In this document: piece after piece, positions 1 to 64,000 of the stretch
Numbering within the stretch: position 1 is the stretch's first letter
How the letters are laid out: each line of letters opens with the position of its first letter
NCBI RefSeq assembly: GCF_002909235.1
Contig: NZ_PHQQ01000007.1
Coordinates: 124,001 to 188,000 of the forward strand
Source of the DNA: Arenibacter catalasegens
GTDB taxonomy: Bacteria; Bacteroidota; Bacteroidia; Flavobacteriales; Flavobacteriaceae
Direction of reading: 5' to 3'
DNA: 64,000 nt
The notes under the pieces: generated by a model
Told to the model about the DNA's origin: nothing
Database searches by the model: none
Seen by the model: only the letters and a program-made list of their open reading frames with translations
Program-made: the position numbers and the translations under genes

Positions 1-1
1 T

Positions 2-460
2 ACCAAGGCTAAAGCTACACATCCATACGCGTTTATTTCCAAGCCGTTTAATAATCTGGATTTGCAACGTACCATTGCCTTAGTAGTGGATCAAATTAAG
101 GAAAATAATCAGGATACCGAGGATATTCCTGAAAATTTCGAGGTCATGGTAGACCGAATCTTTGTAAGGCATAATGGGCGAATGGTAAAACTACTTCTCG
201 ACGAAATTCTTTATATCGAGGCCGATAGAAATTACAGTAATATCATCACATCAAATGGCAACTATCTGATTAGTACTACACTTAAGGTTGTGGGAAATGA
301 AATTAAGAACCATATGTTTATTCGGGTGCATAGATCTTTTATAGTCAATATTTTTAAATTGGATGTAGTAGCGGATAACCATTTGGAAATTAATAGAAAA
401 GTAATCCCTTTAAGTAAATCGTTCAAAGAAAATCTTCTTAAACACCTACATACTATATAA
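2..460 (+). CDS. LytTR-family response regulator, C-terminal part (5' end outside window)
   Basis: The reading frame is open to the left edge, so only the last 152 residues are present. The first visible residues (ATHPYAFISKPFNNLDL) are the end of a receiver domain; the Lys-Pro-Phe there is the conserved lysine and the following turn of REC domains. A LytTR DNA-binding domain follows at about residues 50-150 of the visible part, with the typical LLLDEILYIEADRNYSNI stretch and a closing FIRVHRSFIVN motif. LytTR regulators act in the cytoplasm as DNA-binding partners of LytS-like histidine kinases. No kinase gene is seen downstream, so its partner probably lies to the left. A TTG at 62 could be mistaken for a start, but the REC sequence continues upstream of it. 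The family call is firm; the target is unknown. Confidence 0.9.
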   Translation, partial: TKAKATHPYAFISKPFNNLDLQRTIALVVDQIKENNQDTEDIPENFEVMVDRIFVRHNGRMVKLLLDEILYIEADRNYSNIITSNGNYLISTTLKVVGNEIKNHMFIRVHRSFIVNIFKLDVVADNHLEINRKVIPLSKSFKENLLKHLHTI

Positions 461-679
461 AATAAAAATGTCTAGGCTTTGGTAATTTTTTGCGTATCTA
501 CGGACAATAATGGCTTTGGTTCATCCTAATCTCCTGAATTTTACGGGATTTATTATTTTATTTGGGATAAGCCAACCTATGGTTCAAAGGAGCCATACCT
601 CGGTATTTGGTTTGGGCTTTGATTATGAAACGGATTGAATAATTCGAAAGAGTAGTATTAACCAATAGCACCTAATTTT

Positions 680-1468
680 ATGAAAAATTTATTAATTCTA
701 TTCGCTTTATTGATGGTGAGCAATTTGACTATTGCTCAGGAAAAACTATATCTCGTATTTGAATTCATGAAAGTGGATAACGAACAGGAAATGGAGTATA
801 ACGCCACAGAAGAGTTTTGGGAAAAAATTCAGGTGCAACGGATAAAAGCCGGTGATATTATGGGCTGGGACCTTTGGGCACTTAGTCCGGGGGGAGAACA
901 GCAAGGATTTCAATACGTTACCGTCACCGTATTTAACGACCCTGTAAAGATGATGGATGGTAGTAGTTGGTCACAGCTTTTGGATAGGGCCAAAGCGGCT
1001 TATCCTAAAATGGCTGAAGCGGATATTAATAAAAAAATACAACATTCCTCGGCAACAAGGGATCTGGCAGTAAGAATATTTACGGAAGAAATTGCCACGA
1101 CCAAAGGAGATTTTGATATGCCTTTGGGTACCGTGGCCCAGATAGACATGATGAAGGTAGACCTTATGAACTACGGTGCTTATGAAAAGGCAGAGATGGA
1201 AATCTTTCAACCAATTCACCAAAAAGTTGTCGACGCTGGAGAAAAAGCCAATTGGGGATTAATACGATTTATTAATCCTATAGGAAGTGATACATACGCT
1301 TCCCATATGACGGTAAGCATGTTTAAGGATTATAAGCAAGCCTTGAACCAAAATATCAATTGGGAAGAGGGAGCAACCCCGGTATCCACCAAAGCTATGG
1401 AAGTCGGCTTAGGGTTAAGGGACATGAAATATGTTTATATGGCTAATTTGATTAGAAAGGCACGGTAG
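680..1468 (+). CDS. secreted protein with two repeated domains, unknown function
   Basis: This is a 262-residue protein with a Sec signal peptide (MKNLLILFALLMVSNLTIAQ, cleavage after AQ). I do not recognise a named family. The mature part consists of two similar halves: residues about 25-110 (FMKVDNEQEMEYNATEEFWE, then WDLWALSPGG and VTVTVFND) and about 155-245 (MKVDLMNYGAYEKAEMEIFQ, then WGLIRFINPIG and MTVSMFKD). Each half has the pattern 'M-K-V-D, acidic helix, W-x-L, two strands ending in V-F'. This suggests an internally duplicated ferredoxin-like alpha/beta fold such as those of dimeric alpha-beta barrel proteins. It stands alone, 220 bp after the regulator, and ends at a strong terminator shared with rpiA. 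A periplasmic or extracellular location is inferred from the signal peptide. Confidence 0.75.
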   Translation: MKNLLILFALLMVSNLTIAQEKLYLVFEFMKVDNEQEMEYNATEEFWEKIQVQRIKAGDIMGWDLWALSPGGEQQGFQYVTVTVFNDPVKMMDGSSWSQLLDRAKAAYPKMAEADINKKIQHSSATRDLAVRIFTEEIATTKGDFDMPLGTVAQIDMMKVDLMNYGAYEKAEMEIFQPIHQKVVDAGEKANWGLIRFINPIGSDTYASHMTVSMFKDYKQALNQNINWEEGATPVSTKAMEVGLGLRDMKYVYMANLIRKAR

Positions 1469-1501
1469 TCTATTATCTTTTTTTGTCGAATTTTAAATTA
1501 G

Positions 1502-1532
1502 AAAAACCTGTAACGTTACGTTACAGGTTTTT
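1502..1532. terminator. bidirectional intrinsic terminator
   Basis: A perfect inverted repeat has 13-bp arms (AAAAACCTGTAAC and GTTACAGGTTTTT) around a 5-nt loop. It gives a GC-containing stem flanked by A and T runs on both sides. It lies between the converging genes ending at 1468 (+) and 1578 (-), so it can stop transcription from both directions. Confidence 0.85.
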
Positions 1533-1577
1533 CTGTTTATTGTGCCCAAAAATTCAGTTGTTTGGATTGGCGATTTA

Positions 1578-2270
1578 TTAAATAGCCTGAACCTTCTTAT
1601 TTTTTATTGTTATGGCACTTTCTCCTTTGCCTACAATAATAATATCGGCCATATCCAAGAATAGGCCAGTTTCTACAATACCTGGAATCTGTTTTAGGCT
1701 GCTTTCCAACAATGGCATATTCGTAATATGCGCTATATTAAGGTCTAGGATAAAATTACCCTCATCAGTGATAAAATTTGCACCATTCTTTTTTCTTAAA
1801 TTAGGCTGAAGTCCTCTTTCTTTTAGTAACAGCTCTATTTTCTGGGTAGCCAACGGAATGGTTTCTACGGGTAATTTAAAAGCACCCAACCTTTTTACCT
1901 CTTTTTGTGAATCGGCAATGATTATGACTAAATCGGAATTATACGTCAATATTTTCTCCCTTAACAAAGCACCTCCACCACCTTTTATAAGTTGCATATA
2001 GGGGTCAAATTCATCGGCTCCATCAATATAGATATTAATAGCATTGACATTTTCCAAGGTAGTAAGCGGTATTTCTTTTTCAGTCGCTAATTTTTTTGTG
2101 CTTTCTGAAGAGGGTACTCCAACTATTTTTAATCCGTTTTGCACTAGTCTACCCAATTCATTTACCATGTGGGCTGCAGTAGAACCCGTGCCCAATCCTA
2201 CAGTCATTCCACTTTTTACATATTTCACTGCTTCCTTGGCAGCTATTTGTTTTTCTTGATCTAAGTTCAT
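1578..2270 (-). CDS. rpiA: ribose-5-phosphate isomerase A
   Basis: This 230-residue cytoplasmic enzyme interconverts ribulose 5-phosphate and ribose 5-phosphate in the pentose phosphate pathway. The family motifs are all present: phosphate-binding GTGST at residues 27-31, DGADE at 83-87, and KGGGG at 96-100 followed by REK at 104-106, which hold the catalytic Asp and Lys residues of RpiA. Length is normal for the family. It is the last gene of a minus-strand operon behind paiB (28 bp gap) and the endonuclease/phosphatase gene, and ends at the hairpin at 1502-1532. The oxidative branch genes gnd, zwf and pgl lie about 21 kb away in the same window, so all enzymes from glucose 6-phosphate to ribose 5-phosphate are encoded here. 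Confidence 0.97.
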   Translation of the reverse strand: MNLDQEKQIAAKEAVKYVKSGMTVGLGTGSTAAHMVNELGRLVQNGLKIVGVPSSESTKKLATEKEIPLTTLENVNAINIYIDGADEFDPYMQLIKGGGGALLREKILTYNSDLVIIIADSQKEVKRLGAFKLPVETIPLATQKIELLLKERGLQPNLRKKNGANFITDEGNFILDLNIAHITNMPLLESSLKQIPGIVETGLFLDMADIIIVGKGESAITIKNKKVQAI

Positions 2271-2298
2271 TATTAAGATTTGCGAATGCGAATTATGT

Positions 2299-2910
2299 TT
2301 ACTTTTTTAAATGTTTCATACAACCTGCAATTGCTTGTGAACCAGGGTTATTTCTTTTTTGTAATTCTTCCAATATTTTTGGATTGTCCTCTGGCCTTGT
2401 TTGCGACAACTTATAGGTAGCTTGAATATCAGTAATATTGATTTGGAACCCTACTATCCCCTTTATCTGCTTCATGGTATTTTTGGATAGGTCATTTATG
2501 GAAATCGGATTAGAAGATCCTTTTTCGTATTTGTCCACTAATTTATGAAGGGAAGCCAAGACGGCCGCCTCATCCAAAATGTTTATTTTTCCGTAAACAT
2601 GAACGGCAATATAATTCCAGGTTGGAACTTCTTCCTCTTTGTACCACGAAGAGGAGATGTAACTATGTGGTCCGTTAAAAATAGTTAGAACTTCCTCATT
2701 ATTTTTAAAGCCCTGCCATTGTGGATTAGCTTTAGAGATATGTCCCACCAAAATGTCCTTACCATCCCCATCCAGATCCAATTCCAGAGGGATATGTGTT
2801 GCCCAAGGCCTGCCATTGGTCTGGTTCACCAAAATACCAAAGCTGTTTTGTTTTATGAACTCCTTAACTTCTGCTAGGTCTTCATTTTTATAGTGGGATG
2901 GGGTATACAT
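2299..2910 (-). CDS. PaiB-family FMN-binding protein
   Basis: This 203-residue protein matches the PaiB family. It begins MYTPSHYKNEDLAEVKEFIK and has the split-barrel flavin-binding core (SFGILVNQ, PWATHIPLELD, LVGHISKANPQW, FNGPHSYISSSWY, VPTWNYIAVHVYGK). The family is described as a negative regulator of sporulation and degradative enzyme genes in Bacillus; in other bacteria its role is uncertain, and the fold is that of pyridoxamine-phosphate oxidase-like FMN proteins. It lies between the endonuclease/phosphatase gene (9 bp upstream) and rpiA (28 bp downstream) and is likely cotranscribed with both. No DNA-binding domain can be seen, so a direct regulatory role here is not supported. Confidence 0.88.
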   Translation of the reverse strand: MYTPSHYKNEDLAEVKEFIKQNSFGILVNQTNGRPWATHIPLELDLDGDGKDILVGHISKANPQWQGFKNNEEVLTIFNGPHSYISSSWYKEEEVPTWNYIAVHVYGKINILDEAAVLASLHKLVDKYEKGSSNPISINDLSKNTMKQIKGIVGFQINITDIQATYKLSQTRPEDNPKILEELQKRNNPGSQAIAGCMKHLKK

Positions 2911-2919
2911 GTTAATAAA

Positions 2920-3762
2920 TTAATTGGCGATGGTCATCAGAATCGGCAAGTGGTCGGAAACATGCTTGTTATTGGGCATTCTGTCATCAATATGGGTATA
3001 AGACAAGACGTCAACATTTTTCACAAAGAAATAGTCTATTCTATTTTCCATAATTCTGTCCTGGTTAAATCCATTAAAGGTGCCTATGGGACCATAGAAG
3101 GGTTGTTTTGATATTTCCATGGCGTCTGTCAGGTTCTTTTTTAAATATTGAATAGGTTCGGAGTCAGGTGTTAAATTTAAATCGCCCATTAAGATTACAG
3201 GTAGCTTAGAGGTGTTTATTTCATTTATTTTTTTATAAATGAGTTGAGCCGAATTTATCCTGGCCTGTACTCCCCTATGATCAAAATGGGTGTTGAATAC
3301 CCAAAATTGTTTTTTGGTGTTTATATTTTGAAAGAGCGCGTAGGTGCAGATTCGTTCCAAGGAAGCGTCCCATCCTACCGATACTTTTTCGGGTGTTTCG
3401 GATAACCAAAAAGTATTCGTTTTAAGTATTTTGAATTTATCGGTATTATAGAATATCGCCGAGTATTCCCCTTTTTGTTTACCATCGTCCCGGCCGATGC
3501 CAACATAGGCATAACTGGTAAGGGCAGTATTTAAGTAGTCCACCTGATTATATAATCCTTCTTGAATACCTACTATATCGGCATCATAATGCTGAATTAG
3601 TTTTGCCAAGGAAGCTTTACGGTCATTCCAATTGTTGATCGTATCCCCAGTATTGTCATATTTAATATTAAAACTAATGAGGTTTGTAGTTTGGGATAAT
3701 GAGGGAAGTGGAATAGTAAAAAGGACTAAACCTATTACCATGGCAGTAAATAAATTTTTCAT
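2920..3762 (-). CDS. secreted endonuclease/exonuclease/phosphatase family protein
   Basis: The protein has 280 residues and a signal peptide (MKNLFTAMVIGLVLFTIPLPSLSQ). The EEP fold motifs are in order: FNIKYDN with metal-site Asn32, GIQEG with Glu68, NTHFDHRG, GDLNLTPDSEP, and SDHLPIL near the C-terminus with the catalytic Asp-His. EEP enzymes are metal-dependent phosphodiesterases acting on nucleic acids, lipids or sugar phosphates; the substrate cannot be read from sequence. Export implies an extracytoplasmic substrate. It is the first gene of the operon with paiB and rpiA. Its ATG sits only 2 nt after a perfect 17-bp inverted repeat, which suggests control at the leader or operator. Confidence 0.88.
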   Translation of the reverse strand: MKNLFTAMVIGLVLFTIPLPSLSQTTNLISFNIKYDNTGDTINNWNDRKASLAKLIQHYDADIVGIQEGLYNQVDYLNTALTSYAYVGIGRDDGKQKGEYSAIFYNTDKFKILKTNTFWLSETPEKVSVGWDASLERICTYALFQNINTKKQFWVFNTHFDHRGVQARINSAQLIYKKINEINTSKLPVILMGDLNLTPDSEPIQYLKKNLTDAMEISKQPFYGPIGTFNGFNQDRIMENRIDYFFVKNVDVLSYTHIDDRMPNNKHVSDHLPILMTIAN

Positions 3763-3764
3763 AT

Positions 3765-3810
3765 GATATTTATTCTTTTAAAAATGAATTGATTTAAAAG
3801 AATAAATATC
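3765..3810. repeat. perfect 17-bp inverted repeat in the leader of the EEP-paiB-rpiA operon
   Basis: The arms GATATTTATTCTTTTAA (3765-3781) and TTAAAAGAATAAATATC (3794-3810) are exact reverse complements with a 12-nt spacer. The repeat ends 2 nt before the start codon of the minus-strand gene (ATG at 3762-3760). It has no U-tract in the direction of transcription, so it is not a simple terminator. It could be an operator or a translation-blocking hairpin. Confidence 0.7.
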
Positions 3811-3891
3811 TTGAATTTTTTAAATACCTGCTAATTATAGGGGATTTATATCACTAAATAACATGCCTAAATGCGGACTAAACTTAAAATA

Positions 3892-5166
3892 TTAATCTCT
3901 TTTTGGCCTATTGTTCCTACTCCTATTCTGGTTGTTAGTTCTGCCACCTCTGGAATTGGTATGTCCCGTTCTTGGTTTTTGCCTGTTATTGTGATGTTTT
4001 TTTTCTTCTAAAGGCACCTCTTCAGATCCATCATCTACAAAAGGATGGTCCTTTATAACAGGGACCTGTTGATTTATAAGTTTTTGAATATCTTTTAGAT
4101 AAGGCCTTTCTTCAGCATCGCAAAAGGATAAGGCAACTCCACTGGCACTGGCCCTTCCTGTTCTACCAATACGGTGCACATAAGTTTCCGGTACATTGGG
4201 CAAGTCGTAGTTGATAACCAATGAAAGCTCCTCAACATCTATTCCCCTGGCCGCAATGTCGGTTGCAATAAGCACCTTTAATTCCCCATCCTTAAAATCG
4301 CCCAGCGCCTTTTGTCTTGCATTCTGTGATTTATTACCGTGAATGGCATCGGCCTTAATATCGGCCTTGGCCAATTGCTTTACTATTTTATTGGCACCAT
4401 GCTTGGTACGAGAAAATACAAGGGCCGAATCATTGGGGTCTTTTTCCAAAAGGTGGATCAATAAATTCGGTTTATTCTTTTTGGTAACAAAATAAACGCC
4501 CTGTTCTACTTTTTCCGCAGTAGCCTGTTGAGGTTTTATGGTAACACGATCAAAATCGCCCAAGATTTTCTTGGATAGTTCTACTATGGCCGGTGGCATG
4601 GTGGCGGAGAAGAAAAGGGATTGTCGATTGGAAGGTAGTTTGGCAATTATCTTTTTAATATCGTGGATAAAGCCCATGTCCAACATTTGGTCAGCTTCAT
4701 CCAATACGGCGTATTTAACATCCCTTAGGGAAATAAATCCTTGGTTCATTAAATCCAATAACCTTCCTGGGGTGGCTATAACTACATCCACTCCCTTTCT
4801 TAGGGCATCTGTTTGTCTTCCCTGTTTAATGCCTCCGAAAATAACGGTGTTTCTTATTCCGGTAAATCGAGAGTATGAGGTAAAACTTTCTCCGATCTGG
4901 ATGGCCAATTCCCTTGTTGGGGTAACCACCAAGGTTCTAATTTTTCGTTGTTGTTGATTGGCTTCCCGATCCATCGCCATTTGTTGAATGATGGGAATGG
5001 AAAATGCCGCCGTTTTACCGGTTCCTGTTTGTGCGCAACCCAATAGGTCCTTACCTTTAAGTAAAATGGGGATGGACTGTTCTTGTATTGGGGTGGGATT
5101 TGTATAGCCTTCTGCCGTTAGGGCTTTTAGGATAGGCTCAATAATACCTAAGTCTTTGAATGTCAT
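3892..5166 (-). CDS. DEAD-box RNA helicase, RhlE-like
   Basis: This 424-residue ATP-dependent RNA helicase has the Q motif (PTPIQEQSIP), Walker A AQTGTGKT at 45-52, PTRELAIQ, ATPGR, DEAD at 156-159, SAT at 187-189, and in the second RecA domain VIATDIAARGID-like and HRIGRTGR motifs. Residues beyond about 380 form a basic, Asn/Arg/Gly-rich tail (NNRQKPRTGHTNSRGGR) that probably binds RNA nonspecifically. The size and short tail fit the RhlE group, which acts in ribosome assembly and RNA turnover. A second, longer DEAD helicase lies at 52.8-54.6 kb. The gene stands alone behind a -7 box at 5187-5194. The exact RhlE paralogue cannot be assigned. Confidence 0.92.
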   Translation of the reverse strand: MTFKDLGIIEPILKALTAEGYTNPTPIQEQSIPILLKGKDLLGCAQTGTGKTAAFSIPIIQQMAMDREANQQQRKIRTLVVTPTRELAIQIGESFTSYSRFTGIRNTVIFGGIKQGRQTDALRKGVDVVIATPGRLLDLMNQGFISLRDVKYAVLDEADQMLDMGFIHDIKKIIAKLPSNRQSLFFSATMPPAIVELSKKILGDFDRVTIKPQQATAEKVEQGVYFVTKKNKPNLLIHLLEKDPNDSALVFSRTKHGANKIVKQLAKADIKADAIHGNKSQNARQKALGDFKDGELKVLIATDIAARGIDVEELSLVINYDLPNVPETYVHRIGRTGRASASGVALSFCDAEERPYLKDIQKLINQQVPVIKDHPFVDDGSEEVPLEEKKHHNNRQKPRTGHTNSRGGRTNNQNRSRNNRPKRD

Positions 5167-5186
5167 GTAGTATGTAAAATAAGTGG

Positions 5187-5194
5187 CAAAGGTA
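5187..5194 (-). promoter_or_regulatory. -7 promoter box of the helicase gene
   Basis: On the minus strand this reads TACCTTTG, an exact match to the Bacteroidota -7 consensus TAnnTTTG, followed by CC. It lies 20 nt before the ATG at 5166. A clear -33 element was not recognised. Confidence 0.55.
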
Positions 5195-5235
5195 GTGGAT
5201 TAGTTTGGATAAACCGTTTAAATCAATAAATAGAC

Positions 5236-6792
5236 CTAGAGTCCAGCGGCCGCAGCCTCAGCACAGCGCTCACCGTCCATGGCAGCCGATACGATGCCCC
5301 CAGCGTAACCGCCACCTTCTCCACAGGGAAACAGCCCTTTGATTTCCGGATGTTCCAAATTTTCCTTTCTAGGAATGTTTACGGGTGATGAGGTTCTGGA
5401 TTCTACACCAATAACATTGGCCTCCGCGGTGTAATAGCCTCTCATTTTTTCGCCAAATGCGGTAAAACCTGAACGCAGCCTACTACCGATCAATTTGGGC
5501 AATAGCGAATGTAAAGGTGCGGATTTTAGACCAGGTTGATAAGAGGTCGGATTTAGATCTTTGGACAGCTTTCCTTCCACGAAATCTGTAAGTCGTTGTG
5601 CAGGAGCGGTTTGGTTTCGTCCACCTGAGGTAAAAGCCAATCGCTCTAGATCCTTTTGATATTCCAACCCTTTCAATGGGCCAAAGTGTTCATATTTATG
5701 GATATCTACATCCACATTGATCTCCACCACAATTCCTGAATTGGCGAATAAGTTATTGCGTTTGGAAGGCGACATACCGTTTACGACCACCTCCCCAGGA
5801 GCGGTTGCGGCGGGAACTATGAATCCTCCCGGACACATACAAAACGAATATACCCCTCTATCCTTAACCTGCTCTACTAGACTGTAGGAGGCGGCAGGGA
5901 GCAACTCGTTCCTGTCCCCAGAACAATGGTATTGAATGCTATCTATAATATGTTGTGGATGTTCTACCCGAACACCCATGGCGAATGATTTAGCTTGTAG
6001 GGCAATTTTTTTATGGTGTAACAAGTAATATATATCCCTTGCGGAATGGCCTGTTGCCAAAATAACCCTTTCTGCAGACAGTTCCCTGCCATCTCCCAAA
6101 ACGATTCCTTTAATAGAATTATTAACGATCTTAAAATCTACTACCTTCGATTCAAAGTGTATTTCTCCTCCATATTTTAAGATGGTCTCCCTAATATTCT
6201 GTACTAATTGGGGTAATTTGTTAGTGCCTATATGTGGGTGGGCATCTATTAGGATCTGTTCTGTAGCACCGTGAAAGACCAAATTCTCGAATATTCTTCG
6301 TACATCCCCCCTTTTTAGGCTTCGGGTATACAATTTGCCGTCAGAGTAGGTGCCGGCACCACCTTCGCCAAAACAGTAATTAGAATCTTCATTTACCAAA
6401 TGATCTCTGTTGATGGCTTTTAAATCGCGTCTGCGGTCCTTAACATTTTTCCCCCTTTCCAGGACTATAGGTCTATAGCCCAATTCTATACAGCGCAAGG
6501 CGGCATACATGCCTGCTGGACCAAAACCTATAATGTGAATTTCCTTGGCTTTGGAAACATCCTTATAATCAAAGTTATAATCATTGGTCTTAGGGCCTGG
6601 CTCGTTAATATAAACCGAAACCTTATAATTGAAGTATATGGTAGATTTCCGTGCATCGAGAGATTTCCGAAGCACTTTTATTGTTGAAATTTCTTGACTG
6701 GGGACTCCCAAATATTTTGCAGCTTTCTTTTTCAGGATATCTTCTACCGATTCTTCCATTAAAGTGGTCCTGAGCTGAATGTTTCTTACCAT
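5236..6792 (-). CDS. FAD-dependent dehydrogenase (COG2509-type)
   Basis: This 518-residue cytoplasmic flavoprotein has an N-terminal alpha/beta region (about 1-80), a Rossmann FAD-binding motif GFGPAG at 89-94 (IHIIGFGPAGMYAALRC), a glycine-rich middle (GEGGAGTYSDGKLYTR) and the C-terminal FAD signature FPCGEGGGYAGGIVSAAMDG. This layout matches the family annotated as uncharacterised FAD-dependent dehydrogenases, which is widespread in Bacteroidota; the substrate is unknown. The promoter region holds a perfect 20-bp palindrome that overlaps the -7 box, so expression is probably controlled by a dimeric regulator. The start at 6792 is supported by the ATG lying just after that -7 box, giving a nearly leaderless mRNA. 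Confidence 0.88.
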   Translation of the reverse strand: MVRNIQLRTTLMEESVEDILKKKAAKYLGVPSQEISTIKVLRKSLDARKSTIYFNYKVSVYINEPGPKTNDYNFDYKDVSKAKEIHIIGFGPAGMYAALRCIELGYRPIVLERGKNVKDRRRDLKAINRDHLVNEDSNYCFGEGGAGTYSDGKLYTRSLKRGDVRRIFENLVFHGATEQILIDAHPHIGTNKLPQLVQNIRETILKYGGEIHFESKVVDFKIVNNSIKGIVLGDGRELSAERVILATGHSARDIYYLLHHKKIALQAKSFAMGVRVEHPQHIIDSIQYHCSGDRNELLPAASYSLVEQVKDRGVYSFCMCPGGFIVPAATAPGEVVVNGMSPSKRNNLFANSGIVVEINVDVDIHKYEHFGPLKGLEYQKDLERLAFTSGGRNQTAPAQRLTDFVEGKLSKDLNPTSYQPGLKSAPLHSLLPKLIGSRLRSGFTAFGEKMRGYYTAEANVIGVESRTSSPVNIPRKENLEHPEIKGLFPCGEGGGYAGGIVSAAMDGERCAEAAAAGL

Positions 6793-6796
6793 AGCG

Positions 6797-6820
6797 CAAA
6801 ATTACTTTAATTAAAGTAAT
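6797..6820 (-). promoter_or_regulatory. -7 box overlapping a perfect 20-bp palindrome
   Basis: The minus strand has TAATTTTG at 6804-6797, an exact TAnnTTTG box. It shares bases with the perfect palindrome ATTACTTTAATTAAAGTAAT at 6801-6820. The ATG of the FAD dehydrogenase is at 6792, about 4 nt past the box, so the transcript would have almost no leader. A repressor bound to the palindrome would block the promoter directly. Confidence 0.6.
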
Positions 6821-6864
6821 TATGTATTCAAAAAGTGCTTAGGCTTGTCCCTGAATTTTTGGAT

Positions 6865-7734
6865 TCATTGAACTTCATATTCCTTTTTATAGGACATGGG
6901 AGTTCTTTTGGTAATTGTCTTAAACTGTTTGTTGAAATTGGACAAGGTTTGAAAGCCGCTATCATAGCAGGCCTGACCAACATTCATTTTGTCTTCGATC
7001 AATAGTTTGCAGGCATAGCCAATTCTAATCTCACTTAAAAATTCGGAAAAGGTCTTATTGGCGTGGATCTTAAAATACCGGCTAAAAGAGGTAGGGGTCA
7101 TATTGGCCAAGGAAGCTACAGTGCCTAGCGCTATTTTTCCTTTAAAATTCTTCATTACATAAGCGTGTACATCATTCATTCTTTCAGTATCTCCCTCTTT
7201 TAAGGAGTTGGTATAGCCTGGGCTGGCCAATAGGGTAGTTTCCGTTGTGATGGACAGACCGTTTAAGATTTTAAACAATTCCAAAACACTGTCCATACCT
7301 TCAAGATGTATAAGCTTGTTCATCATAATTCGAATGGAATTAGCGGTTTTGCCCGTAATATCCAATCCCCTTAAGCTCTTTTGAAACAACTGCCGTAGTT
7401 TAATCATTTCTTCCTTTTGTAAAAGACTGCTGCCAATAAAATCCTCGTGGAAGTACACTACAATTCCTTCAGACCACGAATTTTTCTCTACCCTCATACC
7501 TTCATTGTCACTACGCCACATATGCGGTAAATTGGGACCTGTAAAGGTGATGTCCCCTTCCTTATAATGTTTTACGTGATCGCCTATAAACCGTGTGCCA
7601 CTGCCTTTTAATACCAGAAATAGTTGATATTCCGGATGAAAATGCCAAATAGGGTCAAAATTGGGTTGTCTCAATATTTTGGCAATAAAGGCATGGGAGT
7701 TTGGAATGGGTGATTTTTGTAAGGCAGATTTCAC
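6865..7734 (-). CDS. AraC-family transcriptional regulator with cupin sensor
   Basis: This 289-residue cytoplasmic regulator has an N-terminal cupin-like ligand-binding region, about 20-110 (IWHFHPEYQLFLVLKGSG, FTGPNLPHMWRSD), and a C-terminal AraC double helix-turn-helix, about 190-285 (VASLANMTPTSFSRYFK and ACYDSGFQTLSNFNKQFK, then the usual PMSYKKEY ending). The start is a GTG at 7734. It is transcribed away from the sugar oxidation operon that begins at 7929, with a 194-bp shared control region. Control of that operon by this regulator is a reasonable inference from position. The effector is not known. Confidence 0.92.
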   Translation of the reverse strand: MKSALQKSPIPNSHAFIAKILRQPNFDPIWHFHPEYQLFLVLKGSGTRFIGDHVKHYKEGDITFTGPNLPHMWRSDNEGMRVEKNSWSEGIVVYFHEDFIGSSLLQKEEMIKLRQLFQKSLRGLDITGKTANSIRIMMNKLIHLEGMDSVLELFKILNGLSITTETTLLASPGYTNSLKEGDTERMNDVHAYVMKNFKGKIALGTVASLANMTPTSFSRYFKIHANKTFSEFLSEIRIGYACKLLIEDKMNVGQACYDSGFQTLSNFNKQFKTITKRTPMSYKKEYEVQ

Positions 7735-7928
7735 TTAGAGACAAGGATTTAATTACTATTAAGAGGATAACAGATCTTTAATAGAGAGCTAGTTGTTGGC
7801 AATTATTTATCCGTAAATATAGGTAAAAAACATTTTTAATGATATAATATAGTCAACTTTGGATAACATATAGGATTCTTTATGCCTGTTTAATTGTTAT
7901 CATTGTTGAACAAAAATATAAGTTTATC

Positions 7929-10900
7929 ATGAACACTTTACAGGCACGTTTTTTTTGTTTACTATTCGTCTTTATAACCCTAATGGGCTGTAATTCTTCC
8001 AAGGAGAAAAAGAAGGATGATCAACCCAGACGAATTGAGATGTTGTTCCTAGGGCATGCCCTTGAGCATCATAATTCCAAGGTCTATATGCCGATTTTGG
8101 CCTCTGCCTTGACCAAAAGTGGTATTAATATCACTTATACAGAAGAGGTAGAAGATCTTAATCCAGAAAATTTAGCGCTTTATGACGGTGTAATTATTTA
8201 TGCCAATCATGAAAATAGGTTTCCGGAACAGGAAAAGGCTTTGTTAGATTATGTGGCTGAAGGTCATGCTTTTATTCCCATTCATTGCGCCAGTTTTTGT
8301 TTTCACGAGTCTGAAGAATATGTGGATTTGGTAGGCGGGCAATTTAAAGCACATGGCACGGATACTTTTACAGCCAATATTATTGATAAATCGCACCCGA
8401 TCATGCAAGGTATAGAGGAATTCTCCACTTGGGATGAAACTTATGTTCACGATAAATTGGCCAAGGATATCACTGTACTGATGGAAAGAGTTGAAGGCGA
8501 ACATCATGAGCCTTGGACTTGGGTAAAACAATTTGGTAAAGGAAAGGTATTTTATACCGCTTATGGACATGATGAAAGAACTTGGAACCAACCTGGGTTT
8601 CAAAACCTGATAAAAGAAGGTATTCTTTGGGCGGTAAGTGACCAGGTAAAAAAGAACTGGCAAGAATTTTCTATAAGCATTCCAAGTTTGAGTTATACTG
8701 AAATGGCCAATATCCCCAATTATGAGAAAAGGGATCCAGCTCCAAAATACCAGTTGCCATTGTCGCCGGAAGAATCTGCAAAATTAATCCAAGTCCCAGC
8801 AGGGTTTAAGCTAGAGCTTTTTGCTTCCGAGCCAAATATTATTAACCCAATAGCAATGAACTGGGATGAAAAAGGTAGGCTTTGGGTGATAGAGACGGTG
8901 GACTACCCAAATACAGTGCGAGACGATAAGGGTGATGGAGACGATCGAATTAAGATTTGTGAAGACACCAATGGGGATGGGAAAGCAGATAAGTTCACGG
9001 TCTTTGCCGATAAATTAAATATCCCTACCAGTTTTACCTTTGTAAATGGGGGCATTCTGGTCTCCCAAGCACCGTATTTTTTATTTTTAAAAGATACCGA
9101 TGGCGATGACATAGCTGATGTCAAGAAAATTGCCATTAGTGGATGGGGGGTTTTTGATACTCATGCCGGACCATCAAACCTTCAACGGGGAATTGATAAT
9201 GATATCTATGGGGTGGTTGGTTATTCAGGTTTTAAAGGGGCCATTTCTGGTGAGAATTTCGAATTTGGTCAAGGTATATATCGTTTCAACCGGGACTATG
9301 GCAATTTTGAATTTTTAACGAATACCAGCAATAACACTTGGGGTCTGGGTATTACCGAAGATAATTCCATTTTCGCATCCACCGCCAACAATACCCACAG
9401 TGTTTTTATGGGGATACCCAATAAAAATTTAAGAGTTGAAATGGGGGTCTCATTGAAGGGAAGTGCAAAAATAGATGGCCATTATAATATGTCGCCCATT
9501 ACCCAAAATATAAGACAGGTTGATGTTTTTGGGGGTTTTACGGCGGCCGCAGGACATCACTTTTATACTGCTAGGACTTTCCCAAAACAATATTGGAATA
9601 AATATGCCTTTGTTTGCGAACCAACGGGAGGGGTAGTACATATTGCTAAAATTGAAAAGAATGGTGCTGGATATATAGAAAAGGATGGAGGCAATTTAAT
9701 GGCTAGCTCGGATGAATGGGTTTCTCCGGTAGAGGCTAAAGTGGGTCCTGACGGTGCCGTTTGGGTATTGGATTGGTATAATTTCATAATTCAACACAAT
9801 CCCACGCCTAAGGTCGATAGAGGTGGGTATGATGCGGTAAATGGAGCGGGAAATGCCTATGAAAACCCGTTACGTGATAAATCCAAAGGACGAGTATGGC
9901 GCATTATGCCCAAGGATAAGCAAGAAGTGAAATCCTTGTCTTTAGATAAAGCCGATTCAAAAGGTTTAGTAAAGGCCCTATCCAATGACAATATGTTTTG
10001 GCGAATGACCGCCCAGCGCTTATTGGTTGAAAATGGGAATACCGATGTTGTGCCAAATCTCATTAAGTTGGTACAAAATACCGATGTTGACGCTTTGGGG
10101 CTAAACCCAGGGGCATTACATGGTTTATGGACATTAGACGGACTTGGTGTTATTTCTGCCAATGCAGAAGCCATGGAAGTAGTAAAGTCAGCCTTGTACC
10201 ACCCATCAGGTTCGGTCAGAAAGGCTGCTATTCAGATTTTACCTAAAAATAAAACTGTAGATGCCTTGTTGCTAAAGGCCAATTTGCTAAACGATAAGGA
10301 TCCTGAAGTTCAATTGACAGCACTTATATATTTCTCAGAAAGAGAAGCTAATAATGAAGTAGGGGGCTTGTTATTCGAGCTAAGTCAGAACAAAGAAATA
10401 GTGGCCGACGAATGGTTGGCAAAGGCAATTTACGTGGCCGGAAGTAAACATCATCAAGGATTTATCAAGGCATTCAAGACTGCCAAACCAGAATTTGAAA
10501 TTGGATCGGTAGATAAAATTGAAAGACAAGCAAGTGATTTTAATGATTCCAAATGGGAAACAATGCTGTTGCCCCAGCTTATTGAGGATGCTGGATTACA
10601 GATAGATGGTATTATATGGTTCCGTAAAAATATTGATGTTCCCTCAGGAAGTGCCGACAAATCGGGTATTATTGCTTTAGGACCAATAGACGATTCCGAC
10701 AAGGTCTATATTAACGGTGAATTTGTTGGAGGGACAGAGAAAGATTATCAAGCTAACAGGGTATACCAAATTCCATCCGGGGTCTTAAAACCAGGTAAAA
10801 ATTCTATCGCTGTCAGGGTAGAGGACACTGGGGGTGGTGGAGGAATTTGGGGTAAAAAGGAGCAAATGTTCCTTAAAACAGGACAATTCAGTGTCTCTTT

Positions 10901-11435
10901 GGCAGGAGATTGGAAATATGAAGTGGAGTTGGATTTTTCCAAATCAGCAAAGAACCTCTTTGCTGATAAGTCTATACCGGAACTCTTGGCAGAAACCTAT
11001 ATTAATGAGGTTGAATTGGGTGCGGATAATAGTATGGATAATGGTTCGAATGCCATTGTTGTTAATATCAAGACTATTAAAAACGAAATGAAGTACGATC
11101 TGACCGAATTTGTGGTGGAGGCTGGCAAAGCTGTAGAGTTGGTGTTTGAGAACACAGATTTTATGCAGCACAATTTAGTCATTACCAAAACCGGTGAAAA
11201 GGAAAAAGTGGGCATGGCCGCCGATAAATTGGCAATGGACCCTAATGGTGCAGAAAAAAATTATGTCCCTGATATGGCTGAGGTGCTTTTTGCCACCGCC
11301 ATCATAAACCCTGAAGAAAAGGTTGTATTAAAATTCATAGCTCCCAAAGAGCCAGGAGATTACCCATATATCTGCACCTTTCCTGGCCATTGGCGAATAA
11401 TGCAAGGTGTTATGAAGGTTGTCAAGGCAAAATAG
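7929..11435 (+). CDS. large lipoprotein: ThuA + PVC-type dehydrogenase propeller + HEAT + jelly-roll + azurin-like copper domain
   Basis: This is an 1168-residue lipoprotein (lipobox LMGC, lipidated Cys21). Domains in order: ThuA-like, about 37-240 (RRIEMLFLGHALEHH, FIPIHCASFC, GKVFYTAYGHDERTW); a six-bladed dehydrogenase propeller of the PVC membrane-bound type, about 285-655 (FKLELFASEPNIINPIAMNW, DTNGDGKAD, KGRVWRIMP); HEAT-like helices, about 660-850; a galactose-binding-like jelly roll, about 865-1000 (IWFRKNIDVP, VYINGEFVGG, GKNSIAVRVEDTG); and a cupredoxin, about 1040-1168. The cupredoxin has His1081, Cys1149, His1154 and Met1158 in CTFPGHWRIM, the azurin ligand pattern. Related proteins often end in a haem c domain with CxxCH; no CxxCH is present here. 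A periplasmic sugar or glycoside oxidation role, with electrons leaving through copper, is inferred. It leads the operon with the next two genes. Confidence 0.88.
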   Translation: MNTLQARFFCLLFVFITLMGCNSSKEKKKDDQPRRIEMLFLGHALEHHNSKVYMPILASALTKSGINITYTEEVEDLNPENLALYDGVIIYANHENRFPEQEKALLDYVAEGHAFIPIHCASFCFHESEEYVDLVGGQFKAHGTDTFTANIIDKSHPIMQGIEEFSTWDETYVHDKLAKDITVLMERVEGEHHEPWTWVKQFGKGKVFYTAYGHDERTWNQPGFQNLIKEGILWAVSDQVKKNWQEFSISIPSLSYTEMANIPNYEKRDPAPKYQLPLSPEESAKLIQVPAGFKLELFASEPNIINPIAMNWDEKGRLWVIETVDYPNTVRDDKGDGDDRIKICEDTNGDGKADKFTVFADKLNIPTSFTFVNGGILVSQAPYFLFLKDTDGDDIADVKKIAISGWGVFDTHAGPSNLQRGIDNDIYGVVGYSGFKGAISGENFEFGQGIYRFNRDYGNFEFLTNTSNNTWGLGITEDNSIFASTANNTHSVFMGIPNKNLRVEMGVSLKGSAKIDGHYNMSPITQNIRQVDVFGGFTAAAGHHFYTARTFPKQYWNKYAFVCEPTGGVVHIAKIEKNGAGYIEKDGGNLMASSDEWVSPVEAKVGPDGAVWVLDWYNFIIQHNPTPKVDRGGYDAVNGAGNAYENPLRDKSKGRVWRIMPKDKQEVKSLSLDKADSKGLVKALSNDNMFWRMTAQRLLVENGNTDVVPNLIKLVQNTDVDALGLNPGALHGLWTLDGLGVISANAEAMEVVKSALYHPSGSVRKAAIQILPKNKTVDALLLKANLLNDKDPEVQLTALIYFSEREANNEVGGLLFELSQNKEIVADEWLAKAIYVAGSKHHQGFIKAFKTAKPEFEIGSVDKIERQASDFNDSKWETMLLPQLIEDAGLQIDGIIWFRKNIDVPSGSADKSGIIALGPIDDSDKVYINGEFVGGTEKDYQANRVYQIPSGVLKPGKNSIAVRVEDTGGGGGIWGKKEQMFLKTGQFSVSLAGDWKYEVELDFSKSAKNLFADKSIPELLAETYINEVELGADNSMDNGSNAIVVNIKTIKNEMKYDLTEFVVEAGKAVELVFENTDFMQHNLVITKTGEKEKVGMAADKLAMDPNGAEKNYVPDMAEVLFATAIINPEEKVVLKFIAPKEPGDYPYICTFPGHWRIMQGVMKVVKAK

Positions 11436-11476
11436 ACGTTATAATGACCTCTATATTTTTAAAGTATCTAATTGTA

Positions 11477-11502
11477 AAATAAGTTATTGGTGTAACTTAT
11501 TT
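11477..11502. repeat. 10-bp inverted repeat before the sugar isomerase gene
   Basis: AAATAAGTTA (11477-11486) and TAACTTATTT (11493-11502) are exact reverse complements around a 6-nt spacer, in the 84-bp gap between the large lipoprotein and the isomerase. The A+T-rich stem has no long U-tract. It may be an operator, an internal processing hairpin or an intraoperon attenuator; the sequence alone does not decide. Confidence 0.5.
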
Positions 11503-11519
11503 AAAGTAACTGTTTTAGA

Positions 11520-12377
11520 ATGATAAAAGATATAAAATACGGTGTAAGCACCTGGCTTTGGGAATCACCGTTTAACTCACAATCCATTGCCCTGTTCCCC
11601 AAAATTAAAAAAATGGGGTATGATTTGGTGGAAATCCCAGTAGAAGAGCCGGATTTGATTAATGGGGAGGTCATAAAAAAGGCATTGAAAGACAATGGGC
11701 TACAAGCGGTTGTTTGCGGAGCCTTTGGACCAACAAAGGATCTGACCCATGAGGATACCGCAGTACATCAAAATTGCTTCAATTATATTGAAAAATGTTT
11801 CCAGCTATGTAATCTGTGGGGGGTAGATTTTTTGGCGGGGCCCATGTACGCTGCGGTAGGCAAGGCTCGAATGCTTCCTCAAGAAGAAAGGAAACGGGAG
11901 TGGGACCTAGCGGTGAGTAATGTTGCCAAGGTTTGTGCAATGGCCCAGGATTTTGGGATGTCTATAGCTTTGGAACCGCTAAATCGTTTTGAATCCGATA
12001 TGGTCAATACCGCTGAGGACGTTATGCGTTTTATTGCAGATGTCAACCATAATAGAGCCAAGGTGTTATTAGATGGATTTCATATGACCATTGAGGAAGG
12101 GAATATTGCAGAAGCTATAAAAACGGTAGGAGACAAGTTGATACATGTTCAGGTTTCGGAGAACCACAGGGGAATCCCTGGGTCTGGATTAACACCTTGG
12201 GCAGATTTTGCAGAGGGCTTAAAGGCTGTAGATTATAAAGGAGCAATAGTGATCGAGAGCTTTACACCTGAAATCAAGGAATTGGCTGGAGCGGTATGTA
12301 TATGGAAAAATTTGGCCAAGAGCCAGGACGAATTCGCCTCCCAAGGGATCGATTTTTTAAAGAAGACATTTAATTAA
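11520..12377 (+). CDS. sugar phosphate isomerase/epimerase (xylose isomerase-like TIM barrel)
   Basis: This 285-residue enzyme is of the AP endonuclease 2/xylose isomerase-like TIM-barrel family, which includes D-tagatose/D-psicose 3-epimerases. Features seen: YGVSTWLWESPFNSQS at the start, the metal-binding Glu in IALEPLNRFE at about residue 160, VLLDGFHMTIEEG with Asp and His, IHVQVSENHRGIPGSG, and a last Glu in IVIESFTPE. These match the usual Glu-Asp-His-Glu metal site. It sits 12 bp before the Gfo/Idh/MocA gene and 84 bp after the ThuA protein. It is likely to act in the cytoplasm on a sugar released or oxidised by the first gene product. The specific substrate is unknown. Confidence 0.9.
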   Translation: MIKDIKYGVSTWLWESPFNSQSIALFPKIKKMGYDLVEIPVEEPDLINGEVIKKALKDNGLQAVVCGAFGPTKDLTHEDTAVHQNCFNYIEKCFQLCNLWGVDFLAGPMYAAVGKARMLPQEERKREWDLAVSNVAKVCAMAQDFGMSIALEPLNRFESDMVNTAEDVMRFIADVNHNRAKVLLDGFHMTIEEGNIAEAIKTVGDKLIHVQVSENHRGIPGSGLTPWADFAEGLKAVDYKGAIVIESFTPEIKELAGAVCIWKNLAKSQDEFASQGIDFLKKTFN

Positions 12378-12389
12378 AAATAGGATAAG

Positions 12390-13523
12390 ATGAATAGTAA
12401 GAAAATAAACATCGCCATTGTGGGCTTGGGATTTGGAGCAGAATTTATTCCGATCTACCAGAAACATCCAAACGCTAATTTAGTGGCAATATCCCAAAGG
12501 AACCCGGACAAATTAAAGGAGTTGGCGGATTTATTTAATATAGAAAAAAGGTATACTTCCTATGATGAACTTTTGAAGGACCCAGATATAGATGCAGTCC
12601 ATATAAATACGCCTATTCCGGATCATGGAATTCAATCTATTAAGGCCTTAAAGGCGGGCAAACATGTGGCCTGTACAGTACCTATGGCCACAACTGTGGA
12701 AGAATGTGAGGAAATAGTGCGTTTAACGGAAGAAACCGGACTCACCTATATGATGATGGAAACCGTAGTTTATGCTAGGGAATTTCTGTATATGAAGGAG
12801 TTGTACGAAAAAGGTGAATTGGGTAAAATACAATTTTTGAAAGCCAGTCATCAACAGGATATGGACGGTTGGCCCAATTACTGGCCAGGGTTACCGCCAA
12901 TGCATTACGCGACACATTGTGTTGGTCCGGTTCTGGCACTCACTAGAGGGGAAGCTGAGTATGTTTCCTGTTTTGGGTCGGGAACTATACGAAAGGAGTT
13001 AATACCTCATTACAACTCGCCATTTGCCGTGGAAACCACTCATATTAAATTTCGAAATTCAGACTTAAGCGCACAGGTGTATCGTTCGCTTTTTGATGTG
13101 GCCAGACAATACCGTGAAAGCTTTGAAGTATACGGGTCAAAGAAGTCGGTAGAATGGCCCTTGATCGAAGGGAAGCCATTGGTGGTGCATACGGCCAAGA
13201 AGGAGGAGAGTGAAATCCCAGAGGAAGTGGAAAGTCCTGATTTCGCAAAATTATTACCAAAAGAAATACAACATTTCACAACTAAAGGCGTGTACGATTC
13301 TGATGAGCACCAACACCTGTCATTTACACAGGGAGCCGGACATGGTGGGTCGCATCCACATTTGGTACACGAATTTATAGATGCACTTGTTCAGAAAAAA
13401 GCGCCTTATCCGAATGCTAAGCAGTCTGCCAATATCACCTGTGTCGGGATTTTAGCACATGAGTCGGCACTTAAAGGGGGTGAAATTATTAGGCTGCCTG
13501 AGTTTACTTTATCTAGTAAATAG
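12390..13523 (+). CDS. Gfo/Idh/MocA-family oxidoreductase
   Basis: This 377-residue NAD(P)-dependent oxidoreductase has an N-terminal Rossmann fold with GLGFGAEF at about residues 12-19 (IAIVGLGFGAEFIP), the family's EKP-type motif region altered to GKHVACTVPMATT at about 90-102, and a C-terminal alpha/beta domain with a run of His near the end (HGGSHPHLVHEFIDAL) that may form part of the active site. The usual catalytic Lys of the EKP motif is replaced here (CTVPMA), which is also seen in some family members. The family oxidises or reduces sugars, inositols and 3-keto sugars. With the sugar isomerase and ThuA-containing lipoprotein it forms a sugar oxidation operon; a 3-keto-sugar intermediate is a reasonable hypothesis. 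It ends the operon; the RNA array follows. Confidence 0.9.
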   Translation: MNSKKINIAIVGLGFGAEFIPIYQKHPNANLVAISQRNPDKLKELADLFNIEKRYTSYDELLKDPDIDAVHINTPIPDHGIQSIKALKAGKHVACTVPMATTVEECEEIVRLTEETGLTYMMMETVVYAREFLYMKELYEKGELGKIQFLKASHQQDMDGWPNYWPGLPPMHYATHCVGPVLALTRGEAEYVSCFGSGTIRKELIPHYNSPFAVETTHIKFRNSDLSAQVYRSLFDVARQYRESFEVYGSKKSVEWPLIEGKPLVVHTAKKEESEIPEEVESPDFAKLLPKEIQHFTTKGVYDSDEHQHLSFTQGAGHGGSHPHLVHEFIDALVQKKAPYPNAKQSANITCVGILAHESALKGGEIIRLPEFTLSSK

Positions 13524-13655
13524 CTAGTTTTTAATTGTGTACAGGCTGAAGTATAAAGCACTATGGACTGTATTTTAGAGGTGTTTACTAACAGCCATTT
13601 ACTGTTTGAGGCATAATTTTTATCAAAAAAGCACCTTCCGCATTAAAATATTTGT

Positions 13656-13663
13656 TAATTTTA
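13656..13663 (+). promoter_or_regulatory. -7 box of small RNA copy 1
   Basis: TAATTTTA differs from TAnnTTTG in the last base only. It lies exactly 3 nt before the conserved TTCATAAGTAAGAC start of the RNA unit, the same spacing as in copies 2 and 3. No clear -33 element was recognised. Confidence 0.5.
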
Positions 13664-13666
13664 ATA

Positions 13667-13758
13667 TTCATAAGTAAGACTTAAAAAATAAGTTGTTTGT
13701 TAAAAAACCTATTTTTTAACTTTTAAAAGAGGACGTAGGGGTGCGTCCTCTTTTTTTT
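13667..13758 (+). ncRNA. predicted two-hairpin small RNA, copy 1
   Basis: The unit opens with TTCATAAGTAAGAC. A first AU-rich stem can form between 13683-13692 and 13709-13717 (AAAAAATAAG with CTATTTTTT, one bulged A), and an alternative hairpin GTTAAAAAA/TTTTTTAAC lies inside it (13699-13707, 13712-13720). The second hairpin, AAAAGAGGACG (13725-13735) and CGTCCTCTTTT (13744-13754) with loop TAGGGGTG, is a strong intrinsic terminator followed by a T run to 13758. No open reading frame of useful length fits. The layout (promoter box, stem, terminator) and repetition in three copies support an independently transcribed RNA. Confidence 0.75.
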
Positions 13759-14056
13759 ATTTTAATAGGCCCTACTCTTGTAGTCAACTCCTATTTCTCA
13801 CAACTAACTTTTAGCGGTAAATGCAAATTATTAAAATATTTGTCTTTATTGTCTAGCGCTGGCCCCATCTTCCTATTTATCGATTATCCATTTTTCTAGA
13901 ATTAATATAGCGCTGCAAGAGTTAAATGTTCTTTCGAATGTTAATTTACAAAGTGTATACCCTAAATGGTTTACATATAAATTTAGCTTAGCGTCATATT
14001 AAGCGATTGAGTCAATTTTCTTTTTTAAACAGAACCTTTAACTGGTAATCAGCATC

Positions 14057-14064
14057 TACATTTG
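14057..14064 (+). promoter_or_regulatory. -7 box of small RNA copy 2
   Basis: TACATTTG is an exact match to TAnnTTTG and lies exactly 3 nt before the conserved TTCATAAGTAAGAC. Transcription would start at or next to that conserved sequence. Confidence 0.6.
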
Positions 14065-14067
14065 TTG

Positions 14068-14152
14068 TTCATAAGTAAGACTTGAAAATTAGGTATAAGA
14101 CAACCTATTTTTTAACTTTTAAAAGAGGACGTAGGGGTGCGTCCTCTTTTTT
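14068..14152 (+). ncRNA. predicted two-hairpin small RNA, copy 2
   Basis: Same layout as copy 1. It begins TTCATAAGTAAGACTTG. The first stem pairs AAAATTAGGT (14085-14094) with ACCTATTTT (14103-14111), one bulged T. The terminator hairpin AAAAGAGGACG (14121-14131), loop TAGGGGTG, CGTCCTCTTTT (14140-14150) is identical in sequence to copy 1. The middle of the unit differs from copies 1 and 3, but the first stem is kept, with G-C pairs here where copy 3 has T-A pairs. Confidence 0.77.
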
Positions 14153-14336
14153 ATTTTAATAGGCCCTGCTCTTGTAGTCACCTCCACTTTTTCACAACTA
14201 ACTTTTAGCGGTAAATGCAAATTATTATAATATTAGTCTTTGTTGTAAACTGTTGTCTCACGCTGGGCTCAACTTTATATTTATCGTTAGAGTTAATTTT
14301 TTTTCGAAAAAGATGTTTTCGTAGGGGAATTAATGT

Positions 14337-14344
14337 TAATTTTA
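14337..14344 (+). promoter_or_regulatory. -7 box of small RNA copy 3
   Basis: TAATTTTA, as in copy 1, lies exactly 3 nt before the conserved TTCATAAGTAAGAC of copy 3. Confidence 0.5.
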
Positions 14345-14347
14345 ACA

Positions 14348-14435
14348 TTCATAAGTAAGACAGAAAAATAAGTTTTCTAAAGAAACTATTTTTTTAAATT
14401 TTAAAAGAGGACGTAGGGGTGCGTCCTCTTTTTTT
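14348..14435 (+). ncRNA. predicted two-hairpin small RNA, copy 3
   Basis: It begins TTCATAAGTAAGACAG. The first stem pairs AAAAATAAGTTT (14364-14375) with AAACTATTTTT (14383-14393), one bulged A, and is the longest of the three. The terminator hairpin AAAAGAGGACG (14403-14413), loop TAGGGGTG, CGTCCTCTTTT (14422-14432) is again identical, with a T run to 14435. The loop of the first hairpin differs in all three copies, while the terminator loop is invariant. Confidence 0.77.
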
Positions 14436-14554
14436 GTTTATTATTGATTCTTCATCAACTCATCCCTGGAAAACAACATATGGGTAAATCCAATTTCTCT
14501 GCAATTTTAGTTTAAAGCACTTTTACATGGTTGTGAATTAAATAAAACCATGTT

Positions 14555-14847
14555 ATGCAAAAAATCATATTGATTATTATAGCTATGATAGTTAATCAAT
14601 TGGCGTCCGGACAGGATCAAAGTGAAACACGAGATCAATGTGGCTTAAATTCAGTATTTCAAAGTTGTAATGAAGAGGCGGCAGACCTAGAAATGCTTTA
14701 TCGGGAACTCGTTGTTAGAGAAAAGGTGCTGACTCCCTTGTAGTAGACTTAGATCAGTGGTGGGAACTTTTTGCTAACTTTAAACCAAGAGGGTTGCCCG
14801 CCGTCAAAATTGGAAAACTTATGGCACAGTCCACTTATAAACCGTAG
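14555..14847 (+). pseudogene. small secreted protein gene, probably frameshifted
   Basis: An ATG at 14555 opens a 62-residue frame with a signal peptide (MQKIILIIIAMIVNQLASG) and a Cys-containing stretch (QCGLNSVFQSCNEEAADLE), ending at TAG 14741-14743. A second frame overlaps it and continues to TAG 14845-14847 with coding-like sequence (DSLVVDLDQWWELFANFKPR, then GLPAVKIGKLMAQSTYKP). Joining the two by one shift between about 14719 and 14740 would give a protein of about 97 residues. I do not recognise a family for either part. Either this is a broken gene, a real short secreted peptide of 62 residues, or a sequencing error. It lies 13 bp upstream of the LytS kinase gene. Confidence 0.45.
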
Positions 14848-14860
14848 AAAATTATTGTGA

Positions 14861-16198
14861 ATGATACGATTTATTAAACATTTGGGTAATGCATTGTTTT
14901 TAGGGACTTTGATATATTTAATATTTCTTGCCGTTTATTTTTTTATGGGAAAATTTGATAGCGGCTTCACCTATCAACGTGCTGTGGAGGAATACTATGG
15001 CAATTTAATTTTCGCTGTAATTCTATATATGGTCAATGCGTATTGGATTCAGTTCCTTATAATTAAATATAAAAATCAGTTTTACCGAAGTAAACGCCTT
15101 TTGTTAGGTTTTTTCGGAAATATTCTACTCTCCTTGGCAGGGATTTTTTTGTCACGCCTAATTTTAGTGGTGGGAATCGAAAAAATGCCGTTATCTGATT
15201 TTTTAAATGCTGAGAAATTGGAGTATTATAAGTTTTCACTCTTACTTGCTGTTCTAATTTCTGTTATATTTTATTTAGCATGGTATTTTAAGTATCGCCA
15301 GGAAAACAAGGTAAAGGAACAGAAAATAATTGCAGGTACCGCCTCTGCCAAATTCGATGCGCTTAAAAATCAATTGGACCCCCATTTTCTTTTTAATAGC
15401 TTAAATGTGCTTAGCAGTTTAATTGAAGAGGACCCGGAACAGGCACAAAAATTTACGACTTCCCTTTCAAAGGTATATCGCTATGTTTTGGAACAAAAGA
15501 ATAAGGACTTGGTAACTGTGGATGAAGAGCTTGCTTTTGCAAAAACTTATGTACGATTATTAAAAATGAGGTTTGAGGACAGTATAGTTTTTGATATCCC
15601 TGAGCAGGGCAGTGGACTCGAAACAAAAATAGTACCGTTGTCCCTTCAGTTGTTGTTGGAAAATGCTGTAAAGCATAACGTTGTTACCTCCACCAAGCCT
15701 TTGCGTATAAGTGTGTATGAAGAAGGAGGGATGCTGTGTGTGTCCAATAATTTGCAGGAAAAGCAAGTAGTTAAAAAAAGTAGTGGAGTTGGACTTCGAA
15801 ATATACAGGAACGATATCAGATTTTATCCAACAGGGAAGTGCAGATTCAAAAAACGGCGTCAGACTTTACGGTTAAACTCCCTGTGCTGAGCCAGAAAAT
15901 AGGTGTTGTGGAAACACATAAAACATTCTTAGAGGATAAGCGGTATCAAAAAGCAAAAGAACAGGTTGAGGCCGTCAAAGGTTTTTACGGAAATCTTATT
16001 TCCTATTGTGTGGTATTGCCGGTTTTGGCTATCGTTAATTATAATACCACCGGTTTTCCATGGGTGATTTTCCCCGCTGCAGGCTGGGGATTTGGTGTTG
16101 TCGTTCACGGAATGGAGGTTTTTGGTTATAATCCACTGTTGGGGAAAAACTGGGAGGAAAGAAAAATTCAAAAATATATGGATGATGAAAATTTTTAG
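14861..16198 (+). CDS. LytS-type sensor histidine kinase with C-terminal 2TM domain
   Basis: This is a 445-residue membrane kinase. It has four predicted transmembrane helices in the first 150 residues (for example FLGTLIYLIFLAVYFFMG and FSLLLAVLISVIFYLAWYF), a His_kinase domain with DPHFLFNSLNVL and phosphoacceptor His175, and an ATP-binding region (LLLENAVKHN, SSGVGLRNIQERY). After about residue 360 a 2TM domain is fused (RYQKAKEQVEAVKGFYGNL, two hydrophobic segments, WEERKIQKYMDDENF). The same 2TM domain follows as three separate genes, and a LytTR regulator closes the operon, so kinase and regulator are almost certainly partners. The signal sensed is unknown; the 2TM proteins may modulate the kinase in the membrane. 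Confidence 0.93.
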   Translation: MIRFIKHLGNALFLGTLIYLIFLAVYFFMGKFDSGFTYQRAVEEYYGNLIFAVILYMVNAYWIQFLIIKYKNQFYRSKRLLLGFFGNILLSLAGIFLSRLILVVGIEKMPLSDFLNAEKLEYYKFSLLLAVLISVIFYLAWYFKYRQENKVKEQKIIAGTASAKFDALKNQLDPHFLFNSLNVLSSLIEEDPEQAQKFTTSLSKVYRYVLEQKNKDLVTVDEELAFAKTYVRLLKMRFEDSIVFDIPEQGSGLETKIVPLSLQLLLENAVKHNVVTSTKPLRISVYEEGGMLCVSNNLQEKQVVKKSSGVGLRNIQERYQILSNREVQIQKTASDFTVKLPVLSQKIGVVETHKTFLEDKRYQKAKEQVEAVKGFYGNLISYCVVLPVLAIVNYNTTGFPWVIFPAAGWGFGVVVHGMEVFGYNPLLGKNWEERKIQKYMDDENF

Positions 16199-16287
16199 GG
16201 TACAATCCATCCCTATTATTCAACAGTTCATAAGTTTCTTTTTGAAGTAGTGAAGCTATGTCTTGAAATTTGAAATAAAAATGGATC

Positions 16288-16590
16288 ATGGAAAATTTGG
16301 ATAAGGAAAGTAAATATTATAGGGCCAAGGAGAGAGTGGGAGCTATTAAGAAATTCTATTTGAACCTAGTTTCTTATCTTATTTTTATATTGTTCCTAGC
16401 TGCCTTAAATTACTATATCAACAAATGGGAGTATGCCTGGTTCTTGTGGGCGGCTTTCGGTTGGGGAATTGGATTGGTTTTTCAGGCAGTGAAAGTCTTT
16501 GGATTAAACCCATTCTTCGGAAAGAATTGGGAGGAACGAAAAATAAAAGAGTTTATGAAGGAAGATGAGCCGCAAAATAAATGGAAATAA
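16288..16590 (+). CDS. 2TM domain protein 1
   Basis: This 100-residue membrane protein consists only of a 2TM domain: an N-terminal basic helix (YYRAKERVGAIKKFYLNLVS), two transmembrane segments (LIFILFLAALNYYINKW and FLWAAFGWGIGLVFQAVKVF) and a C-terminal amphipathic tail (GKNWEERKIKEFMKEDE). The conserved features are the FYxNL/Y start, a WG.G..F/H motif in the second helix, and the WE.R.I..(Y/F)M tail, all shared with the kinase C-terminus and the next two genes. It is 89 bp after the kinase and overlaps the next gene by 10 bp. The function of the domain is not known; a role in signalling with the LytS kinase is inferred from gene context. Confidence 0.88.
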   Translation: MENLDKESKYYRAKERVGAIKKFYLNLVSYLIFILFLAALNYYINKWEYAWFLWAAFGWGIGLVFQAVKVFGLNPFFGKNWEERKIKEFMKEDEPQNKWK

Positions 16591-16919
16591 TGGATTTGGA
16601 AAAGGATAAAAAATTGGAGCGAGCCAGAAAGCAGGTTAAGGAATTAAAGGGGTTTTATGTTCATTTGAGCGTTTATCTTGCGGTTAATCTACTAATTACT
16701 ATAGTTGAAATTACAGAAAAAATGGGTCGGGGGGAGACCTTTTTTGAGGCTTTCCGAGATTTTGGAACTTTTGCTATATGGCTGTTTTGGGGTATTGGAT
16801 TGGTGTTTCATGGTTTAAAGGTCTTTTCCTGTAGTCCGTTTTTTAACAAGGAATGGGAAGCAAGACAGATTCAAAAGTATATGGATAAAGAGAAAAGGGA
16901 ATCTGAAAAATATAAATAA
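16581..16919 (+). CDS. 2TM domain protein 2
   Basis: This 112-residue membrane protein of the same family has N-terminal RARKQVKELKGFYVHLSVYL, transmembrane segments at about residues 28-45 and 66-90 (FAIWLFWGIGLVFHGLKVF), and tail KEWEARQIQKYMDKEK. A charged loop (EITEKMGRGETFFEAFRD) between the two helices is longer than in the first copy. Its start overlaps the end of the previous gene by 10 bp and its stop overlaps the next start by 1 bp, which indicates translational coupling within the operon. Confidence 0.88.
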   Translation: MEIMDLEKDKKLERARKQVKELKGFYVHLSVYLAVNLLITIVEITEKMGRGETFFEAFRDFGTFAIWLFWGIGLVFHGLKVFSCSPFFNKEWEARQIQKYMDKEKRESEKYK

Positions 16920-17242
16920 TGGAAATGGATAAACACTATTTTGGAAAATACATGCTAGCAAAAAAACGGGTGGACAATCAAAAGAACTTTTATGCCCATA
17001 TTGTAGTTTATTTGGTTATGAACGTTCTTCTTTTTTTCTTTAAAGGAAAAATTATAAACTTTTTTCTAGATAGAGGAGTTAGCGATCAAGGATTTCTAAA
17101 TTGGATGGAATGGAATATTATTTTAATTCCGGTTCTATGGGGAATTGTATTATTGGTCATTGGAATATACTTGTTCAAATTAAAACCTTTTATTTTTAAA
17201 AATTGGAAGGAAAAACAAATTCAAAAATACATGGAAGAATAG
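16919..17242 (+). CDS. 2TM domain protein 3
   Basis: This is the 107-residue third free-standing 2TM protein: YFGKYMLAKKRVDNQKNFYA, then two transmembrane segments (about 27-42 and 66-86) and the tail FKNWKEKQIQKYMEE. It diverges more from the others: the second helix has LIPVLWGIVLLVIGIYLF and lacks the WG.G motif's second Gly. It starts within the TAATG junction of the previous gene and ends 3 bp before an upstream in-frame start of the LytTR regulator. Function is inferred only from association with the LytS/LytTR pair. Confidence 0.85.
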   Translation: MEMDKHYFGKYMLAKKRVDNQKNFYAHIVVYLVMNVLLFFFKGKIINFFLDRGVSDQGFLNWMEWNIILIPVLWGIVLLVIGIYLFKLKPFIFKNWKEKQIQKYMEE

Positions 17243-17290
17243 GGAATGCCTAAATTAACCAAGCAACATAGAAGTAACTTGTCCACACAG

Positions 17291-18046
17291 ATGAACGCAA
17301 TTATAATTGAAGATGAAAAACCAGCTGCAAGAAGATTGGGTCGCTTATTGGCCAATTTGAAGGTAGAGGTCTCTACCATGCTTTATTCCGTTGAAGAAGC
17401 CATAGTTTGGTTTAGGGAAAACAAACATCCGGAACTAATTTTTTTGGATATTCAGCTTTCTGACGGACTTTCGTTTGAGATTTTTGAAGCTATTGATATA
17501 CAAAGTTCGGTGATTTTTACGACGGCTTATGATGAATATGCATTGCAAGCATTTAAGTTGAATAGCATTGATTATTTGTTAAAACCAATCGATGATGAGG
17601 AGTTGGAAATTGCCGTAAAAAAGTACCTTTCCTTTCGACCTGTAAAACAGAAAATGTCGCTCGATTTTGAAGATATAAAGAAGTTGTTGGTGAACCCCCT
17701 GGAACGTGAATATAAAAAGAGGTTTACGGTAAGTGTAGGGCAGCATTTAAAAATTATTAATGCTGATGAAATAGAATGCTTTTACAGTGAGAACAAAGGC
17801 ACTTATGCTTCCACTATTGATGGCAGAAATTATCTTCTGGATCTTACTTTGGAAAACTTGGAATCAGAACTACACCCCAAATCATTTTTCCGGGTAAGTA
17901 GGAAATTTTATATCAACATTAGTCATATAAAAGATATTGTTTCCTACACGAATTCTAGGCTTGAAATTAAACTAAATCGGTTTAAGGGGCAAGAAATTAT
18001 AGTTAGTAGGGAAAGAGTAAAGGACTTTAAGTTTTGGTTAGAATAA
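17291..18046 (+). CDS. LytTR-family response regulator of the LytS/2TM operon
   Basis: The receiver domain occupies residues 1-120, with acidic residues Glu7/Asp8, phosphoacceptor Asp53 in IFLDIQLSDG, Thr77 (VIFTTAYDEYA) and Lys98 in LLKPID. The LytTR DNA-binding domain is at about 150-250 (AdEIECFYSENKGTYAST-like stretch, FFRVSRKFYINI). I chose the ATG at 17291 (MNAIIIEDEKPAARRLG) because the receiver starts directly there. An earlier in-frame ATG at 17246 would add 15 residues with no homology to the family and would begin 3 bp after the previous stop. It is the last gene of the operon and the natural output of the LytS kinase at 14861. Its target genes cannot be read from the sequence. Confidence 0.93.
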   Translation: MNAIIIEDEKPAARRLGRLLANLKVEVSTMLYSVEEAIVWFRENKHPELIFLDIQLSDGLSFEIFEAIDIQSSVIFTTAYDEYALQAFKLNSIDYLLKPIDDEELEIAVKKYLSFRPVKQKMSLDFEDIKKLLVNPLEREYKKRFTVSVGQHLKIINADEIECFYSENKGTYASTIDGRNYLLDLTLENLESELHPKSFFRVSRKFYINISHIKDIVSYTNSRLEIKLNRFKGQEIIVSRERVKDFKFWLE

Positions 18047-18138
18047 CCTATATTAATTAATTGAACTTTATATACTTACGTGTGAAAATAACATACCATA
18101 GGTTTTTCTTATAGTAGTGATTTCAGACAATTTAAGGG

Positions 18139-19326
18139 TTATTCATCAACTCTATTGTCATCGAAGGAGGAAGGTAGTAATTTAGGGATTAATTTGATGA
18201 ATATTGGTAATAAAACTGCCCCTCCCGGAAGTATAAATATTGCTAACGAGGGAACGCTTTTGAAAATATCAAGGAGGTGATTCTGTACTTTTTTCTTCTC
18301 TTCAGGGCTAAGATCCTTTACGGTAGATTTGGATAATAGGGTGACTAATTCCTTACTTTCGGATAGTTCTTTTTGCAACCTTTTGCTGTTTCTGAGAATC
18401 AATTTTTTTACAATTTTAGACATACTATCATAAAATTGAACGGCCAAATTATGGTCCTTTAAATGTGGTATTTTGTCCGCATTTAAGTTGAAAAATTCGG
18501 TAACATCTTGCAGTGATTTTACAATTATATCTGGAGCAAAACCTAGGTCTCTTCCTATGCCAAAAATGAACTCTGATTCGGTATAATCCAATGACTGATC
18601 TTCCCAGACTGTTAAGCAGGCTACATCAAGAAAATACCTGTTTTCCGAGGTAGAATATTTGTTGACCAATTCATTCCTATAGGAACCGTCAAAATTTTGT
18701 TTCTCACTTTGAATAAAGGTCAGTGAGGATGCAAAAAGTTGTGCTAACTTCTCGTCATTTCTATTTTTCTCTTTCGAATTTAAGGTGTGATAAGTGATAT
18801 TTATAGTGATATGCTCCAAGCGTTGCGCATACTCTTTTATTAAAGTTTCACCTTCAAGATATCTTTTAAAACTTAGCACATCTATAAATAGCAGCGAATT
18901 AGTGATAATATTATTGAAGGTCTTGCTAATAACATTATCCTCTAAATATATTCTTGAATTTAAAAGGTTTTCAAGTTTGGAAGATGTTTTCTTTCCTGTT
19001 AGAAATTTGTTCAAAATGGAAATCCTGTTAATCCCTAAATCTTTATAAAATTTAAAGATATAACCTAAGAAATCTTCAAAATTAGGTTCCCTGTTTTTGA
19101 GTTTATAGGTGAAATAAAGTGCAGTTATTAAATTGATTTTGGCCTTCTCGTCCTCGGACAAGGGAACCTCTTTTAAAATAAATGGGGGTATATCTAAATT
19201 GATCCCATAGACAAATCCAGTGCTTTTTAGTAGGGCATATAATTCTTCAAAGGAGCTAAAATAGTCATTGTTGTCCTTTACCAGATACCCAAACTTATCT
19301 ATCCAACCAGAGGCCGAAGGATTCAT
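18139..19326 (-). CDS. LETM1-related biofilm-associated protein
   Basis: This 395-residue protein is of a type found in Flavobacteriaceae. The bulk is helical and charged, opening with MNPSASGWIDKFGYLVKDN. A C-terminal LETM1-like hydrophobic segment stands out at about 360-385 (SVPSLAIFILPGGAVLLPIF followed by KLIPKLLPSSF), the motif that gives the family its name. In mitochondria LETM1 is an inner-membrane ion exchange protein, but the bacterial homologues share only the short C-terminal part, so transport is not established. Database names for this type refer to biofilm formation; I infer the assignment from the overall pattern. It stands alone and converges on the LytTR operon. Confidence 0.72.
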   Translation of the reverse strand: MNPSASGWIDKFGYLVKDNNDYFSSFEELYALLKSTGFVYGINLDIPPFILKEVPLSEDEKAKINLITALYFTYKLKNREPNFEDFLGYIFKFYKDLGINRISILNKFLTGKKTSSKLENLLNSRIYLEDNVISKTFNNIITNSLLFIDVLSFKRYLEGETLIKEYAQRLEHITINITYHTLNSKEKNRNDEKLAQLFASSLTFIQSEKQNFDGSYRNELVNKYSTSENRYFLDVACLTVWEDQSLDYTESEFIFGIGRDLGFAPDIIVKSLQDVTEFFNLNADKIPHLKDHNLAVQFYDSMSKIVKKLILRNSKRLQKELSESKELVTLLSKSTVKDLSPEEKKKVQNHLLDIFKSVPSLAIFILPGGAVLLPIFIKLIPKLLPSSFDDNRVDE

Positions 19327-19502
19327 AGTTCTAAATTTTAGTGGGTAAAATTAAGTTAAAATATGTGACTTCATTCTTATTGTGAATGTTTTTTGGCCAA
19401 AAACCAAATCCAACCATTAACATAATATTAACATTTAAAACCAAACCCTGCCAATTCAAGTTGCGTAGGTAAGGGTGATTTTAATCTAAAAATATCTAAA
19501 TT

Positions 19503-20183
19503 ATGAAAAAGACAAAATTATTATTTGGGCTTGGATTCCTTGCGGTTGCAGGAGTTATTTTGGTCGCAGCGGATCACATTGACGCTCCCTCCTCTATGGG
19601 AACTACAGCGGATATCGCTGATTTTTACGGATTTGAACCCTCTGAAGGATCTGACAACACCGTTTTTGTGGTGGATATTCAAACCAATGTACTGCCAGAC
19701 TTGGCCTATGGAAGCTTTGACGAGACGGTTTTAACGGAAATCAATATTGATACCGATGGGGATTTGGTAGAGGATTTGGTTATTCAGGCTATACCAAGAG
19801 ATGGTAGGATGTATTTCTTTGGACCGGTAGCTCCGTTAAAAACGGGATTGGATAGTGAGGTTTTGGTCGACTCTCCCTTGGGAAGTGTTGAAATATCTGG
19901 AACCACGGCTATAAAGTCTACCACGGCCAATGGTGTTACACTATTTGCAGGACCTAGACAAGATTCGTTTTTCTTTGATTTTTTCCAATTCAATGCCGTA
20001 ATCGGAGGTATGGCTCCAGGAGGGTTTAAAACAGCTGAGGAGGCCGTAGATACCTTTGAAGGGAAAAACACCATGTCTATCGTGGTAGAGGTCCCAAACT
20101 CCTTGTTGGGCACCCCTACAGGTCAGAATGCATTGGGATTAACGGTTTACAAGACTTGGGTTACTACAAACAAAAAACAATAA
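19503..20183 (+). CDS. DUF4331 family protein, N-terminal-type
   Basis: This 226-residue exported protein has a signal peptide of about 22 residues (MKKTKLLFGLGFLAVAGVILV). The mature start AADHIDAPSS is the typical N-terminus of DUF4331 proteins (DHxDAP), followed by ADIADFYGFEP. Family members are usually longer; this one stops near the end of the first half and ends KTWVTTNKKQ. The next gene carries DUF4331 C-terminal features, so the domain appears to be divided between two proteins. It leads a plus-strand group with the two following genes (25 and 92 bp gaps). Function of the family is unknown; a periplasmic or surface location is inferred from the signal peptide. Confidence 0.82.
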   Translation: MKKTKLLFGLGFLAVAGVILVAADHIDAPSSMGTTADIADFYGFEPSEGSDNTVFVVDIQTNVLPDLAYGSFDETVLTEINIDTDGDLVEDLVIQAIPRDGRMYFFGPVAPLKTGLDSEVLVDSPLGSVEISGTTAIKSTTANGVTLFAGPRQDSFFFDFFQFNAVIGGMAPGGFKTAEEAVDTFEGKNTMSIVVEVPNSLLGTPTGQNALGLTVYKTWVTTNKKQ

Positions 20184-20208
20184 TATTTAACTATTTAAAG
20201 ATATAATT

Positions 20209-20976
20209 ATGAAACTAGATACAATCAAATATGCGCTGTTGCCAATCTTAGGTTTGGCTTTAATCACCGCTTGTAATAACGACGATGACATGATGGAGCC
20301 GATTGCAATGGCTACGTGTGAGGATGGAATTATGAATGGTACCGAAACTGGTGTTGATTGCGGTGGTTCTTGCGAACCATGTATGATGGCCGTCGATTTT
20401 TCTGGAAGCTTTACACAAGTGGATCATATGGGCAGACCGGGGATAAATACAGTTTTAGGATATGATATGGATGGTCAGCCTAGTGTTAAGGATGCACAAA
20501 ACAGAACTATTCCTTCTGAAATGGGAGCAACTTTCCAGGCTGGATACGAAGCGAGATTGGAACAATACTATGACGTGTACGCCGGTTTGTTGGGTATTGA
20601 TCCAGCTGACTTGAATTATGAAAATAATATTTTGGGATTGGATGCAGCAACTTTGACAGGTTATTTAGCATCTGATGTATTGGAAATTTCCCCGAGCTTA
20701 CCCACTACATATTTTAATCCAGGTACGGATTTCGATAATGACGGAAGAATTTTGGTTCCAGACGGGGATGAGGTAGCGCTTACAGGTAGAACGTTGACCG
20801 ATGATGTAATAGATGTATCCTTGATTCTATTATTTGGAGGAGCTGAAGGGGACCGTTTTGACGGTTCTGATAAAGATATGGACGGAAACCCTGATACACC
20901 AAGATTAACTTCGGACGGAGTAGCCTTAACATCAACGGTCTCTGCAAGTTTTCCATACGTGGGAAATCCTGAGTAG
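20209..20976 (+). CDS. DUF4331-like lipoprotein with VDCGG cysteine motif
   Basis: This is a 255-residue lipoprotein (lipobox LITAC, lipidated Cys22). A four-cysteine motif follows directly (CEDGIMNGTETGVDCGGSCE, then PC at about residues 39-61), a pattern common as a stalk or linker in Bacteroidota surface proteins. The rest (FTQVDHMGRPGINTVLGYDM, GRTLTDDVIDVSLILLFGG) resembles the C-terminal half of DUF4331 proteins. It lies 25 bp after the DUF4331 N-terminal-type gene; together they look like one family split into a soluble exported part and a membrane-anchored part. Whether they form a complex is not known. Confidence 0.75.
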   Translation: MKLDTIKYALLPILGLALITACNNDDDMMEPIAMATCEDGIMNGTETGVDCGGSCEPCMMAVDFSGSFTQVDHMGRPGINTVLGYDMDGQPSVKDAQNRTIPSEMGATFQAGYEARLEQYYDVYAGLLGIDPADLNYENNILGLDAATLTGYLASDVLEISPSLPTTYFNPGTDFDNDGRILVPDGDEVALTGRTLTDDVIDVSLILLFGGAEGDRFDGSDKDMDGNPDTPRLTSDGVALTSTVSASFPYVGNPE

Positions 20977-21068
20977 GTATTTATCTATGAATAAGGAGGG
21001 TAGGGGAGAATGGTAATAGTTCTCCCTTATTTTAAAAGTATCACTTAAAAACAATAAAACCTTCAACA

Positions 21069-22346
21069 ATGAAATATTCACTTTTAATGATAGCCTTACT
21101 TGTAGTGGTTTCCTGTACACAGGTGTCGCCCGAGAACATCACTGATGCCGAAGACTACAATGTTTTTTTAGGTTCCGTGGAATCCAAGAAAACGTCAAAA
21201 TATTTTGAACTTTGGAATTCCAAGATTCAGACAGATAGCATGCAGCTAATGAGTTTTGGTATAGTTGCAGGGGAGTATAGTAGGTATTTTCAGGAAACGG
21301 GTGATATAAAACAACTTAAAATGGCCGAAAAGGCCCTTGATAAGGCTGTTGAAATTGCAGCTATAGGTAAGTCAGGATATTATAGGGCCTTGGCCCGTAA
21401 CTATATTTCCCAGCATAGGTTTAAAGAAGCTCTGGAATTAGCTAATTCCTCCAGGGCCATGGGCAGCGGGGTTGAAGAGTCTCGGAAATTACTTTTTGAT
21501 GTTCATATGGAACTAGGTAATTACGATAAGGCACAGCATTATCTGGATAGTATTAAGAATATGTCCGATTTTGATTATTTGATTAGGTTGGCAAAATGGA
21601 GCGATCATAAAGGAGATTTGGACACGGCCATCCGCTTTATGGAAAAGGCAACGGCAAAGGCGGAATCCTCAAAGAACTCCGCATTAATGTTGTGGTCCTA
21701 TACCAATTTGGCGGATTATTATGGTCATGCAGGAAGAATTCAGGAATCTTATGAGCATTTTTTAAAATCTTTGAGATTAGATCCTCAAAATGCCTTTGCC
21801 AAAAAAGGAATTGCTTGGATAGTATTTTCATTTGAAAAAAAACCAAATGAAGCCTTGCGGATATTAGATTCGGTTACCAAAAACTTCCTGTCACCAGATT
21901 ATTACCTCTTGAAGGCTGAGATAGCGGAGTATATGGGCAAAAGGACAGAGATGGCAAACAATTTGGATAGTTACGCCATAGCCGTGGAGAACCCTGATTA
22001 TGGAGCCATGTACAATGTATACAATGTTGGTATGTATTTGGAGCAGACAGAGCAATACAATAGGGCTTTAAAGATAGCGAAAATGGAGGTGAATAATAGG
22101 CCAACGCCAGGATCTTATGATCTTTTGGCTTACAGTTATTATAAACTTGGGGAAAAGGATAAGGCATTGGAAATTGTTAAACAACATATTGAAGGTAAAA
22201 CCTTTGAACCCGGAATACTTTATCGCACTGCTGAGATTTATAAGGCTTCAGGAGAATATTTAAAGGTGAAGGAATTAAAGAATGAATTAATGGGTGCAAT
22301 TTATGAACTAGGGCCTGCCATGGAAAGCAAAATCATAAACCTTTAA
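21069..22346 (+). CDS. TPR repeat lipoprotein
   Basis: This is a 425-residue lipoprotein (MKYSLLMIALLVVVSC, lipidated Cys16). From about residue 75 to the end it has tandem tetratricopeptide repeats, for example YDKAQHYLDSIKNM, GRIQESYEHFLKSLRLDPQN, YNRALKIAKMEVNNRPTPGS and YKLGEKDKALEIVKQHI. TPR arrays mediate protein-protein contacts. It is the third gene after the DUF4331 pair (92 bp gap) and ends at a strong terminator, so the three are probably one transcript; an accessory or assembly role for the DUF4331 proteins is inferred. Confidence 0.85.
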   Translation: MKYSLLMIALLVVVSCTQVSPENITDAEDYNVFLGSVESKKTSKYFELWNSKIQTDSMQLMSFGIVAGEYSRYFQETGDIKQLKMAEKALDKAVEIAAIGKSGYYRALARNYISQHRFKEALELANSSRAMGSGVEESRKLLFDVHMELGNYDKAQHYLDSIKNMSDFDYLIRLAKWSDHKGDLDTAIRFMEKATAKAESSKNSALMLWSYTNLADYYGHAGRIQESYEHFLKSLRLDPQNAFAKKGIAWIVFSFEKKPNEALRILDSVTKNFLSPDYYLLKAEIAEYMGKRTEMANNLDSYAIAVENPDYGAMYNVYNVGMYLEQTEQYNRALKIAKMEVNNRPTPGSYDLLAYSYYKLGEKDKALEIVKQHIEGKTFEPGILYRTAEIYKASGEYLKVKELKNELMGAIYELGPAMESKIINL

Positions 22347-22432
22347 GGCAGGTTGTAATTGGTTGAGCACAACACTTTATTTATGGCAAGGTTTAAATAG
22401 TGCTAATGTGTGTTTAGTAGTTTTTTAGGTGG

Positions 22433-22470
22433 GAACACCATGGCATTTAATGTGATGGTGTTCTTTTTTT
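22433..22470 (+). terminator. intrinsic terminator after the DUF4331/TPR genes
   Basis: GAACACCAT (22433-22441) pairs with ATGGTGTTC (22455-22463), 13-nt loop, followed directly by seven T. It lies 87 bp after the TPR stop codon. Confidence 0.8.
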
Positions 22471-22608
22471 ATCGGAATTACGATGTAGAACCAAAATAAG
22501 TGGCTTAACGGTAAAACCTTGACTAAGATTATTCCGTAAGTATTTTAAAATAAAAACATTAGGCATTGTTATTTAATGGTTTAATTATTAACATAAATCT
22601 TTAGAAAT

Positions 22609-22746
22609 ATGGAGTATTATCTTTTTACAGCGTGGGTGTTTATCATGGTATTTTCTTATGTCAAGATTATAAAGGCACATCTTATAACTATAGAAATAAG
22701 TAAGGATCTAAAAAAGTATAATTTCAAATTAAGGCAAGGACAATAA
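22609..22746 (+). CDS. possible small membrane protein (45 residues)
   Basis: An ATG at 22609 opens a 45-codon frame with an N-terminal hydrophobic helix (YYLFTAWVFIMVFSYVKII) and a basic tail (KDLKKYNFKLRQGQ). It lies alone in the 600-bp gap after the TPR terminator. It has no recognised family and could be chance, but the single helix with a positive cytoplasmic tail is typical of real small membrane proteins and resembles the frame at 32706. The remaining gap sequence at 22747-22947 shows nothing I can support. Confidence 0.4.
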   Translation: MEYYLFTAWVFIMVFSYVKIIKAHLITIEISKDLKKYNFKLRQGQ

Positions 22747-22947
22747 AGAGTTCGGAGTTCCCCCATTTTTTATTAGGGATGTTTATCATCATCAAAATCC
22801 CATTTTCAAGGTTTTTTTTATTGAATCTTGTTGAGAAATAAAAGATAACAGTAGGGAATATTAGAATTTAGAACACTCTAAATTAAAGATTTAGAAGAAG
22901 TGCAACGGTATTTAAGGATTGGACACTTGTCTTAAGGCTATAAATGT

Positions 22948-23229
22948 TTATTTGAAGAGTATTAATAGTGTTGCCGTGAGCGTCAATACAATTACAATAA
23001 AAATAAACATTTCCTTTTTTCTATCTTTTAAGGCCGTACTATTAATCTTGTCCTTTATTTTCCTTAATTCAATTTCGGATACTTTCTTAAAGGTAAGTTT
23101 TGTTGGGGAAGGCTCGGAATCCGAATAAATATTATCCCGATTGTTTTCCTTAAACCGGGCCCGATTGGATGGTTTTAAAGAGCGATTCTGATTCACTCTA
23201 TTGTTCATATCCTGAATGCTTCCACTCAT
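22948..23229 (-). CDS. small tail-anchored membrane protein, unknown function
   Basis: This 93-residue protein has a polar N-terminus (MSGSIQDMNNRVNQNRSLKP, FKENNRDNIY), a charged helix (TFKKVSEIELRKIKDKI) and a single C-terminal transmembrane helix (MFIFIVIVLTLTATLLILF) ending in Lys. I believe similar short proteins occur beside gnd in other Flavobacteriaceae, but I cannot confirm this here. It lies 81 bp downstream of gnd on the same strand, separated by a 13-bp inverted repeat that ends 4 nt before its start. Function unknown; tail anchoring in the inner membrane is inferred. Confidence 0.75.
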   Translation of the reverse strand: MSGSIQDMNNRVNQNRSLKPSNRARFKENNRDNIYSDSEPSPTKLTFKKVSEIELRKIKDKINSTALKDRKKEMFIFIVIVLTLTATLLILFK

Positions 23230-23233
23230 CTTA

Positions 23234-23279
23234 TTTTTTTTGGCTACTCTTAACTTATATTAAAAATAGCCAAAAAAAA
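23234..23279. repeat. 13-bp inverted repeat between gnd and the small membrane protein
   Basis: TTTTTTTTGGCTA (23234-23246) and TAGCCAAAAAAAA (23267-23279) are exact reverse complements with a 20-nt spacer. On the minus strand the stem ends 4 nt before the ATG at 23229. It may fold in the intergenic mRNA and separate expression of gnd from the next gene. Confidence 0.5.
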
Positions 23280-23310
23280 CTTATGTGCAACACTTAAATA
23301 AAACTAGGAA

Positions 23311-24720
23311 TTATTTCTCCCATTCGGTATGGAATATGCCTTCCATATCGGTACGCTCATAGGTGTGCGATCCAAAGTGATCACGCTGCGCCTGAATAAG
23401 GTTTAGAGGCAATCTTGCAGAAGTATAGGCATCAAAATAGGTCAAGGAATTGGAAAGACCGGGTAAGGGAATACCATTTTTGGCACCATAAGCCACTAGA
23501 TTTCTTGCCGCTGCTACTGTTGATTGTACTTTGGGCACAAATTGTGGGGACAACAAGAGGTTGGGTAATTGTTTGTCATTGGTAAAAGCCGTGGAGATAT
23601 CCTCCAACAATCCAGCACGGATAATACATCCTGCCCTCCAAATTTTTGCTATTACAGAAAGATCTAGATCATAACCGTATTCGTTGGAAGCATCAGCTAA
23701 TTGATGAAGCCCTTGGGCATAGGTGGTGATAAAAGCAAAGTAAAGCGCTTCTTCTGCCCATTTCGCTATTTCCTTTTTGTCCATTATTGCTGGTTCTGGC
23801 CTATTGTACAGCTTATCCGCTAGTACCCGTTCTTCCTTCAAGGCAGAAATTTCCCTCATACTCACTGCTATATCTATACTGGGTATAGGAATGCCCAAAT
23901 CCATTGCGTTTTGAGAAGTCCATTTTCCAGTTCCCTTTTGTTTGGCCTTGTCCAGTATTTTGTCGACCAATCTGCCATCACCTTTGTCATCTTCCTGTTT
24001 AAAAATCTCCGCGGATATTTCTATTAAAAACGACTGTAGGCGACCCTTGTTCCAAGAATCGAATGTGGCATGCAGTTCGTCATTATTGTATTTTCCTGCC
24101 TTTTTTAGAAGATCATATATTTCTGAGGTAAGTTGCATTAGGCCATACTCAATGCCGTTGTGTACCATTTTTACATAGTTACCGGCAGATTTTGGTCCTA
24201 AATAGGCTACACAGGGCTCTCCTTTAAATTTTGCGGAAACCGCTTCGAAAATAGGTTGTACTTCTTTATAGGCTTCCTTGTTACCTCCCGGCATTATACT
24301 AGGGCCACGTCTAGCACCTTTTGCCCCTCCGGAAACACCGGAACCAAAAAAGTGTATTCCTTTAGACTGTAGGTACGTTTCTCTACGATCGGTATCGGTG
24401 AAAAAAGAATTTCCTCCATCTATAATAAGGTCGTTTTTGTCCAAATGTGGTAATAGACTCTCGATTACGGAATCCACGATTTTACCAGCCGGTACCAAAA
24501 GCATAATTTTTCTGGGTTGTGCCAGGGACTTAACAAAATATTGGATATCTGTAGAGGCATTTACCCTTTTGGTGTCTTGTCCTTCTTCAATTAATGCATT
24601 TACTTTTTCATCATCAAGATCGTATCCCATGGCCGAAAAGTTGTTGTCCGCAACGTTCAATATAAAATTACGTCCCATTACACCTAGGCCAATCAATCCA
24701 AAATCGTATGTGTTTTCCAT
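23311..24720 (-). CDS. gnd: 6-phosphogluconate dehydrogenase, decarboxylating
   Basis: This 469-residue cytoplasmic enzyme oxidises 6-phosphogluconate to ribulose 5-phosphate and CO2 with NADP. Seen in sequence: Rossmann GLGVMGRN at 11-18, SGG at 130-132, and the catalytic region with Lys184, His187, Asn188 and Glu191 (SAGNYVKMVHNGIEYG). The length matches the long, homodimeric type. It is transcribed away from zwf-pgl with a 188-bp shared control region, so all three oxidative pentose phosphate enzymes can be controlled together. Confidence 0.97.
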   Translation of the reverse strand: MENTYDFGLIGLGVMGRNFILNVADNNFSAMGYDLDDEKVNALIEEGQDTKRVNASTDIQYFVKSLAQPRKIMLLVPAGKIVDSVIESLLPHLDKNDLIIDGGNSFFTDTDRRETYLQSKGIHFFGSGVSGGAKGARRGPSIMPGGNKEAYKEVQPIFEAVSAKFKGEPCVAYLGPKSAGNYVKMVHNGIEYGLMQLTSEIYDLLKKAGKYNNDELHATFDSWNKGRLQSFLIEISAEIFKQEDDKGDGRLVDKILDKAKQKGTGKWTSQNAMDLGIPIPSIDIAVSMREISALKEERVLADKLYNRPEPAIMDKKEIAKWAEEALYFAFITTYAQGLHQLADASNEYGYDLDLSVIAKIWRAGCIIRAGLLEDISTAFTNDKQLPNLLLSPQFVPKVQSTVAAARNLVAYGAKNGIPLPGLSNSLTYFDAYTSARLPLNLIQAQRDHFGSHTYERTDMEGIFHTEWEK

Positions 24721-24803
24721 GTTTTTTTCTTAAAGTAATTTAACAAAATAAAGGGGCTTTTGTTAAGTGTCCTTGTTTATAAATGAATAAGCTAAATTAG
24801 TTT

Positions 24804-24811
24804 TATCTTCG
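24804..24811 (+). promoter_or_regulatory. candidate -7 box of zwf-pgl
   Basis: TATCTTCG matches TAnnTTTG except for one base. It lies 98 nt before the zwf start in the divergent gnd/zwf region. The -33 element is not clear. Confidence 0.35.
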
Positions 24812-24908
24812 CACGATAATTAAAAATCAAAAATAATCAATTAAACGGTTTTTGGAACCAAAGTTTTAAATTCCCAACAAATTGAACAAAACTTCCAATA
24901 AATATAAT

Positions 24909-26441
24909 ATGAACAAAACAGCAAATCAAATGCTTGTTATTTTCGGGGCATCAGGAGATTTAACTGCTAGAAAGCTGGTACCGGCTTTATTTAATTTATA
25001 CAAAGCAAATCAGCTTCCTGAGAATTTCGTGGTATTGGGGGTAAGTAGAAGTAACTTGACCGATGGGGAGTTTAGGCGAAAGGTGGTTTTGGAAAGCACC
25101 TACCTTAAGGAAAAGCTAAAGGACGCCTCCTTGGATTTTATAAATACCTTGGCCGACAAGTTTTTTTATGAGGACTTAGGTGAGGATTACAATAAGGAAT
25201 ACAGCAAGCTGGCCACCAGAATATCCGATCTAAACAATAAATTCAGTACTGGTGAGAACTATATCTTTTATCTTTCTACCCCACCCAGCCTCTACGAGGT
25301 AATTGCAAAAAATCTTTCCCAACAAAGTCTAAATAACGAGACCAACGGCTGGAAGAGAATCATTGTAGAGAAACCGTTTGGTTATAGCTTGGAAACGGCC
25401 AAAAAACTTAATATAGGGTTGCAGACCTACTTTAATGAATCCCAGATATATAGAATTGATCATTACCTTGGTAAGGAAACTGTTCAGAATTTACTGGTCA
25501 CGCGTTTTTCCAATAGTATTTTTGAGCCGCTTTGGAATAGGAATTACATACACCATATAGAAATCACCAATGCCGAAAGCGTTGGTGTGGAAAAAAGGGG
25601 AGGCTATTATGACAAATCAGGTGCTCTGCGAGATATGTTTCAAAACCATTTATTGCAGATTGTATCATTAATTGTGATGGAACCACCTATTGATGCAAGC
25701 GCTCAGGAAATTAGGAACGAAAAAGTCAAGGCCCTAAAGTCATTGCGAATTATGCGCGATGAGAAAACCTTATACACCAATACCGTAAGGGGGCAATACC
25801 TTTCGTCTGTTATAGATGGTAAAAAAGTTAAGGGATACCGAGAGGAGGATGGTGTAGATCCCAATTCAAAAACCGAAACTTATGCAGCCATCAAGTTCTT
25901 CGTAGACAATTGGAGATGGAAGGATGTGCCTTTCTATGTACGTACCGCTAAAAGAATGCCTACTAAAGTAACCGAAGTCGTTATTCATTTTAAATCGCCA
26001 CATCATCAGGTGTTTAAAAATTCTGACATGAACAATAAGGACAATCAGTTGATTATCAGGATTCAGCCAGATGAAGGAATACTGATAAAATTTGGGGTAA
26101 AAGTTCCTGGACAGGGCTTTACCGTGGAGCGCGCCAATCTGGATTTTTATTATTCCAATTTGGCAGATAGCAATGTGATGGATGCTTACGAACGATTATT
26201 GTTAGATGCAATGCAAGGTGATGCCACGCTTTATGCAAGGGCAGATGAAGTGGAAGCAGCATGGGAATTTGTTGATCCTATTTTGGATTATTGGAAGAAT
26301 GGCACTGATGTAAATATTTATGGTTATTCTTCAGGGGTTTGGGGGCCAACCAATTCCGATGACTTACTGGAAGGCGAATTGAAATGGAGAAATCCCGGTG
26401 AAAACTTGGCCGATGACCCCGGTTTCTGTGTTATTCGCTAA
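24909..26441 (+). CDS. zwf: glucose-6-phosphate 1-dehydrogenase
   Basis: This 510-residue enzyme performs the first step of the oxidative pentose phosphate pathway, glucose 6-phosphate to 6-phosphogluconolactone. Motifs: nucleotide-binding GASGDL at 13-18 and the substrate-binding signature RIDHYLGK at 182-189 with the catalytic His pair region, followed by the usual GYYDKSGALRDM and EKPFG blocks. I take the ATG at 24909 (MNKTANQMLVIFGASG) as the start; an upstream TTG at 24882 would add nine unsupported residues. pgl follows 23 bp later in the same operon. Confidence 0.97.
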   Translation: MNKTANQMLVIFGASGDLTARKLVPALFNLYKANQLPENFVVLGVSRSNLTDGEFRRKVVLESTYLKEKLKDASLDFINTLADKFFYEDLGEDYNKEYSKLATRISDLNNKFSTGENYIFYLSTPPSLYEVIAKNLSQQSLNNETNGWKRIIVEKPFGYSLETAKKLNIGLQTYFNESQIYRIDHYLGKETVQNLLVTRFSNSIFEPLWNRNYIHHIEITNAESVGVEKRGGYYDKSGALRDMFQNHLLQIVSLIVMEPPIDASAQEIRNEKVKALKSLRIMRDEKTLYTNTVRGQYLSSVIDGKKVKGYREEDGVDPNSKTETYAAIKFFVDNWRWKDVPFYVRTAKRMPTKVTEVVIHFKSPHHQVFKNSDMNNKDNQLIIRIQPDEGILIKFGVKVPGQGFTVERANLDFYYSNLADSNVMDAYERLLLDAMQGDATLYARADEVEAAWEFVDPILDYWKNGTDVNIYGYSSGVWGPTNSDDLLEGELKWRNPGENLADDPGFCVIR

Positions 26442-26464
26442 TAATTAATATTAAATAATAATAG

Positions 26465-27175
26465 ATGCAAATAAATATATCCCCCACCAAATTGGAGGTT
26501 GCCCAAAGCTTTTCCAATTATTTGGAAGAACAGATAAAAAGTAATAAAACAACTCATATTGCCTTGTCTGGAGGTAGTACGCCCAAGGTGGTTTTTGATT
26601 ATATGGCGGAGCACTATAAAGACGTGGATTGGTCTACGGTTCATTTGTATTGGGGAGATGAGCGTTGTGTTCCTCCTACCGATAATGAAAGTAATTACAA
26701 AATGACGGTAGAACACCTATTGTCCAAGATCAATATACCAAAAGATAATATTCACCGTGTTCATGGGGAAGACGTACCAGAATTGGAGGCGGGTAGATAC
26801 GGAAAGGTATTGGAAGAGGAATTGCCTATTGCGAACAACATCCCTCAATTTGATCTGGTTATCCTAGGTTTAGGTGATGACGGACATACCGCATCCATAT
26901 TTCCGCATGAAATTGATCTATGGGGTTCTAAGAATACGTGTGAAGTGGCTGTTCATCCTGATTCAGGACAAAGAAGAATTACCATAACCGGAAAGCTGAT
27001 CAATAACGCAAAGACGGTAGCGTTTTTGGTAACGGGGAGTAGTAAAGCCGAAAAAGTAAGGACTATTATCACAAAAGAAGCAGGCCACGATAGTTATCCA
27101 GCGTCCTTGGTAGTGCCTACTTCAGAGGATTTAATTTGGTTTTTGGACGAGGAGGCTGCAGCCCAAATTAACTAA
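26465..27175 (+). CDS. pgl: 6-phosphogluconolactonase
   Basis: This 236-residue enzyme of the DevB/SOL type hydrolyses 6-phosphogluconolactone, the product of Zwf. Motifs: phosphate-binding SGGSTP at 35-40, WGDERCVP around 63-70, and GLGDDGHTASIFP at 135-147. It sits in the operon with zwf (23 bp gap). Its last 8 bp overlap the end of the convergent thioesterase gene, so no terminator separates them. Confidence 0.96.
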   Translation: MQINISPTKLEVAQSFSNYLEEQIKSNKTTHIALSGGSTPKVVFDYMAEHYKDVDWSTVHLYWGDERCVPPTDNESNYKMTVEHLLSKINIPKDNIHRVHGEDVPELEAGRYGKVLEEELPIANNIPQFDLVILGLGDDGHTASIFPHEIDLWGSKNTCEVAVHPDSGQRRITITGKLINNAKTVAFLVTGSSKAEKVRTIITKEAGHDSYPASLVVPTSEDLIWFLDEEAAAQIN

Positions 27176-27722
27176 GGGAATCTAGATTGATTTGGACATT
27201 TTCGCTGTCCAAATCCTTCAAATGGTCATTTATTTTAAATTGGGACGATTCAAATAGACTGCTGCGGGACATAGCTTGTTTTTTTCGTTGAATGCTTCGG
27301 CTAAATCTGCGTACACCTTGCTCATCTTCAATAATCAATCCGGGTACAGGAGTACTATTTCCTTCAGCATCCTTGGCTACCATAGTGAAGTAAGAGGAAT
27401 TGCAATGTTTCTTCTTTCCTGTGGTTATATTTTCGGATTCAACACGGACACCAATGACCATAGAGGTTCGCCCTGTATAATTTACCGAGGCCTTTAAGGT
27501 GATCAATTCCCCGACTTCAATAGGGTTTAAAAAATCCACCTTGTTTACGGAGGCCGTAACACAATATTTTCTGGAATGTTTTGAGGCGCAAGCAAATGCT
27601 ATCTGATCCATTAAATTCAATATGTGTCCCCCATGTACCTTGCCACCAAAATTGGAATGGGAGGGTAACATTAATTCGGTTATGGATAACCTGGATTGTT
27701 TGGCTGTTTTAAATTTGTCCAT
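27168..27722 (-). CDS. acyl-CoA thioesterase (hotdog fold)
   Basis: This 184-residue cytoplasmic thioesterase of the YciA/BACH-like group has a hotdog domain at about 13-130 with HGGHILNLMDQIAFACASKH (His30 and Asp39 in the active-site helix) and VEVGELITLKASVNYTGRTS-type strands. It hydrolyses acyl-CoA esters; chain length preference is not readable. It is 5 bp downstream of the small membrane protein gene on the same strand, and its stop overlaps the end of pgl. Confidence 0.9.
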   Translation of the reverse strand: MDKFKTAKQSRLSITELMLPSHSNFGGKVHGGHILNLMDQIAFACASKHSRKYCVTASVNKVDFLNPIEVGELITLKASVNYTGRTSMVIGVRVESENITTGKKKHCNSSYFTMVAKDAEGNSTPVPGLIIEDEQGVRRFSRSIQRKKQAMSRSSLFESSQFKINDHLKDLDSENVQINLDSLS

Positions 27723-27727
27723 CGTTT

Positions 27728-28084
27728 CTAATTTAAGTGGGGAGATTTCTCTTTTTCAACTGCAGTGATAAAATATTTGGAATCACCTAACCAAAAGAAG
27801 GTACGGTAACGTTCTATATAGGTCACTTTGACATAATCCCCCTGGTGTTCCTTCAATTTGGCAATTACATCGTCCTTTATTACAGAAAAGGAAAATATCT
27901 GTGCCCCTGATATTCCTTGACTTATCTCACCCTCCCATGTTTTTATAAGTACTCCTTTATGGCTTATTTTTATGAGTTCCCCTGAGCGGATGCCTTCGCT
28001 ATAGGGAACAAAATATACAAATGAAAAATAGGCAGTCATAATTAGGACTACGGCAAGTAGGATTATTCCAAGTATTTTTTTCAT
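27728..28084 (-). CDS. small membrane-anchored protein, unknown function
   Basis: This 118-residue protein has one N-terminal hydrophobic helix (MKKILGIILLAVVLIMTAYF, residues 1-27) and a soluble beta-rich part (GVLIKTWEGEISQG, FSFSVIKDDVIAKL, KVTYIERYRTFFW). It is a single-helix anchor or an uncleaved signal. I recall homologues of this type carrying the database name '6-phosphogluconate dehydrogenase'; nothing in the sequence supports that activity. It lies between rmuC (18 bp) and the thioesterase (5 bp), so it is probably part of the rmuC operon. Confidence 0.8.
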   Translation of the reverse strand: MKKILGIILLAVVLIMTAYFSFVYFVPYSEGIRSGELIKISHKGVLIKTWEGEISQGISGAQIFSFSVIKDDVIAKLKEHQGDYVKVTYIERYRTFFWLGDSKYFITAVEKEKSPHLN

Positions 28085-28102
28085 GCTGTTTGTTTAAGTA
28101 AT

Positions 28103-29449
28103 CTATAATAATGATAAGGGTTCTTCTGAATCATCGTCGTCTATCGCTCTTTGAAGTAAAGATTCGGGAATGGACTTCTTTGCTTTGGCCCCCATCTTCT
28201 TTAATTTTTCGATACTGTTAATTATGTTTCCTCTTCCATCAACCAATTTGTTCATGGCGCCCTTATATTCCGTCTTGGCTTCGTCCATCTTTTTGCCGAC
28301 CTTCATTAAATCTACAACAAAACCCTCAAACTTATCGTATAATGCACCTGCCTGCCTTGCAATTTCAATGGCATTTCGTTGTTGTTTTTCATTGTTCCAC
28401 ATACTGTCTATGGTGCGTAGGGTAGCTAATAGGGTGGAAGGGGTTACTATTATTATGTTCTGTTCAAAGGCCTTGTTATAAAGGGAGTTGTCGTTGTTTA
28501 TTGCTATGGCAAACGCAGGCTCTATTGGTACGAACATGAGTACAAAATCCGGACTTTCCATCTCATAAAGATCTTCATATTTTTTTGCCGAAAGTTGGTC
28601 TACATGCCTTCTTAAAGAATTGATATGGTCTTTAAGGAATTTATCCTTTAACTCATCTTCGGCATTCACATAACGTTCATAATCCGTAAGGGAAACCTTG
28701 GAATCCACAATCATCTTTTTGCCATCCGGTAGGTTTATAATAACATCGGGCAGCACACGACTGCCATCTTCTCGGGTAAAACTTTGTTGTACGGTATATT
28801 CCCGGTCTTTTTCCAAGCCCGACTTTTCAAGGACACGTTCCAAGACCAGTTCCCCCCAGTTTCCTTGCATTTTACTATCGCCTTTTAGAGCCTTGGTCAG
28901 GTTTTCGGCTTCTTGCGTTATTTTTAGATTTTGCGTCTGTAAATTGGCCAATTGTTCCTTGAGGGCAGAATGCATGCCCACACTTTCTTTCTGACTGTCC
29001 TCTACCTTTTTTTCAAAAAGAATTATTTTCTCTTGTAAGGGGGTCAATATGTTTTTTATGTTTTCCCTGTTCTGTTCTGTGAATTTTGTGCTTTTTTCAT
29101 CCAAAATTTTATTGGCCAGATTCTCGAACTCCTTGGTGAACTTTTCCTGTAATTTTTCTACTTCCCCTTTCTGTTCGCGATTTTTTAGATCCAAATTTTC
29201 CATTTCTGCTTGGTAACGGACTATCTTATTGCCAAGTAGTTCCTTATCGGATTGTAACAATACTCTATGTTCCTCGACAGCAATAAGTCGCTGTTCTAAG
29301 GTGTTGAGGTTTGCTCTCAATTGTTGTTCCCGCTCCAATAGAGCACTGTGAGTGGATTTTGTTTTTAGATTTTGGATGTAATTCCCTAAGAAATAGCCAA
29401 TAGCCAAACCAATTAGGACTAGGACTACATATAAGAGCAATTCATTCAT
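28103..29449 (-). CDS. rmuC: DNA recombination protein RmuC
   Basis: This 448-residue protein has an N-terminal transmembrane helix (LLLYVVLVLIGLAIGYFLGNY), a long coiled coil at about 30-190 and the RmuC domain at about 195-410 (MQGNWGELVLERVLEKSGL, MIVDSKVSLTDYERY, PSTLLATLRTIDSMW). RmuC belongs to the PD-(D/E)xK nuclease-like superfamily and limits inversions at short inverted repeats in E. coli. It heads the operon with the two following minus-strand genes. Length and architecture are typical. Confidence 0.95.
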   Translation of the reverse strand: MNELLLYVVLVLIGLAIGYFLGNYIQNLKTKSTHSALLEREQQLRANLNTLEQRLIAVEEHRVLLQSDKELLGNKIVRYQAEMENLDLKNREQKGEVEKLQEKFTKEFENLANKILDEKSTKFTEQNRENIKNILTPLQEKIILFEKKVEDSQKESVGMHSALKEQLANLQTQNLKITQEAENLTKALKGDSKMQGNWGELVLERVLEKSGLEKDREYTVQQSFTREDGSRVLPDVIINLPDGKKMIVDSKVSLTDYERYVNAEDELKDKFLKDHINSLRRHVDQLSAKKYEDLYEMESPDFVLMFVPIEPAFAIAINNDNSLYNKAFEQNIIIVTPSTLLATLRTIDSMWNNEKQQRNAIEIARQAGALYDKFEGFVVDLMKVGKKMDEAKTEYKGAMNKLVDGRGNIINSIEKLKKMGAKAKKSIPESLLQRAIDDDDSEEPLSLL

Positions 29450-29512
29450 TTTTTAAGGTTCTTTGCAGTAAAGATAGTGGATTGTGTTAAAAAAAAGTGG
29501 GGTCAACTTTTA

Positions 29513-30307
29513 TTACTTATTAACTCTAAAAGAACCGGTTTGGGAATCGAAAGTAATGGTGTCCAAAGGGAATAGATTTTCAAAACTTTTCTTTTGTATC
29601 AATTCACATGGTGACCCAAACGTACTTTGGTTGCTTTCCAAGATGAGCATTTTGTCGCACAACTGAATGGCAATTTCAATCTCGTGGGTAGTAAAAAGAA
29701 TTGTCTTGTTGGTTTTATGGGCAATGGATTTCAGTAATTTCAAAATCTGTACCTTATGGTATAGATCCAAATGAGTAGTTGGTTCGTCCAGTAAAATTAG
29801 TTGGGTGTCCTGTGCCAAGGCCCTGGCGATCATAACACGCTGTAATTGGCCATCGCTTAGCTCATAGCATTTTTTAAACTTTAATTCCGAAATCTGAAGC
29901 ATGTCCACAGCTAAAGAGATCTTTTCCTTATCTTCCTCGGTAAGGGTGCCAATCCAATTGGTGTAGGGCTGCCGCCCCAAACTGATAAGCTCCAACACCG
30001 TTAAGTTTTTGGAAGCAATAGGTTCAGTTAACACCACACTTATTTCCAATGCGAGCTCCTGGACGGAAAGTTGTTCCAAGGGAACATTGTTCAGGGTAAT
30101 GCTTCCAGAGAGCCTGGGCTGTACATTGCCCAGAGTACGTAATAGGGTGGACTTTCCAATACCATTAACGCCAACAATAGCGGCAACTTCCCCTTTACAC
30201 AAGGAAAAATCAAGATCCTTGGTAATACAGGTTTGTTGTTTTTTAGAAGTATAACCTATGCTTAGGTTTTCTATTTTTAGGGCGATATGAGGTGTGTTAT
30301 TCTTTAT
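29513..30307 (-). CDS. BtuD-like ABC transporter ATPase (start codon unusual)
   Basis: This is the cytoplasmic ATPase of the B12/iron-siderophore type. Motifs: Walker A GVNGIGKST, Q-loop region SVVLTEP, signature LSDGQLQR, Walker B LILLDEPTTHLD, and the H-loop His in TTHEI. The usual N-terminal strands are encoded further upstream (IENLSIGYTSKKQQTCITKD) in the same frame, but there is no ATG, GTG or TTG between the in-frame stop and residue 36. The first conventional start is a TTG at 30202, which would remove the strands before Walker A. I place the start at an ATA at 30307 (IKNNTPHIALKIENLSIGY), about 264 residues in all; this is uncertain. It is the last gene of the btuF-btuC-btuD group. 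Confidence 0.82.
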   Translation of the reverse strand: MKNNTPHIALKIENLSIGYTSKKQQTCITKDLDFSLCKGEVAAIVGVNGIGKSTLLRTLGNVQPRLSGSITLNNVPLEQLSVQELALEISVVLTEPIASKNLTVLELISLGRQPYTNWIGTLTEEDKEKISLAVDMLQISELKFKKCYELSDGQLQRVMIARALAQDTQLILLDEPTTHLDLYHKVQILKLLKSIAHKTNKTILFTTHEIEIAIQLCDKMLILESNQSTFGSPCELIQKKSFENLFPLDTITFDSQTGSFRVNK

Positions 30308-30402
30308 TTTAGTTCTATTTAGTGGTTACTAAGTTATTGGTTTTAGAGGTTTTGTTGGTTATTTTAACATGTAATCGACTGTTGCTGTTTGTTTTTTTTA
30401 AA

Positions 30403-31434
30403 TTAGAAAATCATTTTTCTTTTCCGTATCAGAAGCCAAATTACAACGGGTGCCCCAATAATCGAGGTAATGGCGTTGATGGGCAAAACATTGGCAGAAT
30501 TGGGCATTTGGGCAATAGTGTCACAGATTAACATTAAAATGGCACCATAAATCAATACTGCAGGCAACAAAATTTTATGGTCAGTGGTGTTAAAAATTTG
30601 CCGCGTTAAATGGGGTACGGCCAAGCCTATAAAGGCAATAGGACCTGCGAAAGCAGTTACACCACCGGCCAGTAACCCTGTGGCGATTATAATGATATAT
30701 CGAGATCGCTTCATGTTTACACCCAAACTTTTGGCATAGCTTTCCCCTAATAGTAAGGCATTCAATGGTTTTATTGAAAAGATACTCATCAAGACTCCAA
30801 TTGCTATAATCGTTAATAGCAGCATTAATTGGTTCCAAGATAAATTGCCGATACTACCAAAAGACCAATAGACAAATTGCTGTAACTTTTCGGCCGTAGA
30901 GAAGTAAGATAGCACACTTACCACGGCAGTGGTTATGCTTCCGAACATTAGACCTATAATAAGTAGGGCCATCGTATCCTTTACCTTGGAAGCAACTACC
31001 ATAACGGCCAACAGTACTAAAAAACTGCCGATACTTGCTGCCAACGCCAGGGAAATATCATTCACCATGGTGAACGCAAAAATTCCAGAAAAAAGGGAAG
31101 ATCCCAAAATTAAAAGGGCAGCCCCTAAGCTTGCACCAGAACTTATGCCGAGAACAAAAGGGCCTGCTAAAGGGTTTCGAAATAAGGTCTGCATCAATAA
31201 GCCACTCAATGCCAATCCACTTCCCACTAATATGGCAGTAAAAGCCTTGGGGATTCTGTAATTCCAAATTATATAGCTCCATGAATCTACCTTGGTAGTA
31301 TTACCGATTATGGCATTTATGGTTTCCTGTAATGGAATAGAGACCGAGCCTAAGCTGATATTTACCATAAAGCAAACAATCAACACCAGCAGCAGGAAAA
31401 TAAAATAAGCCCTATATGTTGTTAATTGCTGCAC
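30403..31434 (-). CDS. B12/iron ABC transporter permease (FecCD family)
   Basis: This 343-residue inner-membrane permease of the BtuC/FecCD family has about ten transmembrane helices and the characteristic LAGPFVLGISSGASLGA, LLGESYAKSLGV and GPIAFIGLAVPHLTRQ segments; the second of these contains the coupling helix for the ATPase. It is translationally coupled to the upstream substrate-binding protein, with adjacent ends at 31434/31435, and is followed 95 bp later by the ATPase. Context beside a cobalamin riboswitch and BtuB supports B12 import over iron chelate import. Confidence 0.93.
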   Translation of the reverse strand: MQQLTTYRAYFIFLLLVLIVCFMVNISLGSVSIPLQETINAIIGNTTKVDSWSYIIWNYRIPKAFTAILVGSGLALSGLLMQTLFRNPLAGPFVLGISSGASLGAALLILGSSLFSGIFAFTMVNDISLALAASIGSFLVLLAVMVVASKVKDTMALLIIGLMFGSITTAVVSVLSYFSTAEKLQQFVYWSFGSIGNLSWNQLMLLLTIIAIGVLMSIFSIKPLNALLLGESYAKSLGVNMKRSRYIIIIATGLLAGGVTAFAGPIAFIGLAVPHLTRQIFNTTDHKILLPAVLIYGAILMLICDTIAQMPNSANVLPINAITSIIGAPVVIWLLIRKRKMIF

Positions 31435-32580
31435 TTAATCCAAGGGTTTAAAGAAGGTGGGTGTATAATCTAGTAACAGTTCTGGGTGAAAGATATGGAT
31501 AAGGTCTTTTAGGACCAAATCTGGTCTGTTGGGGGCCAGTTCAAAATAGAGCAACCCTCCCGTTTCCCCTTTGGAATTGGCATAGGTATATACTTTGTTA
31601 TTTCTAAAAGCAGAAAACTGGGTATAATGTCGGTTGGCTTCTTTTAATTCCAAATAATTACCAAATTGTGAAGGTGAGACCCAAAAATCGGCATCCTTGG
31701 CGCGTTCAATAACACTCTCTAGACTAAGGGAAAGACTTCCGTTGGTAGTATTGGTGTTCCAGAGATATTCTGCATTGGCATCTTCTATAAATCTAGTTGC
31801 CCAACTCTTACCTCCAGGCAAGTACCAAATATCTTTATACAAGGCTCCGCTTAGTACAGTTGGCCTATTTTTTGCTTTCTTCGCAAGTAGCTTCGCACTA
31901 TTATAACTGTCTTCAATGGCGCGGAATATACTGTCTGCTTTTTTTTCTTTTTGAAAAAATGGTGCAAAAAACTTTATCCATTCGGCTTTGCCCAAAGGAG
32001 TCTCTTCCGTCCAATCTCCATTATAAACAACTGGAATATTGGATCGTTGAATGGTCTCGTAGGCTTTATTATTATTGTTAATGCTAAATCCTACAACTAC
32101 TTCAGGATTTATGGCGATGACCATTTCTGAATTTATAGCTTCGTTATTACCTAAATCTTTCACCAACCCTTCATTGATCCTTTTTCTGGTAAGGGGAGAT
32201 GAAACGTATTCCGTATCTGGAAATCCAATCAATTTTTCGGCCTCTCCCAAAGCCTCCAGAGCGGGTATATGGGTAGTGGAGGTAACAACTATTCTCTCTA
32301 CTGGCACCCCTATTATGGCGTTATATGCATCCCTGTCCAGGGTAATACTTGCTAATTTTTCTTTGGGAACCAAAGCGTAGGTAAAGCTAGTTTCCGATCC
32401 TGGCCAAGGAGATGATACTTTTATTATTGTGATGTCTCCGGAGCTGTTTTCGATCGTAAAACCTTGGGCATGTTTTATGGTGGTCGATTGCGAAAAGGCC
32501 GAAGTAGAAATAGTGGTTTTTTTAGGCTGTTTGCAAGACCAAATAGAAAGAAGGAGTAAAAAAAGGAATGTTTTGTTCAA
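31435..32580 (-). CDS. BtuF-like substrate-binding lipoprotein
   Basis: This is a 381-residue lipoprotein (MNKTFLFLLLLSIWSC, lipidated Cys16) of the periplasmic-binding type III fold used for B12, haem and siderophores: two lobes joined by a long helix, with VERIVVTSTTHIPALEALGE and NPEVVVGFS in the first lobe and WYLPGGKSWATRFIEDA in the second. It delivers substrate to the permease encoded next to it. It starts opposite the riboswitch-btuB side, so the two halves of the uptake system are divergent. B12 as substrate is inferred from the neighbours. Confidence 0.88.
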   Translation of the reverse strand: MNKTFLFLLLLSIWSCKQPKKTTISTSAFSQSTTIKHAQGFTIENSSGDITIIKVSSPWPGSETSFTYALVPKEKLASITLDRDAYNAIIGVPVERIVVTSTTHIPALEALGEAEKLIGFPDTEYVSSPLTRKRINEGLVKDLGNNEAINSEMVIAINPEVVVGFSINNNNKAYETIQRSNIPVVYNGDWTEETPLGKAEWIKFFAPFFQKEKKADSIFRAIEDSYNSAKLLAKKAKNRPTVLSGALYKDIWYLPGGKSWATRFIEDANAEYLWNTNTTNGSLSLSLESVIERAKDADFWVSPSQFGNYLELKEANRHYTQFSAFRNNKVYTYANSKGETGGLLYFELAPNRPDLVLKDLIHIFHPELLLDYTPTFFKPLD

Positions 32581-32705
32581 GAGCTTAAGGGTTTATTTAA
32601 GAATCCAAAAGTAGTATTAATTTCTTGAATCAAAATTTCTAGAAGCCTAACAAGGGTCATAATTTATAACACAGAAAGTATTTAATTTTGAAGAAATCTT
32701 AATTC

Positions 32706-32840
32706 ATGAGAGGAGATGCCAATACCTTAATTTACTTCATTGCGGCTGTTATTGTCTTACATTTTTTTGTTGATCTTATTTGGGTGGCCTATAAACTAAA
32801 TAAAAAAAAGGACGGTGATACTTCGGAAAAAAAGTATTAG
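32706..32840 (+). CDS. possible small membrane protein (44 residues) upstream of the B12 riboswitch
   Basis: ATG at 32706 opens a 44-codon frame with an N-terminal transmembrane helix (TLIYFIAAVIVLHFFVDLIW) and a basic tail (YKLNKKKDGDTSEKKY). It lies in the gap between the divergent btuF and btuB units, about 40 bp before the riboswitch. It is not a recognised family. Its location suggests a possible B12-related accessory role, but no direct evidence supports this. The size and layout are like the frame at 22609. Confidence 0.5.
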   Translation: MRGDANTLIYFIAAVIVLHFFVDLIWVAYKLNKKKDGDTSEKKY

Positions 32841-32879
32841 TTTCGCAGCGAATTTTGGTTTTTATTCTCTTAGTTTAGG

Positions 32880-33045
32880 AGGATAGGATTAAAAGGGAAT
32901 TCGGTGAGATTCCGAAACTGTTCCCGCAACTGTGAGCTTAATCCATGTATAATGGATGGCTATCATTTCTTCTAATACCACTGCCCTACATTTGAGGGTG
33001 GGAAGGTAAATGATAGTACGCAAGTCAGGAGACCTGCCATATTCA
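32880..33045 (+). ncRNA. cobalamin riboswitch controlling btuB
   Basis: The conserved elements are present in order: AAAGGGAATTCGGTGAGATT (the GGTGNGATTCC region) at about 32892-32911, CCCGCAACTGTGAGC at 32923-32937, a long hairpin arm with TATCATTT and AAATGATA (32961-32968, 33008-33015), and the B12 box GTCAGGAGACCTGCC at 33024-33038. It lies directly before the btuB start at 33090. The 3' end CCATATTCA (33037-33045) is an exact complement of TGAATATGG (33085-33093), which contains the start codon, so translational control by start-site sequestration is likely. Confidence 0.95.
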
Positions 33046-33089
33046 TCACTAAATAGAATAGATCTTCGGGCAAAAGGGTCTTCTTGAAT

Positions 33090-34934
33090 ATGGAAAAAAA
33101 ACGAATTTTTTTATTTTTTTGGGCATTATTGGCCATTGCACAGGTTTTTGGGCAAAGGGACAGTGTAATAGTTTTGGATGAGGTTGTTTTGAGCGACGCA
33201 AAACTCCTGCATTTCTCCAAGGGCACAAAAGTGAGGGCTATCAATGATTCTATCCGCCAAAAAAGCGGGGCTTCCCTAACCGATTTATTACGGTATAATT
33301 CCAATATTTATTTTAAGGAAAATGGTTACGGAATGGTATCCTCTGCGTCTTTTCGTGGAACCAACGCCCAACAAACGGCTGTAGTCTGGAATGGGATAAA
33401 CATAAATTCGCAACTTACAGGACAGACAGATTTTAATACTTTGATTCCTGGAAATTACAACAATGTAGTGGTCAGAAGCGGTGGAGGCAGCGTACAATAC
33501 GGCAGTGGAGCTGTTGGTGGAACTGTTTTGCTGAATGATAATTTTAAGTTTAATGAAGGCTGGAAAAATAATTTGCTAACAAGTTATGGTAGTTTTAATA
33601 CCAGTAAACTTGGCTTTAATACTTCTGTTAGTAATGAAAAAATATCATTACAATTGGGGATCAATCACCTTGCTTCTGATAACGATTATAAATATTTAGG
33701 AACGGATAGGAGAAATGAGAATGGAGCATATGATCATTTAAATTTAAATGCCAATGTTGGCATTATTTTATCCGAAACCCAAATATTAAAGGTCTACCAT
33801 AACACATTTTTTGGTGATCGGGATTTTTCAGGGACATTGACGGCCCCAGCTGATGAAAATTATAGGGATTTAAACCACAGGTCCTTAGTGGAGTTGGGAA
33901 GTTTTAATAAGCGAAAAATAGCCCGATTAAAAGTAGGGCATTTGTACGAACGTTATCGTTATTTCCCCAATAATCAAAGAGAGGAGTTTAGTTTTGGGCA
34001 AGCCAATACTTTTCTTGCCAACTACGATTATAAATATCAATTAAACAAAATCATCTTAAATGGAATAATCGATTTGTCTTCAATTAGTGCAGAAGGGACC
34101 TCGATTGAAAAGGCCAATAGAAATTTTGTTGCCGGTACTTTCTTGTGGTCACATGACCTCTCAGATAGATTAAATTATGGAATAAACCTTAGAAAGGAAA
34201 TGGTCAGTGATTTTGATAGTCCTTTTCTTTTTTCATTGAATAGTAGTTATGAAGTATCCACAAACTACACTTTAGCTATTAATGCGTCCAAAAACCATAG
34301 GATTCCAACCTTTAACGATTTGTATTGGACAGGTGCTGGCGCTAGTGGTAATTTGGACGTCACCCCCGAAAGCTCGTGGCAGTTGGAACTGGGACAATCA
34401 CTAAAGGGTGAAAATCATGCCCTTTCAGCAAATATATATACCATAAAAACCGATAATTTAATCCAATGGCGGCCCAATAATCAGGGCATTTGGATGGCGA
34501 TGAACGTACAAGATGTTTCCCAATATGGCTTGGAACTTGGTTTTGATTGGAAAAGGAAGTGGGGGAACCAAATTGTGGCTTGGGAAAGCGAATATACCTT
34601 TACCAAATCTACCGATAATACCACCAACAATCAATTGTTATATGTCCCTGAGCATCTATTCAGATCTAATTTGGCGTATCAATATAAGAGGCTTGTCGCC
34701 TTTTCTCAACTTCTGTACAACGGCTCTGTTTACACAACAACCGATAACAGTGATAGTTTACCAGGTTATGTTGTGGGTAATATGGGGTTGGATTATCACT
34801 GGGCTCTGAAGACCAAGGTGAAATTTATTTTGGGTCTTAAGGTCAACAACATTTTTAATACAAATTATCAGAATGTGGCATATAGACCTATGCCCAATAG
34901 AAATTTTCAACTACAATTAATCACTAAATTTTAA
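33090..34934 (+). CDS. BtuB-like TonB-dependent receptor
   Basis: This 614-residue outer-membrane receptor has a signal peptide (MEKKRIFLFFWALLAIAQVFGQ), a plug domain at about 30-140 (SFRGTNAQQTAVVWNGININ, VVVRSGGGSVQYGSGAVGG) and a 22-stranded barrel ending in Phe (FQLQLITKF). The size fits BtuB-type rather than the longer SusC-type. The riboswitch directly upstream makes vitamin B12 the predicted substrate. The start is the ATG at 33090; an in-frame TTG at 33084 is 6 nt earlier. It is followed 14 bp later by a surface lipoprotein gene. Confidence 0.93.
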   Translation: MEKKRIFLFFWALLAIAQVFGQRDSVIVLDEVVLSDAKLLHFSKGTKVRAINDSIRQKSGASLTDLLRYNSNIYFKENGYGMVSSASFRGTNAQQTAVVWNGININSQLTGQTDFNTLIPGNYNNVVVRSGGGSVQYGSGAVGGTVLLNDNFKFNEGWKNNLLTSYGSFNTSKLGFNTSVSNEKISLQLGINHLASDNDYKYLGTDRRNENGAYDHLNLNANVGIILSETQILKVYHNTFFGDRDFSGTLTAPADENYRDLNHRSLVELGSFNKRKIARLKVGHLYERYRYFPNNQREEFSFGQANTFLANYDYKYQLNKIILNGIIDLSSISAEGTSIEKANRNFVAGTFLWSHDLSDRLNYGINLRKEMVSDFDSPFLFSLNSSYEVSTNYTLAINASKNHRIPTFNDLYWTGAGASGNLDVTPESSWQLELGQSLKGENHALSANIYTIKTDNLIQWRPNNQGIWMAMNVQDVSQYGLELGFDWKRKWGNQIVAWESEYTFTKSTDNTTNNQLLYVPEHLFRSNLAYQYKRLVAFSQLLYNGSVYTTTDNSDSLPGYVVGNMGLDYHWALKTKVKFILGLKVNNIFNTNYQNVAYRPMPNRNFQLQLITKF

Positions 34935-34948
34935 AACAGCTTAAACAA

Positions 34949-36004
34949 ATGAAGATTAGAAATGTATTTTTATCCCTAATGATTATGGGCCTTTCCTGGT
35001 CATGTACCAATGATGATGACGGGGTTCAGGAGCCTTTGGGTGATTACGAAAATGGAATATTGGTTTCCAACGAAGGCCCCTTTAGCAATGGCTCTGGAAC
35101 TGTCTCTTTTATTTCCGAGGATTTATCAATGGTAGAAAATGGTATTTATAAAAAGACGAATGATGAAGACCTTGGAAATGTTGTACAGTCCATCGGTTTC
35201 ACAGACGAGGAGGCTTTTATTGTAGCCAATGTCTCCAACAAGATAAATGTTGTAAACAGATATACGTTTGAAAAAATCGCAAGTATTGATGAAGGGTTGA
35301 ATAATCCGAGGTATTTCATTGCGGTTAACGGAAAAGGCTATGTAACCAATTGGGGGGACACTGCGGATGATTCGGATGATTTTGTTGCGATTATAAATCT
35401 GCAAACTTATTCTGTGGAGGGAACAATATCGGTAGTATTGGGGCCTGAAGCCATTCTGGCAAAGGACAATACGGTTTATGTAGCTCATCAAGGAGCTTGG
35501 GGACAAAATAATAAGGTTACCGTAATAAATACGGCCACCAACGATGTGGTTAAGCTTATAACCGTTGGTGATGTACCTAATTCGATGCAATTGGATGGTT
35601 CTGGAAACCTATGGGTATTGGCATCTGGAAAACCATCGTACACCAATGATGAAACGGCAGGAGTACTTTCCAAGATCAATACTTCCACCAATGTGGTAGA
35701 TGCGAATTTTCAATTTGATACTACTCAGCACCCAGGGGGGTTAAATTTAGATGGAAGTGATTTGTATTATAATTTAGGTGATAAGGTGTACAAACAAAGT
35801 CCATCCGCATCTAGCTTAAGTCTGGATGTAGTATTGGAAGGCGTTAGCTTTTATACAATGGCAGTACACAATGGACGGTTATACGGGACGGATGCAGGTG
35901 ACTACGCAAGTAATGGAACCTTGACCGTTTATGACTTAAATACCAAATTGGCCATCGAAACCCTAAATGTGGGATTAATACCTGGCGGGATATACTTCAA
36001 TTAG
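34949..36004 (+). CDS. BtuG-like surface beta-propeller lipoprotein
   Basis: This 351-residue lipoprotein (lipobox region GLSWSC, lipidated Cys19) starts with an acidic stretch (TNDDDG) typical of surface-exposed Bacteroidota lipoproteins. It is predicted to be a seven-bladed YncE/DUF5074-like propeller with repeats such as YVTNWGDTADDSDDFVAIIN, VYVAHQGAWGQNNKVTVINT and LWVLASGKPSYTN. In Bacteroides, BtuG is a propeller lipoprotein that captures B12 at the cell surface beside BtuB. Position after btuB and under the riboswitch supports a BtuG role; sequence similarity to BtuG itself could not be measured. It ends at a bidirectional terminator. Confidence 0.82.
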   Translation: MKIRNVFLSLMIMGLSWSCTNDDDGVQEPLGDYENGILVSNEGPFSNGSGTVSFISEDLSMVENGIYKKTNDEDLGNVVQSIGFTDEEAFIVANVSNKINVVNRYTFEKIASIDEGLNNPRYFIAVNGKGYVTNWGDTADDSDDFVAIINLQTYSVEGTISVVLGPEAILAKDNTVYVAHQGAWGQNNKVTVINTATNDVVKLITVGDVPNSMQLDGSGNLWVLASGKPSYTNDETAGVLSKINTSTNVVDANFQFDTTQHPGGLNLDGSDLYYNLGDKVYKQSPSASSLSLDVVLEGVSFYTMAVHNGRLYGTDAGDYASNGTLTVYDLNTKLAIETLNVGLIPGGIYFN

Positions 36005-36034
36005 GCAAATAGGGCTGTAAGCTTAAGAAACTAG

Positions 36035-36076
36035 AACCCCTCATTTACTAGGTCTTTACCATGTAAATGAGGGGTT
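36035..36076. terminator. bidirectional intrinsic terminator
   Basis: AACCCCTCATTTAC (36035-36048) and GTAAATGAGGGGTT (36063-36076) are exact reverse complements with a 14-nt loop; T-rich sequence follows on the plus strand. It lies between the B12 operon and the convergent S41 peptidase gene. Confidence 0.85.
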
Positions 36077-36100
36077 TATTTTTTTTAGAAATATTAATTC

Positions 36101-37573
36101 TTATTGAAAAGTAAAATCAAGAGGTTTGTCCAAGTACATATTGTCCTTTATTGGGGTAAACATCTTAGTGTTGGAAACTTCATTTATTGGCATTTTTACA
36201 GTAAAATCCCTTTTGGCACTTACCCCGGTAATCTCTTGGATAGCTCTAGCAAATAGCGGTTCGGTTACGTTTCCAAGGATTCCTAGATTAGAAAGGTCTT
36301 CCTTTAGGACTACATCAGGAGCCAAGCCCGAGGTATAGTCCGAAAAGCCATCGGAATTCTCATTTCTCCCCATAAGCGGCTGCATGGCCCACAAATTACC
36401 CGGATTAATTTTATTCTCCCTATCGGCTCTATATATGTAGTCGTTGTCTATATCATCTACCATGGTTACCGAGAATTCATTCTTTCCCCTAGTAGTTTCA
36501 CCAATGTGAAAAATATCTATATAGGGCGCCAATCCGTTCATGACCAATTCACTGGCCGAGGCGGAACTGCCCGTGGCAAGAACATATACTTTAGTAAGGT
36601 TTAGGCTGTTCAAACTTGTTCCTTTATCCGTTTTATTGGCAAAATAATCTTCAAGTTGTTCTTTCTTAAGGGCTCCTTGTATCTTATCGTTCCATCGTTG
36701 TCTCACATATAGTTCATCGGTATTGGTGCCATATATCATACTGGCCAATAATCTGGAACTGTTTACGGAACCACCAGGGTTATAGCGTAGATCGACAACC
36801 AATTCTGTTGCGCCTTCGGTTTTAAACTGTCCGAAAGCGGTATTCAGTAATTCATTATATCCACTTGTAAAACCATTGTACATCAAGTAGGCAATTTTGG
36901 TTCCATTAACCTCTACCGTCTTGGCGATCAGTATGGGGTTTTCTTGTAATCCTTCTTCCTTGGTCAATATTACCTCCTTATCATTATCTGTAACAACCGT
37001 GCCAGATATATCTGCCATTCCAAGGGTATAGGTATCTGAATTTCCGAAGAGTAGACCCACATAATTGGCATCCGTAAGTTGAGTACCGTTAACACGCGTA
37101 AATATTTCCCCTCTAGCAATATCTTTGGAGGAAGCGTTGGAATTTGGAATTATGTATCTCACGTATCCAAAAAGATCGGTACTGCCCTCATTTCGAGCTA
37201 GACCAAACTCCAAGCCATTACTTTTTGAAACGCCTTCAAGGGAGTTGACCAAGGTTTTGTAATCGTCTTCTAAAAAGCTAAACCTGTCAATGGCCGTACT
37301 GGCACCAACAATATTAGAGTGTTTATAACAGGTTTGGTAGAAGAATTCTTCCGGATCAGAGTATTTTTCAAGATAGGTTACATAATCTTCATTGGTAGTA
37401 AATCTATTGTCACCTAAATTAGGCGCATCAGCCTGCCAAAAATACCATTGATTTAGACCTTGCCACATAAAGTTCTGTACAGTTGTCTCCTTTGGATAGG
37501 TGAAGGCATCATCATCCTTGTCTGAACAAGAAAGAATCATACTAATTAATAGAAGCCCTAGGATTTTTTTCAT
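36101..37573 (-). CDS. S41 family peptidase lipoprotein (copy 1)
   Basis: This is a 490-residue lipoprotein protease (MKKILGLLLISMILSC, lipidated Cys16, then acidic DKDDD). It has an N-terminal helical part, a PDZ-like region at about 100-220 (LEFGLARNEGSTDLFGYVRY, IARGEIFTRVNGTQLTDANY) and an S41 tail-specific protease domain with KIAYLMYNGF, ELVVDLRYNPGG and the nucleophile motif LATGSSASASELV, followed by the catalytic Lys in ETTRGKNEFS. I use the ATG at 37573; a start 30 bp earlier would put a non-hydrophobic stretch before the signal. It is paired with a close paralogue immediately upstream. Substrate unknown. Confidence 0.92.
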   Translation of the reverse strand: MKKILGLLLISMILSCSDKDDDAFTYPKETTVQNFMWQGLNQWYFWQADAPNLGDNRFTTNEDYVTYLEKYSDPEEFFYQTCYKHSNIVGASTAIDRFSFLEDDYKTLVNSLEGVSKSNGLEFGLARNEGSTDLFGYVRYIIPNSNASSKDIARGEIFTRVNGTQLTDANYVGLLFGNSDTYTLGMADISGTVVTDNDKEVILTKEEGLQENPILIAKTVEVNGTKIAYLMYNGFTSGYNELLNTAFGQFKTEGATELVVDLRYNPGGSVNSSRLLASMIYGTNTDELYVRQRWNDKIQGALKKEQLEDYFANKTDKGTSLNSLNLTKVYVLATGSSASASELVMNGLAPYIDIFHIGETTRGKNEFSVTMVDDIDNDYIYRADRENKINPGNLWAMQPLMGRNENSDGFSDYTSGLAPDVVLKEDLSNLGILGNVTEPLFARAIQEITGVSAKRDFTVKMPINEVSNTKMFTPIKDNMYLDKPLDFTFQ

Positions 37574-37669
37574 GATGTAATTGTAATGTTTATAGTCTCG
37601 CACATTATTTAAATTCGCCTAGTTGGACGGTTATAGGCACTGCCGACACCAATTGTAGGGTATCAGCTT

Positions 37670-39154
37670 CTATTTTTTTGTCAAGTTTAATGGATTTTTA
37701 ATATCCATAAACATATTATCCTTGATTTTTGTGAACATTTTGGAACTACTTATCAGTTTAACCGGCATATTTACTGTCAAATCCATTTTTGCGCTAGTTC
37801 CTGTAATCTCTCCAATCGCCTTGGCTAATAGGGGTTCATTCATATTACCTAAGACGCCTAAATTAGATATGTCTTCTGGCAAGACAAAATTTGGTATAAG
37901 TCCGTCTGTGTATTCGGAAAAACCGTTGGCATTTTCATTTCTACCAATTAATGGTTGTATAGCCCATTGATTTTCCGGGTTGATTTTATCTTCCCTGTTT
38001 GGACTGTACACATTTCCGTTATCAAAATCATCGACAAAGGTTACCGAAAATTCATTTTTACCTGTTGTTGAGGTTCCGATATGGATTACCTCTATATAAG
38101 GTTCCAGGCCATTCATAACCAATTCACTTGCTGACGCAGTACTCCCGGTAGCTAAAACATATACCTTATTTAGGCCTAACGTATTTATAGGTGTATTGTT
38201 GTCTGTCTTGTCTGCGAAATACTCAAATAGTTCGGAGTCCTTAAATTCCAATTGTAGCTTTTGGTTATATCGGGCCTTAAGAAAAATACTATTGGTAAAA
38301 GTTCCGTAAATCATGCTCGATAATAATCGAGCCGAATTGACCGAACCTCCTGGATTGTACCTTAAATCCAATACTAAATCCGTTACGCCAGATGACTTGA
38401 ACTCTCCAAACACATCATTCAACTGTTCATCAAATTCGTTAGTAAAGCCATTGTACATTAAATAGCCTATTTTTTTACCTCCGGTTTCCAAAATATTGGA
38501 GATAAATATGGGATTCTCAGTAAGGTTAGCCTCTTTAGTCAAAGTAACTTCCCTATCTGTGTTTGTAATAGTATTATTAGAGATATCAGCCAAATTCAAG
38601 GTATAGGTATCACTTTCGCCAAACAATAGATCTACATAGTTGGTCAAGTTCAGGGTAGTGCCATTAACACCTGTAAAAATATCCCCCCTTTGTATGTCTT
38701 TTGTAGCGGCATTGGAATTCGGGATGATATAACGAACGTACCCATAAACATCATCGCTATCGGCAAATAAACTTAGACCAAATTCTACACCGTTGCTCTT
38801 GGAGATACCTGAAAAAGACTGTGTCAATTCCTTATAATCTTCCGCATAAAAACTGAAGCGGTCTTCACTGAAAAGTAATTTGTCGTCAAAAAACTTTCCT
38901 GGTTCCTGCTCAGATTCCAAAAATGTCACATAATCCTCATTAGAATTAAAGCGAGAATCACTAAGGTCCGTCACATCGCTTTGCCAAAAATAATATGCAT
39001 TCATAGTCTGCCACATAAAATCTTGGACCGTTATATCTATTTCTGGGGTAGCAATTATTTCTTCAATCTCTCCTGTAACCAGGTTGTCATCATTCTTACT
39101 ACAACTGCTGAGAAACAAACTCAATCCTAAAAATCCTAATAAATACTTCTTCAT
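37670..39154 (-). CDS. S41 family peptidase lipoprotein (copy 2)
   Basis: This 494-residue lipoprotein (MKKYLLGFLGLSLFLSSC) has the same layout as the downstream copy: PDZ-like region (VEFGLSLFADSDDVYGYVRY, IQRGDIFTGVNGTTLN), IGYLMYNGFTNEF, DLVLDLRYNPGG, nucleophile motif LATGSTASASELV and Lys in STTGKNEFS. The two copies share whole blocks such as GYVRYIIPNSNA and NPGGSVNS, so they arose by tandem duplication. The start is taken at the ATG at 39154, where the signal begins; the upstream in-frame ATG adds 15 residues. The gap to copy 1 is 96 bp, so cotranscription is likely. Confidence 0.92.
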   Translation of the reverse strand: MKKYLLGFLGLSLFLSSCSKNDDNLVTGEIEEIIATPEIDITVQDFMWQTMNAYYFWQSDVTDLSDSRFNSNEDYVTFLESEQEPGKFFDDKLLFSEDRFSFYAEDYKELTQSFSGISKSNGVEFGLSLFADSDDVYGYVRYIIPNSNAATKDIQRGDIFTGVNGTTLNLTNYVDLLFGESDTYTLNLADISNNTITNTDREVTLTKEANLTENPIFISNILETGGKKIGYLMYNGFTNEFDEQLNDVFGEFKSSGVTDLVLDLRYNPGGSVNSARLLSSMIYGTFTNSIFLKARYNQKLQLEFKDSELFEYFADKTDNNTPINTLGLNKVYVLATGSTASASELVMNGLEPYIEVIHIGTSTTGKNEFSVTFVDDFDNGNVYSPNREDKINPENQWAIQPLIGRNENANGFSEYTDGLIPNFVLPEDISNLGVLGNMNEPLLAKAIGEITGTSAKMDLTVNMPVKLISSSKMFTKIKDNMFMDIKNPLNLTKK

Positions 39155-39322
39155 AGTTTGTATAATAAACGCCGAAACATTATTAACTGTGGCGAGCAAA
39201 TATCATCCCATTAAAAAAGTAAACATCAGTTTTGGGGAACGATTTTAAATATATACGGATATATTACCTATTTGGTTTCCATAGGGCTAAATTACTTACA
39301 TTGTAAAGAAATAGAAACAAAT

Positions 39323-39348
39323 TGTAACAATATTCGATGTATGTCGTC
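39323..39348 (+). promoter_or_regulatory. candidate ECF-type promoter of the sigma factor operon
   Basis: TGTAACA at 39323-39329 and CGTC at 39345-39348, 15 nt apart, resemble the AAC-type -35 and CGT-type -10 elements recognised by ECF sigma factors. The pair lies 48 bp before the sigma factor gene and differs from the TAnnTTTG promoters elsewhere in the window. This suggests that the sigma factor transcribes its own operon. Confidence 0.5.
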
Positions 39349-39396
39349 TTCCTATTGTAAGCCTATTATTAAGGATTATAAAACAACTAAACCAAA

Positions 39397-39906
39397 ATGC
39401 AACAAACTGAGTTTTTAAATGTGGTTTTACCATTTAAGGATAAACTTTATAGGTTAGCTAAACGTTTATTGGTTTCTAAAGAAGAAGCGGAGGATGCCAC
39501 ACAAGAAATCTTAATGAAGCTATGGTCCAAAAAAAAAGTGATGACCGGCTATAATAATGTAGAGGCATATGCCATGATGATGACCAAGAATTTTTGCTTG
39601 GACCGACTTAAATCCAAACAGGCAGGGAATCTAAAATTGGTGCATAGTAATTATAAGGATGAAAATGTTTCATTGCAAACCCAAGTAGAGGTCAGTGACA
39701 GTTTAAGTTGGGTAGAAAAAATTATGGAAGAATTGCCCGAGCAACAAAAAATGGTATTACAACTACGGGATGTTGAACAATATGAATTTGGAGAAATATC
39801 GGAATTGTTAGGCATGAGTGCAACTGCCGTTAGGGTAACATTATCCAGGGCAAGAAAAACAGTAAGGGAGAAATTAGTACAAAAGCACAATTATGGAATT
39901 CAATAA
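39397..39906 (+). CDS. ECF RNA polymerase sigma factor
   Basis: This 169-residue sigma-70 family protein has region 2 at about 10-80 (YRLAKRLLVSKEEAEDATQE, KLWSKK) and region 4 at about 105-160 (LPEQQKMVLQLRDVEQYEFG, EISELLGMSATAVRVTLSRA). It lacks regions 1 and 3, as ECF sigma factors do. The next gene overlaps it by 14 bp and encodes a small membrane protein expected to act as anti-sigma factor. Two DUF4252 genes complete the operon. The stimulus is unknown. Confidence 0.95.
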   Translation: MQQTEFLNVVLPFKDKLYRLAKRLLVSKEEAEDATQEILMKLWSKKKVMTGYNNVEAYAMMMTKNFCLDRLKSKQAGNLKLVHSNYKDENVSLQTQVEVSDSLSWVEKIMEELPEQQKMVLQLRDVEQYEFGEISELLGMSATAVRVTLSRARKTVREKLVQKHNYGIQ

Positions 39907-40315
39907 CATAGAAAAATTATTGGAAAAGTATTTTGAAGCAACTACCACAGTTGCCGAAGAAGAAATATTGAGGGATTTTTTTACAAAGGAGGATGTTCCT
40001 TTGCACTTAAAAAAATATGCTTCGTTATTTCAGTATTTTTCCATTGCCAAAGAAGAACGGTTTACCAAGCAGGTTCCACTAAAACCTAGTAAAAAAAGAT
40101 ATATAAAGTGGATTTCCGTTGCAGCTGTAAGCATCTTAGTGTTTGGTATATATTTTGGAAGAAGCTACCAGGAACAGAAAGAAGCGGAATTCGCCTATCA
40201 GGAAACCAAAAAGGCATTAAGTCTTTTGGCGACCAATCTTGGTAGAGGAACCGAGAAAGTGGCCTATTTGAGAGAATTTGAAGAAACAAAACAAAAAATT
40301 TACAACAGAAATTAA
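39893..40315 (+). CDS. putative membrane anti-sigma factor
   Basis: This 140-residue protein has a cytoplasmic N-terminal part of about 65 residues (NNIEKLLEKYFEATTTVAEE, then DFFTKEDVPLHLKKY), which resembles the short sigma-binding helices of Bacteroidota anti-sigma proteins, one transmembrane helix (residues about 66-86, KWISVAAVSILVFGIYFG) and a short periplasmic C-terminus. It has no FecR or RsgI-like sensor domain and no zinc-binding HxxxCxxC motif. Overlap of 14 bp with the sigma gene indicates coupled translation. Confidence 0.78.
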   Translation: MEFNNIEKLLEKYFEATTTVAEEEILRDFFTKEDVPLHLKKYASLFQYFSIAKEERFTKQVPLKPSKKRYIKWISVAAVSILVFGIYFGRSYQEQKEAEFAYQETKKALSLLATNLGRGTEKVAYLREFEETKQKIYNRN

Positions 40316-40325
40316 ATTAAAAAAG

Positions 40326-40874
40326 ATGAAAAAAAATATTATAATAGCCTTGGTAGCAGTACTGCCATTAATTGGATTTTCGCAATCCATGTTCGATAAG
40401 TATGAGGATTTAGATAATGTAAGTGCCGTTGTGGTCAACGAAAGTATGTTTAAGTTATTAAGTAAAATAAACGTGGAGGTCGATGACAAAGAAGCACAGG
40501 ATTTTATGGATATAGCCCAAAATCTAAGAAATCTAAAGGTTTTTATCACAGAGGACAAAAAGGTTTCTGCAGATATGCAGTCTACCATGGAAAGATACTT
40601 AAAATCCTCATCATTACAGGAACTTATGAGGGTTAAGGATAAGGATGCCAATGTGAAATTTTATATCAAAAGCGGAAAGGATGAAGACCATGTGAGCGAA
40701 CTGTTAATGTTTGTAACGGGTGTCAAAAATATGAATGTGGAAATCAATGACCGTAAAATAGAAACGGTATTACTTTCCTTAACTGGAGATATAGATTTAA
40801 ATAAGATCGGGTCACTTACGCAAAAGATGAATTTACCTTCAGAACTGAGTAAGGCAGGCAAGAATAAGAAATAA
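40326..40874 (+). CDS. DUF4252 exported protein
   Basis: This 182-residue protein has a signal peptide (MKKNIIIALVAVLPLIGFSQ). The mature part (FDKYEDLDNVSAVVVNESMF, KVFITEDKKVSADM, and VSELLMFVTGVKNMNVEIND) is a DUF4252 domain, a small alpha/beta fold found beside ECF sigma operons in Bacteroidota. The start at 40326 is chosen because the signal begins there; an upstream frame adds 16 lysine-rich residues overlapping the anti-sigma gene. Followed after 67 bp, which include an inverted repeat, by a second DUF4252 gene. Function unknown. Confidence 0.85.
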   Translation: MKKNIIIALVAVLPLIGFSQSMFDKYEDLDNVSAVVVNESMFKLLSKINVEVDDKEAQDFMDIAQNLRNLKVFITEDKKVSADMQSTMERYLKSSSLQELMRVKDKDANVKFYIKSGKDEDHVSELLMFVTGVKNMNVEINDRKIETVLLSLTGDIDLNKIGSLTQKMNLPSELSKAGKNKK

Positions 40875-40878
40875 ATGG

Positions 40879-40916
40879 ACATGCGCAGTGGGTTTTTAAA
40901 AACCTGCTGCGCATGT
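40879..40916 (+). repeat. nested inverted repeat between the DUF4252 genes
   Basis: Outer arms ACATGCGCAG (40879-40888) and CTGCGCATGT (40907-40916) enclose inner arms GGTTTTT and AAAAACC (40891-40897, 40898-40904). It forms a strong stem with a TG/TG internal mismatch and no T-tract, so it probably sets relative levels or stability of the two mRNA parts rather than stopping transcription. Confidence 0.65.
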
Positions 40917-40941
40917 TGTCTAAGAACTTAAAACACGGAAA

Positions 40942-41487
40942 ATGAAAAAATTAATTGGAAAATTGGCTATGGGAATGTTATTGGCCATTGTAATGAGCGC
41001 ATGTTCGTCAACGCCGAGCCTGCAGGAGTACTATGTGCACAATGCGGATAATCCAAATTTTTTATCTGTAGATCTGCCGGTAAGCTTATTAAATATGGAT
41101 AAAGCGGATCTTACCGCAGACCAGAGGGAAGCACTTGGGTCATTAAAAAAATTAAATGTTTTGGCATTTAAAATAACAGCAGATAACCTATCGGAGTTTC
41201 AAAAAGAAAAATCGAATATCAATTCCATATTTAAAAACAGCAAATTCACGGAGTTGATGAAAATGAATACTAGTTACGGAAAAGCTTCCGTAAGATATCT
41301 AGGAAATGATGATGCCATTGATGAGGTAGTTATCTATGGTGATAGTGATGATAAAGGATTTATGTTGGTTAGGGTTTTGGGCAAAAATATGAACCCTGCT
41401 AAATTGGTTCAATTTATGAAGGCAGTTGAAAAATCCGATTATAAAGGAGAAGGCTTGGGAGAGATCGGAAAGTTCTTAAAGAGTTGA
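40942..41487 (+). CDS. DUF4252 lipoprotein
   Basis: This 181-residue lipoprotein (lipobox region IVMSAC, lipidated Cys21) has a mature part similar to DUF4252 (NADNPNFLSVDLPVSLLNMD, FKNSKFTELMKMNTS, DSDDKGFMLVRVLGKNMNP). Compared with the previous gene it is lipid-anchored rather than secreted, so the operon makes two forms of the same domain. It is the last gene of the sigma factor operon. Confidence 0.83.
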   Translation: MKKLIGKLAMGMLLAIVMSACSSTPSLQEYYVHNADNPNFLSVDLPVSLLNMDKADLTADQREALGSLKKLNVLAFKITADNLSEFQKEKSNINSIFKNSKFTELMKMNTSYGKASVRYLGNDDAIDEVVIYGDSDDKGFMLVRVLGKNMNPAKLVQFMKAVEKSDYKGEGLGEIGKFLKS

Positions 41488-41668
41488 ATCTATAGTTTGC
41501 AGATGGCGTTATATTAAATGCGTTAAACATTATTTGTTTTGAAATAAGTTCATAATTGGGTATTGGGGATATTTATGCTTTGAATCAACTCTTAATTGGG
41601 ATTAGTGAATCTAAACTTGATTATTTTAATGGAGTTGCGGAAGACATTGGTAATCAAAATTATCCACG

Positions 41669-43210
41669 ATGGCAATCCTAGGAAATATTATTAAAGGTGC
41701 AATTCATTTAAAGGAAACTTTTACTACGGAAAAAGACCCTTGGAGAGAACAACAGGAAGTGCTCCAGAACCTTTTGGATACGGCTAAAAACACCGATTTT
41801 GGTAGGTGTTACAATTTTGAAACCCTCTTGAACTCTCAGGATTTACCAAGTGTTTTTGCCGAAAAAATCCCCTTTTTTGATTACAATAAAATAAATGATG
41901 AATGGTGGCATAAATTGCATAATGGACATGAAAATGTTACCTGGCCGGGCCAACCTTCCTATTTTGCAATAAGTTCTGGAACTACAGGTAAAAGTAGTAA
42001 GAGAATTCCAGTAACTGATGATATGGTCGAGTCTATTAGGGCTGCCGGACTTAAGCAGGTCTTTGCATTGAGTAATTTTGATTTACCTGCGGATTTTTTT
42101 GAAAAGGAAATTATGATGCTGGGTAGTTCCACTAATTTGGAGGAACGTAATGAATTTATGGAAGGCGAAATTAGCGGTATAAGTGCTGGAAATATTCCTT
42201 TTTGGTTTAGAGGTTATTACAAGCCCGGGGAGGAAATTGCGAAAATTGAGGATTGGGATAAAAGAGTTGAGCGTATTGCTGAAAAAGCCTCAAAATGGGA
42301 CATTGGAGCCTTAAGCGGTATTCCTTCATGGATAGAATTAATGCTTCAAAAAGTCATTGAATACCATAATCTAAAAAACATCCATGAAATTTGGCCCAAT
42401 TTAAGAGTATATACCTCTGGTGGTGTTGCCTTTGGACCCTATGAAAAAAGTTTTAATGCTCTTTTAAGACATCCAATTACCGTTATTGACACTTATTTGG
42501 CGTCGGAGGGTTTTATAGCATGTCAGACTAGGCCAGAAACCAAGGCCATGCAATTGATTACCAATAATGGTATCTATTTTGAGTTTGTTCCTTTTAAACC
42601 AGAATATATTCAGGAAGATGGCTCCCTAATTCCCAATGCACCTGCGATTGCTTTAAACCGGGTAGAATTGGATCAAGATTATGTACTTATTATTTCTACG
42701 GTAAGTGGGGCTTGGCGCTATTTAATTGGGGATACCATTAGGTTTACAAATTTGGGCAAGGCTGAAATACAGATAACAGGACGCACAAAGTTTTTCTTAA
42801 ATACAGTAGGGTCTCAGCTCTCGGTAAACAAAATGGATGATGCTATGAGACATTTAGAAGATGTTTATGATACAAAGATTCCCGAATATACCATTTGTGC
42901 CAAACGTTGTGAAGATGGCGAGTTTTATCATTGTTGGTATCTCGGTGCCGAGCTGAAGAATCCTGATTGCGACTCACTTTCCAACTCCTTGGACGAATTT
43001 TTGATGAAGGCCAACAAAAACTATAAGGTAGCTAGGGGCAAGTCCCTAAAAGGATTGAAGGTAAAGGTGGTTTCTACAATATTTTTTCACGACTGGAATG
43101 GCAAGAACAAAAAAAAAGGTGGACAAGTAAAAATGGAACGAGTTATGAACGAGGAAAAATTTGCCGATTGGGAACAATTTGTCCAATCAAAAGTCTCAAC
43201 AGAAACCTAA
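41669..43210 (+). CDS. GH3 auxin-responsive promoter family protein (acyl-adenylate forming)
   Basis: This 513-residue protein of the GH3 family belongs to the acyl-adenylating superfamily. In plants GH3 enzymes link auxin or jasmonate to amino acids; in Bacteroidota the substrate is unknown. The ATP-binding loop SSGTTGKSSKR lies at 102-112, and later blocks include LRVYTSGGVAFGPYEKSF, IDTYLASEGFIACQ and VSGAWRYLIGDTIRF, matching the adenylation core. The stop codon overlaps that of the convergent metallopeptidase-like gene. No amino acid ligase partner is visible nearby. Confidence 0.93.
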   Translation: MAILGNIIKGAIHLKETFTTEKDPWREQQEVLQNLLDTAKNTDFGRCYNFETLLNSQDLPSVFAEKIPFFDYNKINDEWWHKLHNGHENVTWPGQPSYFAISSGTTGKSSKRIPVTDDMVESIRAAGLKQVFALSNFDLPADFFEKEIMMLGSSTNLEERNEFMEGEISGISAGNIPFWFRGYYKPGEEIAKIEDWDKRVERIAEKASKWDIGALSGIPSWIELMLQKVIEYHNLKNIHEIWPNLRVYTSGGVAFGPYEKSFNALLRHPITVIDTYLASEGFIACQTRPETKAMQLITNNGIYFEFVPFKPEYIQEDGSLIPNAPAIALNRVELDQDYVLIISTVSGAWRYLIGDTIRFTNLGKAEIQITGRTKFFLNTVGSQLSVNKMDDAMRHLEDVYDTKIPEYTICAKRCEDGEFYHCWYLGAELKNPDCDSLSNSLDEFLMKANKNYKVARGKSLKGLKVKVVSTIFFHDWNGKNKKKGGQVKMERVMNEEKFADWEQFVQSKVSTET

Positions 43211-43815
43211 CGGCTGCGCTCTTCTACCAATACCATAATTTCTTCAGGGGAGAGGTAATATTTTTTAATTCGATTTTTATAGGAAACGGTAATGTCAGAA
43301 TGGTTTAAAATAAAGTTCTTGGTTGCAAGAATATATTTTCCCATTCCTTGTGCAACGGCATAGGTATCGGCGCTGCGCTCAGCCTCTACTATAAAGCGAT
43401 CTGAAAAGAGGTATCTTATCCCAAATGAAATTAAATTGATTTTGCTTCTTTCTTTATAATCCATGATATGTCCCAGTTCATGGCCTACCCAACCAATTAA
43501 AATGTTGGAAGGAATATCCTTAGTAGTAAATTCCTTGTCAGAAATCTTAAAAGTTTCACTAATCAAAATCACATAACTCCTATTGCTTCTTTTTTTAAAG
43601 AAACTTTGAAAAGTTGGCCTAGCCTGCATGGTAGATTTTTTAATGTTTTTTTTAAACCGAATTTCAATATTGCATTCCCTCAATTCGGGGTAAAAGGAAA
43701 TAGCTTTTAGCGCTTCATTTTCAATGGATTTTGGGATATTATGTTGTGCATTCATAGATAATGTAGCGGAAATGGCCAAGATGTATATTATCGTTTTCGT
43801 ATTGAGTAAATTCAT
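43207..43815 (-). CDS. secreted metallopeptidase-like protein (HELGH)
   Basis: This 202-residue protein has a signal peptide (NTKTIIYILAISATLSMNAQ). A zinc-binding helix HELGH at 112-116 (WVGHELGHIMDY) is followed by EAERSAD at 144-150, which supplies the third ligand Glu as in gluzincins or a similar arrangement. I do not know a named family. The middle has basic strands (RSNRSYVILISETFK). Zinc peptidase activity outside the cytoplasm is inferred from the motifs. Convergent with the GH3 gene; the two stop codons share bases (CTAA at 43207-43210). Confidence 0.72.
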   Translation of the reverse strand: MNLLNTKTIIYILAISATLSMNAQHNIPKSIENEALKAISFYPELRECNIEIRFKKNIKKSTMQARPTFQSFFKKRSNRSYVILISETFKISDKEFTTKDIPSNILIGWVGHELGHIMDYKERSKINLISFGIRYLFSDRFIVEAERSADTYAVAQGMGKYILATKNFILNHSDITVSYKNRIKKYYLSPEEIMVLVEERSR

Positions 43816-44050
43816 GTTACAGTATAAAAATATATACCAACAAATAGCATTCCAAGAGCAAAAATTATCCTAAACTTTAGTATTTACATCATTAATACAC
43901 CTTTATTACCTCCAAACCTGCTGAGAAATTTAGGTTGCCACCAAAATAATACCAATCCCAATCGCCTATTATATAGTTTAAATTGGCAATTAGTCTATTT
44001 TAAAACAAATCTTATATTCGTAATACTTTTAACACTTACTATATACTATT

Positions 44051-44866
44051 ATGGAAAAAGCAGAAGAATGGATTAATTACGCGATAGAACTCGCAAAGGA
44101 GTTTGGACCTAAGGTGCTAACCGCGTTATTGATTTTTATTATTGGTTCATGGGTGATTAGACGGATTGTTGGGGGTACTCGAAAAATGATGTCAAGTAGT
44201 AAATATGAAGATTCCCTTCAACGTTTTTTACTTAGTCTGGTATCATGGATATTGAAGTTATTTTTAATTCTGGTGGTAATTGATCAATTAGGTGTTGATG
44301 TAACCACTTTTGCGGCAGTAATCGCTGCTGCAGGTCTGGCTGTGGGACTGGCTTTGCAAGGTTCATTGTCCAACTTCGCTGGCGGAGTTTTGATTATGAT
44401 CTTTAAGCCCTACAAAATTGGTGATTTAATTGAGGCCCAGGGCGTTTTGGGTGCGGTAAAGGAAATTGAAATTTTCACCACAAAATTGATTACCCCTCAG
44501 AATAAATTGGCCATTGTGCCCAATGGTGCTATGGCCAATGGAAATATAATTAATTATACTGCGGAGGGCAAAATGAGGGTTGATACTACCATAGGTATTG
44601 GTTACAATGAGGATATAAAGAAAGCTAAGGAAGTTCTATTAGCAGTTTTAACGTCCAATCCAAGGGTGTTAAAAGATCCAGCGCCTTCGGTTAATGTATC
44701 GGAGTTGGCGGATAGCTCAGTGAATTTTGCAGTACGACCCTTTTGCGTGCCAGAAGATTATTGGGCGGTATATTTTGAAACACTGGAAAATTGTAAAATA
44801 GCCTTGGATAAGGCTGGTATTGAAATTCCGTATCCACATCAGGTGGAGATACAAAAGAAGGGATAA
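44051..44866 (+). CDS. small mechanosensitive channel MscS
   Basis: This 271-residue inner-membrane channel has three transmembrane helices in the first 120 residues, the pore-lining TM3 with its small-residue pattern (GLAVGLALQGSLSNFAGGVL) and the MscS beta domain (FKPYKIGDLIEAQGVLGAVK, IVPNGAMANGNIINYTAEG). It releases solutes upon hypo-osmotic shock. A terminator for the convergent purB lies 30 bp beyond its stop. Length and organisation are those of classical MscS. Confidence 0.95.
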   Translation: MEKAEEWINYAIELAKEFGPKVLTALLIFIIGSWVIRRIVGGTRKMMSSSKYEDSLQRFLLSLVSWILKLFLILVVIDQLGVDVTTFAAVIAAAGLAVGLALQGSLSNFAGGVLIMIFKPYKIGDLIEAQGVLGAVKEIEIFTTKLITPQNKLAIVPNGAMANGNIINYTAEGKMRVDTTIGIGYNEDIKKAKEVLLAVLTSNPRVLKDPAPSVNVSELADSSVNFAVRPFCVPEDYWAVYFETLENCKIALDKAGIEIPYPHQVEIQKKG

Positions 44867-44898
44867 TTTCAAGCTGTCATCCTAGACCATTATAAAAA

Positions 44899-44937
44899 AA
44901 GCAATCTAGAGTATTATTATGTAACTCAAGATTGCTT
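44899..44937 (-). terminator. intrinsic terminator of purB
   Basis: AAGCAATCTAGAGT (44899-44912) and ACTCAAGATTGCTT (44924-44937) pair with one mismatch. On the minus strand the stem is followed by a T run (the A run at 44894-44900 on the plus strand). It lies 60 bp after the purB stop. Confidence 0.75.
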
Positions 44938-44997
44938 AATGATTTATAAAAGTCAATGTCTTAACTTTTTGCTCGGATAATTGAAATCCGATATCTT

Positions 44998-46341
44998 TTA
45001 AATTCCGGTGTAATTACTCGGTGTAATTTGTTTCAATTCGGATTTGATCGCATCCGTAGTCTCCAAGGTGTCAATAAAATTGGAAATAGATTGTTGGGTA
45101 ATCTTCTCATTGGTCCGGGTTAATCCTTTCAATGCTTCATAAGGATCGGGATAAGCCTCACGTCTTAAAATTGTTTGAATGGCTTCTGCCACTACCGCCC
45201 AATTATTTTCTAAGTCTTGCTCAAATTTCTCTTTGTTCAGGAGCAATTTATTTAATCCTTTTAAAGTAGATTGAAAGGCTATTAAGGTATGGCCAAACGG
45301 CACTCCAACATTTCTAAGTACTGTACTGTCCGTTAAATCCCGTTGCAATCTTGAGATAGGAAGTTTGGCAGACAAATGCTCGAAAATGGCATTTGCTATT
45401 CCTAAATTCCCTTCTGAGTTTTCGAAATCGATTGGATTTACTTTATGAGGCATAGCAGAAGATCCTACTTCTCCTGCTTTTATTTTTTGTTTAAAATAGT
45501 CCATCGAAACATAGGTCCAAAAATCCCTATCTAAATCTATCACTATAGTATTGATCCGCTTCAGGCAATCGAATAATGCAGCCATGTGATCGTAATGCTC
45601 TATTTGTGTAGTTGGGAAAGAATGGTGTAGTCCAAGTTTTTCCTGTACAAATTTTTGACCAAATTGCTTCCAATCAATTTGAGGATAGGCTACTTTATGG
45701 GCATTATAGTTCCCTGTGGCGCCGCCAAATTTGGCAGCACTTGGAATGTCGTTAAGTAGATTAAATTGCTCTTCCAAACGCACAGCAAAAACTTCGATTT
45801 CCTTACCTAAACGGGTAGGAGAAGCCGGTTGCCCATGTGTTCTGGCCAACATGGGAATAGCTTCCCAATCCTTGACCAAAGCTGTTAATTTGTTTAGCAC
45901 CTCCAAATATTGGGGTACGTAAACCTCATTCATTGCATCTTTAATGGAAAGAGGAATAGCTGTGTTGTTTATATCTTGAGAGGTAAGTCCAAAATGGATA
46001 AACTCCTTATGGGCCTCTAAACCTAATTTGTCGAACTCTTTTTTAATAAAATACTCAACAGCCTTGACATCGTGGTTAGTAACCTTTTCAATATCCTTTA
46101 TGGCATTGGCATCCTTTGAGTTAAAATCAATATAGATTTTTCGTAAATCGTTAAACCTAGAATTGTCAAAATTTGAAAGTTGAGGTAGCGGAACTTCGCA
46201 AAGCGCGATAAAATATTCAATTTCTACCCGTACCCTATATTTTATAAGCGCCTCTTCAGAAAAATATGAAGCCAAGGATTCTACTTTATTTCTGTATCTA
46301 CCATCAATAGGAGATATGGCGTTTAATTTGTTTAATGACAT
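44998..46341 (-). CDS. purB: adenylosuccinate lyase
   Basis: This 447-residue cytoplasmic enzyme cleaves SAICAR and adenylosuccinate in purine synthesis. It has the fumarase/aspartase fold with signature SSAMPHKVNP at 294-303 (catalytic Ser in the flexible loop) and the histidine-containing TSQDINNTAI and ARTHGQPASPT segments. The family is usually around 430-480 residues. A perfect -7 box lies at 46373-46380. A helical hypothetical gene lies just upstream on the same strand. Confidence 0.97.
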   Translation of the reverse strand: MSLNKLNAISPIDGRYRNKVESLASYFSEEALIKYRVRVEIEYFIALCEVPLPQLSNFDNSRFNDLRKIYIDFNSKDANAIKDIEKVTNHDVKAVEYFIKKEFDKLGLEAHKEFIHFGLTSQDINNTAIPLSIKDAMNEVYVPQYLEVLNKLTALVKDWEAIPMLARTHGQPASPTRLGKEIEVFAVRLEEQFNLLNDIPSAAKFGGATGNYNAHKVAYPQIDWKQFGQKFVQEKLGLHHSFPTTQIEHYDHMAALFDCLKRINTIVIDLDRDFWTYVSMDYFKQKIKAGEVGSSAMPHKVNPIDFENSEGNLGIANAIFEHLSAKLPISRLQRDLTDSTVLRNVGVPFGHTLIAFQSTLKGLNKLLLNKEKFEQDLENNWAVVAEAIQTILRREAYPDPYEALKGLTRTNEKITQQSISNFIDTLETTDAIKSELKQITPSNYTGI

Positions 46342-46372
46342 TTTGTAATATTTGTTTGATTTTGGAAAAGCG

Positions 46373-46380
46373 CAAAGATA
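46373..46380 (-). promoter_or_regulatory. -7 box of purB
   Basis: Minus strand TATCTTTG, an exact TAnnTTTG box followed by CGC, 31 nt before the purB ATG. The purB leader would be short, about 25 nt. Confidence 0.6.
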
Positions 46381-46450
46381 GCCATAAGTTAAAGAGTTTA
46401 AAAGTTAAGCGAAAGATTGTTCCTTTTATTTATTTAGGACTTGTACTTCA

Positions 46451-47008
46451 TTATAGCTTTGCAAGGGTCATCCTGGCCCTTGCCTTATACGCTGCGCTGC
46501 CATTTTGGTAGTTCTGTTCCAAAATCACCCTCAATTCTGGATGGATCCAGTAGAATTTCCTACCTAATAATAAAAGACTTGTCATTGAATAAGCTTGAGC
46601 CGCCACTTTATGATCACCAATGAGCCAATCGAAACACGCTGATGTAATACCTTCCAAATGTTGGTTTGTAAGTGCCTTGCAAGTATAAATATCTTTTGAT
46701 TGAAAGTAAGACTTCATTAGGATCTCACATATTTTTGCCATAGGTCGCACGGACGAATCCAAATATACTGAACCTATGTTTTCAATAAATCTATCTAGAT
46801 ATGGAAAAAGCAAGTGTAAATGTTCCTTTAAAGTAAATTCCAATACCCAACACGCTTTGCAGGAAATAGGGTCATCTACTTTAAAGGCTATTTCTAGAAT
46901 TGTTTTGATATTGGTGGGATTATTAAGGACAAGGTTGGACATCTCCATTCTTTTAAGTCTGGAATGATTAACGTAATCAAGGGAGTTATAGAGTTCTATG
47001 TAAGTCAA
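46451..47008 (-). CDS. helical HEAT-like protein, unknown function
   Basis: This 185-residue soluble protein is predicted to be all helical, with alternating hydrophobic helices (CKACWVLEFTLKEHLHLLF, ACFDWLIGDHKVAAQAYSM) suggestive of HEAT-like repeats. It has no signal or membrane segment. It ends 110 bp before the purB start on the same strand, but the purB -7 box lies between them, so purB can be transcribed alone. I do not recognise a named family; a protein-interaction scaffold is a weak inference. Confidence 0.68.
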   Translation of the reverse strand: MTYIELYNSLDYVNHSRLKRMEMSNLVLNNPTNIKTILEIAFKVDDPISCKACWVLEFTLKEHLHLLFPYLDRFIENIGSVYLDSSVRPMAKICEILMKSYFQSKDIYTCKALTNQHLEGITSACFDWLIGDHKVAAQAYSMTSLLLLGRKFYWIHPELRVILEQNYQNGSAAYKARARMTLAKL

Positions 47009-47209
47009 AACACTTAATTGTTAATGTTGATTTTTTCAGGATAATAAGCCTTTTAATATTTAAACACCATGATTGATTTGGGGGAATAAATATAAAAATA
47101 ACGAACAACAAATAGTAATGGAAACATTTTGAAAGGCCATTATTTGGACCGGGATAAAGATATAATCAACCATAAAAGAAAGAGGGGGGTTGAAGTGGAA
47201 AGTATAATT

Positions 47210-47902
47210 TTAGCCTTCTTTTTCAATTAGTTCCGAAACCAATTTAGGTACCCCCTGCACTGCACTCGCCTGAATAATGTTCAGGCCCTGAAAATCGGTC
47301 TGACTTATGTTTGGTTTTGGATCTATGAAAAAAATAGGTGTATTGCTGGGTACATAGTGTATTAAACTGGCTGCTGGATAAACTTGCATTGAGGTGCCTA
47401 TAATGATTAAAATATGGGCTGTTTGTGTAATACTGGCCGCTTTTTCCAGTAAAGGCACTTCCTCTCCAAACCATACTATATGAGGGCGTAACTGTCCTCC
47501 TTCTTCTGAGAGGTCGCCTATTTTTATATCGGTTTTCCAATCCATTATTTTAAGCGGGTTGTCAACGCTCCTGGCCTTTAATAATTCTCCGTGCAAATGT
47601 ATCACCTTGGAACTTCCGGCCCGCTCATGTAGATCATCCACATTTTGAGTAATGATACTTACGTCAAAACGTTCTTCCAATCGTGCCAAGGCTATATGGG
47701 CCTCATTAGGGATTACGTTAAATAACTGTCTTCTTCGCTCATTATAAAAATTGAGTACCAATTCAGGATTTTTTCGAAAACCTTGTGGTGTGGCCACTTC
47801 CATGACATCATGACCTTCCCATAGTCCATCCGCATCCCGAAAAGTATTAATACCACTTTCGGCACTTACCCCTGCACCTGTTAAAACTATTATTTTTTTC
47901 AT
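47210..47902 (-). CDS. cobB: NAD-dependent protein deacylase, sirtuin (CobB-type, no zinc ribbon)
   Basis: This 230-residue Sir2-family enzyme has NAD-binding GAGVSAESGI at 9-18, FRDADGLWEG, ITQNVDDLHERAG, and the catalytic His in VIHLHGELLKAR. The class III desuccinylase/demalonylase residues Tyr53 and Arg56 (FYNERRR) are present. The four cysteines of the usual zinc ribbon are absent: the stretch after HGELLKAR lacks Cys entirely. The start is the ATG at 47902; an 82-residue upstream extension would run into the divergent trmH gene and has no homology. It removes succinyl or other acyl groups from lysines by inference. Confidence 0.93.
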   Translation of the reverse strand: MKKIIVLTGAGVSAESGINTFRDADGLWEGHDVMEVATPQGFRKNPELVLNFYNERRRQLFNVIPNEAHIALARLEERFDVSIITQNVDDLHERAGSSKVIHLHGELLKARSVDNPLKIMDWKTDIKIGDLSEEGGQLRPHIVWFGEEVPLLEKAASITQTAHILIIIGTSMQVYPAASLIHYVPSNTPIFFIDPKPNISQTDFQGLNIIQASAVQGVPKLVSELIEKEG

Positions 47903-47950
47903 TTTTAAAGAATACGTAATATTTGTAAAATTACACGATTTCTTTTTTAT

Positions 47951-47958
47951 TATCTTAG
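47951..47958 (+). promoter_or_regulatory. candidate -7 box of trmH
   Basis: TATCTTAG matches TAnnTTTG in all but one base and lies 4 nt before the trmH ATG at 47963, suggesting an almost leaderless mRNA. Confidence 0.35.
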
Positions 47959-47962
47959 AATT

Positions 47963-48619
47963 ATGGTTGACCTTAAGTTGTTGGAATATTTGGAAGGATT
48001 TATAACCCCGCAGCGTAAATCCCGTTTTTTGGATATTTTGGAATATCGGACGAATTATATAACCGTAGCCATAGAGGATGTTTATCAAATGCACAATACG
48101 AGTGCCGTGGTAAGAAGCTGCGATGTTTTTGGGGTGCAGCAGGCCCATCTGATAGAAAGCAAATTTGGCAAGCGATTGGACAAGGATATTGCCATGGGTG
48201 CCGAGAAATGGGTGGATATAAAAAGATATAAAACAACTGTGGACTGTATCGATGATCTAAGGCAACAAGGGTATAAAATTGTAGCCACAACTCCCCATGA
48301 ATCAAATTGTTCCCTTACCGATTTTGAGTTTGCTGGCAAGACTGCACTATTTTTTGGCACGGAGCGGGATGGATTGAGTAAGGAAGTATTGGAAAAGGCC
48401 GATTCTTTTCTTAAAATACCTATGGTTGGCTTTACGGAAAGTTTAAATATTTCAGTATCTGCAGCTATTATATTGCATGCCCTGACCAATTATTTAAGGA
48501 GAACCGAAATTGATTGGAGGTTAACGGAAGAGGAGAAATTGGAAAAAAGATTGGATTGGACCAAGAAATCGGTTAAGAGTTTGAATGATGTTTTGGCTAG
48601 ATTTCACGGAACAAAATGA
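47963..48619 (+). CDS. trmH: TrmH-family RNA 2'-O-methyltransferase
   Basis: This 218-residue SPOUT-class methyltransferase has an N-terminal helical part with Arg-rich QRKSRFLDILEYRTNYITVA and an alpha/beta knot with NTSAVVRSCDVFGVQQAHLI, FFGTERDGLS and MVGFTESLNISVSAAIILHA, matching the TrmH/tRNA Gm18 methyltransferase group. It methylates ribose 2'-OH of tRNA or rRNA; the exact target is not certain. It is divergent from cobB, with 60 bp between the starts. The next gene follows 41 bp later. Confidence 0.92.
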   Translation: MVDLKLLEYLEGFITPQRKSRFLDILEYRTNYITVAIEDVYQMHNTSAVVRSCDVFGVQQAHLIESKFGKRLDKDIAMGAEKWVDIKRYKTTVDCIDDLRQQGYKIVATTPHESNCSLTDFEFAGKTALFFGTERDGLSKEVLEKADSFLKIPMVGFTESLNISVSAAIILHALTNYLRRTEIDWRLTEEEKLEKRLDWTKKSVKSLNDVLARFHGTK

Positions 48620-48660
48620 TTTTTTCATTATATTTAGAGTAAACCAACACATATTATTTA

Positions 48661-49197
48661 ATGATTACTTTTCTTTATATTGTATTAGGGTTAATTGTTC
48701 TAATTGTTCTAATTGCCCTACTGGCCATATTATCGCCTAAGAATTATGATGTTTCACGTTCAATCGAAATAGCCAAACCGAAGGCGGAGGTCTTTGAATA
48801 TATCAAGTATCTGAAAAAACAGCACGAATGGTCTCCCTGGGGCAAGAAAGACCCCATGATGAATAAAAAATTTACCGGCGTAGATGGGGAAGTTGGGGCT
48901 ATAAGTTATTGGAACGGAAACAAGGATGTTGGGGAAGGGGAACAGGAAATTACCAAAATTATTGAAGGCGAAAGGGTAGAAGGGGAGCTTCGATTTCTTA
49001 AGCCATTTAAATCCACCTCGGATTGTTATTTAGATGTTGCAGAATCTAGCAATGGAAAAACTAGAGTAACATGGGGTTTTAAGGGTGATAATAAATTTCC
49101 AATGTCTATTATGATGTTGTTTATGAATATGGATAAGGCTGTTGGAAAGGATTTTGAAGAGGGGCTTCAGAGTCTTAAAACTATTTTAGAGAAATAA
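48661..49197 (+). CDS. SRPBCC-domain membrane protein
   Basis: This 178-residue protein has an N-terminal transmembrane helix (FLYIVLGLIVLIVLIALLAI) and an SRPBCC/polyketide cyclase domain at about 35-175 (VSRSIEIAKPKAEVFEYIKY, KTRVTWGFKGDNKFPMSIM). START-like folds bind lipids or small hydrophobic molecules; the ligand is unknown. Its stop codon touches that of the convergent metallophosphoesterase gene with no gap. Confidence 0.88.
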   Translation: MITFLYIVLGLIVLIVLIALLAILSPKNYDVSRSIEIAKPKAEVFEYIKYLKKQHEWSPWGKKDPMMNKKFTGVDGEVGAISYWNGNKDVGEGEQEITKIIEGERVEGELRFLKPFKSTSDCYLDVAESSNGKTRVTWGFKGDNKFPMSIMMLFMNMDKAVGKDFEEGLQSLKTILEK

Positions 49198-50013
49198 TTA
49201 GATATAGAAAATACTTGCTTCGGCCCTGGCACCAAAGCGCATGGGATAAATGGTGGTCCCAACTCCTTTGGATACGTACATGTTGGAAATTTTATTGTTA
49301 TACCAACCTTTAACATAATTACCACTACCAAAGGGTGTAAAGAAGGGTTTTCCAAAAAAGGTAATTTGACCGCCATGAGTATGCCCTGCTAATATTAGCT
49401 CGGGTTTAATGTTTAAGGGAGCACTTATGCGATCAATTTCTTCCCTATAGACAGGACAATGGTTAAGTACTACAGTGGTCAATGATGTATCGATATCTTG
49501 GGCCGATTTTTTAAAGTCCGGATAACCACAAACAAAATCATCAATACCCAATACATTGATTTTCCTGCTTTTAGCATCAAAAATGAGCGATTCGTTCACC
49601 AAAGTTGTGCCATTATAGCTCCCGTAAATGCTTTTTAATTGCTCCAGATCTACACGTCCGGAATATTCCTTATTACCCAAAATGGTTATTTTGGGAATTG
49701 TGATATCAATTAAGCTTAAAAAATCACCTAAAACAGTTAGATGTCTGTTCCGTTCCACAGAATCCCCAGTAAAAAAAATGACATCGGGTTGTTCCATGTT
49801 AATTCGCTCAGCAATGGATCTGTGCACCGATTTTATACTATGTAAATGTAGGTCGGTTAGGTGAATTGCCTTGATTTTATTGAATTCCGTTTTGGAAATA
49901 TCATGCTCGGTCCACTCTATAAAATAAGTCTCCAGCCAGAAGGAATCAAGGACCAGAAAACTAAAGGAGCCTAAAAAAAGTTTTAGGATAAATTGCCTTC
50001 TATTCAACTTCAT
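49198..50013 (-). CDS. membrane-associated metallophosphoesterase (YkuE-like)
   Basis: This 271-residue protein begins MKLNRRQFILKLFLGSFSFL, a hydrophobic export signal with a twin-Arg-like RRQF that could be a Tat signal. Catalytic metal motifs: TDLHLH (motif I), TGDSVE (motif II), ILGNKE where GNHD/E is expected (motif III, His replaced by Lys), VVLNHCP (motif IV) and LILAGHTHGGQ (motif V). YkuE-like enzymes act on phospholipids or lipid intermediates outside the membrane. The change at motif III may alter or reduce activity. The gene lies 134 bp downstream of an alpha-amylase gene on the same strand. Confidence 0.88.
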   Translation of the reverse strand: MKLNRRQFILKLFLGSFSFLVLDSFWLETYFIEWTEHDISKTEFNKIKAIHLTDLHLHSIKSVHRSIAERINMEQPDVIFFTGDSVERNRHLTVLGDFLSLIDITIPKITILGNKEYSGRVDLEQLKSIYGSYNGTTLVNESLIFDAKSRKINVLGIDDFVCGYPDFKKSAQDIDTSLTTVVLNHCPVYREEIDRISAPLNIKPELILAGHTHGGQITFFGKPFFTPFGSGNYVKGWYNNKISNMYVSKGVGTTIYPMRFGARAEASIFYI

Positions 50014-50147
50014 TTAATTTCTATTGGTGTCATTATTAATTTAAAACGGAAGAGTACGAAATTAGGGAACATAATTAGAAAAAATACTGTGAAAAAGTTA
50101 AAATGACCGGCATAGTATAAAAGAATTAGTTTAGGCCAATTTAGGTG

Positions 50148-51842
50148 CTAGTTTTTGGCTAATTCCAAAAGTGCTATATCAAAATCATTATCAAGAACCA
50201 CTTTACCGTTATCTACGGTGACATAAGTTTCAGAATAAGTATCAAAGAGTTTGGTGCCGTCTCCGAAAAAACCTTTTACCCAAAGGGATTTTTTTCCTGT
50301 TGGAAGATCTAGCCCTACCACCACTTTATCTTTGAATTCCTTCTTTATATAGGTTCTACTGAAAACATAAGGCTGCTTGGATAGTCTTTGATGCCTGCCA
50401 GCACCAATTGAAGGATGATTGCTTCTAAATTGACCTAGTTTTTGCCAGTAGGCCAAAACTTTTTTGATATTGGGAATACTGTCCAATTCCTCCCAATTCA
50501 TAAAAGACCTAAGAGTAGCATCACCTTGGGCCCCCTCAATGGTCAAATCTCTGTTGGACTCATCACCGTAGTAAATTTGGGAAGCTCCCGGTGTAAGTAA
50601 TAGGATATTTGCTGAGCGATATGGATTTTTTCTTTCTACATCATAGGGGTTGGCATCATCGTGGGAAGTAAGGTAGTTAACCACACTTTTGCCTTCCAGC
50701 TTAGTGTGCAACAAGTCGCTGTATTTTTTAAATATAGTTTCGTAATCGTTTTTGGCATCATCTTTTAATTCGAAATTGATCAGACTGTGGAATCCATTAT
50801 CAAAATAATCCACTTTTTTATCTCCAAAATCATATTCACGACCTCCAGATAAGCCATAACCATATACCTCACCAACCATATAAAAAGGGTTGTCGTCCAG
50901 TACCTCTTCAGGATGTTTCTTTTTCCATGTATTGAAGGCATGGGAAGCCTCGCTGTAGAGTTCTTTCCAGGATTTTTCGTCTACATGTTTAGCGGTATCT
51001 ACTCGAAAGCCATCTATTCCTAGGTCGTTAACATAGTCCGTTAGCCATTTAATAATATAAAAGCGGGGAGCCCTTGGGTATTTTGTGCGATTAAAAAAAA
51101 CTTGTAGTTCGTCTAGTTCGTTACTCAAACGTCCCTCTTCCTTCCATTTTGCCATGAGGGCATCTGGCAGTACAACAGCATTGTCAGATTCCGTAATTAT
51201 ATCTGGGAGGTTCTTTACCAAAGTACAATTGGTTGTTGTTTCGTAATTGTTGTATTCACAAACAGGTCCTGTACGTATCCATTCGTTTGGCCATACGGGG
51301 TCCATGTCTGTAACTGGTCCTGTATGGTTTAGAACAATATCCATTAGTATTCTTATACCCTTTTCATGCGCGGTCCTTACCAGAACTTCCAAATCCTTTT
51401 TGGTTCCAAAATTAGGGTCTAGAGCTGTCCAGTCCTTTGCCCAATAACCGTGATAGGCGTAGGTGCTTCCTGTTCCCTCGTCCACGTTGTCATGAATTTG
51501 CTCCACAACAGGACTAAACCATATGGCATTAATGCCTAGGTCCGTAAAATAGCCTTCATTTAACTTTTGTGTAATTCCTTGGATGTCTCCCCCCATAAAT
51601 CCCCTAAGCACGGCTGTTTCCTTAGTTCTATTTAGGGTAATATCGTTCAGGGTGTCCCCGTTTTTGAAACGATCGGTAAGCAGAAAGTATATATTGGCAG
51701 CATTCCAATCAAATAAGGGCTTCAATTTCGGTTTTTGGGATAGTTCAATAGTCGTGTCCTCCTCCTTTATAATTTCAGTTTTATGCTCTTTGCAGGATAA
51801 AATGATCAATAGAAATACGGCAAGTAGAAGTCCCTTTTTCAT
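50148..51842 (-). CDS. alpha-amylase family lipoprotein (GH13)
   Basis: This is a 564-residue lipoprotein (MKKGLLLAVFLLIILSC, lipidated Cys17) with a GH13 catalytic TIM barrel: NAIWFSPVVEQIH, RILMDIVLNHTGP, nucleophile Asp in DGFRVDTAKHVD, acid/base Glu in MVGEVYGYG, and YLTSHDDANP. A short C-terminal beta domain follows (VVVGLDLPTGKKSLWVKGFF). It hydrolyses or transfers alpha-glucans at the cell surface or periplasmic face. No SusC/SusD pair is present nearby, so it is not in a classical polysaccharide utilisation locus. Confidence 0.93.
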   Translation of the reverse strand: MKKGLLLAVFLLIILSCKEHKTEIIKEEDTTIELSQKPKLKPLFDWNAANIYFLLTDRFKNGDTLNDITLNRTKETAVLRGFMGGDIQGITQKLNEGYFTDLGINAIWFSPVVEQIHDNVDEGTGSTYAYHGYWAKDWTALDPNFGTKKDLEVLVRTAHEKGIRILMDIVLNHTGPVTDMDPVWPNEWIRTGPVCEYNNYETTTNCTLVKNLPDIITESDNAVVLPDALMAKWKEEGRLSNELDELQVFFNRTKYPRAPRFYIIKWLTDYVNDLGIDGFRVDTAKHVDEKSWKELYSEASHAFNTWKKKHPEEVLDDNPFYMVGEVYGYGLSGGREYDFGDKKVDYFDNGFHSLINFELKDDAKNDYETIFKKYSDLLHTKLEGKSVVNYLTSHDDANPYDVERKNPYRSANILLLTPGASQIYYGDESNRDLTIEGAQGDATLRSFMNWEELDSIPNIKKVLAYWQKLGQFRSNHPSIGAGRHQRLSKQPYVFSRTYIKKEFKDKVVVGLDLPTGKKSLWVKGFFGDGTKLFDTYSETYVTVDNGKVVLDNDFDIALLELAKN

Positions 51843-51971
51843 TATCGCTATTTTGCTTAAAGCTATAAAATGATAAGGGGAATATAAAATTTATTTTAAG
51901 CGAAACTGGGGTGCCTAGAATAATAATGTAAAATTTTCCGTTGTGGAAGAAGTGCTTGGTCGGCTTAAAAG

Positions 51972-52751
51972 TTACTTCCTTCTGTTCAGAACTTTATATT
52001 CTTCATAGCAACTGCTGATCGCATCCAGTATTTGAAGATCATTGGCCGTAGTTATGAAGGACCTGGAATAATTGCAATTATTGAGAATATCTTCAATATC
52101 CAACTTTTCCAATTGAAGCAATTCCATTAAGGTTTCCCGATCAAATTTTGAGGCTAAAAGATCCCTAATTCTATCGTCTTCCTTAATCTGTCTTAGCTTG
52201 CGCATTTGATTGGGTTTCTTGCCGAACAAATTTCGCAACAAATCCGCGGGATTAAGTATGGCTCCCAGCACCTTGGTGACTGCACTTGGATTTTTGTTAC
52301 CGCCTTCATAACCAACGGACAATCCAGAAATGCTATATTGGAAGGCATTGTTTAGAGGTAAGTTTTTTACATCTATTTCCAAATAACCGGTTAGGGAGTA
52401 GGGTCTAACAATGACCTCTTCCAGTGCGTAGGCCAATTCAGTTAAGGATATTTTTGTACCCTTAAATTTGAACATATCATTGGTGACCCTAACTTTTTGG
52501 GATTTAAAACCTAAAAAAGAAAAGTAAAGGGTGTCGTTGACTTTCGCAGGAATATCGAACTCTCCCTTTTCATTGGAAATTGTACCAACTACCTCATTCA
52601 GGTTTACCACATGGACACTTTCCATAGGCTGGTCGGTTTGGGCATTTAGAATTACCGCTTTTAATTGTTTAACCTCTTCTTCATTTTTGTCCACTTGTGA
52701 ATATCCAAAAGAGATAAATAAGAGGGATAGGGCCAATAAATAATTTTTCAT
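51972..52751 (-). CDS. exported carboxypeptidase-like regulatory domain protein
   Basis: This 259-residue protein has a signal peptide (MKNYLLALSLLFISFGYSQ). An N-terminal CarboxypepD_reg-like Ig fold lies at about 25-110 (LKAVILNAQTDQPMESVHVV, GTISNEKGEFDIPAKVNDTL, GFKSQKVRVT). The rest is helical (LRNLFGKKPNQMRKLRQIKE, RETLMELLQLEKLDIEDILN). This fold is frequent in TonB-linked and surface proteins of Bacteroidota and tethers or positions other domains. It stands alone with a terminator-bearing gap on the helicase side. Function unknown. Confidence 0.83.
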   Translation of the reverse strand: MKNYLLALSLLFISFGYSQVDKNEEEVKQLKAVILNAQTDQPMESVHVVNLNEVVGTISNEKGEFDIPAKVNDTLYFSFLGFKSQKVRVTNDMFKFKGTKISLTELAYALEEVIVRPYSLTGYLEIDVKNLPLNNAFQYSISGLSVGYEGGNKNPSAVTKVLGAILNPADLLRNLFGKKPNQMRKLRQIKEDDRIRDLLASKFDRETLMELLQLEKLDIEDILNNCNYSRSFITTANDLQILDAISSCYEEYKVLNRRK

Positions 52752-52788
52752 TAAGTAATTTCGATGATTATAATTGGTAAACTAACTA

Positions 52789-52814
52789 AAAAAATACGCC
52801 GAAGCGTATTTTTT
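52789..52814 (-). terminator. intrinsic terminator of the CshA/DeaD helicase gene
   Basis: AAAAAATACGC and GCGTATTTTTT (52789-52799, 52804-52814) form an 11-bp stem. On the minus strand the loop is TTCG closed by C-G, an ultrastable UUCG tetraloop, followed by a T run. It lies 15 bp after the helicase stop. Confidence 0.88.
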
Positions 52815-52828
52815 TAATATAGAATTAA

Positions 52829-54634
52829 CTAATAGGAATCACTTTTTCTTTTAGTTCGTCTTTTTCCCGAACTACTGGAGGAGCCTCCTTTGGAGTCACT
52901 ACGTTCCCTTCTTCTTCCTTTGTTTCTATCATTGTCCCTAGAACTAGAATCCCTTCCGCCGCCACTTCTGCTTCTGTCGCGTCTTCCACGGCCGCCTCCG
53001 CCGCCTCCACCTGGACTTTTAGATACTTCCACGTTGACAAATCGTCCATCAACCTTAAATTCGGTAAACGTCTTTAAAATGGCTTCTGTAGCGGATGCAT
53101 CTGTGTTAAAGAAAGAAAAGCTTTCTTTAACATCTACTTTAAAGACATCATCCTGGCCTAGATTTACCGTGTCCCTTAAGAAATCTTTCAAGGTCATCCA
53201 ATCATAACCATCTTTTTCACCAACATTGATAAAATATCTAACATTACCATCTGCTGGGATTCGGCTATCACCGTCTCTTGATCGTCCTCTTTCACCGCGT
53301 TCTCCCGCATCAGAAGTATTAAGATCTTTTGTTTTGTTGTAGTAATTAAAGAAACGGGTAAATTCTACCGAGATTATTTTTTTGATAAGTTCTTCTCGGT
53401 CTATACCTTGAAGTACATCATTAATAGCCGGTAAATAGTTATCTACCTCCTCATTAATTTTTGTATCCTTAATTTTATTGGCCAAATGGTAAAGCTGTAT
53501 TTCACAGATTTCCATTCCGGTAGGAATTTTTTTGGAAATAAAAGCTTGTTGAATTTTATTTTCGATGGCCTTAATTTTCCTAAGTTCACTTTTAGTGACG
53601 ATTACCATGGAAATTCCGGATTTCCCGGCTCTTCCTGTACGTCCACTACGGTGGGTATAGGTTTCTATTTCATCAGGTAATTGGTAATTGATTACATGGG
53701 TTATATCATCTACGTCAATACCACGAGCTGCTACATCCGTTGCAACCAACATTTGTATTTGTTTCTTACGGAAGGAATTCATAACCAAATCTCTTTGATT
53801 TTGACTTAAATCTCCGTGAAGTGCACCAGCGTTATAACCGTCTTCAATTAATTTTTCGGCTACCTTCTGGGTGTCTCTTTTAGTTCTACAGAAAATAACT
53901 GAGAATATGTCAGGATTGGTATCTGCTAGCCTTTTTAGTGCTGGATAACGGTCTCTGCCACCAACTACATAATATTCGTGCTGTACTGTGCTTGCTCCTG
54001 AGTTTTTTGTTCCGACCGTAATTTCTTGCGGACTGTTCATAAACTTTTTGGCAATTACAGATACTTCCCTAGGCATGGTTGCAGAAAACAACCAAGTTGA
54101 TTTTTCCTTAGGTGTGTTCGAAAGAATATCTTTGATATCCTCCATAAAGCCCATATTCAGCATTTCATCGGCCTCATCAAGAATACAGTAATCAATTTTG
54201 GAGATATCCACCAAGCCACGACCAATCATGTCTTTCATTCTACCTGGAGTAGCCACAACTATTTGGGCACCCCTTTTTATTTGTCTGGCCTGATCGGTAA
54301 TACTGGCACCACCGTAGATAGCTACAACATTTACCCCTTTTTCATACTTGGCATATAAGGTAAGCTCATTGGTAATTTGCAAGCAAAGTTCCCTAGTAGG
54401 GGATAGGATCAACCCTTGGGTGGTCCTACTATCACTATCAATTTTTTGAATAAGTGGAAATCCAAAGGCGGCGGTTTTACCTGTACCTGTTTGGGCCAAG
54501 GCCACTAAATCGGTTTCGCTTTCCAATAAGATTGGAATAGCTTTTTCTTGTACTTCCGATGGCGTTTCAAATCCTAAATCAGAAATAGCATTTAATATGG
54601 ACTGTTTTAGCCCTAATGCTTCAAATTTTGTCAT
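52829..54634 (-). CDS. DEAD-box RNA helicase with DbpA-like RNA-binding domain
   Basis: This 601-residue helicase is related to CshA/DeaD. It has the two RecA domains (AQTGTGKT, TPTRELCLQI, DEADEMLNMGF, SAT, ATDVAARGIDVDD, HRSGRTGR), a helical extension, a DbpA-type RRM at about 470-550 (GEKDGYDWMTLKDFLRDTVN, FNTDASATEAILKTF) and a low-complexity RGG/Gly-Ser tail (about 555-601). The domain set indicates a role in ribosome assembly or cold-shock RNA unwinding. It has a -7 box about 110 bp upstream and a terminator with UUCG loop downstream. Confidence 0.94.
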   Translation of the reverse strand: MTKFEALGLKQSILNAISDLGFETPSEVQEKAIPILLESETDLVALAQTGTGKTAAFGFPLIQKIDSDSRTTQGLILSPTRELCLQITNELTLYAKYEKGVNVVAIYGGASITDQARQIKRGAQIVVATPGRMKDMIGRGLVDISKIDYCILDEADEMLNMGFMEDIKDILSNTPKEKSTWLFSATMPREVSVIAKKFMNSPQEITVGTKNSGASTVQHEYYVVGGRDRYPALKRLADTNPDIFSVIFCRTKRDTQKVAEKLIEDGYNAGALHGDLSQNQRDLVMNSFRKKQIQMLVATDVAARGIDVDDITHVINYQLPDEIETYTHRSGRTGRAGKSGISMVIVTKSELRKIKAIENKIQQAFISKKIPTGMEICEIQLYHLANKIKDTKINEEVDNYLPAINDVLQGIDREELIKKIISVEFTRFFNYYNKTKDLNTSDAGERGERGRSRDGDSRIPADGNVRYFINVGEKDGYDWMTLKDFLRDTVNLGQDDVFKVDVKESFSFFNTDASATEAILKTFTEFKVDGRFVNVEVSKSPGGGGGGGRGRRDRSRSGGGRDSSSRDNDRNKGRRRERSDSKGGSSSSSGKRRTKRKSDSY

Positions 54635-54743
54635 AATATGTTTTAAATAATCGCAAATATGTATGTTGCATAGAGCGATTATTTTTATAACCTATTTAAA
54701 CTCAGGGCAACACATGCTATACTAGCGGCGTTAATTGAAGCGG

Positions 54744-54751
54744 CAAAGGTA
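54744..54751 (-). promoter_or_regulatory. -7 box of the CshA/DeaD helicase gene
   Basis: Minus strand TACCTTTG, an exact TAnnTTTG, followed by CC as for the first helicase gene at 5187. It gives a 5' leader of about 100 nt, long enough for leader control such as that seen in cold-shock helicase genes (inferred). Confidence 0.45.
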
Positions 54752-54804
54752 CTGTTAATTTTTCAATTAAAATATTATATTTTACAACAGTGTTTTTTAA
54801 GGCT

Positions 54805-55449
54805 TTACGGGGCCAGGGTAAAACCGTAGACAGAGATTATAATTCCAATGGCACCAAATGCCAACATTAGGGCAATGAAGTTTTTTTGTAATTTTTTATT
54901 GTCATGTATTATAATGCAGAGGGCACCTAGTACAATACAAATTTGAAAAAATAATTTCCCTAGGTCAAATTTCTTTGTGGCCGAGTCATATTCTTGAGTA
55001 AGGTTTTCCCATTCATTTATTCCTATAATTTTTCCCATTTCCCCGTCGAGGTCTTGCGACCAATGTTCTCTTGGAATATTGGATGAGCCTACCAAGATCT
55101 CAGTTTTTTCTGCTTCGTATTTTAATACCAAGGATTTGGTCTGGGCTATTTTTGTCTTAACTTTCGTTATTCGATCATCGGGTATTATTCCGGTTTCCAT
55201 CAGTACAGTCAAATAATCCAATTCACTTTCCTTTAGGCTTTGCTTAATACTTTTTGACTGGTACCAATTGGAATAATTTACGAATTGGCTGTGGGAAATC
55301 ATCATCTCCTCTTCCAAATTGTTGTTTACTAGTTCCGTGATGGCCATGAAAGCAGCAAATACAGCAATTAGTATTCCTCCAACGGTCTCGGGGCGTTGTA
55401 GTAATTTAGTGGTAGGTATGTATTTTTCTTCAGATTTAGTTGTGGGCAT
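54805..55449 (-). CDS. DUF4337-like membrane protein
   Basis: This 214-residue protein has three transmembrane segments: residues about 20-42 (VGGILIAVFAAFMAITELVN), 157-178 (LFFQICIVLGALCIIIHD) and 186-208 (LMLAFGAIGIIISVYGFTL). Between the first two lies a helical segment with SNWYQSKSIKQSLKE, the pattern of the DUF4337 family. I chose the start at 55449 (MPTTKSEEKY), which overlaps the rdgB end by 14 bp; an earlier ATG would overlap it by 38 bp. Function unknown; it is cotranscribed with rdgB. Confidence 0.75.
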   Translation of the reverse strand: MPTTKSEEKYIPTTKLLQRPETVGGILIAVFAAFMAITELVNNNLEEEMMISHSQFVNYSNWYQSKSIKQSLKESELDYLTVLMETGIIPDDRITKVKTKIAQTKSLVLKYEAEKTEILVGSSNIPREHWSQDLDGEMGKIIGINEWENLTQEYDSATKKFDLGKLFFQICIVLGALCIIIHDNKKLQKNFIALMLAFGAIGIIISVYGFTLAP

Positions 55450-56026
55450 GGTTGTAGTTTTTGAAAAAGGCAAGTAATTGTTGTATTGCTATGGCACGGT
55501 GACTTATTTCGTTTTTTACTGACAAAGGTAATTCGGCAAAAGTTTTGTCATACCCTTTGGGTTTAAAAATGGGGTCGTATCCAAAACCTTTTTCCCCCCT
55601 TTTTTGAGTGGTTATTTCTCCTTTCACAATTCCTTGAAAAAGTATTTGTTGATTGTTTAGATTTAGGGCGATGACGGTTTTAAAATGTGCAGAGCGGTTG
55701 GTTTGGTTCTTTAATTGGAGCATCAATTTATCCATATTGTCATCTGCGTTTTTTTGTTCGCCAGCATAACGTGCTGAATATACTCCTGGTGCGCCATCCA
55801 AAGCATCTACTAAAAGTCCAGTATCGTCAGCAAAACAGGGGTAGCCATAATTTTCAGTAACAAAATTGGCCTTAATGGAGGCATTGCCTTCCAAAGTGGT
55901 TGCGGTTTCTGGAATTTCATCCATACAGCCTATGTCCTCAAGGGACAGTAGCTCTATTTCTTTGGGGAATAGGATTTGCACCTCTTTTAGTTTATTGTTG
56001 TTGTGTGTGGCAAATACCAATTGCAT
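55436..56026 (-). CDS. rdgB: non-canonical purine NTP pyrophosphatase (RdgB/HAM1)
   Basis: This 196-residue enzyme hydrolyses dITP, XTP and similar damaged purine nucleotides. Motifs: FATHNNNKLKEV at 5-16 (nucleotide-binding), FADDTGLLVDALDGAPGVYS, GEKGFGYDPIF, and SHRAIAIQQL at the C-terminus. It heads a two-gene operon with the DUF4337-like protein. Confidence 0.96.
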   Translation of the reverse strand: MQLVFATHNNNKLKEVQILFPKEIELLSLEDIGCMDEIPETATTLEGNASIKANFVTENYGYPCFADDTGLLVDALDGAPGVYSARYAGEQKNADDNMDKLMLQLKNQTNRSAHFKTVIALNLNNQQILFQGIVKGEITTQKRGEKGFGYDPIFKPKGYDKTFAELPLSVKNEISHRAIAIQQLLAFFKNYNHAHN

Positions 56027-56134
56027 TCAATGTAATTTTATTGTTTTATAAATCCAAGTATAATTATCTTTTGAGGTAAATTTATTTAGAAAGTCTAAAA
56101 GTAGTAATTTTATTTCCTTATCATTTTATATTTT

Positions 56135-56587
56135 ATGAAGTTAAAAATACCGCCACTAGTTGTCACTTTACTATTCGCATTATTAATGTATCTATTGGCT
56201 AAATATTTGCCAATGGGTTATTTTGATTTTTTCGGAAGATATTATCTAATATATTTTCTTTTTCTTCTTGCATTAATAATTGGAATTGTTTCATTGTTTC
56301 AGTTTTTTAAATCTAAGACGAGCATAGACCCTCTTGTCCCTTCCAAGGTATCCAAATTGGTTACCAGTGGCTTGTATCAGTATTCTAGAAACCCTATGTA
56401 TTTGGCCTTATTGCTTCTTCTTTTGGCTTGGGGCTTGTATTTGGGCAATGCATTTAATACACTTTTGGCGGCCGGGTTTGTTTTTTATATGAATACTTTT
56501 CAGATTATACCCGAGGAGGAAGTGTTGGTGAATAAGTTTGGCAAGGAGTTTCAAAAGTATTGTGTAATGGCACGCCGTTGGTTTTAA
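56135..56587 (+). CDS. isoprenylcysteine carboxyl methyltransferase-family membrane protein
   Basis: This 150-residue membrane protein has four predicted transmembrane helices. The motif region GLYQYSRNPMYLALLLLLLA, then the C-terminal IIPEEEVLVNKFGKEFQKYC, are hallmarks of the ICMT/phospholipid methyltransferase (PEMT-like) group, which uses S-adenosylmethionine. The substrate is unknown. It lies alone between rdgB (divergent) and the SatD pair. Confidence 0.9.
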   Translation: MKLKIPPLVVTLLFALLMYLLAKYLPMGYFDFFGRYYLIYFLFLLALIIGIVSLFQFFKSKTSIDPLVPSKVSKLVTSGLYQYSRNPMYLALLLLLLAWGLYLGNAFNTLLAAGFVFYMNTFQIIPEEEVLVNKFGKEFQKYCVMARRWF

Positions 56588-56590
56588 CGA

Positions 56591-56622
56591 TGTAATTATA
56601 AGTTATTTTACTTATAATTACA
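56591..56622. promoter_or_regulatory. 13-bp palindromic repeat upstream of the SatD/DUF3307 pair
   Basis: TGTAATTATAAGT (56591-56603) and ACTTATAATTACA (56610-56622) are exact reverse complements with a 6-nt spacer. The CTTATA half-site recurs between here and the satD ATG (at about 56639 and 56667), and TATTAGC occurs three times. It is located 51 bp upstream of the SatD ATG, and SatD itself has a C-terminal HTH, so an autoregulatory operator is plausible. Confidence 0.55.
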
Positions 56623-56673
56623 AATATTAGCATATTAGCTTATATTTTAATATATTAGCGTTTTAACTTATAT

Positions 56674-57285
56674 ATGATAGCTATAATTACAGGAGATATA
56701 ATGAATTCCGACCACTACGCGGCTTCGGAATGGATGGATATTCTTAAATCATATCTTGGCCGCCAAGGGGAGACACCCCATGATTGGGAGATTTATAGGG
56801 GTGATGAATTTCAAATAAGGACAACTCCACAAAAGGCCCTGAAGATGGCGATTCAGATTAAGGCTCTAATTAAATCTATAAATAAGTTGGATGTAAGAAT
56901 GGGTATAGGACTAGGGTCTGAAACCTTCGTAGGCAGTAGTGTGAGCCAATCCAATGGAAAGGCCTATCAGCGCTCAGGAAGAATTTTTGAAACCTTAAAA
57001 GAACAAAAGCTCAATTTAGCCTTAGTAACCGGAGATGAAGATAGGGATGCTACTTTGAACCTTATGTTGAAGCTTGCCTTGAATTTTATGGACGATTGGT
57101 CTACAGTTTCTGCAAAAATGGTAAGTTTAACACTAGATGAACCAAACGTCTCCCAGCAAGAGGTTGCGGACCAATTAAAGATAAGGCAATCAGCCGTAAG
57201 CCAGCGTTTAAAGCGTGCTAGGATGGATTTGGTGTTAGATTTATTGGCGTATTACGAAGGAAATCTAAAAGATATTAACGAATGA
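56674..57285 (+). CDS. SatD family protein with C-terminal helix-turn-helix
   Basis: This 203-residue cytoplasmic protein has a SatD domain at the N-terminus (MIAIITGDIMNSDHYAASEW, WEIYRGDEFQIRTT, VRMGIGLGSETF) and a sigma-70 region 4-like HTH at about 155-190 (VSQQEVADQLKIRQSAVSQR LKRARMD). The next gene overlaps by 4 bp and encodes a DUF3307 membrane protein; the two are a common pair in Bacteroidota. The role of the pair is not established. The HTH and the upstream palindrome suggest self-regulation. Confidence 0.85.
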   Translation: MIAIITGDIMNSDHYAASEWMDILKSYLGRQGETPHDWEIYRGDEFQIRTTPQKALKMAIQIKALIKSINKLDVRMGIGLGSETFVGSSVSQSNGKAYQRSGRIFETLKEQKLNLALVTGDEDRDATLNLMLKLALNFMDDWSTVSAKMVSLTLDEPNVSQQEVADQLKIRQSAVSQRLKRARMDLVLDLLAYYEGNLKDINE

Positions 57286-57980
57286 TATTGTTCACCAAGC
57301 TCTTGTTGGCCCACCTTTTAGGTGATTTTCTGTTTCAGCCCAATAAATGGGTAGTGCATAAAGAGGCAAATAAAATAGCCTCCAAATACCTATATCTACA
57401 TATACTGATTCATTTTGGAGTTGCCATGCTACTTTTGTGGGATCTTCAATTATGGTGGTGGGTAGTAATAATAGCAATGTCGCACTATTTTATCGACCTA
57501 TTAAAGTTATATGCAAATCCTTATTTTAAGAATAAATCCATTCCTTTTTTTATAGACCAGACATTACACATTGTTGTGCTTTATTGCTGTGCGTTTAATT
57601 CTGATTTATTCGGTCATACCATAGGACTTTTAAAGGAAATAAATTGGCAGTTGATTACCGCAGTGGTATTTGTGAGTTATCCATCTTCCATAATCATGGC
57701 CAAATTATTGGAAGGAATGTCGGACAGAATAGAGCTAGACCATAAATCCCTTCCCAATGCAGGAAAGTACATAGGGATAATTGAACGATTATTTGTGTTG
57801 GTATTTATCATTTTAGGCAGATGGGAGGCTATTGGTTTATTGATTACGGCCAAATCGGTCTTTAGGTTTAACGACCTTAAAGAAAGTAACTCTAGAAAGC
57901 TTACCGAATATATATTGATCGGCACCTTATTGAGTTTTGGACTTGCAATTATAGCCGGGTTAATTTATCTAAGCACCTAA
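57282..57980 (+). CDS. DUF3307 membrane protein
   Basis: This 232-residue membrane protein has about six hydrophobic helices. The start ILFTKLLLAHLLGDFLFQP is the typical DUF3307 opening, with a conserved His and Asp in the helix (AHLLGDF), followed by W-rich LQLWWWVVIIAMSHYFIDL, which contains a second His-x-x-x-Asp pattern (HYFIDL). These His/Asp residues suggest a metal or proton site inside the membrane. It is translated together with SatD (ATGA overlap). Function unknown. Confidence 0.87.
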   Translation: MILFTKLLLAHLLGDFLFQPNKWVVHKEANKIASKYLYLHILIHFGVAMLLLWDLQLWWWVVIIAMSHYFIDLLKLYANPYFKNKSIPFFIDQTLHIVVLYCCAFNSDLFGHTIGLLKEINWQLITAVVFVSYPSSIIMAKLLEGMSDRIELDHKSLPNAGKYIGIIERLFVLVFIILGRWEAIGLLITAKSVFRFNDLKESNSRKLTEYILIGTLLSFGLAIIAGLIYLST

Positions 57981-58220
57981 AATAAGGGTAAAAAGGGAAA
58001 GGAAAGAGTGTCAAATATCATTATAGGAGCAATAGAGATTTATTGAGCACATGATAATTGCTCTAAAATAAAGATACCCTGAGCCATAGGGGAAAGGCAG
58101 ATTTTATTAATTCCTCAATTTTAAGGGTGTAAAAAAATCAATTTCTTATATATTAAGGTGAAAATCAAGGTGTCGATTACTTTTCTTAACAAGTATAGGA
58201 AGTTGGACAAAATTTATTCA

Positions 58221-58228
58221 TACTTTTG
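58221..58228 (+). promoter_or_regulatory. -7 box of the serB-serA fusion gene
   Basis: TACTTTTG is an exact TAnnTTTG, followed by CC, 21 nt before the ATG. The leader would be short. Confidence 0.55.
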
Positions 58229-58248
58229 CCCCTTAAAATTCAGATTCA

Positions 58249-60141
58249 ATGGTTGCGGCAGGCAGAAAATATGTGTTTGATTTTGATAGCACCCTAACTA
58301 GGGTAGAGGCGCTGGATGTTTTAGCAGAAATTACGCTAAATGGAAGGTCGGATAAGGATGAAATAATTCGGGAAATCCAGAAAATAACCAATTTAGGCAT
58401 CGACGGTGATATTTCCTTTACCGAATCTTTGGAAAAAAGAATTAAGTTATTAAACGCCCATAAAGACGATTTGGACAATTTGGTCCAGCTACTACGTCAG
58501 AAGATATCTAAGTCAATAGAATCCAACAAGGAATTTTTTCATAATTATTCAGATGATATTTATGTTATTTCCTGTGGCTTTAAAGAGTTTATAGACCCCA
58601 TAGTTGCTGAATACAATATTCCGGCCGATCGCGTGTATGCAAATACATTTAAATTTGACGAAAACGGAAAAATAATTGGCTTTGACGAGGATAACGTTTT
58701 AGCTTTACACAACGGTAAAATTGCCTGTTTAAAAAGCTTGGACCTACAAGGAGAAGTACAGGTAATTGGAGACGGTTATAGTGATTATGTAATGCGTGAA
58801 GCAGGTATTGCGGATAAATTTTTCGCCTATACCGAGAATGTGCATAGAGAAAAGGCTGCGAGAAACGCAGACTATATTACACCTAATTTAGATGAATTTT
58901 TATTTGTGAACAAGTTGCCAAGAAAAATTTCCTACCCAAAGAATAGAATTAAGATTTTATTGTTGGAAAATGTCCATCAAAATGCCTTCGATACCCTTTC
59001 TGAGGAAGGGTTTTCTGTAGAACTGTTGAAACATAGTTTAACGGAAGAAGAGCTGATAGAGAAAATAAAAGGAGTGCATGTCTTAGGAATACGCTCCAAG
59101 ACCCAGGTTACTAAAAATGTATTGGCTGCAGCCGACAAATTAATGGTAGTCGGTGCTTTCTGTATAGGTACTACCCAAATAGACTTGGATGCCTGTAAGA
59201 AAAAGGGAGTCGTTGTATTTAATGCCCCTTATAGCAATACAAGGTCGGTTGTTGAACTGGCGATAGGTGAGATTATCATGCTAATGAGAAGCATATTTCC
59301 ACGTAGTACCGAAATCCACGATGGTCAATGGAATAAAACCGCTGCCAATTCAAAAGAGGTAAGAGGTAAAAATCTAGGTATCATAGGATACGGAAACATT
59401 GGAAAGCAATTGTCCGTATTGGCCGAAGCCTTGGGAATGCGTGTTTACTACTATGATGTTGGTGACCAATTGGCCTTGGGTAACGCTACAAAGTGCAGTA
59501 CTTTGGAGGATTTGTTAAATGTTTCCGATGTAGTTACCTTACATATCGATGATAATAAGGCCAATAAGAATTTTATTGGGGAAAGGGAAATTAACCAAAT
59601 GAAGGATGGTGCATTGTTTGTAAATCTTTCAAGAGGATTTGTCGTAGACATTGAGGCCTTGGCAAATGCGTTGAAAAGCGGAAAAATAGCAGGTGCTGCT
59701 ATAGATGTTTTTCCAGAAGAGCCAAGAAGCAATGGTGAGTTTCTAACCGAACTTAAAGGCTTGGAAAATGTTATATTAACACCACATATTGGTGGAAGTA
59801 CCGAGGAAGCACAGCGCGATATTGCTGATTTTGTTCCCAACAAGATAATGGATTATATGAATTCAGGGAATACTGTTGATGCGGTCAATTTTCCAAATAT
59901 AAGACTGCCCAAACAGAATAATGCACACCGTTTTTTGCATATTCACAAGAATGTTCCAGGGGTAATGGCGAAGATCAACGAAGTTTTGGCCCGTTACGAT
60001 ATGAATATTTCAGGACAGTATCTTTCTACGGATAATGAGGTGGGATATGTAATTTCGGATTTGGACAAAGAGTATAACAAAGATGTATTAAAAGCCCTCA
60101 AGAAAATAGATAACACTATTAAATTCAGGGTTTTATATTAG
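58249..60141 (+). CDS. bifunctional phosphoserine phosphatase / 3-phosphoglycerate dehydrogenase (SerB-SerA fusion)
   Basis: This 630-residue protein joins two enzymes of serine biosynthesis. Residues 1-220 are a HAD phosphatase of the SerB type: nucleophile DFDST at 11-15 (Asp11, Asp13) and GDGYSD at 174-179. Residues about 230-545 are a D-2-hydroxyacid dehydrogenase of the SerA type, with NAD motif GIIGYGNIG at 377-385 and the catalytic region around HIGGSTEEAQ. An ACT domain closes the protein at about 555-630 (HIHKNVPGVMAKINEVLARY, NISGQYLSTDNEVGYVISD), which in SerA binds serine as feedback inhibitor. The middle enzyme, SerC, is not encoded here. The first and last steps on one chain would share location and expression; channelling is inferred. 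Confidence 0.93.
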   Translation: MVAAGRKYVFDFDSTLTRVEALDVLAEITLNGRSDKDEIIREIQKITNLGIDGDISFTESLEKRIKLLNAHKDDLDNLVQLLRQKISKSIESNKEFFHNYSDDIYVISCGFKEFIDPIVAEYNIPADRVYANTFKFDENGKIIGFDEDNVLALHNGKIACLKSLDLQGEVQVIGDGYSDYVMREAGIADKFFAYTENVHREKAARNADYITPNLDEFLFVNKLPRKISYPKNRIKILLLENVHQNAFDTLSEEGFSVELLKHSLTEEELIEKIKGVHVLGIRSKTQVTKNVLAAADKLMVVGAFCIGTTQIDLDACKKKGVVVFNAPYSNTRSVVELAIGEIIMLMRSIFPRSTEIHDGQWNKTAANSKEVRGKNLGIIGYGNIGKQLSVLAEALGMRVYYYDVGDQLALGNATKCSTLEDLLNVSDVVTLHIDDNKANKNFIGEREINQMKDGALFVNLSRGFVVDIEALANALKSGKIAGAAIDVFPEEPRSNGEFLTELKGLENVILTPHIGGSTEEAQRDIADFVPNKIMDYMNSGNTVDAVNFPNIRLPKQNNAHRFLHIHKNVPGVMAKINEVLARYDMNISGQYLSTDNEVGYVISDLDKEYNKDVLKALKKIDNTIKFRVLY

Positions 60142-60165
60142 ATAGAAACTGGTATTCATAACTTT

Positions 60166-60198
60166 AAAACTGCCTAAGCGTAAATCTCAGGCAGTTTT
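60166..60198 (+). terminator. intrinsic terminator of the serB-serA fusion gene
   Basis: AAAACTGCCT (60166-60175) and AGGCAGTTTT (60189-60198) form a 10-bp stem with a 13-nt loop and a T run to 60201. It lies 25 bp after the stop. Confidence 0.85.
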
Positions 60199-60303
60199 TT
60201 TATGCCTAATAATTTAGGAATCTATGGGAATCGGGATTTCGGCTGGTTAATTTAAAGTGATTTTTAAATCAAAGTAGGATTCTTCTGTTTCAATGGCTTT
60301 GTA

Positions 60304-60777
60304 CTATTGGTGATGATAAGGTTCATTCCTTAATATGGTGAAGGCCCTATACAATTGCTCTACCATGAATAAGCGAACCATTTGGTGTGAAAAGGTCATT
60401 TTGGATAAACTGATTTTACCTTGGGATTTTTGATAAACCGCTTCACTAAAACCATAGGGCCCTCCAATAACAAATACGAGTTGCTTAAGACCTGAATTCA
60501 TATTCTTTTGGAGGTATTCAGAGAATTCTACGGAGGTTTTTTGCTTGCCGTTTTCATCGAGCAAAACCAGCTGGTCTGTAGGGGCAAGCTTGTTTAAAAT
60601 GGCATCTCCCTCTTTCTCCTTTTGTTGCTTTTCCGATAGGTTTTTGGTATTCTTTATATCGGGGATTATTTCCAATTCAAACTTAATATAATGTTTAAGC
60701 CTATTTTGATATTCCTCAATTAATTGGCTTAATTGAACACTATCTGTTTTTCCCAGTACTAGTAGTTTTATGGTCAT
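60304..60777 (-). CDS. rlmH: 23S rRNA (pseudouridine1915-N3)-methyltransferase RlmH
   Basis: This 157-residue SPOUT-class methyltransferase methylates pseudouridine 1915 in helix 69 of 23S rRNA on the assembled ribosome. It has ILVLGK-type start (MTIKLLVLGKTDSVQLSQLI), LDENGKQKTSVEFSEY, VIGGPYGFSEAVY and FSHQMVRLFMVEQLYRAFTI, the knot and C-terminal family signatures. Length is typical. A perfect -7 box lies just upstream. Confidence 0.96.
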   Translation of the reverse strand: MTIKLLVLGKTDSVQLSQLIEEYQNRLKHYIKFELEIIPDIKNTKNLSEKQQKEKEGDAILNKLAPTDQLVLLDENGKQKTSVEFSEYLQKNMNSGLKQLVFVIGGPYGFSEAVYQKSQGKISLSKMTFSHQMVRLFMVEQLYRAFTILRNEPYHHQ

Positions 60778-60781
60778 AGGA

Positions 60782-60789
60782 CAAATGTA
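60782..60789 (-). promoter_or_regulatory. -7 box of rlmH
   Basis: Minus strand TACATTTG is an exact TAnnTTTG. Its last base lies 4 nt upstream of the ATG at 60777, so the transcript would start at or very near the start codon, giving a leaderless mRNA. Confidence 0.5.
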
Positions 60790-60988
60790 ATATGCAAATC
60801 TCTAATACCAAAAAGTAGCTCTGGATCATAAAACGGTAATCCTAAGAAAATCTATGGTTTTATTTGGGAAAGGTATATTTAGTTTTGTCAATTAGGTCTA
60901 TTATTTTTAAGGCTTTTCGGGCTTCAATGAAAAAACAAAGGAGGAATTCGACAAACATTTTAGTAAATTAGCAAGGAAAACGAATTGT

Positions 60989-61846
60989 ATGATTTCAGAG
61001 GAACAATTTAGGAAAGAGCTTGATTTAATTATAATAAATGCGATACGGGAAGATGTGGGCGATGGGGACCATAGCTCACTTGCTTGTATTCCGGTTACGG
61101 CAACCGGTAAGGCTAAGCTGTTGGTGAAGGATGAGGGGATAATTGCAGGAGTGGATTTCGCTAAACAGGTATTCCGATATGTGGATAAGAGTTTGGAGGT
61201 AGACGTGCTAATAAATGATGGGGAAGCTGTAAAATTTGGGGATATTGTTTTTTATGTAACGGGAAGTTCGCAAAGTATTTTAAAGGCGGAGAGATTGGTC
61301 TTAAACGGTATGCAAAGAATGAGTGCCATTGCCACCAAGACCAATTATTATGTCAAACTTTTAAAGGGAACCGGCACTAAAATATTGGATACCCGTAAGA
61401 CCACCCCAGGAATTAGGGCGTTGGAAAAATGGGCAGTAAAAATTGGCGGAGGCGAAAACCATAGATTTGCCCTGTATGATATGGTCATGCTCAAGGATAA
61501 TCATATTGATTTTGCCGGAGGTATAACTAAGGCCATTGAAAAAACACAGCAGTATTTAAAGGATCAGAATCTGGATTTAAAGATAATTGTAGAAGCTAGA
61601 AACTTGAAGGAGGTGGAGATTATATTGCAGTCTAACGGAATCTATAGAATACTGTTGGATAACTTCAACTTTGAGGACACCCAGAAAGCAGTAAAAATGA
61701 TAGGGAATCAATGTCTAACAGAGTCTTCTGGTGGTATAAATGAGGAGACCATAAGGAAATATGCGGAATGTGGGGTCAATTTTATCTCTTCGGGAGCCCT
61801 AACCCATTCCATCTATAATATGGACCTTAGTCTTAAAGCGGTATAG
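60989..61846 (+). CDS. nadC: nicotinate-nucleotide pyrophosphorylase (quinolinate phosphoribosyltransferase)
   Basis: This 285-residue enzyme converts quinolinate to nicotinate mononucleotide in de novo NAD synthesis. Motifs: REDVGDGDHSSLACIP at the N-terminus, ERLVLNGMQRMSAIATKTNY, DTRKTTPGIRALEKWAVKIG, GGENHRFALYDMVMLKDNHI and ESSGGINEETIRKYAECGVN. These include the Arg, His and Lys residues of the phosphoribosyl site. No nadA or nadB is present nearby. The next gene starts directly after its stop. Confidence 0.96.
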   Translation: MISEEQFRKELDLIIINAIREDVGDGDHSSLACIPVTATGKAKLLVKDEGIIAGVDFAKQVFRYVDKSLEVDVLINDGEAVKFGDIVFYVTGSSQSILKAERLVLNGMQRMSAIATKTNYYVKLLKGTGTKILDTRKTTPGIRALEKWAVKIGGGENHRFALYDMVMLKDNHIDFAGGITKAIEKTQQYLKDQNLDLKIIVEARNLKEVEIILQSNGIYRILLDNFNFEDTQKAVKMIGNQCLTESSGGINEETIRKYAECGVNFISSGALTHSIYNMDLSLKAV

Positions 61847-62833
61847 ATGTCCATAGAAATTGAAAGTAAATTAGAGAAGATTCCCATAGTAAATTGGATA
61901 GTGAGGTTAACGAAAAAGATTAAGTTGCCTGCGTTTGAGGGACTTTCGTTTTACGACCTCATAGAGATGTATATTTTTGGGATTGTAAAAGGAGCAATGT
62001 CCACAAGGGCCAGTGCTATTTCCTTTAGTTTGTTTTTAGCGTTGTTCCCATTGTTGATTTTTTTGGTCACTCTAATCCCCTTTATTATTCCTTATATTTC
62101 AATTGAAAATTCCAATTTCGATACGGAATTCTTAATTTTTCTGGAATCATTTCTACCTACTGCAACTGGTGAATATTTTAGTGAAATATACTTGCAGATA
62201 AGTGAACAGGAGAGGGGTGATATATGGTCATCTGCCATCGCCTTTATTACTTCAATTTTTTTAATGGCCAATGGGGTGAACGCCATATTTGTTGGATTTG
62301 AAAATTCATATCATGAAATTCTTAACCGTAATATTTTTAAACAGTATGTCTATTCCTTGATGGTAGGGCTAATGTTATCTATCCTACTTTTGTTTGGGGC
62401 TATCATATTTGTCTATTTCGAGGCCTATGTACTTATAGGCTTACACGATATAACCCATAGGGGAATTGAATTGGAGGTGGACCAAAGTGAATTTGTTTTG
62501 GTACAATGGGGTAAGTTTCTGTTTTTGGGGCTGCTGGCCTATTTTATTACGGCTATTTTATATTATTTTGGAACCAAAGAAGGGAGGCAGGCAAGATTTT
62601 TCTCAGCTGGGGCATTAATGACCACCTTACTTTTTATATTAACTTCCTACTTATTCGGTGTATATGTTGAAAAATTTGCCCGATATAACGAATTGTATGG
62701 AGCATTAGGTGGTTTGTTGATATTATTGGTCTTTATTTGGCTAAATTCCAATATCTTGCTCCTGGGGTTTGAATTAAATGCCTCATTAAACTCGCTAAGG
62801 AAAAAATATGAAAAACATGATGGAAGTGAATAG
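61847..62833 (+). CDS. YihY/BrkB-family inner-membrane protein
   Basis: This 328-residue membrane protein has about six transmembrane helices and the family motif RASAISFSLFLALFPLLIFL near residue 55, then GALGGLLILLVFIWLNSNIL near 285. YihY/BrkB proteins were named for serum resistance and were once misannotated as RNase BN; their activity is unknown. It starts 1 bp after nadC and overlaps the next gene by 26 bp, so the three are cotranscribed. Confidence 0.93.
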   Translation: MSIEIESKLEKIPIVNWIVRLTKKIKLPAFEGLSFYDLIEMYIFGIVKGAMSTRASAISFSLFLALFPLLIFLVTLIPFIIPYISIENSNFDTEFLIFLESFLPTATGEYFSEIYLQISEQERGDIWSSAIAFITSIFLMANGVNAIFVGFENSYHEILNRNIFKQYVYSLMVGLMLSILLLFGAIIFVYFEAYVLIGLHDITHRGIELEVDQSEFVLVQWGKFLFLGLLAYFITAILYYFGTKEGRQARFFSAGALMTTLLFILTSYLFGVYVEKFARYNELYGALGGLLILLVFIWLNSNILLLGFELNASLNSLRKKYEKHDGSE

Positions 62834-63257
62834 GTGGGCAATTTGGAGTGTTTTTATTCTTTTTTCAATGGGCTGTTCGGCACAAAGTATTTTTGGAAAA
62901 TGGAAGACTATAGACGATAGGACAGGTAACCCCAAGGCTATTATCAGTATTTATGAAGAAGACGGCCTTATGTACGGCCATGTGGTAGAGATTCTCGAGG
63001 AAGGTAGGGAAGATGCGATTTGCGGAAAATGTGATGGAGACCGGAAAGATCAGCCAATTGTTGGTATGAAAATAATTCAGGATGTGGAACATGTCGGAAA
63101 TGGGGAATGGAAGGGGAAAACGCTGTTCGATCCTGAACAGGCCATGACCTTTAGGTGTAAGTTATGGTTAAATCCCGATAATCCTGATGAATTAAAAGTA
63201 AGAGGGTATTTGGCATTTATCTACCGCACCCAGACTTGGATTAGGGTGGAAGGATAG
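62808..63257 (+). CDS. DUF2147 exported protein
   Basis: This 149-residue protein has a signal peptide (MKNMMEVNRWAIWSVFILFS, with a Cys in MGCSAQ that could be a lipobox or a signal peptidase I site). The mature part is a DUF2147 domain (IFGKWKTIDDRTGNPKAIIS, EDAICGKCDGDRKDQPIVGM, GYLAFIYRTQTWIRV), a small beta-barrel found in many Bacteroidota and Proteobacteria, with a CxxC-like GKCDG pair. The start overlaps the YihY gene by 26 bp; the second ATG at 62820 would overlap by 14 bp. Function unknown. Confidence 0.85.
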   Translation: MKNMMEVNRWAIWSVFILFSMGCSAQSIFGKWKTIDDRTGNPKAIISIYEEDGLMYGHVVEILEEGREDAICGKCDGDRKDQPIVGMKIIQDVEHVGNGEWKGKTLFDPEQAMTFRCKLWLNPDNPDELKVRGYLAFIYRTQTWIRVEG

Positions 63258-63270
63258 AAGATAAGGGGAT

Positions 63271-64000
63271 ATGCAGGATTTTATTAATGTTATATTACCT
63301 ATTCCTATAGAAAACCTCTTTACCTATAAGGTTACCGAGGAAGAGGTAAAACTTTTAAAACCCGGAATGAGGGTGGCCGTTCCTTTCGGAAAGTCAAAAA
63401 TATCTACAGCCCTGGTGTTCGAGATTCACAACACCGCTCCCACCGCCTATGAGGCCAAGGGGATTGACCAAGTTTTGGACGATTATCCTTTGGTAACGAG
63501 CATCCAGTTAAAGTTTTGGCAATGGTTGTCCCAATATTATATGTGTTCCATAGGAGAGGTGTTTCGTGCTGCGGTACCTAATGCATTATTGTTGGAAAGT
63601 GAAACCCTGATCCTTAAGAACGATGAGGCAATTATTGAGGAAAGCGACTTGTTGGATGATGAATTTATGGTGTTTGAAGCTTTGCAGCACCAATCAATTC
63701 TTCGTGTGCAGGAAATAAGCGATATCCTGGACAGAAAGAATATTATTCCCGTATTAAATAGATTGTTAAAAAAGAATGTTATCCTTCTAAAAGAGGAAAT
63801 GTTTGAACAATACAAGCCCAAATTGGTCCGATATGTTCAATTGGGAAAAAACCATAGGTCCGAGGAAAACTTGGAAGTATTGTTGAATGGCTTAACCAGG
63901 GCCCCAAAACAAAGTCAAGTGGTACTCTCACTTTTTCAACTACAAGCCGTGACTAAAAAACCCGTAAAAGTGAGCGATTTGGAAAGGGAGAGCAATAGTT
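63271..64000 (+). CDS. priA: primosomal protein N' (PriA), N-terminal part; runs off the window
   Basis: ATG at 63271 opens a frame that continues past the right edge; 243 residues are visible. The start QDFINVILPIPIENLFTYKV is the PriA N-terminal DNA-binding domain opening, followed by GMRVAVPFGKSKISTALVFE and the region with KFWQWLSQYYMCSIGEVFRA. PriA is the 3'-to-5' helicase that restarts stalled replication forks; helicase motifs lie beyond the edge. It follows the DUF2147 gene by 13 bp. Confidence 0.93.
   Translation, partial: MQDFINVILPIPIENLFTYKVTEEEVKLLKPGMRVAVPFGKSKISTALVFEIHNTAPTAYEAKGIDQVLDDYPLVTSIQLKFWQWLSQYYMCSIGEVFRAAVPNALLLESETLILKNDEAIIEESDLLDDEFMVFEALQHQSILRVQEISDILDRKNIIPVLNRLLKKNVILLKEEMFEQYKPKLVRYVQLGKNHRSEENLEVLLNGLTRAPKQSQVVLSLFQLQAVTKKPVKVSDLERESNS

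Follow-up and report, generated by a model that had tools for sequence, protein, structure and literature searches.

Candidate small RNAs of Arenibacter and other Flavobacteriaceae whose 5' end is complementary to start codons of some genes for exported proteins

Three repeated units between a sugar-oxidoreductase and a kinase operon

A 64,000-nt stretch of the genome of Arenibacter catalasegens (hereafter the window) contains, flanked by operons for a sugar oxidoreductase and a kinase, three units of approximately 84 to 91 nt (13667-13758, 14068-14152, and 14348-14435), each of which begins with the same 14-nt 5' start, TTCATAAGTAAGAC, continues into an AU-rich first hairpin whose sequence differs between copies, and ends in a 30-nt terminator hairpin that is identical in all three (Table 1). 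Exactly 3 nt 5' of TTCATAAG, the units carry a box that reads TAATTTTA, TACATTTG, and TAATTTTA in copies 1, 2, and 3, respectively. An initial annotation of this DNA had described three units with a common 5' end, an AU-rich first stem, and an identical terminator, each with its own TAnnTTT(G/A) box 3 nt upstream; the units were confirmed by re-reading, repeat comparison, and folding, and the box was found at a fixed place in 72 promoters aligned without gaps. With regard to the surroundings, the annotation correctly placed sugar and kinase operons on the two flanks, with the correction that a 62-aa ORF (14555-14743) separates the array from the kinase gene. This ORF has a signal-like start and no Pfam match, and relatives of it (tblastn, 42-63% identity) occur in some Arenibacter loci.

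Table 1. Positions in the window of the predicted sRNA genes, their signals, and the adjoining operon
Feature	Position	Strand	Basis or remark
Predicted sRNA copy 1 (5' end UCAUAAGUAAGAC, AU hairpin, terminator)	13668..13758	+	Start inferred from fixed -10 box distance
Predicted sRNA copy 2	14069..14152	+	Repeat comparison, fold; matched in 18/18 genus genomes
Predicted sRNA copy 3	14349..14435	+	Repeat comparison, fold
Terminator hairpin copy 1, GGGG loop	13725..13754	+	Pattern search, covariation
Terminator hairpin copy 2, GGGG loop	14121..14150	+	Pattern search, covariation
Terminator hairpin copy 3, GGGG loop	14403..14432	+	Pattern search, covariation
-10 box TAATTTTA, copy 1	13656..13663	+	Position -12 to -5
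-10 box TACATTTG, copy 2	14057..14064	+	Position -12 to -5 in promoter alignment
-10 box TAATTTTA, copy 3	14337..14344	+	Position -12 to -5 in promoter alignment
GTCAA upstream element, copy 2, at -58	14011..14015	+	GTYAA-like element of promoter alignment
GTTAA upstream element, copy 3, at -57	14292..14296	+	GTYAA-like element of promoter alignment
Adjoining operon (2TM-domain histidine kinase, three 2TM proteins, LytTR response regulator), possible regulator of the array	14861..18046	+

A 22-nt core of the terminator, searched with up to three mismatches allowed, occurs three times in the window and in none of 100 shuffles. The units fold more stably than dinucleotide shuffles (z of -3.5, -5.1, and -4.5 for copies 1, 2, and 3), and the predicted folds show two hairpins per unit, with the first 8-14 nt unpaired. 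Copies 1 and 2 are part of a longer duplication (89% identity over 186 nt) that extends beyond the terminator. None of the three predicted RNAs contains an ATG; a coding repeat, one of the outcomes that the initial annotation had held against its own reading, was excluded, and no transposon end was seen. Also in line with that annotation, which had recognized no named RNA family here, Rfam 15 at gathering score returned nothing on the array and tRNAs only on 12 homologous loci; its match in the window was a cobalamin riboswitch elsewhere (RF00174, 103 bits, 32839-33055). Look-alikes in Rfam (ctRNA_pT181, STnc370, the L20 leader, and others) were rejected because they scored far below their gathering scores and rested on AU-rich stretches and terminators. 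Searches of the open-licence literature turned up no publication that describes this RNA.

Distribution, structure and promoters of the family

With copy 2 as the query, matches were obtained in 18/18 Arenibacter genomes examined, at 1-6 per genome (one of the three in G004 being 22 nt only and without a match in further search), and the same architecture was found in Zobellia, Pricia, Euzebyella, Pareuzebyella, Aurantibacter, and one record labelled Cytophaga; in the scan of named genomes, 26 of 36 stretches were judged real on reading and 10 were judged chance. A covariance model built from 40 Arenibacter copies (R1) matched 21/397 genomes of the family Flavobacteriaceae at E <= 0.01, seven of which were false on reading (L060-L065 and L067, ordinary terminators without the 5' end). 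A second model (R2) of 61 copies, i.e., the 65 R1 matches minus three antisense matches and L101, also matched 21/397 family genomes, at E <= 0.001 and in 13/237 genera, including two genomes of genus g180 without a clear 5' end. Among 395 genomes drawn from across the phylum, R2 matched five, all of them Flavobacteriaceae, and one of these (G601, L152) was rejected as an ordinary terminator without the 5' end. The filters of these large searches were strict and true numbers of homologues may therefore be higher. In the two g180 genomes (G196 and G369) the GGGG terminator is present and the UCAUAAGU start is not clear; this genus has GGGG-loop terminators in adjacent pairs whose stems follow the usual pattern (L146, L147, L319, and L328), perhaps a divergent branch of the family. 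A homologue in G054 (L141) has an altered 5' end, UUCAUGAGUAGGUU, which predicts target start codons of the form AACCTACTCATGA.

Across the family, two near-constant parts, the 5' end UCAUAAGU and the GGGG loop, stand amid variation. Alignment A3 was made from 44 rows, minus the spurious L083:3342 and L101:509 and two near-duplicates in L036. In the model-fitted alignment, 99.7% of the cells of the terminator stem are paired and 8/12 pairs have changed on both sides; the terminator scores 0.309 for covariation, whereas shuffles reach 0.169 and slid positions of the stem no more than 0.125. Around the loop, at least 8/9 pairs form on GGGG in 38/40 copies (the count used 38/40 rows, because of additional loop bases in L059 and L101), and more than one type of standard pair is seen at every one of the nine loop-flanking stem positions. 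The initial annotation had named homologues with compensatory changes as its own test, and such homologues exist, with the covariation located in the terminator stem. As for the first stem, which had been credited with compensatory changes, copies folded singly support it (z < -1 in 33/37 distinct Arenibacter copies, mean -2.3), but the consensus from RNAalifold, run on 40 copies aligned with MAFFT, lacks it, the hairpin not being alignable by sequence. The invariant G-rich terminator loop of the annotation holds as to the constant GGGG; because the closing positions covary in relatives, a GGGG tetrad closed by U-G and A-U pairs is the better description of the loop.

The promoters of 41 Arenibacter and 31 other copies, anchored at TCATAAG and aligned without gaps, have a box of the TAnnTTTG type at -12 to -5, the place reported for this box in Flavobacterium psychrophilum in the available part of the source (PMC9723704). 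By comparative sequence, each copy is probably its own transcription unit, with a TAnnTTTG promoter, a start at UCAUAAGU, and its own terminator. Taken with the homologues, the fixed -10 position supports the proposal of the initial annotation that these are small RNAs with separate promoters, and on comparative sequence evidence the array units are a real family of predicted RNA genes that is unlisted in Rfam.

An extra copy lies beside rteC in five Arenibacter genomes (L023, L027, L030, L037, and L040), where the predicted sRNA is convergent with rteC and located between it and an integrase-sized gene. The other flank of these copies is a 406-aa gene, which was identified as a tyrosine integrase in all three cases that were scanned, with a tRNA beyond it in three loci; the rteC-adjacent copies thus look like part of an integrative island. 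Plasmid and phage collections gave no match to the sRNA, and the terminator pattern was not found in viral contigs. RteR is an sRNA of CTnDOT that is encoded beside rteC on this conjugative element; the island copies are likened to it by neighbourhood alone, and most copies of the family, unlike RteR, are away from rteC.

Start-codon complements and CCC hairpin loops

The reverse complement of the 5' end of the predicted sRNAs contains ATG. The list of exact CYTACTTATGA sites in nine genomes that carry the sRNA and represent eight genera has 78 entries, as compared to 44 for the reversed pattern; eight sites in sRNA genes were left out of the examination. The 71 distinct sites examined comprised 11 in sRNA genes and 60 others, and in 18/60 of the latter the ATG is the start of a long ORF, while the same rule applied to shorter patterns in the DNA around the examined loci gave starts in 35/379 sites for TTATGA and 3/68 for CTTATGA. 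Almost all of the 18 genes encode exported proteins; by a crude rule, 16/18 of the putative target proteins have a signal-like N-terminus, versus 106/264 other starts. Recurring groups include lipoproteins of the SCSKDTDLL type (G243, Aurantibacter, Pricia, G177, and Zobellia), two of which have a pectate lyase-like part that falls short of the family cut-off, Q(D/E)IPxxY proteins (Aurantibacter, Pareuzebyella, and Pricia), and Ig_7 proteins (Pricia and Zobellia); an SprB-repeat protein, an OmpA protein, and a fucosidase occur once each. Among the lipoprotein genes the 11-nt site is kept and upstream sequences differ, and the site also occurs in unrelated genes. At position 10, sites facing an sRNA with G have C in 13 cases and T in one, and those facing A have C in one and T in three, so that this base follows the sRNA between genera (p = 0.019, from few sites, and orthologous sites are not independent). 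In one Zobellia locus (L361), two SCSKDT(D/E)LL lipoprotein genes lie a few kb apart on the - strand (5234-7039 and 11374-13434), with 12-nt and 8-nt complements of the sRNA at the start codon.

In the A. catalasegens genome itself, the 14-nt complement is not enriched (47 sites versus 72 for the reversed pattern), and start codons account for two of the 27 complement loci read. Twelve further Arenibacter genomes yielded 59 listed sites for CTTACTTATGA, six of which are in sRNA genes and were not examined; 10/39 non-sRNA sites were start-like. Four of these 10 belong to one TAT-exported oxidoreductase that is present in G015 too, and a TonB-dependent receptor of G004 has a 13-nt seed match; three further sites belong to an 83-aa ORF (L259, L282, and L310) that was discounted, its ATG being at the end of a signal-like stretch. 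In the nine genomes picked as sRNA-negative, 11/40 sites were start-like, which is not below the proportion in the positives (p = 0.48). G028 and G035 together account for six of the 11, and five of these six belong to the gene groups named above; the other seven control genomes had 5/32, a split made after seeing the data. No sRNA was found in G028 and G035 among up to 107 candidates scored per genome, and none of eight pattern matches there is an sRNA gene. Neither the expectation that sRNA-negative genomes lack sites nor the expectation that G028 and G035 carry the sRNA was thus borne out.

CCC is found within 40 nt upstream of 17/24 C-type start sites (14 from sRNA-bearing and 10 from control genomes), as compared to 26/161 other genes and 8/32 non-start sites. 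It falls in a hairpin loop (P >= 0.5) in 11/20 leaders, a picked set without three Arenibacter sites and six one-off control-genome sites, versus 4/161 genes; shuffles of the leaders that keep CCC place it in a loop in 16.5% of cases, and p-values are optimistic because orthologues are not independent. Counted over all start-like sites, the loop occurs in 8/18 in sRNA-bearing genomes and in 4/11 in control genomes, with all four of the latter in G028 and G035. Among the gene groups, most lipoproteins and both Ig_7 orthologues have the loop, as do L162 and L207, whereas the Q(D/E)IPxxY, SprB, OmpA, and fucosidase genes lack it. None of the 10 start-like sites of the 12 further Arenibacter genomes has it in the standard 45-nt frame; for the G004 TonB-dependent receptor, P is 0.98 in a 53-nt leader and 0.02-0.03 in the 45-nt frame. 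In an 800-kb Zobellia stretch, 17/547 genes have a CCC loop. The reciprocal test on these 547 genes was negative, in that CCC-loop leaders pair no better with the seed (p = 0.98) and the number of genes with seed matches of at least 7 nt is not unusual (31/200 permuted seeds gave at least as many).

Possible function, related systems and control of the array

We lean towards the reading that the family consists of paralogous trans-acting sRNAs that pair over start codons and block translation initiation, with docking on CCC in some mRNAs, and on balance we think it probable that the 5' end does pair with start codons. Each copy would be transcribed from its own promoter, start with UCAUAAGU, and stop at its own terminator; the single-stranded 5' end would form at least 11 nt of pairing that spans the start codon (5'-CYUACUUAUGA-3') in a limited number of mRNAs encoding secreted and surface proteins, the translation initiation of which would be blocked, and the sRNA may thereby switch off what the cell displays outside. 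The presence of CCC in leader hairpin loops suggests that the GGGG loop may kiss it, and in some mRNAs the constant terminator loop would dock upstream of the start codon. The G-rich loop had initially been taken for the part that binds targets; the evidence favours the 5' end first, with the loop as a possible second contact. Because the CCC loop is missing in Arenibacter, our confidence in both the start-codon and the kissing reading is slightly lowered. A more specific version, which we hold to be rather improbable as a whole, is a two-handed sRNA whose GGGG loop kisses the CCC leader loop while its 5' UCAUAAGU(A)RG covers the start codon. Such an RNA would need neither Hfq nor an RRM protein as chaperone and would be a conserved switch by which marine Flavobacteriaceae control adhesins, glycan-degrading lipoproteins, and related exported proteins.

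Other explanations account for part of these data. The RNAs might pair with different real targets, the start-codon matches being kept for another reason, e.g., as translation-initiation signals; the persistence of the sites in G028 and G035 despite the failure to detect an sRNA there, the negative reciprocal test in Zobellia, and the thin set of Arenibacter targets all fit this explanation, but an 11-nt site common to unrelated genes, and a base 10 that tracks the sRNA between genera (at few sites), do not, and we consider it unlikely. We give a similarly small probability to a sponge, of which the copies would titrate an RNA-binding protein via the constant 5' end and GGGG loop, with mRNA pairing secondary. 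Multi-copy arrays, a constant hairpin loop on a covarying stem, and complementary sites without global enrichment would all be expected of such an RNA, although its constant 5' end would not be expected to match start codons of recurring genes, and neither RRM_1 nor Hfq, the two RNA-binding proteins to which the search was limited, was found in the A. catalasegens genome. Finally, tandem copies and the rteC-adjacent island copies in five genomes could suggest a mobile or passive repeat (a terminator-bearing unit or island cargo) without regulatory function, which is very improbable given the fixed spacing in 72 promoters, the covarying terminator stem, the place beside the kinase gene kept in 18/18 Arenibacter genomes, and the lack of matches in plasmid and phage collections or of the terminator pattern in viral contigs.

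The closest parallels are FopS and GibS, sRNAs of Bacteroides thetaiotaomicron. As described in the available part of the source (PMC11697453), they belong to the same phylum, are multi-copy, have their own sigma-ABfr promoters and a Rho-independent terminator at the end, and carry a constant single-stranded 5' seed for sites near start codons of surface-protein mRNAs (SusC). The present family likewise combines multiple copies (1-6 matches per genome), a constant unpaired 5' seed, and a terminator. By contrast, its seed sequence is another one, and FopS, which binds the RRM protein RbpB, consists in that description of a 5' stretch and a terminator hairpin without the first hairpin of the array units (PMC11697453). 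RRM_1 (PF00076) was not found in the A. catalasegens genome; the control search found it in Bacteroides ihuae. The array has no match in Rfam that would indicate likeness to FopS in sequence, and the Rfam copy used may lack a FopS model. Rfp18 of F. psychrophilum is also an independent flavobacterial sRNA, and its predicted targets are secreted proteases and an adhesin; according to the available text it is predicted to pair through one stem-loop, the third of at least three, whereas folding of the array units gives two hairpins, a comparison made by description only (PMC9723704). The bipartite kissing complex of OxyS and fhlA in Escherichia coli, known here from part of a study concerned with Hfq (PMC2946933), similarly joins one sRNA to two separated mRNA sites through loop contacts, with initiation blocked at one, unlike the array sRNA, whose contacts would be the linear 5' end on the start codon and the terminator loop. 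Hfq (PF17209) was not found in the A. catalasegens genome; the control search found it in 5/14 named genomes.

Flavobacteriaceae are major marine polysaccharide degraders whose post-transcriptional control has been little studied, and Rfp18 is the one experimentally tested flavobacterial sRNA that we found in the open-licence literature. A readable start-codon code gives named candidate targets in Zobellia, Pricia, Aurantibacter, Pareuzebyella, and possibly Arenibacter. If true, the preferred reading would imply control by base pairing in an organism whose genome has yielded neither Hfq nor an RRM protein, and a terminator loop acting as a second seed, matched by CCC leader loops, would be an unusual rule of target recognition.

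With regard to control of the array itself, 49/72 promoters have a GTYAA-like element at -56 to -60. For a second half-site 21 bp further on, the match in the 25 anchored promoters from other genera is 0.51, with 0.22-0.41 at spacings of 10-31 for comparison; 23 anchored Arenibacter promoters show no peak at 21 bp. A copy adjoins the kinase gene of the 2TM/LytTR operon in 18/18 Arenibacter genomes and in one other genus, and the LytTR regulator AgrA binds direct repeats centred near -60, according to the available part of the source (PMC4227749). Because of this synteny and the 21-bp half-site spacing in other genera, we propose, as a hypothesis only, that the LytTR regulator of the neighbouring operon might control the array. 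The operon has serial 2TM domains (PF13239; window 14861-17242), one of which is fused to the histidine kinase, and in this region three separate small 2TM proteins follow in a row and are succeeded by the LytTR regulator.
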